Shown here: positions 1-32,880 of the stretch, piece by piece | How the letters are laid out: every line of letters starts with the position of its first letter | Position numbering within the stretch: the stretch's first letter is position 1 | Assembly (NCBI GenBank): GCA_009925925.1 | Contig: RFQA01000011.1 | Span: forward strand, 1-32,880 | Origin: Betaproteobacteria bacterium | GTDB taxonomy: Bacteria > Pseudomonadota > Gammaproteobacteria > Burkholderiales > Burkholderiaceae_C | Direction of reading: 5' to 3' | Length of the DNA stretch: 32,880 bases | Made by a program: the position numbers and the translations under genes | Notes under the pieces: generated by a model | Seen by the model: only the letters and a program-made list of their open reading frames with translations | Database searches by the model: none | What the model was told of the DNA's origin: nothing

Positions 1-605
1 ACCTTCCACACAGACGCGGTATCGGTCAAGATCAACCGGTCCAGCACGCTGCCGCTGGGCTGCAGGATGCCGACCACGGTGTAGGCGTTCTCCCCATGGG
101 TGTGGCCACCCGCGCCCAAACCGTGCGAGCCCACAAAAGTCTGGCCCAGCTGCAGGCCCATACGCTTGGCAACGGCTGACCCCAGCACGGCCTGCATGGG
201 TTGGGTCCAGAGCGCACCTTGGGCCAGCTGCGCATCGTAGTGGTCCACATAGGCGGTCGAGGTACCCGCGATGCGGTAGCCCCCGAAGTTGTCGCCCAAA
301 CTGATGGGAATGATCTTCGCCACCAGGGGGTTCTTGACCAGTTCATTCACCGCCTGAAGCGGCACGTTGCCCGGTGGCACGTCAATATGCAGCACGCCAG
401 AGAGGATGAGCTGCATGGGGCTGCCCTTGGCGCCCACCACCACGTCGATCCCTGCCAAGTCACGGTCAAAGGCCTTACTGAGCTGTGCGCCCACCAGCAA
501 CAAAAAGGTAATCGACGCCAGCCCCAGGCTCAGCAGTAAAAGATTAAGTGCAGCGCCCAAGGGGCGGGACCACAGATAGCGCCATGCAAAGAAAAGAGTT
601 TTCAT
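1..605 (-). CDS. ABC transporter permease, FtsX/MacB-like (partial, runs off window start)
   Basis: Manual minus-strand translation from ATG at 605: MKTLFFAWRYLWSRPLGAALNLLLLSLGLASITFLLLVGAQLSKAFDRDLAGIDVVVGAKGSPMQLILSGVLHID...; N-terminal TM followed by MacB/FtsX-like periplasmic region; open to the window edge. Confidence 0.8.
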   Translation of the reverse strand, partial: MKTLFFAWRYLWSRPLGAALNLLLLSLGLASITFLLLVGAQLSKAFDRDLAGIDVVVGAKGSPMQLILSGVLHIDVPPGNVPLQAVNELVKNPLVAKIIPISLGDNFGGYRIAGTSTAYVDHYDAQLAQGALWTQPMQAVLGSAVAKRMGLQLGQTFVGSHGLGAGGHTHGENAYTVVGILQPSGSVLDRLILTDTASVWK

Positions 606-608
606 GAT

Positions 609-662
609 GCTACGCTTTTGATAGCTGCTCGCGGCTTAATGACAGGCGCTGGAAGCCTATTT
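609..662 (+). repeat. Dispersed ~55-60 bp repeat, copy 1
   Basis: GCTACGCTTTTGATAGCTGCTCGCGGCTTAATGACAGGCGCTGGAAGCCTATTT; shares ATAGCTGCTCGCG and GGCGCT..A.GCCTATTT with the other copies. Confidence 0.65.
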
Positions 663-1287
663 GACCATCGGAAGTCGGTGGAACCAGTGCCGCAACCCGC
701 GCATCGTGCGTGGCGATCACCAGCGTGGCGCCTTGTTGGGCTGCGGTGGAGAGCAGCAGGCTCACCGCTTGGGCAGCCGATTCGTCGTCCAGGCTGGCGG
801 TGGGTTCATCAGCCAGCAGCACTTGGGGCTTGAGCAGCACCGCACGCGCCAACGCCACCCGCTGCGCCTGCCCGCCGGAGAGTTGGCTGGGCAAGCGTTT
901 GACCAGCTCAGCGACTCCTAGCGCAGCCAACGCGCTGTGGATACGGGCAGTGTCTTCAGCCTGCCCGGCGGCCCATTGCGCCATGGCCAGGTTTTGCTGC
1001 ACGGTGAGCGCCTCGCTCAAATGCAGCTTTTGCGGCAAAAAGCCGATGGCGCCCGCACGCCAGGCGTCTGCCGCCGCACCGCGCAAGGCGGTGACGTCTT
1101 GGCCCGCCACGTGCAACGTACCCGCAGCCGGCGCCACCAACGCGGCCACCATCGCAAGCCAGGTGGACTTGCCGCTGCCCGACGGGCCGCTGAGCAAAAG
1201 CACGGCGCCTTGGGGCACCTGCACATCGGGAAAATGCAACTCGCTGCCGCCGGGGTAGCGGTAGCGCAGACCTTGGCTGTGGATCAT
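610..1287 (-). CDS. ABC transporter ATP-binding protein (LolD/MacB-like)
   Basis: Walker A GPSGSGKS, signature LSGGQAQR, Walker B VLLADEPT. Start MIHSQGLRYRYPGG at 1287 (ATGA overlap with the zur stop) preferred to the longer track ORF. Confidence 0.88.
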   Translation of the reverse strand: MIHSQGLRYRYPGGSELHFPDVQVPQGAVLLLSGPSGSGKSTWLAMVAALVAPAAGTLHVAGQDVTALRGAAADAWRAGAIGFLPQKLHLSEALTVQQNLAMAQWAAGQAEDTARIHSALAALGVAELVKRLPSQLSGGQAQRVALARAVLLKPQVLLADEPTASLDDESAAQAVSLLLSTAAQQGATLVIATHDARVAALVPPTSDGQIGFQRLSLSREQLSKA

Positions 1288-1787
1288 GCGGCGGCCCCAG
1301 CGTTGGCGCAGTCGGCGCATACGCCCTTCACTGCAAAGTCGAGGTGCAGATCGGTGTAGCCCAAAGCGCGCAGGGATTCGATGGCGGTCTGCGCCGCCTT
1401 TTCCAGATCCACCGCCTGCAGTGCGCCGGCCAAGGGGCTGTCGCGGTGGCAACTCTGGCACTCAAAGTGCGGGGTGGCGTGCACGCTCGCCGGCATGGCC
1501 TGGTAGCGGCGCACCCGCTGGCTGTCCACCCGGCACAGCAGCAGGCCCACCTGGGTCAGGCGGTCAATCAGGCGGTAAAGGGTCACGCGGTCCAGCGGCT
1601 CGGCGTGGTCACCAGACAGCGACTCCTGCAACTGCGCATGGGTGTAGCTGGTGTCGGGGTGGGCCAGCAACCAGCCCAGCACGCGGCGCGCCGCCGCCGT
1701 GCGGCGCAGGCCGTGGGCCGACAGCAGCGCGTCAATCGGGTCGTCGCCCTTGAGTACGGGCGGGGCCGGTGGGTTCACAGAAGCCAT
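1284..1787 (-). CDS. zur: Fur-family transcriptional regulator, probable zinc uptake regulator
   Basis: Fur-like winged helix (RVTLYRLIDRLTQVGLL) and CxxC pairs (FECQSCH, GVCADCANAG); divergent from znuCBA. MASVN start at 1787 has upstream GAGGA; the longer track start lies inside an operator palindrome. Confidence 0.85.
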   Translation of the reverse strand: MASVNPPAPPVLKGDDPIDALLSAHGLRRTAAARRVLGWLLAHPDTSYTHAQLQESLSGDHAEPLDRVTLYRLIDRLTQVGLLLCRVDSQRVRRYQAMPASVHATPHFECQSCHRDSPLAGALQAVDLEKAAQTAIESLRALGYTDLHLDFAVKGVCADCANAGAAA

Positions 1788-1804
1788 CAGAATATCCTCA
1801 AAAA

Positions 1805-1873
1805 TGCAATTCAGTTGCAATAGTCATTTAGATGCAACCAAGTTGCGTTAGACTATATCGCAATTTAGTTGCA
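1805..1873. promoter_or_regulatory. Three tandem TGCAA-N5-TTGCA palindromes, putative Zur operators
   Basis: TGCAATTCAGTTGCA (1805-1819), TGCAACCAAGTTGCG (1833-1847), CGCAATTTAGTTGCA (1859-1873) between divergent zur and znu genes. Confidence 0.75.
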
Positions 1874-1888
1874 TTATGAGAGTGCTTT

Positions 1889-2038
1889 GTGACAGTTCCC
1901 CGCCCTACCCGCCAACTTTACAAACACCCCGGATTCCTGGCCCTGCCCGCATGGCAGCGCGTCGCCATCACCCTGCCGGCCCTCGCCCTGCTCTGGTTGG
2001 GCGTGTGGTGGGCCAGCCTGGAAGCGGCGTCGCTATGA
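1889..2038 (+). CDS. Putative 49-aa single-TM small protein upstream of znuC
   Basis: GTG start; VTVPRPTRQLYKHPGFLALPAWQRVAITLPALALLWLGVWWASLEAASL; stop overlaps the znuC ATG (ATGA). Confidence 0.45.
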   Translation: MTVPRPTRQLYKHPGFLALPAWQRVAITLPALALLWLGVWWASLEAASL

Positions 2039-2871
2039 ACCGCACAAAACAGACTGCTCATCCCACTGCCTCGGAAGCGGTTGCGGCCATCACGCTGCAC
2101 CAGGTGAGTGGCCACTTTGCGCAGGGCTCGCTCACAGCAGTGATCGGGCCCAACGGCGCGGGCAAAAGCACCCTACTCAAAAGCCTGGCCGGCCTGTTGA
2201 AGCCCGAGCGGCCTGCCCGCATAGAACGCGCGCCGGGTTTGCGTCTGGCCTACCTGCCGCAGCACAGCGAGCTGGACCGCAGCTTCCCTTTGGACGTGAG
2301 CGACTGCGTGCTCATGGGCCTGTGGGCGCAGACCGGGGCTTTCGGCAGCGCCAGAGCGGCCATGCTGGCGCGGGTCGATGCTGCGCTGGAGGCGGTGGGC
2401 CTGCAAGGCTTTGAGCGCCGCCCGGTAGGCACGCTCTCCAGCGGGCAGTTGCAGCGCGCCCTGTTTGCCCGCCTGCTGGTGCAGGACGCCGACATCATCC
2501 TGCTGGACGAACCCTTCAACGCGGTGGACAGCAAAACCACCGCCAGCCTGCTGACATTGGTGCAGCAGTGGCACCGCCAGGGCCGCACCGTGGTGGCCGT
2601 GCTGCATGACGATGCGCAAGTGAGGGAGCATTTCCCCCAGACCCTCTTGCTGGCGCGCGAGTGCATTGCCTGGGGTACCACGGCCGAGGTGCTGACCGAC
2701 GCCAACCTGCAGCACGCCCGCGCCATGGCCGAGGCCTGGGATGGCGATGAACACCCCCCGGCTTGCCCACTGCGTGTGGCCGCTTTCCCCCTTGCAGGGG
2801 GCAACACCGGTGGCCCGGCGGAGCCGGCTCCACGGTGTTCCGCGGCGTTGCAAGAAGTGGCGTTCCCATGA
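2035..2871 (+). CDS. znuC: Zinc ABC transporter ATP-binding protein
   Basis: Walker A GPNGAGKST, LSSGQLQRALFARLL, LLDEPFNAVD; followed by znuB and znuA. Start MNRTKQ at 2035. Confidence 0.88.
   Translation: MNRTKQTAHPTASEAVAAITLHQVSGHFAQGSLTAVIGPNGAGKSTLLKSLAGLLKPERPARIERAPGLRLAYLPQHSELDRSFPLDVSDCVLMGLWAQTGAFGSARAAMLARVDAALEAVGLQGFERRPVGTLSSGQLQRALFARLLVQDADIILLDEPFNAVDSKTTASLLTLVQQWHRQGRTVVAVLHDDAQVREHFPQTLLLARECIAWGTTAEVLTDANLQHARAMAEAWDGDEHPPACPLRVAAFPLAGGNTGGPAEPAPRCSAALQEVAFP
2753..2850. repeat. REP-like palindromic element in the 3' end of znuC
   Basis: CCCCCTTGCAGGGGG and CACCGGTGGCCCGGCGGAGCCGGCTCCACGGTG palindromic segments, encoding the atypical tail HPPACPLRVAAFPLAGGNTGGPAEPAPRCSAA. 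Confidence 0.5.
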
Positions 2872-3755
2872 CGCTGCTGCCAGTGCTGTGGGAAGCCCTG
2901 ATCTCCCCCTTCTCCGAATTCGCCTTCATGCGCCGGGCGCTGGTGGCCACGCTGGCCTTGTCACTGAGCGCCGCACCCTTGGGCGTGTTTTTGACGCTGC
3001 GTCGTATGAGCCTCTTGGGCGACGCGCTCAGCCATGCGGTGCTGCCCGGTGTAGCCATCGGATTCATGGTGAGCGGCCTGTCGCTCACCGCCATGGCGCT
3101 GGGCGGTGTGATCGCGGGCCTGCTGGTGGCGGGCATGGCAGGTGCGGTGAGCCGTTTCACCACCCTGAAAGAAGACGCCAGCCTGGCAGCCATTTACCTA
3201 GTGGCCCTCGCGCTGGGCGTGACCTTGATTGCGGGCCACGGCACGCAGCTGGACTTGCTGCACATCCTGTTCGGCAGCGCACTGGGCGTGGACGGCGATG
3301 GCCTGCTGATGGTTGCTGGCGTGTCTACCTTCAGCGTCCTGACGCTTGCGCTCATGTACCGGGGGCTGGTGCTGGAAACCTTTGACCCTGTGTTTTTGAG
3401 TGCACACCGCAGCGGCGTGCCGCCTTGGGTCTGGCAGCAGGGCTTTTTGATGCTGGTGGTGCTCAATCTGGTGGCGGGCTTTCAGACCCTCGGCACGCTC
3501 ATGGCCGTGGGGCTGATGATGCTGCCCGCCGTGAGCGCCCGCCTGTGGCACGACACCCTGCCCGCGCAACTGCTCAATGCCAGCGTGCAAGCGGCGCTGG
3601 CCGGCGTGGCCGGGCTGCTGCTGTCTTACCACTTCGACACGCCCTCGGGCCCCACCATCATCGGCTGCGCCGGGGCGCTCTACGCCGCCTCTTTGTTGCT
3701 CGCGCCCGGTGGCTGGCTGCCCCGCCGCTGGATGCGATCCCACCGCGTGGCCTGA
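2868..3755 (+). CDS. znuB: Zinc ABC transporter permease
   Basis: MTLLPVLWEALISPFSEFAFMRRALVATLALSLSAAPLGVFLTLRRMSLLGDALSHAVLPGVAIGF, ABC-3 family; ATGA overlap with znuC. Confidence 0.9.
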   Translation: MTLLPVLWEALISPFSEFAFMRRALVATLALSLSAAPLGVFLTLRRMSLLGDALSHAVLPGVAIGFMVSGLSLTAMALGGVIAGLLVAGMAGAVSRFTTLKEDASLAAIYLVALALGVTLIAGHGTQLDLLHILFGSALGVDGDGLLMVAGVSTFSVLTLALMYRGLVLETFDPVFLSAHRSGVPPWVWQQGFLMLVVLNLVAGFQTLGTLMAVGLMMLPAVSARLWHDTLPAQLLNASVQAALAGVAGLLLSYHFDTPSGPTIIGCAGALYAASLLLAPGGWLPRRWMRSHRVA

Positions 3756-3815
3756 GCTACGACCCATCTGCATTTCTTTCCTATTTCCACTCCACAACCC
3801 AACCTGCATATCACC

Positions 3816-4757
3816 ATGACTGCATTCGACACCCTCTCGCTCTCCGCCATCCCCCGCCGTTTTCTCTTGGCCAGTGCCACCGCCCTGGCCTTGCTGGGCA
3901 GCCAAGCCTTCGCGGCCGACAAGCTGCCGGTAACCGCCAGCTTCAGCATTCTGGGCGATCTGGTGCGCGTGGTCGGTGGCGACCGGGTGGCCGTCACCAC
4001 CTTGGTCGGCCCCAATGAAGATGCCCATGTGTTTGAAGCCAAGCCCACTGACGCCAAAACCTTGTTGGAATCCAAACTGGTCGTCACCAACGGATTGGGC
4101 TTTGAACCCTGGGCTGCCAAGCTCATCAAGTCAGCAGGCTACAAGGGCGAGACTGTGGCAGCTACTAAAGGGGTGAAGCCACGACATATGGAGGAAGAGA
4201 AAGGCCACGCCGGCCACGCACACGAAGAAACCGACCCCCACGCCTGGCAAAACCCCGGCAATGTGGTGCTGTACGTGCGCAACATTGCAGCCGGTTTGGC
4301 CAAAGTGGACACTGCAGGTGCCGCCACTTACCAAGCCAACGCCGAGGCCTATGTGAAAGAGCTGCAAGCGCTGGACAGCTGGGCCAAAGAGCAGATCGCC
4401 AACATTCCGGCAGACAAACGCAAGGTCATCACCTCGCACGATGCATTTGGCTACTTTTCAGCGCAGTACGGCGTGAAGTTTTTGGCCCCGCAAGGCGTGA
4501 ACACTGAAGCCGAGCCCAGCGCCAAACAAGTGGCCCAGCTGATCCAACAAATCCAGCGCGAAAAAATCCGCGCCGTGTTTGTGGAAAACATGAGCACGCC
4601 GAAGCTCATCGCCCAACTCAGCAAAGACGCCGGTGCCACCCTGGGCGCCAGCCTGTATGCCGACGCACTGTCCACCGCGGACCAGCCAGGCGCTACCTAC
4701 TTGAAGATGATGCGTCACAACGTGACCCAGCTGGTCGCAGGGATGAAGTTGAACTGA
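3816..4757 (+). CDS. znuA: Zinc ABC transporter substrate-binding protein
   Basis: Signal peptide, His-rich loop (HMEEEKGHAGHAHEETDPHAWQNPGN), VENMSTPKLIAQLSKDAG; downstream of znuCB. Confidence 0.92.
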   Translation: MTAFDTLSLSAIPRRFLLASATALALLGSQAFAADKLPVTASFSILGDLVRVVGGDRVAVTTLVGPNEDAHVFEAKPTDAKTLLESKLVVTNGLGFEPWAAKLIKSAGYKGETVAATKGVKPRHMEEEKGHAGHAHEETDPHAWQNPGNVVLYVRNIAAGLAKVDTAGAATYQANAEAYVKELQALDSWAKEQIANIPADKRKVITSHDAFGYFSAQYGVKFLAPQGVNTEAEPSAKQVAQLIQQIQREKIRAVFVENMSTPKLIAQLSKDAGATLGASLYADALSTADQPGATYLKMMRHNVTQLVAGMKLN

Positions 4758-4767
4758 CACCGGTTTT

Positions 4768-4824
4768 TGCTATACATTCAGGAGCTGCCCGCGCATATTC
4801 TGCGGGCGCCACAGGCGTTTTTGG
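4768..4824 (+). repeat. Dispersed ~55-60 bp repeat, copy 2
   Basis: GCTATACATTCAGGAGCTGCCCGCGCATATTCTGCGGGCGCCACAGGCGTTTTTGG; begins about 10 nt after the znuA stop. Confidence 0.7.
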
Positions 4825-4876
4825 CGCAAATTTCACAATATTGTTTGAATCTGCACAGTTTCCACACTTAAGCACC

Positions 4877-5074
4877 ATGGCAAGCGACAAAGAACCCAAT
4901 ATCTGGCTCATTGTGCTCAAGCTGGCCGCAGGCGCGGCGGCATTGGCAGGTTTGGTATGGCTGGCGCTTTGGTACAGCGAAAACTATGGCACCGGTCAGC
5001 CCATGACCCCACCGCTCAAGCCCAAGATGGACTGGGGCATCGCGAACGATTCCCCCATCCGCAACAACCGCTAA
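4877..5074 (+). CDS. Small single-TM hypothetical protein
   Basis: MASDKEPNIWLIVLKLAAGAAALAGLVWLALWYSENYGTGQPMTPPLKPKMDWGIANDSPIRNNR. Confidence 0.6.
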   Translation: MASDKEPNIWLIVLKLAAGAAALAGLVWLALWYSENYGTGQPMTPPLKPKMDWGIANDSPIRNNR

Positions 5075-5084
5075 GAATTTACCT

Positions 5085-5101
5085 AAAGCCCCTCAGGCTT
5101 T
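5085..5101. terminator. Possible short bidirectional terminator between the hypothetical gene and msrA
   Basis: AAAGCC-CCTCA-GGCTTT between convergent 3' ends; short stem and no long T-tract. Confidence 0.35.
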
Positions 5102-5635
5102 CTGCAAGCGCGCGAAAGTCTTGCGGAACTTCGCCACCTTGGGCGCCGCCACCGCCATGCAATAGCCTTGCGTCGGGTTGCGGGCAAAAAAGTCCTGGTG
5201 GTAGGCCTCGGCAGGCCAATAGTTTTGAACCGGGAGAACTTCGGTCACGATAGGTCGACCGTAGTGCCCGCTGGCGGTCAGCTCGGCGATGATCGCGCGG
5301 GCCTCGGCCTCTTGCTCCGGGGTGGAAAAGTAGATGCCGCTACGGTACTGCGTGCCGGTGTCATTGCCCTGACGGTTCATGGTGGTCGGGTCGTGGATCA
5401 CGAAAAAGATTTCCAGCAATTCGCGGGTGCTCACTACCGCCGGGTCGTACACCAGCTTCACCACTTCATTGTGGCCGGTCGTCCCGGTGCACACAGCTTC
5501 GTAGCTGGGCTGGTGCAAGTGGCCATTGCTGTACCCCGACTCCACATCAACCACCCCCATCACCTCGACAAACACCGACTCGGTGCACCAGAAGCATCCG
5601 CCTCCCAGGGTGATGGTTTGGTGTGTGGTGCTCAT
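5093..5635 (-). CDS. msrA: Peptide-methionine (S)-S-oxide reductase
   Basis: GGGCFWCTE active site, GYSNGH, EVVKLVYDP, GTQYRSGIYF. Start MSTTHQTITLGGG at 5635. Confidence 0.95.
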   Translation of the reverse strand: MSTTHQTITLGGGCFWCTESVFVEVMGVVDVESGYSNGHLHQPSYEAVCTGTTGHNEVVKLVYDPAVVSTRELLEIFFVIHDPTTMNRQGNDTGTQYRSGIYFSTPEQEAEARAIIAELTASGHYGRPIVTEVLPVQNYWPAEAYHQDFFARNPTQGYCMAVAAPKVAKFRKTFARLQKA

Positions 5636-5813
5636 GGGGGACTCCTGAAAAGAATGGGGTTCACAGCGCCGTGGCACGATGCCCGGGCACAAGCTCAGTC
5701 GGTTGAACGCCCTGAATCTTACGGAAGAGCCCGATTTTTTGGTGCGGCAAGGGCAATGCACAGACGGTTTGCACAACTTTGCACAAACTGCCCGACACGG
5801 GAAACCTCTTGGA

Positions 5814-5863
5814 TTGACACTCAGGGGCGGCACCGGTACATTAATAACCAACCAGTCAGTAAT
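5814..5863 (+). promoter_or_regulatory. Sigma70-like promoter and putative TetR operator upstream of tetR-RND
   Basis: TTGACA (5814-5819), 17-bp spacer, TACATT (5837-5842); imperfect palindrome AACCAACCAGTCAGTAA just before the ATG at 5866. Confidence 0.6.
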
Positions 5864-5865
5864 TT

Positions 5866-6552
5866 ATGCCAACCCTCCCCACCCTTTGTGACATTGCTTC
5901 CAGCGCGCGTGCCAAGCGCGAGCGGCGCAAAGACGCACGCCCGGGTGAGTTGCTGGCAGCCGCACTGGAACTGTTTGTGGAAAAAGGCTTTGCCGCCACC
6001 CGCGCCGAAGAAGTCGCCAAGCTGGCCGGCGTGTCCAAGGGCACCTTGTTCTTGTATTTCTCCAGCAAGGAAGAGCTGTTCAAAGCCGTGGTGCGCGAAA
6101 ACATTTCGGGCCGCTTCTCCGAATGGAGCGCCGAGTTGGAAACCTTTGAAGGTAACAGCGCCGACCTCTTGCGCTACTGCATGACGGCTTGGTGGGAACG
6201 CGTGGGCTCCACCAAGGCTTCCGGCATTTCCAAGCTGATGATGAGTGAAGCGGGCAATTTTCCAGAACTTACCGCTTTCTACCAAGAGGAAGTCGTCAAA
6301 CCCGGAAACGACCTGATCCGCCGCGTCTTGCAGCGGGGCGTGGCTTCCGGAGAGTTCCGGCAGTTGAATGTGGAATACGGCGTGTACCTCTTGCTCGCCC
6401 CCATGATGTTTCTGGCCCTGTGGCGCCACTCCATCGGGCCCTGCGTGGCGGGCAATGGAGAACTGGACCCCATTGCTTACCTGAATACCCATATCGACAA
6501 CCTGCTGCTGGGGCTGACAGTCCGCACACCTGCCGCACCCAACGCCTCCTGA
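5866..6552 (+). CDS. TetR/AcrR-family transcriptional regulator
   Basis: LLAAALELFVEKGFAATRAEEVAKLAGVSKGTLFLYFSSKEELFKAVVRE HTH. Confidence 0.93.
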   Translation: MPTLPTLCDIASSARAKRERRKDARPGELLAAALELFVEKGFAATRAEEVAKLAGVSKGTLFLYFSSKEELFKAVVRENISGRFSEWSAELETFEGNSADLLRYCMTAWWERVGSTKASGISKLMMSEAGNFPELTAFYQEEVVKPGNDLIRRVLQRGVASGEFRQLNVEYGVYLLLAPMMFLALWRHSIGPCVAGNGELDPIAYLNTHIDNLLLGLTVRTPAAPNAS

Positions 6553-6556
6553 CACT

Positions 6557-7690
6557 ATGAAACCCTGGATCAAATGGACCACCGTGGCCGTCAGTCTGGC
6601 CGTCGTCGCCGGTATAGGCATGCGGCTCGTCGCCGGCAACAAAGCCAAGAAAGAAGTGCTGGAAAGTCAGCAGGCTGCACTCAAAGTGCCGGTGAGTCTG
6701 GAGCTGGGTGCTGCCGATCTGGTGCGTGCAAACACCGTGGAGCTCACCCGAACCCTGCCGGTGTCCGGCCCGATCAAAGCGGTGAGCTCAGCCTTTGTGA
6801 AAGCCCGTGTCGCCGGCGAACTGCAAGGACTGACCGTGCGCGAAGGCGATATGGTCAAAGCCGGCCAAGTGCTGGCGCGCGTGGACTCCACGGAATACCA
6901 GGCCCGCACCCGCCAAGCACAACAGCAAGCCGAATCCGCCAAAGCGCAGGTGGATATCGCCCGCCGCAGCTTTGAGAACAACCGCAAGTTGGTAGACCAA
7001 GGCTTTATTTCCCAGACTGCACTGGAGTCCTCCAGCGCCAGCCTTGCAGCTGCCGAGGCCTCTTACCGCGCTGCGATGGCGGGCGTGGATGTGGCGGCCA
7101 AATCCCTGGAAGATACGGTGCTGCGCGCACCCATTTCAGGCCAGGTGGCACAGCGCCTGACCCAACCCGGCGAACGCGTTGCGATCGATGCGCGCGTGCT
7201 GGAAATCGTGGACTTGAGCCGCCTCGAGGTGGAAGCCAATCTGGCCGCGGCCGACTCACTGGGCGTGAAACCCGGACAAACTGCGCAACTGACGGTAGAG
7301 GGCTCTGCACAGCGCCTGCAAGCCCGCGTGGCTCGCATCAACCCCAGCGCAGTGGCGGGCAGCCGCTCTGTGCTGGTGTATTTGAGCCTGGAAAAGCCTG
7401 AAGGCCTGCGCCAGGGCCTGTTCGCCCAAGGCGCACTGGCAGTGGGTGTCAGCCGCACATTGGCCTTGCCGGTGAGCGCCATACGTACCGACAAGCCACA
7501 ACCCTATGTGCAGTGGGTGCAGGACAACAAAGTCGCCCACCAGACGGTGGAACTGGGCGAGCGCGGTGATGCAAATGGCGTGGCCATGGTCAGCGTCAAG
7601 GGCATCCCCGAAGGTACTCCGGTGTTGGCGGGCGCAGTGGGCGCCCTGCGTGCGGGAACCGCTATCAAAAACGCAGCAGGTAGCAACTGA
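6557..7690 (+). CDS. RND efflux periplasmic adaptor (membrane fusion protein)
   Basis: VARVDSTEYQARTRQAQQQAESAKAQ and APISGQVAQRLTQPGERV typical of HlyD/AcrA family; next to the RND permease. Confidence 0.92.
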   Translation: MKPWIKWTTVAVSLAVVAGIGMRLVAGNKAKKEVLESQQAALKVPVSLELGAADLVRANTVELTRTLPVSGPIKAVSSAFVKARVAGELQGLTVREGDMVKAGQVLARVDSTEYQARTRQAQQQAESAKAQVDIARRSFENNRKLVDQGFISQTALESSSASLAAAEASYRAAMAGVDVAAKSLEDTVLRAPISGQVAQRLTQPGERVAIDARVLEIVDLSRLEVEANLAAADSLGVKPGQTAQLTVEGSAQRLQARVARINPSAVAGSRSVLVYLSLEKPEGLRQGLFAQGALAVGVSRTLALPVSAIRTDKPQPYVQWVQDNKVAHQTVELGERGDANGVAMVSVKGIPEGTPVLAGAVGALRAGTAIKNAAGSN

Positions 7691-10600
7691 TGTGGTTTAC
7701 CCGCGTTAGCCTCCAGAACCCGGTATTTGCCACCATGGTCATGCTGGCCCTGGTGGTGTTGGGCCTGTTTTCGCTGCAACGTTTGCAGGTCGACCAGTTT
7801 CCGAATATCGATTTTCCGGTGGTGGTGATCATCACCGACTATCCCGGCGCCTCGCCCGAAATTGTGGAGAGTGAAGTCTCCAAAAAAGTGGAAGAAGGCG
7901 TCAACTCGATTGCCGGTATCAATGCCCTGACCTCTCGCAGTTACGAAGGCCAGAGTGTGGTGGTGATTGAGTTTGGCCTGCACATCGACGGCCGCAAAGC
8001 GGCGGACGATGTGCGAGAAAAAGTGGCGGCGGTCAAACCGCTGTTGCGCACCGAAGTCAAAGAACCCCGCGTTTTGCGCTTTGACCCCTCTTCCCGCGCC
8101 GTCTGGTCCGTGGCGGTATTGCCGGATACAACTCAGGGCGGCAAAGCACTGACTGCTGTGGAACTGACCAACTGGGCAGAGCAGAACTTCAAAAAGCGCT
8201 TGGAAAATGTACGCGGCGTAGGCTCCGTCACTTTGGTGGGCGGTACCAAGCGCGAGATCAACCTCTACCTGAACCCGCAGGCGCTGGAGTCCTTCGGCAT
8301 CACGCCGGACCAGGTGGTCACCGCAGTCACCAATGAAAACCAGGACCTGCCCCTGGGCACCATCCACTCCAACGAGCAGGAGCGTGTGATTCAGGTACAG
8401 GCCCGCATGCAGCGGCCAGAAGACTTTGGCAGCATCATCGTGGCCCGCAAGGGCGGTACACCGGTACGACTGGACCAGATCGCCCGCGTGGCCGATGGCG
8501 CCCAGGAGGCAGAAACCCTGGCCCTCTACAACGGCCAGCGCACTCTGCTGATGAACGTGCAAAAGTCCCAGGACGAAAACACCATCGTGGTCGTGGATGG
8601 CCTGGTCAAAACTCTGGCCGAGATGCAAAAACAGCTGCCTCCGGGCGTTCGGCTGGAGCAAATCACCGATGGCTCGCGCCAGATTCGCGTGTCGGTCAAC
8701 AACGTGCGCCAAACGCTGATTGAAGGCGCCGTGCTCACGGTGCTCATCGTGTTTCTGTTTTTGAACTCCTGGCGCTCCACGGTCATTACCGGGCTTACCC
8801 TCCCGATTGCGCTGATAGGCACCTTCCTGTTCATGAACGCCTTCGGCTTCACCATCAACATGATCACGCTGATGGCCCTGTCGCTGTGTGTGGGCTTGCT
8901 GATTGATGATGCGATCGTGGTCCGCGAAAACATCGTGCGGCACGTGCAAATGGGCAAAAATGCCTACAACGCCTCGCTGGACGGCACCCAGGAAATCGGC
9001 CTGGCCGTGTTGGCCACCACCCTCTCCATCGTGGCGGTGTTTCTGCCCATCGGCTTCATGGGCGGCATCATCGGCAAGTTCTTCCACGAGTTCGGCATCA
9101 CCATCGTGGCGGCAGTGCTGATCTCGATGTTTGTGAGCTTCACGCTGGATCCCATGCTCTCGAGCATCTGGCATGACCCCAGTATTGAAAGCCACGGCAA
9201 AGGACATGCTCCGGTCACCTTCTACGACAAGACCATAGGCCGCGTTACCGGCCTGTTTGACCGCGGCACCGAGGCGTTGGCTGAGGGCTACCAAAGCATC
9301 CTGCGCTGGGCTTTGCTGCACAAGCTGGCCACAGTGTTGATCGCCGTCGGCATTTTTGTCGGCAGCATCTTGATGGTGCCGCTGCTGGGCACCGAGTTCG
9401 TGCCCAAATCAGACTTCTCTGAGACATCGCTCACCTTCAACACGCCGGTGGGTTCGTCATTGGAAGTGACGGAGTCCCGGGCCCGGCAGGTCGAGGCCAT
9501 CATCCGCGAGTTCCCCGAGGTGCGTTACACGCTGACCACCATCAACACCGGCAATGCGCAGGGAAAGATTTACGCCAACATTTACATCCGCCTTGTGGAC
9601 CGCAAAGACCGCAGCCTGAGCGTGGACCAGATGTCGGTGAAGCTGCGTCAGCGCCTGCGCAATGTGGCCGGCATCACGGTGACCCACGTGGGCTTGCTGG
9701 ATTCAGTGGGCGGGCAGAAGCAGATTTTGTTCTCCATTCAAGGCCCCGACACGCATGAACTCGAGCGACTCACCGCGGTGGCGCTGGACAAGGTGCGCGA
9801 CGTCCCCGGCCTCGTGGACCTGGACTCCAGCATGAAACCCAACAAGCCCACGCTGGACGTGCGGGTGCGACGGGATGCGGCCTCGGACCTCGGCCTGAAT
9901 GTGGCCCAGATCGGCAGCGCCCTGCGCACATTGATCGCCGGAAAGACCGTGGGCAACTGGCGCGCGCCGGACGACCAAACCTATGACGTCAATGTGCGCC
10001 TGGCACCCGATGCGCGCAATGCCGCGTCTGACCTGCAGCGCCTGCCCTTCACCGTAGGCAGCAATGCCGATGGCAGCCCACGCATCGTGCGCCTGAACCA
10101 GGTGGCCGACGTGCGTGAATCCACCGGCCCGAACCAGATCAACCGCCGCGACCTCACCCGCGAGGTGTCCATCAGCGGCAACGTGTCGGGCCGCTCGGCC
10201 GGCGAGGTGTCGGCCGACATCAAGACCGCGATGGACAGCATCAGCCTGCCGCCGGGCTACAGCTACAAATTCAGCGGTTCCACCAAAGACATGGCCGAAG
10301 CCTTCGGCTACGCCATTTCGGCGCTGGTACTGGCTATCGTGTTCATTTACATGATTCTGGCTAGCCAGTTCAAGAGCTTTTTGCAACCACTGGCGCTGAT
10401 GACCTCCCTGCCGCTCACGCTGATCGGCGTGGTGCTGGCACTGATGATGTTCAACTCCACGCTCTCCATGTTCTCCATCATCGGGGTGGTGATGCTGATG
10501 GGCCTGGTCACCAAGAATGCGATTCTGCTGGTGGACTTTGCCATCCGCGCCCGTGAAGGCGGCACGGACGAACAAGGCCATACCGTGCCCGGCTTGCCCC

Positions 10601-10869
10601 GCTCGAAAGCCTTGCTGTTGGCCGCCAAAGTGCGCCTGCGCCCTATCCTGATGACCACGCTGGCCATGATCTTCGGCATGGTGCCGCTGGCCTTTGCCTT
10701 GAGCGAAGGCGCCGAAATGCGCGCTCCCATGGGGCAGGCAGTGATCGGTGGCGTGATTACTTCCTCTTTGCTCACACTGGTAGTGGTTCCGGTGGTGTAC
10801 TGCTACATGGATGATCTGGCGCAATGGGCCAAACGTTGGTGGTCCGGCGCACCCGCCACCGGCCGGTAA
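7690..10869 (+). CDS. RND efflux transporter permease, AcrB/MdtB-like
   Basis: 1059 aa; VDQFPNIDFPVVVIITDYPGASPEIVE, LCVGLLIDDAIVVRENIVRH, GLVTKNAILLVDFA. Confidence 0.95.
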   Translation: MWFTRVSLQNPVFATMVMLALVVLGLFSLQRLQVDQFPNIDFPVVVIITDYPGASPEIVESEVSKKVEEGVNSIAGINALTSRSYEGQSVVVIEFGLHIDGRKAADDVREKVAAVKPLLRTEVKEPRVLRFDPSSRAVWSVAVLPDTTQGGKALTAVELTNWAEQNFKKRLENVRGVGSVTLVGGTKREINLYLNPQALESFGITPDQVVTAVTNENQDLPLGTIHSNEQERVIQVQARMQRPEDFGSIIVARKGGTPVRLDQIARVADGAQEAETLALYNGQRTLLMNVQKSQDENTIVVVDGLVKTLAEMQKQLPPGVRLEQITDGSRQIRVSVNNVRQTLIEGAVLTVLIVFLFLNSWRSTVITGLTLPIALIGTFLFMNAFGFTINMITLMALSLCVGLLIDDAIVVRENIVRHVQMGKNAYNASLDGTQEIGLAVLATTLSIVAVFLPIGFMGGIIGKFFHEFGITIVAAVLISMFVSFTLDPMLSSIWHDPSIESHGKGHAPVTFYDKTIGRVTGLFDRGTEALAEGYQSILRWALLHKLATVLIAVGIFVGSILMVPLLGTEFVPKSDFSETSLTFNTPVGSSLEVTESRARQVEAIIREFPEVRYTLTTINTGNAQGKIYANIYIRLVDRKDRSLSVDQMSVKLRQRLRNVAGITVTHVGLLDSVGGQKQILFSIQGPDTHELERLTAVALDKVRDVPGLVDLDSSMKPNKPTLDVRVRRDAASDLGLNVAQIGSALRTLIAGKTVGNWRAPDDQTYDVNVRLAPDARNAASDLQRLPFTVGSNADGSPRIVRLNQVADVRESTGPNQINRRDLTREVSISGNVSGRSAGEVSADIKTAMDSISLPPGYSYKFSGSTKDMAEAFGYAISALVLAIVFIYMILASQFKSFLQPLALMTSLPLTLIGVVLALMMFNSTLSMFSIIGVVMLMGLVTKNAILLVDFAIRAREGGTDEQGHTVPGLPRSKALLLAAKVRLRPILMTTLAMIFGMVPLAFALSEGAEMRAPMGQAVIGGVITSSLLTLVVVPVVYCYMDDLAQWAKRWWSGAPATGR

Positions 10870-10911
10870 AATTTGTCACACCCGTTTAACGTGACCCAAG
10901 GAAACTTCGCC

Positions 10912-11565
10912 ATGCATCCGAATCAAGCCCGTTTCAACATGATCGAGCAACAAATCCGCCCCTGGAATGTGCTCGACCTCCAGGTTCTGGAGCTGCTGGA
11001 CAACGTGCACCGTGACGAATTTGTGCCCGCCACCCACAAGAGCCTGGCCTTTGCCGACCTCGAGATCCCCCTGCCCGCCGGCCAGTGCATGCTCGCCCCC
11101 CGCCTCGAAGCCCGCCTTTTGCAAGATCTGGCCGTCCAGTCGCACGAATCCGTGCTTGAAATCGGTGCCGGCTCCGGCTTCATGGCCGCCCTGTTGGCCC
11201 ACCGCGCCCGCCAAGTGCTGACTCTGGAAATCGTGCCCGAGCTCGCCGCGTTTGCCCGCAGCAACCTCGCACAAGCCGGTCTGAACAATGTGACGGTGCG
11301 TGAAGCTGATGGCTCCAAGCTCGGCGCCTCCGAGGACAAATTTGACGTGATCCTCCTCAGCGGCTCGGTCGGTCAAATTCCCCAAGACCTGTTGCAACAC
11401 CTCACGATCGGCGGACGCTTGGGCGCCATCGTCGGCGATGACCCGGTCATGAACGCCACTATCGTCACCCGCACCAGCGAAACCGACTTCCGCACCGTGG
11501 CCACCTGGGAAACCGTGGTCCAGCGCCTGCAAGGTTTTGCGGAACCCGAGCGATTCCAGTTTTAA
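10912..11565 (+). CDS. Protein-L-isoaspartate O-methyltransferase family protein
   Basis: MIEQQIRPWNVLD, VLEIGAGSGFMAALLA SAM-binding motif, GGRLGAIVGD. Confidence 0.88.
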   Translation: MHPNQARFNMIEQQIRPWNVLDLQVLELLDNVHRDEFVPATHKSLAFADLEIPLPAGQCMLAPRLEARLLQDLAVQSHESVLEIGAGSGFMAALLAHRARQVLTLEIVPELAAFARSNLAQAGLNNVTVREADGSKLGASEDKFDVILLSGSVGQIPQDLLQHLTIGGRLGAIVGDDPVMNATIVTRTSETDFRTVATWETVVQRLQGFAEPERFQF

Positions 11566-11586
11566 AACCCTCCCTGTGCAATTGGC

Positions 11587-11928
11587 ATGATCCGTCAAAT
11601 CCGTCCCACCGACCTTGAAGCCTGGTTCGCCAGTGTGGAAGGCCACGGCCAGCCCCTGGTGCTGGATGTGCGCGAGCCCCACGAACTGGCCCTGGCCAGT
11701 GTGGTGCCGGACGGATTCGAGGTGCTCAGCATTCCCATGGGGGTGGTTCCGGTCCGCTTGCAGGAATTGCCTGCCGACCGGCCGATTGCCTGCCTCTGCC
11801 ACCACGGCGCGCGCAGCATGCAAGTGGCCCTGTTTTTGCAAAGTCGCGGCTTTGAAGACCTGGCCAACATTGCAGGCGGCATCGACGCATGGTCTGCAGA
11901 ACGGGACGTCCATGTCCCGCGCTACTAG
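11587..11928 (+). CDS. Rhodanese-like domain protein
   Basis: VLDVREPHELALA and CHHGARSMQVALFLQSRGFEDLANIAGGIDAW. Confidence 0.92.
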   Translation: MIRQIRPTDLEAWFASVEGHGQPLVLDVREPHELALASVVPDGFEVLSIPMGVVPVRLQELPADRPIACLCHHGARSMQVALFLQSRGFEDLANIAGGIDAWSAERDVHVPRY

Positions 11929-11989
11929 CACCAGAGTGACCAGGCACCGAATTCATCCCCTTTTGACACACTGACTGAGAAAGCCATCC

Positions 11990-13324
11990 ATGCACCGCCC
12001 CACTATCTTCCGACTGCGTCTCTTGCCCCTCGCATGGGCCATGGCCGGCGTGTTTGCCGCATCCCACGCATCTGCCCAAAGCCTGCAGGACCTGTACACC
12101 GCAGCACGTGGCTATGACGCCAGTTACCAGTCCGCCAAGAGCCTGTATGAGGCCAATCTGGCCAAAGCCGAACAGGCCCGAGCCCTGCTGCTGCCCAGCG
12201 CCAACTTTGCATTGGGTGCCAGCCGCTCCAACCAGGAAATTCTGCCCAACCCAGACCGCAGCTACGGCGCACAAACGGCCACCATCAGCGCTTCCCAGCC
12301 CCTGTACCGCCCCGCCAACCAGGCCAGCTACGACCAGGGCATGAAGAGCGTGGAAGCCGCCAAGGCCCAGTTGCTGGCCTCTGAGCAAGATCTGATCGTG
12401 CGGGTGAGCCAGGCTTACTTTGATGTGCTGGCCTCGACCGATAGCCTGACCTTCGTCAAAGCCCAAAAGGCTGCTGTGGCCGAGCAACTTGCATCTGCCA
12501 AGCGCAACTTTGAAGTGGGCACTTCCACCATCACCGATACCCGCGAAGCCCAAGCCCGCTTTGACTTGGTGGTCGCCCAGGAACTAGCCGCCGAAAACGA
12601 CCTGCGCGTCAAATCCATCGCCCTGAACCAGCTGGTGGGCGTGAGCAATGCATCGCCCAAGCCACTGGCCGCCCCCATCGTGCTGGCACCCGTGGAACCC
12701 GCGGACCCGGAAGCCTGGGTGCAACAGTCTGAGGACCAACACCCCGCACTGGCGCAGCTGAAGGTGGCCCTGGAAGTGGCCAAGCTGGAAACGGCAAAGG
12801 CAGAAGCCGGCCACAAACCCACCCTGGACCTGACCGGCAGCTATTCCGCAGTCAACAACAACGGCACGTCCACCGCTGTTGCCGATAGCCGTGTGAACGT
12901 GGCCACCATCGGAGTGAGCTTCAACCTGCCGGTGTTTGCCGGTTTTGCGACCCAGAACCGCATCAAGGAAACCCTGGCGCTGGAAGAGAAAGCCCGCACC
13001 GATCTGGAAGCCAGCCGCCGCACCATCGCGCAGGCCACCCGCACCGCCTACTTCGGCGTGCAAAGCGGCCAGGCACAGGTCAAGGCCTACGAGGCTGCAG
13101 AAGCCTCCAGCCAGAGTGCGCTGGACGCCAACAAGCTGGGCTACCAGGTCGGTGTGCGCATCAACATCGATGTGCTCAATAGCCAAAGCCAGCTCTACAG
13201 CACCAAGGCCACCCTGGCGAAGGCGCGTTACGACGTGCTGGTGGGTGGTTTGAAGCTCAAGCAAGCCGCCGGCACGCTCAAGGCTGAGGACTTGGCGCCT
13301 ATCAACAGCCAACTGGTACCGTGA
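11990..13324 (+). CDS. TolC-family outer membrane efflux protein
   Basis: Signal peptide MHRPTIFRLRLLPLAWAMAGVFAASHASAQ, SLQDLYTAARGYDASYQSAKSLYEANLAKAEQARALLLPS, long coiled-coil regions. Confidence 0.93.
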   Translation: MHRPTIFRLRLLPLAWAMAGVFAASHASAQSLQDLYTAARGYDASYQSAKSLYEANLAKAEQARALLLPSANFALGASRSNQEILPNPDRSYGAQTATISASQPLYRPANQASYDQGMKSVEAAKAQLLASEQDLIVRVSQAYFDVLASTDSLTFVKAQKAAVAEQLASAKRNFEVGTSTITDTREAQARFDLVVAQELAAENDLRVKSIALNQLVGVSNASPKPLAAPIVLAPVEPADPEAWVQQSEDQHPALAQLKVALEVAKLETAKAEAGHKPTLDLTGSYSAVNNNGTSTAVADSRVNVATIGVSFNLPVFAGFATQNRIKETLALEEKARTDLEASRRTIAQATRTAYFGVQSGQAQVKAYEAAEASSQSALDANKLGYQVGVRINIDVLNSQSQLYSTKATLAKARYDVLVGGLKLKQAAGTLKAEDLAPINSQLVP

Positions 13325-13403
13325 TAGCTCCCAGAGGCACTTTGATATAAAAAGTACCTCTAGCTCCCGTCGGATATGCGCGAGCAGCTATACAAACAAT
13401 AGC
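13322..13403 (-). repeat. Dispersed ~55-60 bp repeat, copy 3 (with extra inverted arm)
   Basis: Reverse complement GCTATTGTTTGTATAGCTGCTCGCGCATATCCGACGGGAGCTAGAGGTACTTTTT...; AGAGGCACTTT/AAAGTACCTCT inverted repeat at its end. Confidence 0.65.
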
Positions 13404-13405
13404 AG

Positions 13406-13428
13406 GCCTCCCTATCGGAGGCTTTTTT
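13406..13428 (+). terminator. Rho-independent terminator of tolC
   Basis: GCCTCC-CTATC-GGAGGC-TTTTTT; overlaps the last codons of convergent phnN. Confidence 0.8.
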
Positions 13429-13996
13429 GTGCCCGGACTGACCATCCCGGCAGAAAGCCCAAAGCCAACTCCAGCTGGTGCCCGGCATCCTGCAGGCGTG
13501 CATTGTTGTGGATTTCCAGCACCGTCGTGCCTGATGGGCGCTCCAATGGTGGTGCGCGCTCCAGTCGCGCCCGGATGTCTGCTGCACTCTCGCGCCCGCG
13601 TGCCACCAGACGTTCCAGCAATACCTCCGGAGACGCCGCCACGTGCAGCACCACCAGCCCTGGGTTCATGGCAATGGCTTGCGGCAGGTAAGCACGCGAG
13701 CCTGTCACGAACACCCAGCCGGTGCCGGGTGGGCCCCGCAATTCGGAGTGGCGCACGCCATAGTCCAGGCCATTGGCCGACCAGCACAGCCCGAAGCTGC
13801 CAGCTTCGCGGGCGGCTGCAAATGTCTCACGGGTCATCGGCTCGTGCTGCTCTGCACCCGGGTGCGCTGCGCGGGTGATGCAGCGCCGGGCAAAGTGCAC
13901 TCCCGCGTCGGGCGGCAGATGCCCTTTGAGCCACTCCAACACGCTGTCTTTGCCCGCACCTGACGGACCCAGCACATAAATGAGCACCGGGCTCAT
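13412..13996 (-). CDS. phnN: Ribose 1,5-bisphosphate phosphokinase
   Basis: MSPVLIYVLGPSGAGKDSVLEWLKGHLP P-loop, guanylate-kinase-like; in phn locus; ATGA overlap with the upstream gene. Confidence 0.88.
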   Translation of the reverse strand: MSPVLIYVLGPSGAGKDSVLEWLKGHLPPDAGVHFARRCITRAAHPGAEQHEPMTRETFAAAREAGSFGLCWSANGLDYGVRHSELRGPPGTGWVFVTGSRAYLPQAIAMNPGLVVLHVAASPEVLLERLVARGRESAADIRARLERAPPLERPSGTTVLEIHNNARLQDAGHQLELALGFLPGWSVRAQKSLR

Positions 13997-14700
13997 GACG
14001 CCAACGGGAACTGGTCCAGCACCACAAAGTCTGCGCCCGGCTGAGGCTCCGCAAACAAGGTCAGGCTGTCCATGCAGTCGGGCGACTTGCCATCGAAATG
14101 CCGCTGCGCAGCAGTCTGCAGCGCTAGCACCTCGTGGGGCACGCGACCGTGCAGGCTGCCCGTGAGCGACATGTGAAACCGGAAATGCTCGAACACATAC
14201 GGGTAACCCCAAGCCACCAACATCGCGTCTTCGGCGGCGGTCAGCGGCGCTTTGCGGCGGCGCTGCAACTCGGCCTCCGACAGCGGGGCGACCAAGGTAT
14301 GCAGCTCGCGCACACAAGCGGCTGCAATGTGGTCCAGAGCGGCGGTGTCACCCACAGGAGTCAGTGCCAGAAAGTCATCCAAATGGCTCACCTGCAAACG
14401 GGGCATGGGAATGGCGCTCAAGCTCCCGGCCAACTGCGCCATGCGCTCACGCAGTTGCGGCAGTTTCACGCCCGCCGCCAAAGTGAAAGGCGCTTTCAAG
14501 GTGGCGTGCCAGCCATAGCGGCGCGGTGCGGCGGTCAACTCTGCAAGGGCCAAGGGCGACATGCCGTTCACCACGGGCTGCACCCGCAACAATCCATCGT
14601 GCGCACAGCGCCCCAACCACTGGCTGCCGGCTTGCCATGCATCGCTGCCCATGGCGGGGGCGTAATACACCGCATAGCGGTGGTAGTGGGTCTCAGTCAT
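13993..14700 (-). CDS. DUF1045 putative phosphonate metabolism protein, 2H phosphoesterase-like
   Basis: HRYAVYYAPAMGSDAWQAGSQWLGR start; GWHATLKAPF and FRFHMSLTG (two HxT/S-L motifs); between phnF and phnN. Confidence 0.88.
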   Translation of the reverse strand: MTETHYHRYAVYYAPAMGSDAWQAGSQWLGRCAHDGLLRVQPVVNGMSPLALAELTAAPRRYGWHATLKAPFTLAAGVKLPQLRERMAQLAGSLSAIPMPRLQVSHLDDFLALTPVGDTAALDHIAAACVRELHTLVAPLSEAELQRRRKAPLTAAEDAMLVAWGYPYVFEHFRFHMSLTGSLHGRVPHEVLALQTAAQRHFDGKSPDCMDSLTLFAEPQPGADFVVLDQFPLAS

Positions 14701-15445
14701 GGTGGTTCACCATCAGGTTGACGCGGTCCCCGGCAAACCAGGTCAGTGCAAATTCGATCGGTACGCCGGCCGTGTCTACGTTCACACTTTCCACACGCAG
14801 CACCGGCCGGTTCACCGGCTGGCGCAAGTGGGCGGCTACGTCCGCCTCCGGCATTTGGGCGGTGATGCGGCTTTCCTGCCGGGTGTAGTCCGCCACGCCG
14901 GCCGCCTGAAAGGCTGCGGTGATGGAGCCCGTCTGCGCGACCACCGCGTCCAGCCCTTCAAAGCGGGGCAAAGGAAAGGCCCGTTCACTCACATGCAGCG
15001 GCAGGCCTTGGGCCTCGCCCAACACCTCCAGCACCAGCACTTTGCTGCGCGCAGGCAGTGCCAAGGCCGTGGCTTGTGTTTTGGTGGCCCGCTCCGTGCG
15101 CACCGCCAGCACCTGCAAACCGCCTTTGAGCCCGGCATGTGCCAAGTTCTGCTGGTGGCGGGTGCGCTTGGCCAGCATCAGGTCGACTGCAAAGTCTTCC
15201 ACATAGGTGCCGCTGCCCTGAGCGATGCGCACCAACCCTTGGCTGGACAGGCTCGCCAGCGAACGACGGATGGTGTGCCGGTTGACCCCGAACTGTTCGG
15301 CCAGCGCATGTTCCGACGGCAGGCGCTGCCCCGGGCGGTAGGCACCGCGACCGATGGCATCGGCAATGTCGGAGGCGATGCGCGTCCAGAAACTCTCTTT
15401 GGTGCCGCTCTCTGCGGCTGCGTCGATGGAAGTGATGCTTGTCAT
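14693..15445 (-). CDS. phnF: GntR/HutC-family phosphonate operon regulator
   Basis: GAYRPGQRLPSEHALAEQFGVNRHTIRRSLASLSSQGLVRIAQGSGTYV wHTH and UTRA-like C-terminus; divergent from phnG. Confidence 0.9.
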   Translation of the reverse strand: MTSITSIDAAAESGTKESFWTRIASDIADAIGRGAYRPGQRLPSEHALAEQFGVNRHTIRRSLASLSSQGLVRIAQGSGTYVEDFAVDLMLAKRTRHQQNLAHAGLKGGLQVLAVRTERATKTQATALALPARSKVLVLEVLGEAQGLPLHVSERAFPLPRFEGLDAVVAQTGSITAAFQAAGVADYTRQESRITAQMPEADVAAHLRQPVNRPVLRVESVNVDTAGVPIEFALTWFAGDRVNLMVNHHD

Positions 15446-15489
15446 GAAACCTACATACCCGCTGGATAAGCTGCGGACAGATTCTAAAT

Positions 15490-15501
15490 TTGTCTATACA
15501 A
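15490..15501. promoter_or_regulatory. Putative PhnF operator TTGTCTATACAA
   Basis: GntR/HutC-type GTnTAnAC core (GTCTATAC) between divergent phnF and phnG; same core upstream of phnC. Confidence 0.65.
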
Positions 15502-15520
15502 CTTTCAGGGTACCACTGCG

Positions 15521-16036
15521 ATGTTTCACGCATTTGACAATGACGGACCGCCCCGGCACACCACCCGCCCGGACTGGATGGCGCTGCTGGCCAGAGCCCC
15601 GCTGGACCTTCTCGAATCCGCACTCGCCCCGTATGCAACGCAAGCCCCGCAATGGCTGCGCCAGCCCGAAACGGGGCTCTACATGGTGCAGGGACGTGCA
15701 GGCGCTACTGGTGAACGCTTCAACCTCGGTGAAGTCACCGTCACCCGCTGCGCACTGCGCCTACCCTCCGCATCTGCGACCTCCGGTCACACCGTGGGCG
15801 TGGCGTATGTGCTGGGTCGCTCACGCCGCAAGGCCCACCTCGCCGCTGCGGCCGATGCCCTGCTGCAAGACCCTGCCCACCACGATGCGCTGAACGACCA
15901 GTTGCTCCAACCCGTGCGCCGCCACCTGGCTCTGCACAGCGCGCAACGCCACGCCAAAGCACAAAGCACCAAGGTGGACTTCTTCACCGTGGCCCGTGAA
16001 TCCGGCGGCGAAGACGACGAAGGAGACCAGGAATGA
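15521..16036 (+). CDS. phnG: C-P lyase complex subunit PhnG
   Basis: WMALLARAPLDLLESALAPY, GLYMVQGRAGATGERFNLGEVTVTRCALRL, GVAYVLGRSRRKAHLAAAADAL. Confidence 0.93.
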   Translation: MFHAFDNDGPPRHTTRPDWMALLARAPLDLLESALAPYATQAPQWLRQPETGLYMVQGRAGATGERFNLGEVTVTRCALRLPSASATSGHTVGVAYVLGRSRRKAHLAAAADALLQDPAHHDALNDQLLQPVRRHLALHSAQRHAKAQSTKVDFFTVARESGGEDDEGDQE

Positions 16037-16656
16037 ACACCCCCGACCTCAGCACCCTGGGTGCCGGCTTCAGCCACGAAGCACTGGGCAGCCAGGCCGT
16101 GTTCCGCCAAGCCCTGCAAGCCCTGTCGCACCCCGGCCGCTGCATTGCAGTGCCCAGCGATGCTCAAGTGCCACAAGGTGCCCACCCGGCCTCAGCCGCC
16201 TTTCTGCTCGCCATGCTGGACTCGGACTGCCGCGTCTGGCTCTCACCCCGCCTGGCCTCCGGCCCTGCCGCGCTCTGGCTGCAATTCCATACCGGCTGCA
16301 CCGTGGTGCCATCAGCCGCAGACGCTGCCTTCGTCTGGGTCGCGCAAGGCGATGCCATTCCCGCCCTGCACGAACTGGAGCAAGGCTCTGACGCCTACCC
16401 CGACCAGTCCGCCACCTGCGTGATCGATGTGGCCAATCTGACTTCTGCGCATGAGGACGTTGCTTGGGAGCTCAGCGGCCCCGGCATCCAAAGCACCCAA
16501 GCACTCACCGTGCAGGGCCTGCCCACTGACTTCACCCGCCAATGGGCCGCCAACCAAGCGCGCTTCCCGCGTGGAGTGGATGTGTTTCTGGCCAGCGAGA
16601 ACCATCTGGCAGGCCTGCCGCGAACCACGCGCATTGCAATACCCGGAGGACGCTGA
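16033..16656 (+). CDS. phnH: C-P lyase complex subunit PhnH
   Basis: GFSHEALGSQAVFRQALQALSHPGR, ELSGPGIQ, FPRGVDVFLASENHLAGLPRTTRI. Confidence 0.93.
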   Translation: MNTPDLSTLGAGFSHEALGSQAVFRQALQALSHPGRCIAVPSDAQVPQGAHPASAAFLLAMLDSDCRVWLSPRLASGPAALWLQFHTGCTVVPSAADAAFVWVAQGDAIPALHELEQGSDAYPDQSATCVIDVANLTSAHEDVAWELSGPGIQSTQALTVQGLPTDFTRQWAANQARFPRGVDVFLASENHLAGLPRTTRIAIPGGR

Positions 16657-16658
16657 AC

Positions 16659-17753
16659 ATGTACGTTGCCGTCAAAGGCGGGGAAACCGCAATCCTCAAA
16701 AGCTACGAGTTGCTGGCTGCCCAGCGCCGTGGTGACCCGGCGTTGCCGGAACTCAGCATTGCGCAAATCCGGGAGCAGCTCAAACTGGCCGTAGACCGGG
16801 TGATGAACGAAGGCTCGGTGCACGACCCCGAGCTCGCAGCCCTGGCCATCAAGCAAGCCAGCGGCGACCTCGTGGAGGCCATCTTTCTGCTGCGCGCCTA
16901 CCGCGCCACCTTGCCCCGCCTCGGGAATACCGTGCCTTTGAAAACCGAACGCATGCAGCTGGATCGCCGCATCTCGGCCACCTTCAAAGACTTGCCCGGC
17001 GGACAGGTACTGGGCCCCACCTACGACTACACCCAGCGCCTGCTGGACTTCACCTTGCTGGCCGAAGGCCGCACGCCGGTAAGCAGCGCGCCTGCGGCGC
17101 CCGTGGCTGGCACGCAAGCATCTATCACCCCGCGTGTGGTGGATCTGCTCAATGACGAGGGGCTGATCGAAACCCGCCCCATTCCGCCGGGTGACCCTGC
17201 GCCCGTGGACCTGACACGCGAGCCGCTGCGCTTCCCGGCGGCGCGTGCCACCCGCTTACAAAACCTGGCCCGCGCGGACGAAGGCTTTTTGCTTTCCATG
17301 GCGTACTCCACCCAGCGCGGCTACGCCCACAGCCATCCTTTTGTGGGCGAAGTTCGATTAGGCAGCGTGGCAGTGGAGATTGAGCCCGAAGAGCTGGGCT
17401 TTGCCATTTCCATCGGCGACATCGAAATCACCGAATGCGAAATGGTCAACCAGTTCGCCGGCAGCAAGACGGAGCCCCCGCAGTTCACCCGTGGCTACGG
17501 CCTGTCTTTCGGCCACTGCGAGCGCAAGGCCATGGCCATGAGTCTGGTGGACCGTGCGTTGCGCGCGGATGAGTTGGGCGAGGCCATCGAGTCACCCGCA
17601 CAAATGCAAGAGTTTGTGCTCTCACACAGCGATAGCCTGGAGGCTTCCGGCTTTGTGCAACACCTGAAATTGCCGCATTACGTCGACTTCCAGTCCGAGC
17701 TGGAGTTGATACGGAAAATGCGCGCCGCTGCTGTGGAGGACACCACCCCATGA
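16659..17753 (+). CDS. phnI: C-P lyase complex subunit PhnI
   Basis: MYVAVKGGETAILKSYELLAAQRRGD; TQRGYAHSHPFVGEVRLGSVAVEI; ECEMVNQFAGSKTEPPQFTRGYGLSFGHCERKAMAMSLVDRAL. Confidence 0.95.
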   Translation: MYVAVKGGETAILKSYELLAAQRRGDPALPELSIAQIREQLKLAVDRVMNEGSVHDPELAALAIKQASGDLVEAIFLLRAYRATLPRLGNTVPLKTERMQLDRRISATFKDLPGGQVLGPTYDYTQRLLDFTLLAEGRTPVSSAPAAPVAGTQASITPRVVDLLNDEGLIETRPIPPGDPAPVDLTREPLRFPAARATRLQNLARADEGFLLSMAYSTQRGYAHSHPFVGEVRLGSVAVEIEPEELGFAISIGDIEITECEMVNQFAGSKTEPPQFTRGYGLSFGHCERKAMAMSLVDRALRADELGEAIESPAQMQEFVLSHSDSLEASGFVQHLKLPHYVDFQSELELIRKMRAAAVEDTTP

Positions 17754-18667
17754 ACGCCCGACTGGAAACCACCCTGCCGGATACCGGCCACACCGACGAC
17801 GAGGTGCAGCAGCACTTCAACTTCGCGTATCTGGATGAGCGCACCAAACGCATGATCCGCCGCACCATCCTGAAAGCGGTGGCCATCCCCGGCTACCAGG
17901 TGCCTTTCGGTTCCCGCGAAATGCCCTTGCCCTATGGCTGGGGGACCGGTGGCATTCAGGTCACCGCCGCAGTCATCGGCCCGGATGAAGTCCTCAAAAT
18001 CATCGACCAAGGCTCGGACGACACCGTCAACGCGGTCAACATCCGCCGCTTCTTCCAGCGTACGGCCGGTGTGCAAACCACCACCCGCACCGCGGAGGCC
18101 ACGCTGATCCAGACCCGCCATCGCATCCCCGAGACCCCGCTCACCGAAGGCCAGGTCATCGTGTACCAGGTGCCCGTGCCCGAGCCCCTGCAACGGCTGG
18201 AGCCACGCGAAACCGAGACCCGCACCTTGCATGCGCTGGCGGAATATGGCCTCATGCATGTGAAGCTCTACGAGGACATTGCACGGTATGGCCACATCGC
18301 CACCACCTACGACTACCCGGTCATGGTGAACCACCGCTACCTGATGGCGCCCTCGCCTATTCCCAAGTTTGACAACCCGAAGATGCACATGAACCCGGCT
18401 TTGCAGCTCTTTGGAGCAGGCCGCGAAAAGCGCATCTACGCTGTCCCGCCCTACACCGCGGTGGAGAGCCTGGGCTTTGAAGACCACCCCTTTGAGGTGC
18501 AAAAGTGGGACAGCGCCTGCGCCCTGTGTGGCGCGACCGACAGCTTCCTGGACGAAGTGATTACCGATGACGCCGGTGCGCGCATGCACGTGTGCTCGGA
18601 CTCGGACTACTGCCAGTCCCGCCAGGCCGCGCAAGCAGAGCAGGCGCCCTCTGGAGAGGCTGCATGA
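17750..18667 (+). CDS. phnJ: C-P lyase catalytic radical SAM subunit PhnJ
   Basis: FNFAYLDERTKRMIRRTILKAVAIPGYQVPFGSREMPLPYGWGTGGIQVT; CALCGATDSFLDEV...CSDSDYC cysteine set. Confidence 0.97.
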   Translation: MNARLETTLPDTGHTDDEVQQHFNFAYLDERTKRMIRRTILKAVAIPGYQVPFGSREMPLPYGWGTGGIQVTAAVIGPDEVLKIIDQGSDDTVNAVNIRRFFQRTAGVQTTTRTAEATLIQTRHRIPETPLTEGQVIVYQVPVPEPLQRLEPRETETRTLHALAEYGLMHVKLYEDIARYGHIATTYDYPVMVNHRYLMAPSPIPKFDNPKMHMNPALQLFGAGREKRIYAVPPYTAVESLGFEDHPFEVQKWDSACALCGATDSFLDEVITDDAGARMHVCSDSDYCQSRQAAQAEQAPSGEAA

Positions 18668-19107
18668 GTGTTCACATCCGCCAGGCCGGTGAGGCCGATC
18701 TGCCGGCGGTGCTGGCCCTGTATGCCCAGCCCGACCTGGACAACGGCCAAGTGTTGAGCGAAGACGAGGCCCGCGCCGTGTTCGCGCAGTTTGCGTGCTA
18801 CCCCAACTACCGCCTGTTCGTCGCCCTGCGGGACGACAAGGTGGTGGGCACTTTCGCGCTTTTGGTCATGCACAACCTGGCGCATTGCGGCGCGCCCTCC
18901 GCCATTGCCGAAGACGTGGTGGTGGACAAAGCCTGCCAGGGCCAGGGCATTGGCCGCCATATGATGGCCCATGCCCTGCAACAGGCCAAAGCGGCCGGTT
19001 GCTACAAGCTGGCCCTGTCCTCCAACCGCAAGCGCAAAGACGCGCATGCCTTTTACGAATCGCTGGGCTTTCAACAGCACGGCCTGAGCTTTGTGATGGA
19101 GCCCTGA
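18664..19107 (+). CDS. GNAT-family N-acetyltransferase in phn operon
   Basis: QGQGIGRHMMAHALQQAKAAGCYKLALSSNRKRKDAHAFYESLGFQ; ATGA overlap with phnJ. Confidence 0.9.
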   Translation: MSVHIRQAGEADLPAVLALYAQPDLDNGQVLSEDEARAVFAQFACYPNYRLFVALRDDKVVGTFALLVMHNLAHCGAPSAIAEDVVVDKACQGQGIGRHMMAHALQQAKAAGCYKLALSSNRKRKDAHAFYESLGFQQHGLSFVMEP

Positions 19108-19108
19108 C

Positions 19109-19894
19109 ATGCATACCGACCCCTCTACCCCTTTGCTGCAGGTGCGCGGCATCAGCAAGCGCTATGGCGACCGCGTGGCCTTGCAAGATGTGTCTTTTGA
19201 CCTCTGGCCCGGCGAGGTGCTCGCCGTGGTGGGCGAATCCGGCTCGGGCAAGTCCACCCTGCTCAACGCCATCGCCGCCCGCGCCAAGCCGGACGCCGGC
19301 AGCGTGCAGTACTGCACCCGTGAAGCGGGCCTGCAAGAAGTGTTTTTAATGACCGAAGCGCAGCAACGCCTGCTGGCCCGCACCGACTGGGGCTTTGTGC
19401 ACCAGAACGCCGCTGACGGTTTGCGCATGGATGTATCCGCCGGCGCCAATGTGGGCGAGCGCCTCATGGGCCTGGGCGAGCGCAACTATGCGCACCTGCG
19501 TGCTACCGCAGCACAGTGGCTGAGTCGCGTGGAGATCGACCCCGCCCGCATGGACGACACGCCCCGTACGTTCTCGGGCGGCATGCGCCAGCGCCTGCAG
19601 ATCGCCCGCAACCTGGTCACCGAACCGCGCCTGGTGTTCATGGATGAGCCAACCTCCGGTCTGGATGTGTCGGTGCAGGCCCGCCTGCTGGACATGCTGC
19701 GCCAGCTCACCCAGGGCATGCAACTCGCCGCCATCATCGTGACGCACGACCTCGCTGTGGCTCGCCTGCTGGCCCACCGCATGATGGTGATGCAACGTGG
19801 CCGGGTGGTGGAGTCCGGCCTGACCGATCAGCTGCTGGACGACCCCCAGCACCCTTACACCCAACTTCTCGTTTCCTCGGTACTACAGCCATGA
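19109..19894 (+). CDS. phnK: Phosphonate C-P lyase system ATPase PhnK
   Basis: GESGSGKST, FSGGMRQRLQIARNLV, MDEPTSGLDVSVQA; position after phnJ-GNAT. Confidence 0.92.
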   Translation: MHTDPSTPLLQVRGISKRYGDRVALQDVSFDLWPGEVLAVVGESGSGKSTLLNAIAARAKPDAGSVQYCTREAGLQEVFLMTEAQQRLLARTDWGFVHQNAADGLRMDVSAGANVGERLMGLGERNYAHLRATAAQWLSRVEIDPARMDDTPRTFSGGMRQRLQIARNLVTEPRLVFMDEPTSGLDVSVQARLLDMLRQLTQGMQLAAIIVTHDLAVARLLAHRMMVMQRGRVVESGLTDQLLDDPQHPYTQLLVSSVLQP

Positions 19895-20610
19895 GCACAC
19901 CCTTGTTGCAACTCCAGGGGGTAGCCAAGCGCTTCACCCTGCACCACCAATCCGGCGCAGAGCTGGCGGTCATGTCGGACGCCAGTTTTGCGGTGCACGC
20001 CGGCGAATGCGTGGTGCTGGACGGCCCCTCCGGTATGGGCAAAAGCACGCTACTGAAAATGATCTACGCCAACTACCGCGCCAGCGTAGGCTCCATTGCC
20101 GTGACCGACGCGCGTGGCCACACCATCGACATGACCAGCGCCACTCCGCGTGAGCTGGTGCGCATGCGCAAGGAGACCATCGGCTATGTGAGCCAGTTCC
20201 TGCGCGTAATCCCACGGGTACCGGCCATCGATGTGGTGGCAGAGTCCCTGCTGGAGGACACCGCCAACGACCCGCAAGCTGTGGCTGCAGCACGGGATGA
20301 AGCCGGCCGCTGGCTGACCCGCTTGCGTATTCCTGAGCGCCTGTGGCACTTGCCCCCGGCCACCTTTTCCGGCGGGGAGCAGCAGCGCATCAACATCGCC
20401 CGCAACATGATCAAGCCGCGGCCCTTGCTGCTGCTGGACGAACCCACTGCGTCGCTGGATGCGGCCAACACCGACACCGTCATCACCCTGATCCGCGAGG
20501 CCATTGCCCGTGGCGCTGCGGTGGTGGGCATTTTTCATGACGCAGACGTAGGCCGCGCCGTGGCTACCCGCCACATCGACGTCACCCTGTTCCGGAGCCA
20601 GGCCGCATGA
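19891..20610 (+). CDS. phnL: Phosphonate C-P lyase system ATPase PhnL
   Basis: DGPSGMGKSTLLKMIYANYRASVGSI, RKETIGYVSQFLRVIPRVPAIDVVAE, FSGGEQQRINIARNM. Confidence 0.93.
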   Translation: MSTPLLQLQGVAKRFTLHHQSGAELAVMSDASFAVHAGECVVLDGPSGMGKSTLLKMIYANYRASVGSIAVTDARGHTIDMTSATPRELVRMRKETIGYVSQFLRVIPRVPAIDVVAESLLEDTANDPQAVAAARDEAGRWLTRLRIPERLWHLPPATFSGGEQQRINIARNMIKPRPLLLLDEPTASLDAANTDTVITLIREAIARGAAVVGIFHDADVGRAVATRHIDVTLFRSQAA

Positions 20611-21764
20611 GCACTTCAACCTTGTTTACCAACGCTCGCCTGGTGCTGGCCGATGAGGTGCTGAACGGCAGCCTTCTGGCACAGGACGGCCACATTGCCG
20701 AAGTTCAATCTGGTCGCTCGCAAGCTGCAGATGCCATCGATCTGGAAGGGGACTACCTGCTGCCCGGTCTGGTGGAAATGCACACCGACAACTTCGAGCG
20801 CCACCTCATGCCCCGGCCCAAGGTCTACTGGGCAGAACTACCGGCGCTCATGGCGCATGACGCGGAGGTGGCATCGGCGGGCATTACTACCGTGTTTGAC
20901 GCACTGGGCGTAGGCGAGGCCGACACCGAGAGCCTGCGCGGGAGTGCATGGAGCGGTGTTCTTCAAACTATCGATGCCTGCCATGCGCAAGGCTTGTTGC
21001 GGGCAGACCACCACTTGCATGTGCGTTGCGAGCTGCCGGCACCCAACACCATTGACCTGTTCGCACCCTTTGTAGGCCACCCGCGCCTGTCCCTGATTTC
21101 GCTCATGGACCACACACCGGGCCAGCGTCAGTGGGAAGACATTGAGCAGGCTCGCACCTACTACACCGGTAAAAAGGGCTGGAGCCAGCAGAAGTTTGAG
21201 CAGCAAGTTGCTCAGGCCAACGAGCTGCAGGCCCGATACGCCGAGCCACACCGCGCCTACTTTGTGGACTACTGCCGCAGCAACGCCATTGCGCTGGCCA
21301 GCCACGATGACACCACCGTGGCACACGTGGAACAGGCGCATGCCGAGGGTGCCAGCATGTCGGAGTTCCCCACTACCGTGGCGGCAGCCCAGGAAGCGCG
21401 TGCGCGCGGCTTGCGCACCGTCATGGGTGGACCCAATGTGGTGCGAGGTGGCTCCCACTCCGGCAACGTGGCTGCCGCAGAACTGGCCAAGCTGGGGCTG
21501 CTGGACATTTTGTCGTCCGACTATGTGCCGGGCAGCATGTTGAGCGGGGCGATGCGCCTCGTGCGAGATGGTCTGATGACCTTGCCACAAGCCGTAGCGA
21601 CCGTCAGCCGTACGCCGGCTCTGGCCACAGGCCTGAGCGACCGGGGGGCTATCGCTGCGGGCTTGCGTGCCGACCTGATCCAGGTGCGCATGGCGACCCT
21701 GCCCGGCGGGCAGGAACACCCGGTGGTGCGCGCCGTCTGGCGTGAAGGCCGGCGGGTGCTGTAA
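20607..21764 (+). CDS. phnM: Alpha-D-ribose 1-methylphosphonate 5-triphosphate diphosphatase
   Basis: Amidohydrolase fold; LPGLVEMHTDNFERHLMPRPKV, LISLMDHTPGQRQW, ASHDDTTVAHVEQAHAEG, DILSSDYVPGSML. Confidence 0.95.
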   Translation: MSTSTLFTNARLVLADEVLNGSLLAQDGHIAEVQSGRSQAADAIDLEGDYLLPGLVEMHTDNFERHLMPRPKVYWAELPALMAHDAEVASAGITTVFDALGVGEADTESLRGSAWSGVLQTIDACHAQGLLRADHHLHVRCELPAPNTIDLFAPFVGHPRLSLISLMDHTPGQRQWEDIEQARTYYTGKKGWSQQKFEQQVAQANELQARYAEPHRAYFVDYCRSNAIALASHDDTTVAHVEQAHAEGASMSEFPTTVAAAQEARARGLRTVMGGPNVVRGGSHSGNVAAAELAKLGLLDILSSDYVPGSMLSGAMRLVRDGLMTLPQAVATVSRTPALATGLSDRGAIAAGLRADLIQVRMATLPGGQEHPVVRAVWREGRRVL

Positions 21765-21773
21765 GAGAGCCTT

Positions 21774-21845
21774 GCGTCATACAAATTTCCCTGAAGTTTC
21801 ATCAAAACGTCACCCCATCGCCGGACACTGAATCTGTCTAGACAA
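21774..21845 (+). promoter_or_regulatory. Putative Pho-box array (21774-21813) and PhnF-like operator (21834-21845) upstream of phnC
   Basis: 7-mers at 11-bp steps: GCGTCAT (21774), ATTTCCC (21785), GTTTCAT (21796), ACGTCAC (21807); then CTGTCTAGACAA with perfect palindrome TGTCTAGACA. Confidence 0.55.
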
Positions 21846-21859
21846 ATTGAGGAGAAGCC

Positions 21860-22714
21860 ATGCACCACGCACTCCGTATCGAGCAACTCAACAAACACTT
21901 TGCCAACGGCAAGCACGCGCTGAACAACATCAACCTCACCGTGGCACAGGGTGAGATGGTGGCTTTGATCGGTGCCTCTGGGTCCGGCAAATCCACGCTC
22001 ATGCGCCACATGGCCGGCTTGGTGTCGGCGGACGCGGGGCCCGGCTCCTTGATTGAGGTAGATGGCTGCTGCGTGCAACAAGGCGGCCGGGTACACCGCA
22101 ACATCCGCCAGGTGCGGGCCCGTATCGGCTTTGTATTCCAGCAATTCAACCTGGTGGACCGACTGCCGGTCCAAGTCAATGTGTTGGTGGGTTTGCTGCA
22201 CCGCATGCCACTGTGGCGCGGGCTGCTGCGTTGGTTCACTGAGCAGGAACGCGCACAGGCCATCGAGGCGCTGCAACGTGTGGGCATTGCAGAATGCCAC
22301 GCCCAACGTGCCTCGACCTTGTCGGGCGGCCAGCAACAACGCGCCGCCATTGCCCGCACGCTGGTGCAAGGCGCGAAAGTGGTGCTCGCGGACGAGCCGA
22401 TTGCTTCGCTGGACCCGGAGTCCTCCCGCAAGGTGATGGAGATTCTGGCCCGCATCAACCGTGAAGACCACTGCACCGTGATCGTGTCGCTGCACCAGGT
22501 CGACATGGCACTCAAGTACTGCCCGCGCGTGGTAGCCCTGAACCAAGGCTGTGTGGTCTATGACGGCCCCGCCAGTGCCCTCACCCCCGACCTGCTGCGC
22601 GAACTCTATGGCGTGCAGGCCGACGAAATTCTGGCGGATGCGCAACGTCCTGCCACTTCCCCGGTGCTCGTGCCGTCTGCCCCTTGGAGCAGCCCGGTGG
22701 CGCAGACCGCTTGA
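21860..22714 (+). CDS. phnC: Phosphonate ABC transporter ATP-binding protein
   Basis: [81 protein letters not shown]. Confidence 0.93.
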
Positions 22715-22745
22715 CCTTCCCTGCCAACCTTTTCAGGAGCTTTCC

Positions 22746-23699
22746 ATGTTGAAAAAAATCTGGGCGACCTCGGTCGCCGCTATCAGCCTCGGCCTGCTGG
22801 CACCCGCAGCCGGTGCACAGGAATTGAACTTCGGCATCATCTCGACCGAATCGTCCCAACAGCTCAAGCAGCAATGGCAACCAGTGCTGGACGCACTGAC
22901 CCAGCAAACCGGCCTTAAGGTCAATGCATTTTTTGCCCCGGACTATGCAGGCGTGATTGAAGGCATGCGCTTTAACAAAGTGCAGTTCGCCTGGTTCGGC
23001 AACAAGTCCGCCATGGAAGCTGTGGACCGTGCCAACGGTGAAGTGTTTGCCAAGGTCGTCAACATCGACGGCACCGAAGGCTACTACTCCCACCTGATTG
23101 TGCACCGCGACAGCGCCCTCAAGTCGGTGGACGACGTGCTCAAGAATGCCAAGAACCTGAACTTCGGCAACGGTGACCCGAACTCCACCTCCGGCTTCCT
23201 GGTGCCCGGTTACTACGTGTTCGCCAAGAACAATGTGGACACCAAGAGCGCCTTCAAGGTCGCCCGCTCTGCCAACCACGAAACCAACGCCATGGCCGTG
23301 GCCAACAAGCAAGTGGACGTGGCCACCAATAACAGCGAAACCCTGGCCAAGCTCGAAAACACCATGCCCGAAAAAGTCAAGGAATTGCGCGTGATCTGGA
23401 CTTCTCCCCTGATTGCCTCCGACCCCTTGGTGTGGCGCAAGGACCTGCCGGACGCGACCAAGGCTAAGCTCAAGGCCTTCTTCACCGGCTATGGCAAGAC
23501 CAACCCTGCTGAGCGCGAGATCATGGCCAAGTTGAATTGGTCCACCTTCAAGGAATCCAACAACAGCCAGTTGCTGCCGATCCGCCAGCTCGACATGTTC
23601 AGCAAGCGCACCAAGCTGGAAGCCGACACCACCCTGGCTGAAGACGACAAGAAGCGCCAGCTGGCTGAGCTGGACAAGAAACTCGCTGAGCTGAAGTGA
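22746..23699 (+). CDS. phnD: Phosphonate ABC transporter substrate-binding protein
   Basis: Signal peptide [72 protein letters not shown]. Confidence 0.94.
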
Positions 23700-24517
23700 T
23701 GTCCACCACCCCGGCCCCCACTGTGACGCCCCGCCTGCCCGCTACGGTTGGCGCCGCTACCTCGAAGCAAGGTCTGGGGTGGCACCTCTCTTGGGCCTTG
23801 TTGCTGGCCCTGCTCGCCATCTCGTGGAAAGGCGCAGACATGCGCCCTGCCGACCTGGTCCGCGACTCCGGCAACATGGCCACTTACCTGGCAGACTTTT
23901 TCCCCCCAAAGTTCGGTGACTGGCGCAACTACGTGCAGGAAATGCTGGTCACCCTGCAGATCGCCCTCTGGGGCACTGCCCTTGCAGTGGTTACAGCCAT
24001 TCCCATGGCGCTGTTGGCCTCGGCCAACCTGGTGCCCTGGTGGGTCTACCAGCCCATGCGCCGCCTCATGGACGCCACCCGTGCCATCAATGAGATGGTG
24101 TTTGCGATGCTGTTTGTCGTGGCAGTGGGCCTGGGCCCGTTTGCCGGTGTGCTGGCATTGTGGATTCACACCAGCGGCGTGCTGGCCAAGCTGTTCTCGG
24201 AGGCGGTTGAAGCCATAGACCCCCAACCGGTGGAAGGCATTCGTTCCACAGGGGCTAGCGCGCTGCACGAAATCATCTACGGCGTCATTCCGCAAGTCAT
24301 GCCCTTGTGGATTTCCTTCACGCTGTACCGCTTTGAGAGCAATGTGCGCTCCGCGTCTGTGGTGGGCATGGTCGGGGCCGGGGGCATCGGCGTGGTGCTG
24401 TGGGAAATCATCCGTGGCTTCCAGTACGCAGAAACCTGCGCCGTCATGATCATCATCGTGGCCACGGTCAGCATCATCGATCTGGTGTCCGCCCGCATCC
24501 GCAAAGCCCTGGTCTGA
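23699..24517 (+). CDS. phnE: Phosphonate ABC transporter permease
   Basis: [94 protein letters not shown] at 23699 overlaps the phnD stop. Confidence 0.93.
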
Positions 24518-24527
24518 GGAGACTGAT

Positions 24528-25079
24528 ATGGCATTGGACATGGAAGACATCGCCGCCTTGTTTGACAAACGTGCAGGCAGCCAATACGGCCGCGAGCCGG
24601 TGAACCAGATGGAGCACGCTCTGCAATGCGCCCTGCTGGCGGAACAGGCCGGCGAGAACGATGAAACCGTAGTGGCCGCGCTACTGCACGACATCGGCCA
24701 CCTGATTGCAGCCGAGCGTGATGGCGTCATGGACGACACCCAGGAGAAGGACGACCTGCACCAGTACGTGGCGCTGCCGTTTTTGCGTGCCCTGCTGCCA
24801 GATGCCGTGCTGGAGCCCATACGCCTGCATGTGGATGCCAAACGCTACCTGTGCGCCACCGAACCCAGCTACTGGGCTGCACTCTCCGAAGGTTCCCAAC
24901 GCAGCCTGGAACTCCAAGGTGGCCCGTTCAGCGAAGCGGAGTTGCAAAGCTTTATAGCCCAACCCTTTGCCGAAGAGGCGGTGCGTCTGCGCCGCTACGA
25001 CGACCTGGCCAAGGTGCCCGGCAAAGCGACCCCGGACTTCAAGTACTTCGCAGAGAAGCTCAGCGCCGTGAGCGCGTAA
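24528..25079 (+). CDS. Phosphonate-associated HD-domain protein, probable PhnZ/TmpB-type diiron oxygenase
   Basis: SQYGREPVNQMEHALQCALLAEQ (Tyr-x-x-Glu plus NQMEHALQCA) and AALLHDIGHL HD motif, then LHVDAKRYLC; last gene of the phnCDE unit. Confidence 0.88.
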   Translation: MALDMEDIAALFDKRAGSQYGREPVNQMEHALQCALLAEQAGENDETVVAALLHDIGHLIAAERDGVMDDTQEKDDLHQYVALPFLRALLPDAVLEPIRLHVDAKRYLCATEPSYWAALSEGSQRSLELQGGPFSEAELQSFIAQPFAEEAVRLRRYDDLAKVPGKATPDFKYFAEKLSAVSA

Positions 25080-26424
25080 GCACAGCGGCCACTTCGGTGG
25101 CCGTTTTCACTGCCGCGCCCCGGTGCGCAGCACCCAAGCCCAAGGCAGCCTCCTGCATGCCTTGCAAGCGGGCTGCATCACCCGCCGTTGCAGCCGCTTC
25201 AGCCACTGCGTGGGCGATGTCTTCACACTGCAGCGCGGCGCCGGCCTCTGCCGCCAAAGTGGAAGCTTCGGTGAAGTTAAAGAGATGCGGCCCCATGAAA
25301 ACCGGCACACCGCAAGCCGCTGCCTCGATCAGGTTCTGCCCGCCCAGTGGTGCAAAGCTGCCGCCCAGCAAAGCCACATGGGCCAAGCCGAAGTAGAGCG
25401 CCATTTCGCCCAGCGAGTCGCCCACCCACACGTCTGCTGTCTCTGGCGCTTCACCCCATTGGCTGCGGCGGGACACGCTGTATGCGGCATCGGCAAACAG
25501 CTGCGCGACTTCTGCGAAACGCTGCGGATGGCGTGGCACCACCAGCAGCTGAAACGGCAAGCCGGTTCTTTGGCCCGATGGGTATGCTATGATTTCAGGA
25601 GCTGCTCGCGCAAATTCCACGGGCGCTAGGGGCCATTTTTGCTTCAAAGCATCGAGCAACATCTGCTCTTCGCCTTCCCGTGAGCTGGCAAACATCAGCA
25701 CCGGGCGACCCGCGCCAGCGCGCCAGGCGCGGCCTCGGGCCAGCAGCGCGGCATCGGGCGTAGCGTCGAACTTGAAATTGCCCAGCACCCCCTGCACCGG
25801 CGCACCCAAAGCGCTAAGGCGCTGGGCATCCGCTTCGCTCTGGGCCCACACCGCATGCAGGCCACGATACGCGGGGCCTGCCAGCCAGCGCAAACGCAAA
25901 GACTCTTGGTAGGTTTTGTCGCTCATGCGGGCGTTGACCAAGCACAGGGGCACGCCGCGCTGTACGCAGCCGGCCACCAGATTGGGCCATACCTCGGTCT
26001 CCATCAGCAAGCCCACATCAGGCCGGAACCGCGCCAAAAAGCCGCCCACCGCCGCAGGCGTGTCCCAGGGCTGCCAGACCTGCATGTCACCCGGCTTCAG
26101 CAAGGCCTTGCCGGCCTCACGGCCCGTGGCGGTGCCGTGGGTCAGCACCAGGCGCATGCCGGGCAGAGCTTCGCGCAAACGGGCCAGCAACACCGCAGCT
26201 GCGCGGGTTTCGCCCAGCGACACAGCGTGCAACCAGACCACGGGTGCGCCACCCGCAGCGGATGCCGGCTGCGGGGCGAACTGAACCGCATCGCCGTAAT
26301 AGCCGAATCGCTCTTCTACCCATTGGCCATACAGCGGCTCTACCTTGGCACGGCGTGCCAATTTGCGCCGCAACCAGGGTTGGGCGGCATAGGTCAACAG
26401 GGAATAGAGGGCACGAGTGATCAT
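25060..26424 (-). CDS. waaA: 3-deoxy-D-manno-octulosonic acid transferase
   Basis: MITRALYSLLTYAAQPWLRRKLARR; VWLHAVSLGETRAA, LMETEVWPNLV, VVPRHPQRFAEV, GGSFAPLGGQNLIEAAACGVPVFMGPHLFNF. Confidence 0.94.
   Translation of the reverse strand: MITRALYSLLTYAAQPWLRRKLARRAKVEPLYGQWVEERFGYYGDAVQFAPQPASAAGGAPVVWLHAVSLGETRAAAVLLARLREALPGMRLVLTHGTATGREAGKALLKPGDMQVWQPWDTPAAVGGFLARFRPDVGLLMETEVWPNLVAGCVQRGVPLCLVNARMSDKTYQESLRLRWLAGPAYRGLHAVWAQSEADAQRLSALGAPVQGVLGNFKFDATPDAALLARGRAWRAGAGRPVLMFASSREGEEQMLLDALKQKWPLAPVEFARAAPEIIAYPSGQRTGLPFQLLVVPRHPQRFAEVAQLFADAAYSVSRRSQWGEAPETADVWVGDSLGEMALYFGLAHVALLGGSFAPLGGQNLIEAAACGVPVFMGPHLFNFTEASTLAAEAGAALQCEDIAHAVAEAAATAGDAARLQGMQEAALGLGAAHRGAAVKTATEVAAVLTRSRR
25086..25107 (+). 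terminator. Rho-independent terminator of phnCDE-HD unit
   Basis: CGGCCAC-TTCG-GTGGCCG-TTTT, perfect 7-bp stem with UUCG tetraloop, 6 nt after the HD gene stop; lies inside the convergent waaA 3' end. Confidence 0.85.
25585..25642 (+). repeat. Dispersed ~55-60 bp repeat, copy 4, inside waaA coding sequence
   Basis: GCTATGATTTCAGGAGCTGCTCGCGCAAATTCCACGGGCGCTAGGGGCCATTTTTGC; shares TTCAGGAGCTGC, CGCGCA and CGGGCGC with copy 2. Confidence 0.75.
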
Positions 26425-26441
26425 GGTGGGGTCGCGCTGAT

Positions 26442-27497
26442 TTAGCGGCTGAGCACCGGTGTCGCCAGCGCCTCCCAGGCCGACCACACGGACTCCACCT
26501 CAGGGCAGGGCTGTGCGTACACGCTGCATTGGCGCGCGGGTTTGCCACGTGCATCCAGCGCCGGCGGGCCGGTACGCCAGGCGGTATCAAAGTTGTAGAT
26601 CTGAACATGGGGCAAGTCCAGCGCCACGGCGATATGGCTCACACCGCTGTCTACCCCCACCACACCCGCGCAGTGGGCCAAGGTGTCGGTCAGCACATCC
26701 AGCCCCACGGCGGGCAGCACCCATGCCTCTCCGAGCCCGGCTGCTATGGCTTGGCTGGTGGCCAGCTCGCGGGCGCCGGCGTGGGGCAAGGCCACGCCAA
26801 AGCCGGCATCGTTCAAGCGGCCGCCCAGCGCAATCCAGTGCTCCAGCGGCCACTCCTTGTCAACCCGCGAGGTGCCGTGCACCAGCGCCACCAGCGGCTT
26901 GCGGGGCACGAAGGGGTTGTCGGCATGGCCCAGGTGCTTGGGCAGCGGCGCGCTCAGGGCCTTGGACTGGCCTACGAGCCCGAAGCGCAGTGCATCTGCG
27001 GGTGTGTAGCCCAGCGCCTTGGCACACAGCAAGCGGCCGCGCTCCACTGCATGCACATGGGGTTCCAGCGCAATGGCCGTGTCTGCCACCCAGCGCGTAG
27101 GCGCCTCGTAGCCCGAGCCTTCGGTCTGGTTGGCCATGGCGTAGCGACGTCCATTCTGCGTAGTGCGGGCCAGCCAGGCCACCAGCGCGGACTTGCTCAG
27201 GCCCTGCAGGTCAATGACTGCGTCATAGGCGTCTTGCTGCAGGTCGGCCTTGAAGCTGCGCCAGGCGGCGCGGGTCGCAGCGGCAAATGGTTTTTTGCTC
27301 CAGGCGCGTATGTCACACGGAATCACACGCGCCACGCCTTCGCAGCGCGCCACCAGCGGCGCAAAGCCGCGCTCCACCACCCAGTCGATGCGGGCATGGG
27401 GAAAGGCCGCGCGCAAGTCCTGCACCGCGGGCATGGTGTGCACCACATCGCCCAAGGACGAGAGCTTGACGATCAGAATCTTGTGCGGCGCTTTCAA
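26442..27497 (-). CDS. waaC: Lipopolysaccharide heptosyltransferase I
   Basis: KILIVKLSSLGDVVHTMPAVQDLRAAFPHARIDWVVE; VGVDSGVSHIAVALDLPHVQIYNFD. TTG start overlapping the upstream stop (TTGA). Confidence 0.9.
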   Translation of the reverse strand: MKAPHKILIVKLSSLGDVVHTMPAVQDLRAAFPHARIDWVVERGFAPLVARCEGVARVIPCDIRAWSKKPFAAATRAAWRSFKADLQQDAYDAVIDLQGLSKSALVAWLARTTQNGRRYAMANQTEGSGYEAPTRWVADTAIALEPHVHAVERGRLLCAKALGYTPADALRFGLVGQSKALSAPLPKHLGHADNPFVPRKPLVALVHGTSRVDKEWPLEHWIALGGRLNDAGFGVALPHAGARELATSQAIAAGLGEAWVLPAVGLDVLTDTLAHCAGVVGVDSGVSHIAVALDLPHVQIYNFDTAWRTGPPALDARGKPARQCSVYAQPCPEVESVWSAWEALATPVLSR

Positions 27498-28894
27498 TGC
27501 GAAGCCTCCACGAGCGCGGCATCGGGCTGGATGCGACGCACCCACTCCATCAGCAGTGCCTGAATGCGGGCCAGTGCCTCGGGCGTGCGGCCTTCGCAGC
27601 GCATCACCAGCACCGGAGTCGTATTAGAGGCGCGCAGCAAGCCGAAGCCATCGGGCCATTCCACACGCAGGCCATCCACGGTGTTGAGGCGGGCATCTGC
27701 ATCCAATGTGAGTGTGACCAGCAACTGCTCCACCAGCGCATGGGCTTCGCCCTCCTGGCAGGCGATGTGCAGCTCGGGGGTGATGTGGCTGTCCGGCAGC
27801 GCGTGCAGCACGGCGTTGGCGTCTGCACTGCGGCTCAAGATTTCCAGCAAGCGACAAGCAGCATAAGTACCGTCATCAAAGCCGAACCAACGGTCGCCAA
27901 AAAACAGGTGGCCGCTGATCTCGCCGCCCAGGGGCGAATTCAAGGTGCGCATTTTGGCTTTGATCAGCGAGTGGCCGGTGCGGTCCATCACCGGCACGCC
28001 GCCAGCGGCTTCAATCACAGGGGCCAGGCCTTGGCTGCATTTGGCATCGAACACGACTGCCGCACCGGGGTGGCGAGCCAGCACATCCGGGGCGAGCAAC
28101 ATCAGCTGCCGATCGGTATGGATGGTTGTTCCATCGCGGGTGACCACGGCCACGCGGTCGCCATCGCCATCGAATGCCAGGCCCAGCTCGGCATCGCCCT
28201 CGCGCAAAGCGCGCACCAGATCCGCCAGGTTTTCGGGGCGGCTGGGGTCAGGGTGGTGATTCGGAAAGTGGCCGTCCACCGCGCTGTGCAGTTCCTGCAC
28301 CTCGCAGCCGATAGCGCGCAGCACCGCTGGCGCGCTGGCGCCGGCCACGCCGTTGCCACTGTCCAGCACCACTTTCATGGGGCGGGCCAGTTGAATGTCT
28401 TGGACTATGCGCCCCAGGTAGGCAGGCAGCACATCAGTCGTCTGCAGCGGCTGTGCTGGCAGGGCTGTCTCGCTGTCCTGCGCGCTTGCCAGCAGCGCCT
28501 CCATGCGTTGACGCACGTCCTGCACGGCATCGCCATACAAGGCCTGGCGGTGCAGCACCATCTTGAAGCCGTTGTCGTCTTTGGGGTTGTGGCTGCCGGT
28601 CACCTGGATGCCGTGCGGGCACAGGGTGTGGGTCGCGAAGTACAGCTGGGGCGTGGTGCTCAGGCCGATGTCGATGACCTGCATGCCCGCACCTGACAGG
28701 CCAGAAATCAGCGCCTCTGCCAAAGCAGGGCTGCTCAAGCGCCCATCGCGGCCCACCGCCACCGCACCGCCACCCTGCTCGCGCACCAGCGCACCGAAGG
28801 CACGGCCCAGCACATGCGCCACCTCCGGCGACAGCGTGGTAGGCACGTTACCGCGGATGTCGTAGGCTTTGAAAATTCGGGGGGAGAGGTGCAT
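27494..28894 (-). CDS. Phosphomannomutase/phosphoglucomutase
   Basis: IFKAYDIRGNVPTTLSPEVAHVLGRAFG; VTGSHNPKDDNGFKM phosphoserine loop; LAFDGDGDRVAVVTRDG; GGEISGHLFFGDRWFGFDDG. Confidence 0.93.
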   Translation of the reverse strand: MHLSPRIFKAYDIRGNVPTTLSPEVAHVLGRAFGALVREQGGGAVAVGRDGRLSSPALAEALISGLSGAGMQVIDIGLSTTPQLYFATHTLCPHGIQVTGSHNPKDDNGFKMVLHRQALYGDAVQDVRQRMEALLASAQDSETALPAQPLQTTDVLPAYLGRIVQDIQLARPMKVVLDSGNGVAGASAPAVLRAIGCEVQELHSAVDGHFPNHHPDPSRPENLADLVRALREGDAELGLAFDGDGDRVAVVTRDGTTIHTDRQLMLLAPDVLARHPGAAVVFDAKCSQGLAPVIEAAGGVPVMDRTGHSLIKAKMRTLNSPLGGEISGHLFFGDRWFGFDDGTYAACRLLEILSRSADANAVLHALPDSHITPELHIACQEGEAHALVEQLLVTLTLDADARLNTVDGLRVEWPDGFGLLRASNTTPVLVMRCEGRTPEALARIQALLMEWVRRIQPDAALVEASH

Positions 28895-29014
28895 GCAGCG
28901 CGGGGTTAGGGAAGAAGTCAATGCCGCCTTCTGGCGGGTGGGCTGGATTGTAGGCGGCAGGCACATGTCCGGAAACGGCTACTTCGGCACACTTCGCTGC
29001 GTATCATCCCTCTC

Positions 29015-30592
29015 ATGCCCTCCGCCTTGCCCACCGCCAAACCCGTGCCAGTGACGACCACAGACGATGCCGGCCGCTATCTGGCGCTGCAGGCCAGAGA
29101 TGCGCGGTTTGACGGGCGCTTTTTCACCGGGGTGACCAGCACCGGCATTTACTGCCGCCCGGTGTGCAAAGTGCGCACTCCCAAAGCCGAGAACTGTCGG
29201 TTTTTTGAACGCGCCGCCCAGGCCGAGGCCGCAGGTTTTCGCCCTTGCCTGCGCTGCCGCCCCGAACTCGCACCTGCGCAGAGTGCTGCCCTGCACTGGA
29301 CCACTCAGGACGCCAGTGCCCTGCTCGCCCTGCAAGCGGCGGACCTGATGGAGCATGCCACGCAGGCTGATGACAGCCCCGGCATCGCTGCCATAGCGGC
29401 CAGACTGGGTATCAGCGACCGGCATTTGCGCCGCATTTTCGAGGCGCACTGGGGCCTCACACCGCTGAGCTATCTGCAAACCCGTCGCTTGCTGACGGCC
29501 AAGCAGCTGCTCACCGACACACGACTGCCGGTAGCTGACGTGGCAACCCTCAGCGGATTCGCCAGTGTGCGCCGCTTCAATGCGGCCTTTGTGCAGCATT
29601 ACCGCTTGCATCCCACAGCACTGCGCAAGGTGATGCGTTCCGACTCCCTCGCCGCCCAACTTGGAACCCGAAAAGGTTCCGATGCGCCGCGTGGTTTGGC
29701 GCCTGAGGCTGCGGCTTTCCGTTTCCAAGCGGCCTACCGCCCGCCCTTCAATTTCCAGCACATGCTGAATTTTTTCGCGCAACGTGCCATTGCAGGCATG
29801 GAGTGGGTGGACCCGGAACAGGGTTTGATCCGTCGCACCGTCAGCCTCCAGCACAAGAGCACCACGCTTCGCGGCTGGGTCGAGGCGCAGTGGATGCCTA
29901 ATCAGCATCGCGTGCAGCTACTCATCAGCGAGTCACTGGCCAGCGCCTTGCCGGTGGTGCTCCAGCGCATGCACGCGTGGCTGGATCTGGATGCCGACCC
30001 GGCTGCGGTGGACGCGCTGCTGTGCGCGGACTTCCCCGACACTGAAGGCATGCGGGTGCCCGGCACCATGGACGGTCTGGAGCTGGCGGTGCGCGCCATC
30101 CTGGGCCAACAGATCACCGTCAAAGCAGCCCGCACCTTGACCGACCGGCTGGTGTCGCATTGCGGCGCCACGTTAGCGAATGCGCCCCAAGGTTTGGCGC
30201 TCTTCTTCCCCGATGCCGCCACGCTCGCGGCCCTGTCGCCCGATGCCTTGGGCAGCTTAGGGATCGTTAAACAGCGGCAGCAAGCCATCCTCTCGCTGGC
30301 GCAGGCGGTGCAGTCGGGCGCCCTGAACTTGCAGCCAGGTAGTGATGTACCGGCCACCATGGCGAAGCTTCAGTCCCTGCCCGGTATTGGCGCTTGGACC
30401 GCGCACTACATCGCCTTGCGGGCGCTGCGCTGGCCGGATGCTTTTCCTTCAGGTGATGTGGCGCTGCAGTCCGCATTGGGCGTGCGAGAAGCCAGCGACC
30501 CGGCCGTTGCGGCAGATGCGCTCTCACAACGCTGGCGCCCCTGGCGGGGCTATGCCACCGTGCGGGCATGGCATTCACTATCAAAAACATAG
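29015..30592 (+). CDS. alkA: Ada metal-binding/AraC domain fused to AlkA DNA-3-methyladenine glycosylase II
   Basis: DARFDGRFFTGVTSTGIYCRPVCKVRTPKAENCRFF...GFRPCLRCRPE Ada N-domain; AraC HTH; LGQQITVKAARTLTDRLV and LPGIGAWTAHYIALRALRWPDAFPSGDVALQ glycosylase HhH/Asp. Confidence 0.94.
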   Translation: MPSALPTAKPVPVTTTDDAGRYLALQARDARFDGRFFTGVTSTGIYCRPVCKVRTPKAENCRFFERAAQAEAAGFRPCLRCRPELAPAQSAALHWTTQDASALLALQAADLMEHATQADDSPGIAAIAARLGISDRHLRRIFEAHWGLTPLSYLQTRRLLTAKQLLTDTRLPVADVATLSGFASVRRFNAAFVQHYRLHPTALRKVMRSDSLAAQLGTRKGSDAPRGLAPEAAAFRFQAAYRPPFNFQHMLNFFAQRAIAGMEWVDPEQGLIRRTVSLQHKSTTLRGWVEAQWMPNQHRVQLLISESLASALPVVLQRMHAWLDLDADPAAVDALLCADFPDTEGMRVPGTMDGLELAVRAILGQQITVKAARTLTDRLVSHCGATLANAPQGLALFFPDAATLAALSPDALGSLGIVKQRQQAILSLAQAVQSGALNLQPGSDVPATMAKLQSLPGIGAWTAHYIALRALRWPDAFPSGDVALQSALGVREASDPAVAADALSQRWRPWRGYATVRAWHSLSKT

Positions 30593-30631
30593 CTATTCGC
30601 GCAGTTTCCACCAGCGCCAGAGGCCTATTTC
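30578..30631 (+). repeat. Dispersed ~55-60 bp repeat, copy 5
   Basis: CTATCAAAAACATAGCTATTCGCGCAGTTTCCACCAGCGCCAGAGGCCTATTTC; contains the alkA stop and ends at the ogt start. Confidence 0.65.
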
Positions 30632-31126
30632 ATGAAAATTCCCACTACTGCACACCTGTCCGGCTGGATCAGCCCCTTGGGTCCCATGTTGTTCGCCGGC
30701 CATGATGCTGGACTGCTCGGAGTCTGGTTCGATTCGCAGAAGCACTACCCAGACATCACCGGACTGCCGTTCGCCCCTCACCCCAGCACCACCGAAGCGC
30801 AGGCCCAATTGGCCGCGTACTTTGCCGGCGAGCGAACCCACTTTTCGATGACGCTGGACTTCAGCAGCGGGACCGTGTTTCAGCAATCCGTCTGGCAGGC
30901 ACTGTTGGCGATTCCCTGCGGCGTTACCATCAGCTACTCCACCTTGAGCCAGCAGATCGGCAAGCCTGCCGCCGTACGTGCGGTGGCTGCTGCGGTGGGG
31001 CGCAACCCCTTGAGCATTGTGGTGCCCTGCCACCGCGTGCTGGGCAGCAACGGTAGCCTGACCGGGTATGCCGGTGGCCTGGACCGCAAGGCAGCATTAC
31101 TGAACCTCGAACAACGAAAGCCCTGA
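30632..31126 (+). CDS. ogt: Methylated-DNA-[protein]-cysteine S-methyltransferase
   Basis: FQQSVWQALLAIPCGVTISYSTLSQQIGKPAAVRAVAAAVGRNPLSIVVPCHRVLGSNGSLTGYAGGLDRKAALLNLE. Confidence 0.95.
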   Translation: MKIPTTAHLSGWISPLGPMLFAGHDAGLLGVWFDSQKHYPDITGLPFAPHPSTTEAQAQLAAYFAGERTHFSMTLDFSSGTVFQQSVWQALLAIPCGVTISYSTLSQQIGKPAAVRAVAAAVGRNPLSIVVPCHRVLGSNGSLTGYAGGLDRKAALLNLEQRKP

Positions 31127-32059
31127 GTGAGCGTTAACCCCACCACCCCACCCTCGCCCGCCGCCAAGACGTGGGTTTTCGATTTTGTGCTGCTGGCCGC
31201 CATTTGGGGCGCGTCCTTCTTGTTCATGCGCACCAGCGGCAAGGCGTTTGGTGCATTGCCCACAGCGGGTTTGCGTGTGTGCATTGCCAGCCTGTTTCTT
31301 CTGCCCTTGCTCACGCTGCGAGGCCAGTTGCCCGCCCTGCGTCGCCATTGGAAGTTGTGCTTTACCGTGGGAGTGCTGAACTCCGCCATCCCTTTTGCCT
31401 GCCTGTCGTGGGCGCTGCTGTCCATTTCCACCGGCTTGTCGGCCCTGCTTAACGCCACCGTGCCTTTGTTCGGTGCGGCTATCGCATGGTGGTGGTTGGG
31501 AGACAAATTGCAGGGTTCGCGGGTGCTGGGTCTGGTGGTCGGCTTTGTAGGGGTGGCCATGCTCGCACTGAACCGCGACTCCGCCGGTGCTACCGGGGCA
31601 GGCTCCAGCGCATTGGCCGTGATCGCCTGTTTGACTGCCTGCCTGTTCTACGGCATTTCTGCCAGCTTCACCCGCCGCTTTTTGCCGGGCGTACCGTCAT
31701 TGGTCCTCGCAACCGGCAGCCAGTTGGGGGCTTCTTTGGCCTTGCTGCCTTTGACCCTTTGGGCCTGGCCTACGAACCCTGCGCCCTTGCAGGCCTGGGG
31801 CGCAGTGATTGCGCTGGGCGTGGTGTGCACCGGCTTGGCCTATGTGATTTTCTTCAGGCTGATCGAGCGCACAGGACCCTCGCGCGCCCTGTCCGTCACC
31901 TATGCCATTCCGGTGTTCGCCATCCTGTACGGCGTCGTGCTACTCGGTGAATCGGTCACTCTGTGGATGGGCTTGTGCGGGGCGGTCATCATGCTGGGCA
32001 CTTCGCTCTCCACGGGCTTGTTGTCGTGGGGTAAAGCGCCCTTGCCACCGGGGGACTAA
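31127..32059 (+). CDS. EamA/DMT-family transporter
   Basis: About ten TM segments, LLAAIWGASFLFMR, SALLNATVPLFGAAIAWWWLGDKL; GTG start adjacent to the ogt stop. Confidence 0.9.
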   Translation: MSVNPTTPPSPAAKTWVFDFVLLAAIWGASFLFMRTSGKAFGALPTAGLRVCIASLFLLPLLTLRGQLPALRRHWKLCFTVGVLNSAIPFACLSWALLSISTGLSALLNATVPLFGAAIAWWWLGDKLQGSRVLGLVVGFVGVAMLALNRDSAGATGAGSSALAVIACLTACLFYGISASFTRRFLPGVPSLVLATGSQLGASLALLPLTLWAWPTNPAPLQAWGAVIALGVVCTGLAYVIFFRLIERTGPSRALSVTYAIPVFAILYGVVLLGESVTLWMGLCGAVIMLGTSLSTGLLSWGKAPLPPGD

Positions 32060-32715
32060 AGCAGTCCGGCCATCACGTTCACACTCAAGGCCAAGACCAT
32101 CATGTTGAAGGCAAAGGCCGCCAGACTGTGCAACAGGGTGAGGTGGCGCATGGGCCGGGAGGTCACCACCACATCAGACACCTGGGACGTCATGCCCACC
32201 ACGTGGGCGTAGTACAAAAAATCGAAATAGTCGGGCGGCAGAACACCCGGAAACTGCAGCCCACCACCCGCGGGGTGGCCTTTGAGCTCGGTCTGGTAGT
32301 ACAGATGCGCATAGCGGAAAGCAAATATGCATTGCATCAACAACCAGGAGCTCACCAGCGCCAGCAGAGACACCAGCACATGGCCCACACGCGCCAGCAA
32401 AGCCATCTCGCGGCTGTTGGACAAGAGCATGGCGATGGCCGCCACACTCGCAAACGCCGACAGAAGCAAAAGGCTGAACCAGATCACACTGGGCTGGTCC
32501 TGAGACTGCGCACGTGAGCGTGTGCTGTCGGCATCAAACACTATTGCCAAGCGCCACGCCAAAACCAGATAAGCCGTGGCACCTGCGATCCACGCCACGA
32601 GTACTTGCAGTTCCAAGGTCCAAGGACTTGGGATCGCAGCCACACCTGCACCGACGCAGGCACCCACTACGAGGCGTTGATGACCGGTCGTGCGGGAAAG
32701 TCGGTGGATCCACAT
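32056..32715 (-). CDS. DUF1345-like membrane protein
   Basis: Multi-TM; AHLYYQTELKGHPAGGGLQFPGVLPPDYFDFLYYAHVVGMTSQVSDVVVTSRPMRHLTLLHSLAAFAFNMMVLALSVN. Start MWIHRLSR at 32715, since the longer track start sits in a terminator hairpin. Confidence 0.82.
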   Translation of the reverse strand: MWIHRLSRTTGHQRLVVGACVGAGVAAIPSPWTLELQVLVAWIAGATAYLVLAWRLAIVFDADSTRSRAQSQDQPSVIWFSLLLLSAFASVAAIAMLLSNSREMALLARVGHVLVSLLALVSSWLLMQCIFAFRYAHLYYQTELKGHPAGGGLQFPGVLPPDYFDFLYYAHVVGMTSQVSDVVVTSRPMRHLTLLHSLAAFAFNMMVLALSVNVMAGLL

Positions 32716-32760
32716 GGTTGGATTGTGCAACGCCAAGAAGATCAGGAGCAGAAAATAAAA

Positions 32761-32788
32761 AAGCCGTTGCATCTGCATGCAACGGCTT
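32761..32788 (-). terminator. Rho-independent terminator downstream of tRNA-Asp
   Basis: AAGCCGTTGCA-TCTGCA-TGCAACGGCTT, 11-bp perfect stem; T-rich tract on the minus strand (TTTTTTATTTT). Confidence 0.85.
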
Positions 32789-32796
32789 TAGCAATG

Positions 32797-32873
32797 TGGC
32801 GGAGTGGACGGGACTCGAACCCGCGACCCCCGGCGTGACAGGCCGGTATTCTAACCAACTGAACTACCACTCC
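32797..32873 (-). tRNA. tRNA-Asp (GTC)
   Basis: Minus strand GGAGTGGTAGTTCAGTTGGTTAGAATACCGGCCTGTCACGCCGGGGGTCGCGGGTTCGAGTCCCGTCCACTCCGCCA; full cloverleaf, anticodon GTC, encoded CCA. Confidence 0.96.
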
Positions 32874-32880
32874 TGGTAGC

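Follow-up and report, generated by a model that had tools for sequence, protein, structure and literature searches.

A DUF1045 protein of the 2H superfamily as the likely stand-in for PhnP in a betaproteobacterial C-P lyase locus

Introduction

Which enzyme acts between PhnJ and PhnN in a C-P lyase locus that lacks phnP? The question is raised by the window analyzed here, a stretch of 32,880 nucleotides (contig RFQA01000011.1 of assembly GCA_009925925.1) from a bacterium of the Burkholderiales, in which a gene encoding a 235-aa DUF1045 protein directly precedes phnN. The original prediction, made from the sequence alone, held that this protein is a 2H phosphoesterase that replaces the cyclic phosphodiesterase PhnP. 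Our analyses indicate that the proposal is very likely right but not new, since the same idea is already in print, under the names 'rcsF' or DUF1045, in publications from 2013, 2021, and 2023.

Results

The window contains a complete C-P lyase locus (Table 1) in which phnF-DUF1045-phnN on the minus strand are divergent from phnGHIJ-GNAT-KLM-CDE and an HD-domain oxygenase gene on the plus strand. The end of phnF (stop at 14693) overlaps the start of the DUF1045 gene (14700) by 8 bases, and the DUF1045 stop codon (13995-13993) is interlocked with the phnN ATG (13996-13994) as ATGA, just as had been predicted. From these overlaps, we read the three genes as a single putative transcription unit. 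The range 13412-14700 originally assigned to the feature does include the DUF1045 gene, but spans two genes, as its first part (13412-13996) is phnN. Within the divergent promoter between phnF and phnG, the near-palindrome TTGTCTATACAA reads TTGTATAGACAA on the opposite strand, and the pattern TNGTNTANACNA recurs in 65 of the 138 divergent regions that could be compared, versus a background of 0.03 per kb. The GNAT gene between phnJ and phnK recurs across many phn loci. The HD-domain oxygenase gene closes the phnCDE genes, and an oxidative phosphonate route may therefore accompany C-P lyase.

Table 1. Features of the phn locus in the window, and DUF1045 paralogs of the Rhizobiaceae (positions refer to their own loci)
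Feature	Position	Strand	Evidence or remark
phnN, ribose 1,5-bisphosphokinase	13412..13996	-	TIGR02322 E 6e-44, 149.9 bits, slightly below cut-off 156
DUF1045 / 'rcsF' 2H phosphoesterase	13993..14700	-	235 aa; H65-x-T67, H176-x-S178; proposed phosphoribosyl 1,2-cyclic phosphate phosphodiesterase
phnF, GntR/UTRA regulator	14693..15445	-	TIGR02325 above cut-off
Near-palindrome TTGTCTATACAA, phnF/phnG divergent promoter	15490..15501		candidate PhnF operator, putative binding
phnG	15521..16036	+	TIGR03293 above cut-off
phnH	16033..16656	+	TIGR03292 above cut-off
phnI	16659..17753	+	PF05861 E 2e-160
phnJ, C-P lyase	17750..18667	+	PF06007 E 6e-151
GNAT acetyltransferase, remote PhnO-like	18664..19107	+	PF00583; PRK10146 (PhnO) 57.6 bits, cut-off 142 not reached
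phnK	19109..19894	+	TIGR02323 above cut-off
phnL	19891..20610	+	TIGR02324 above cut-off
phnM, RPnTP diphosphatase	20607..21764	+	TIGR02318 and NF011984 above cut-off
phnC	21860..22714	+	TIGR02315 above cut-off
phnD	22734..23699	+	TIGR03431 above cut-off
phnE	23696..24517	+	TIGR01097 above cut-off
HD-domain oxygenase of phosphonate operons (PhnZ/TmpB relatives)	24528..25079	+	TIGR03276 above cut-off
Rhizobial paralog, R. leguminosarum (L208)	8001-8708		urate-allantoin operon
Rhizobial paralog, S. meliloti (L209)	6001-6798		urate-allantoin operon
Rhizobial paralog, L033, L039, L065			urate-allantoin operon

The 235-aa protein belongs to the DUF1045 family, as it matches the PF06299 profile with 164.2 bits (E 3e-48, cut-off 24.3) and, over its full length, the TIGR03223 model 'putative phosphonate metabolism protein' with 243.6 bits (E 2e-72), a near miss of the curated cut-off of 248.95 bits. 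A genome-wide profile search found the window's own copy to be the only PF06299 member of the host, and the nearest named relative is encoded by a Rhodoferax MAG (75% identity), which makes a host within the Comamonadaceae probable. Both HxT/S motifs of the 2H superfamily are present, H65-A-T67 within YGWHATLK (His codon 14508-14506) and H176-M-S178 within FRFHMSLTG (His codon 14175-14173), and the His codons are exactly where they had been placed previously. With one paralog clade set aside, the alignment contains 147 non-redundant relatives, many of them close ones, in which H65 and T67 are found in 147/147 and H176 and S/T178 in 146/146, with one gap. Judged from the alignment, such conservation is not due to chance.

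Further support for membership in the 2H superfamily comes from close relatives, as 41/65 weakly match the LigT_PEase profile and 18/65 weakly match 2_5_RNA_ligase2. A sequence search of the PDB yielded no relative of the protein (best E 0.33), and therefore its fold was compared using an AlphaFold model built from a 65-sequence alignment (pLDDT 93, pTM 0.89). The top matches were the Arabidopsis Appr>p phosphodiesterase structures 1jh6, 1jh7, and 1fsi (E 1e-5 to 1e-3), followed by Usb1, YjcG, and LigT, all of which are 2H proteins; indeed, at E <= 0.001 the PDB gave 12 matches, each to a named 2H enzyme or 2H-like protein. The motifs, the profile matches of relatives, and the predicted fold agree in placing the protein within the 2H superfamily, and the modeled fold together with the conservation pattern points to cyclic-phosphodiester chemistry on a ribose 1,2-cyclic phosphate.

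Searches with the PhnP model TIGR03307 at E <= 1e-3 found no PhnP in the window or in the draft genome (3.86 Mb, 465 contigs, 94.6% complete). The first result bears out the earlier claim that the window lacks a PhnP-like ORF, and the second argues against both a phnP elsewhere in the genome, which had been named beforehand as refuting the proposal, and a second, hidden PhnP. Being a 2H protein, the DUF1045 protein itself falls outside the PhnP family, which is defined by TIGR03307 and a metallo-beta-lactamase fold. It may work like PhnP, yet it is not a PhnP.

The distribution of the two proteins was examined in an even draw of 398 Pseudomonadota genomes, 104 of which encode PhnJ. Within these 104, DUF1045 is found in 77 and PhnP in 25, while none encode both and two encode neither. 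The 38 PhnJ genomes from the window's own order are similarly divided (DUF1045 in 25, PhnP in 10, both in one, neither in four), and the single genome with both (G299) carries its DUF1045 gene and a second phnM on a different contig from the PhnP operon. Thus, the frequent co-occurrence that had been regarded as evidence against replacement is not seen. PhnP assignments in these comparisons were separated by a clean gap, with true PhnP scoring 296-433 bits and all other TIGR03307 matches scoring <=108 bits; the latter form a separate group and were treated as general metallo-beta-lactamases. On the PhnJ tree, the DUF1045/PhnP states require only two changes, or roughly two independent switches, because each operon type is inherited or transferred as a unit. 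Since so few changes are required, Fisher p-values were not used as a measure of evidence strength. An independent-pairs test on the same tree yields two pairs only, and the raw exclusivity statistics overstate the case for replacement.

Operon arrangements count in favor of replacement, as DUF1045 varies in its position. At least four arrangements exist: phnF-DUF1045-phnN divergent from phnG, phnM-DUF1045, DUF1045-phnM-phnN, and phnN with an opposed DUF1045 and with phnM. The named record of S. meliloti pSymB reads phnCDEE-DUF1045-phnM-phnN. The position of PhnP is constant, always after phnN. Coupling of DUF1045 to phnN, as originally proposed, therefore holds for the window, but across the family the gene is tied neither to phnN alone nor to C-P lyase alone.

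Two of the four genomes of the order that seemingly encode neither enzyme are explained by contig edges: one contig (G193) is cut at phnM, where its sister genome (G163) carries DUF1045 and phnN, and the other (G097) begins within phnI. Genomes G227 and G277, also with neither, are 91-94% complete. Two genomes of one family (G689 and G693; loci L047 and L048) possess C-P lyase genes and phnN without PhnP or DUF1045; a third kind of replacement may operate there, or the operon may be decaying.

DUF1045 also exists outside of C-P lyase. In the phylum sample, PhnJ is absent from 11 of the 88 genomes with DUF1045, while in a sample enriched for unlinked copies, 20 of 81 DUF1045 entries, about a quarter, have no nearby phn gene. 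DUF1045 adjoins phnM in four PhnJ-less genomes (L053, L055, L060, L063), in three of them along with phnN, and some of the remaining ones have no phn neighbors. Where a phnM-DUF1045(-phnN) arrangement occurs without PhnJ, it may be what is left of a C-P lyase operon that has been lost, or it may salvage ribosyl phosphates independently of the lyase. In the Rhizobiaceae, a DUF1045 paralog is located between an FAD oxidoreductase gene and puuE-uraD-(allA)-uraH in a urate-allantoin operon (Table 1); L064 also belongs to this group of loci. Of the six copies in this paralog clade, five have a defect in at least one HxT/S motif and two retain neither histidine; R148 and Y166, conserved in all or nearly all other relatives, are missing from all six. 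By sequence comparison, the paralog serves as an internal control, marking T67, R148, Y166, S/T178, and the histidines as residues under selection in phn-linked copies. Given a paralog with such eroded catalytic motifs, DUF1045 alone does not prove function as a phosphodiesterase of phosphoribosyl cyclic phosphate (PRcP), and a Pfam DUF1045 match by itself is insufficient for that annotation.

Discussion

The lack of phnP in the genome, the lack of a co-occurrence pattern, the 2H fold, and the conservation of the motifs all support the view that the DUF1045 protein replaces PhnP, presumably acting on PRcP. In what is very likely its role, the protein would be a 2H-fold phosphodiesterase in which H65 and H176 serve as general acid and base, assisted by T67 and S178. 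The ester at O2 would be hydrolyzed with no metal involved, while the conserved basic residues R8, K69, R147, and R148 together with Y62/Y166 would hold the phosphates. Ribose 1,5-bisphosphate would then pass to PhnN, the gene of which appears to be translationally coupled to DUF1045. Formation of this product would call for the same regiochemistry as that of the plant Appr>p enzyme.

The literature on phn loci has arrived at a similar view, under the name 'rcsF' or DUF1045 (PMC3840354, PMC5649143, PMC10574752, PMC8235418). Martinez et al. in 2013 singled out the 2H protein 'rcsF', encoded in a cluster without phnP, as the probable counterpart of PhnP, and their fosmid B3_TF_MPn_2, which carries rcsF and no phnP, enabled an E. 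coli phnHIJKLMNOP deletion strain to grow on methylphosphonate as well as ethylphosphonate, 2-aminoethylphosphonate, and others (PMC3840354). Growth implies that the PhnP reaction came either from the cluster or from the E. coli background. In a 2023 review, a SEED survey of 54 operons found phnP in 27 and rcsF without phnP in 16 (PMC10574752). DUF1045 has also been termed a putative phosphoribosyl cyclic phosphodiesterase (PMC8235418), and a DUF1045 protein from a phn locus was raised under phosphorus stress (PMC10132767). Our literature search, which covered only a minority of the subscription journals, found neither an assay of a purified DUF1045 protein, nor a knock-out of its gene alone, nor a solved structure.

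Several other explanations deserve consideration. DUF1045 could be a broader phosphodiesterase of ribose cyclic phosphates or 2',3'-cyclic nucleotides that was recruited to phn loci, with PRcP as one of several substrates. The copies in PhnJ-less genomes and the orphan copies described above would fit such an enzyme, as would the substrates of the enzymes closest in fold, which are cyclic phosphates of RNA or ADP-ribose. We nevertheless regard this scenario as unlikely, though not negligible, because DUF1045 is strongly associated with PhnJ (77/104 genomes with PhnJ versus 11/294 without) and the orphans of one family (f101) belong to the same clade as operon-linked copies. Several of these orphan genomes keep PhnJ without PhnP, which would fit a simple relocation of the gene. 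Far less probable is a role for DUF1045 at another pathway step or in regulation, with an unrecognized cyclic phosphodiesterase replacing PhnP. The role of DUF1045 is deduced from sequence and model, and the G689 and G693 genomes hint at a third solution, but a 2H fold with fully conserved catalytic residues fits the one missing step, and a fosmid with rcsF and without phnP made up for all the missing functions. As for a PhnP residing in the unassembled part of the genome, with DUF1045 being incidental, the draft state of the assembly would permit it. However, PhnP is encoded within 20 kb of phnJ in 25/25 phylum and 10/10 order genomes, whereas the entire phn locus is within the window and has none, making this explanation highly improbable.

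With replacement of PhnP as the preferred reading, DUF1045 would close the one gap in the breakdown of phosphonates and glyphosate by C-P lyase for most alpha- and beta-proteobacteria bearing the pathway. Gene counts that employ phnP as a marker miss the DUF1045 users, which comprise 77 of the 104 sampled PhnJ genomes. More speculatively, and with rather low probability, a small family of enzymes for ribose 1,2-cyclic phosphates could have DUF1045 at its root, with phnM-DUF1045(-phnN) acting on another ribosyl compound without C-P lyase and the urate-operon paralog drifting away from catalysis toward a function in binding or regulation.

Compared with the known DUF1045/'rcsF' phn loci, the window copy is one more member, alike in family, locus type, and proposed role; nothing essential differs, and its gene is placed between phnF and phnN, the reading frames of which it overlaps. 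E. coli PhnP (TIGR03307) shares the proposed reaction and pathway position, but is a metal-dependent enzyme with a metallo-beta-lactamase fold unrelated to DUF1045. E. coli LigT/ThpR and other 2H proteins (LigT_PEase, 2_5_RNA_ligase2) share the superfamily, but unlike DUF1045 they have RNA or nucleotide substrates and no link to phn genes. The Arabidopsis Appr>p cyclic phosphodiesterase has both the 2H fold and the paired HxT/S motifs in common with DUF1045, and it opens a ribose 1'',2''-cyclic phosphate, the same group as in the PRcP made by PhnJ, to the 1''-phosphate. It differs from DUF1045 in its sequence (11-12% identity), its tRNA-splicing context, and its substrate, which is built on ADP-ribose rather than ribose 5-phosphate.

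Follow-up and report, generated by a model that had tools for sequence, protein, structure and literature searches.

Is the dispersed repeat that lies in frame within waaA an element that was inserted and tolerated, as the initial annotation proposed, or is it something else? The gene is found in a stretch of DNA of 32,880 nucleotides, which we call the window. Its product is assigned by lipid IV(A) Kdo transferase models and by phmmer and Foldseek matches to 2xci/4bfc, the latter confirming the WaaA fold, and it scores 435 bits against NF004386, under the curated cut-off of 524. The relevant features of the locus are the following.

25060 to 26424, minus strand: waaA (kdtA), lipid IV(A) Kdo transferase of 454 aa, start codon ATG at 26424-26422, from the translation.
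25584 to 25650, minus strand: full motif copy within waaA, sense, in the stop-free frame, 87 bits.
25605 to 25629, minus strand: first palindrome (CTAGCGC...GCGCGAG), model columns 22-46, from alignment A2.
25586 to 25602, minus strand: second palindrome, GCTCCTGAAATCATAGC, a variant of GCTA-N9-TAGC, model columns 49-65, from the alignment.

The segment at 25585-25642 had been described as a dispersed repeat read in the frame of waaA, and its sequence, frame and peptide are all as claimed: the minus strand at 25584-25650 is GCTTTGAAGCAAAAATGGCCCCTAGCGCCCGTGGAATTTGCGCGAGCAGCTCCTGAAATCATAGCAT, translated there as (A)LKQKWPLAPVEFARAAPEIIA(Y). The excess of about 21 aa attributed to the repeat was also borne out, since the linker from GEE to VPRHPQRF has 42 aa in the WaaA of the window and 21 aa (63 nt) in that of Pseudomonas. 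Compared with the Acinetobacter structure (4bfc), the protein has 31 residues at a place where the structure has 10. In the AF2 model, whose mean pLDDT is 90, the sole stretch below 50 (residues 269-285) is where the repeat-encoded segment lies, between the helix 251-262 and the strand 291-296. The repeat-encoded linker is predicted by AlphaFold to be a disordered loop.

How dispersed is the repeat? The waaA segment has at least 40 BLAST matches in its own genome, and a covariance model (R1), built from 31 copies aligned almost gap-free, has at least 150. Five copies are in the window (607-673, 4767-4833, 13339-13405, 25584-25650 and 30575-30641), those outside waaA being placed as follows.

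607 to 673, minus strand: motif copy overlapping the 3' end of a gene ending at 610, 33 bits.
4767 to 4833, minus strand: motif copy 9 nt past the stop of the gene 3816-4757, 70 bits.
13339 to 13405, plus strand: motif copy between convergent genes, 14 nt past a stop codon, 62.5 bits.
30575 to 30641, minus strand: motif copy between a gene ending at 30592 and a gene starting at 30632, 42.5 bits.

The motif is a bipartite palindrome of about 55 nt, GCGC-N11-GCGC, 5 nt, GCTA-N9-TAGC. Its conserved core consists of the GCGC pair (model columns 25-28 and 40-43) and of GCTA-N9-TAGC (columns 49-65). Counts over 1 Mb of Rhodoferax set these spacings apart: GCGC-N11-GCGC occurs at 239 per Mb, against about 135 at neighbouring spacers, and GCTA-N9-TAGC at 72 per Mb, against about 4 at other spacers; TGCGC-N4-AGCT was likewise found 65 times in a 1-Mb count, against about 13 at other spacers. 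In a genome of another genus (G306) GCTA-N9-TAGC still stands out, with 28 per 400 kb where other spacers give about 1.3, whereas the GCGC pair does not, and the second palindrome is therefore the more constant of the two. At certain sites, which are likewise shared between species, it stands alone. The loops at model columns 12-15 and 55-58 are AAA(A) in some copies and TTT(T) in others (alignments A3 and A4), as if they had been inverted or freely exchanged.

Two complete relatives have 47 copies in 400 kb (G059) and 57 copies in a 400-kb spread sample (G007), i.e. one copy per 7-9 kb or so; extrapolated from such sampled stretches, the total is about 500 copies per genome. Gaps shorter than 1 kb are rarer than expected by chance (1 observed against 4.5, p=0.048), and the spacing is not regular in general, with a coefficient of variation of 1.0 in a 400-kb region. 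A replication-strand bias of the kind seen for Chi or KOPS was considered and rejected: a ratio of 23:8 over 200 kb hinted at one, but genome-wide it disappears, with 74 of 150 copies on the plus strand. The first 20 kb of G007 have 31.6% GC within a genome of about 60% GC, look like an acquired island and contain no copy of the motif.

The motif is lineage-specific. At E <= 1e-4, with a limited number of candidates scored per genome, matches were found in only three of 150 Burkholderiales genomes, the one carrying the window included, which excludes a chance origin of the repeat matches. Within the GTDB family, which to judge from the names of its organisms probably corresponds to Comamonadaceae and relatives, the motif is confined to a part, namely 40 of 121 genomes and 37 of 115 genera at E <= 1e-6, counts that underestimate genera with another dialect of the motif because the model was trained on Rhodoferax and the filters were strict. 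Among plasmid and phage records, of which probably few come from this family, the motif was found in one plasmid and in no phage.

The history of the WaaA linker can be followed among relatives. The insert, for which a lineage-specific origin had been envisaged, is neither recent nor specific to this genome: most Rhodoferax orthologues, as well as those of Acidovorax and Simplicispira, have a version of it, and several lineages lack it. Long linkers devoid of similarity to the repeat in DNA, the observation most at odds with the original proposal, were mostly unseen, as a GCT-N-AGC palindrome is present in 25 of 30 long linkers and absent from five. In a WaaA tree computed with the linker left out, the motif-bearing linkers require at least seven gains or losses, four of them forced by starred branches, and the short linker of one orthologue (L037) is nested within the Rhodoferax clade with good support. 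The simplest reading is that the insert is old, inherited from an ancestor predating the species and lost several times, with repeated gain as the alternative. One might instead regard the linker as ordinary low-complexity length variation whose likeness to the repeat arose by chance or by convergence of the protein. The five long linkers without the motif fit such variation, but the match in DNA (87 bits) already contradicts it, GCT-N-AGC is kept in orthologues across the genus Rhodoferax, and the motif model is essentially without matches in unrelated genomes. We consider this explanation very improbable.

Does the insertion in WaaA illustrate a general rule? Other genes suggest the opposite. 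The motif site of LolD (48.6 bits) aligns without gaps to E. coli LolD and that of XdhB to Rhodobacter XdhB, and the site in TruB adds only 4 aa relative to the E. coli protein. The length of the LolD segment is 48 aa at every one of 30 loci, taken from different genera, and that of the TruB segment is 43 aa at the readable loci with two exceptions; in both proteins this holds with or without the motif. In NadB nearly the same peptide is encoded in other genera by other codons, and in Rhodoferax by GCGCGAGCAGCTACT...ATAGCA; in the G059 sample ATA makes up 4.6% of isoleucine codons, CTA 2.4% of leucine codons and CGA 5.7% of arginine codons. Hence, the motif in LolD, XdhB, TruB and NadB coincides with native codons, and the length changes slightly or not at all. 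The idea of an element inserted without breaking the frame and tolerated thus suits WaaA, with its extra 21 aa or so in frame and its loop of pLDDT below 50, but fails as a general rule, since in other genes native codons make up the motif, whose core is conserved as DNA. WaaA, where the length did change, is the exception to what most other genes tested show. LolD genes of genera lacking the motif match its core at 54% of positions, against 27% in random coding windows, so that the site looks pre-adapted. One LolD (L231, from genome G216, in which the motif has just one match) reads LAPAACAQAA, which resembles the motif peptide, but its codons there are GC-rich and lack the DNA core; it is possibly a protein fossil left after loss of the motif system.

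Genes called with a simple codon-usage caller, written for this analysis, contain about 40-50% of the motif copies (25 of 52 in the window and G059 together, 20 of 51 in G007 and 13 of 33 in G306). Sense copies inside genes are in frame 0 in 34 of 37 cases (15/17, 10/10 and 9/10 in three genomes) and antisense copies in frame 1 in 18 of 21 (8/8, 8/10 and 2/3). These are the stop-free registers of the consensus, the only one in the case of sense copies, and the motif is thus fitted into genes in open frames, a rule that purifying selection on the proteins would leave. In two adjoining genes (L096:6777-8453 and 8469-10304), which probably encode the pyruvate dehydrogenase E2 and E3 subunits, motif matches lie in Ala-Pro linkers, and may partly reflect the composition of these linkers given their higher GC.

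Roughly half of the copies are intergenic, and many of these, of either orientation, begin no more than about 20 nt from a stop codon. This location, together with the possibility of hairpins, invites the view that the motif acts in mRNA, its hairpins stabilising or ending transcripts past stop codons and the copies within genes being by-products. Several results make such a role improbable. Copies occur in both orientations beside stop codons and inside genes, there is no replication-strand bias, single copies fold no better than shuffled sequences, and RNAalifold gave four pairs with zero covariation. Moreover, no T-run follows the motif, the cores of copies inside genes are conserved too, and none of the curated families of Rfam 15 matches at the motif in the window or in two other loci (L088 and L099).

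The motif is also positionally stable. Among four syntenic genomes, sites whose two flanks can be aligned almost always contain the copy, and we saw almost no insertion polymorphism between these species, i.e. no sign of recent mobility; in one gene (D 7132 against B) there is an empty site about 50 nt shorter. When all pairs are pooled, divergence is 0.028-0.031 in the core and 0.16-0.175 in the other motif columns, and at third codon positions in genes 0.055 in the core and 0.266 in the flanks, but these pairs are non-independent and the sites were chosen for matching the consensus. The test was therefore repeated with one comparison per site, a reference matching the consensus in both classes of columns, and core columns defined from the copies of another genome. 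The core still diverged less than the non-core, both between genes (5/202, 0.025, against 37/339, 0.109; p=2e-4) and within them (2/169, 0.012, against 21/256, 0.082; p=0.0015). The same test at third codon positions was not significant (1/56 against 8/88, p=0.15). Overall, divergence is 4-7-fold lower in core columns than in non-core ones. The latter agree with the consensus at 0.65 for copies in genes and at 0.70 for intergenic copies, where random coding windows give 0.23. This suggests copying, although copying followed by decay looks just like weak selection on these columns.

We infer from these results that the motif is a signal at the level of DNA, under selection, which may work in the manner of uptake sequences or REP. 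The segment in waaA would then be one copy of a lineage-specific, bipartite DNA signal under selection that mostly overlies native codons, a reading to which we give a probability of roughly 0.55. The more specific proposition, that part of the Comamonadaceae keeps a genome-wide DNA signal written in frame over codons of lolD, truB, xdhB and nadB, mostly without effect on length, and within the linker of waaA, is put forward more tentatively, at a little under even odds.

The most serious competitor is a palindromic element that was once mobile, of the MITE or REP kind and perhaps moved by a RAYT-like protein, whose copies are old survivors in the frames where they were tolerated. It would account for the imprint of the consensus in non-core columns within and between genes, for the true insert of about 21 aa in WaaA and for the single shorter empty site. 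A RAYT-like gene is present as well.

L170, 1414 to 2109 (also in L173-L202): RAYT-like gene, matched by REP_Tyr_transpos below the cut-off.

The gene is single-copy, and in Rhodoferax it is accompanied by at most one degenerate motif copy, downstream only, which follows it in two of five loci. However, it is found in 117 of 121 genomes of the family whatever their motif count, and its flanks carry a different motif, GGGGTCAGA...TCTGACCCC; RAYT was accordingly rejected as the mover of the waaA motif. The overlays in LolD, XdhB and NadB, which leave the length unchanged, the one in TruB, which almost does, the near absence of insertion polymorphism and the restriction of constraint to the core also speak against mobility, and we regard this origin as possible but unlikely. 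In many loci the RAYT-like gene is flanked by GGGGTCAGATTCCAATT / AATTGGAATCTGACCCC with a TGTCCC stem, distinct from the waaA motif. Past the stop of this gene there is often a sequence resembling the second palindrome but with GATRTGTCCC at its end instead of ATAGC (L169-L172 and L181), possibly an evolutionary link between the two repeats.

Known systems resemble the motif in different respects. For the WaaA loop, the nearest in behaviour are the Rickettsia palindromic elements (RPE) and their Wolbachia equivalents, dispersed palindromic repeats also tolerated in frame in conserved protein genes (PMC2229807), within which our motif is translated too. RPE are 105-146 bp long, have terminal inverted repeats and are fused as added sequence, whereas the motif has about 55-67 nt and two short palindromes, belongs to Comamonadaceae, seldom lengthens a protein by much, if at all, sits at the same places in different species and shows constraint on its core. 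It lengthens WaaA as an RPE would, but not LolD or XdhB, and TruB hardly, and by the tests applied it is not an RPE. In copy number and position REP sequences and their RAYT are closest: in both cases a chromosome has short palindromes by the hundred, frequently located right after genes, and a RAYT-like gene (PMC2817692). Yet, the GT(A/G)G head of REP was not seen in the motif, the RAYT-like gene is not flanked by two inverted copies, its presence does not track motif abundance, and the share of copies inside called genes is at odds with an extragenic REP. By these tests the motif is not a RAYT-linked REP either. For the overlay in genes, the DNA uptake sequences of Neisseria and Pasteurellaceae come nearest: they too have hundreds of copies, with an intergenic excess and many in genes, where one orientation is commoner (PMC2346458), and the motif likewise numbers in the hundreds and shows a preference of frame or orientation in genes. 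They are 10-12 bp long or so, in contrast to the bipartite motif of about 55 nt.

Part of the motif family was probably reported already. A survey of 2017 listed an unexplained spaced pair in Acidovorax ebreus, GCTTAT(N)5AAGCG, with 114 copies, and found in Rhodoferax ferrireducens the most significant motif pairs of all genomes, 140 (PMC5217627). That pair, whose copies lie near gene ends, shares its N11 geometry with the first palindrome, and from this geometry we infer its identity with the motif. The survey was statistical, without the full element, the frame rule, the overlay or WaaA, and such partial statistics on motif pairs are all that we found in the literature on the motif. The betaproteobacterial repeat element BRE, known in Bordetella and Comamonadaceae with some copies within coding sequences, is set apart by its description: it has about 90 bp, 69% GC and at most 29 copies, in tandem arrays (PMC3110155), and thus differs from the motif in length, GC content and copy number.

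How might such a signal have come about? The motif may be recognised as double-stranded DNA and be maintained by selection at hundreds of places. It might have spread through copies made onto sequence that nearly matched, or through point mutations where sites were pre-adapted, accumulating by analogy with DNA uptake sequences. In waaA it would have brought about 21 codons into a linker where changes in length are tolerated, in an ancestor older than the species, to be lost later in several lineages; in most other genes tested it occupies native codons in the reading frames that its consensus leaves open.

In-frame repeats inside genes need not be insertions, and a conserved peptide, like LAPVEYAxAAxExIA in the family studied here, may stem from a DNA motif instead of protein function. 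If the reading as a selected DNA signal is true, several hundred places per genome would carry a signal strong enough to bias the codons, and even the peptide sequences, of conserved genes, and selection at the level of DNA would shape protein sequence at hundreds of sites in each of these genomes.
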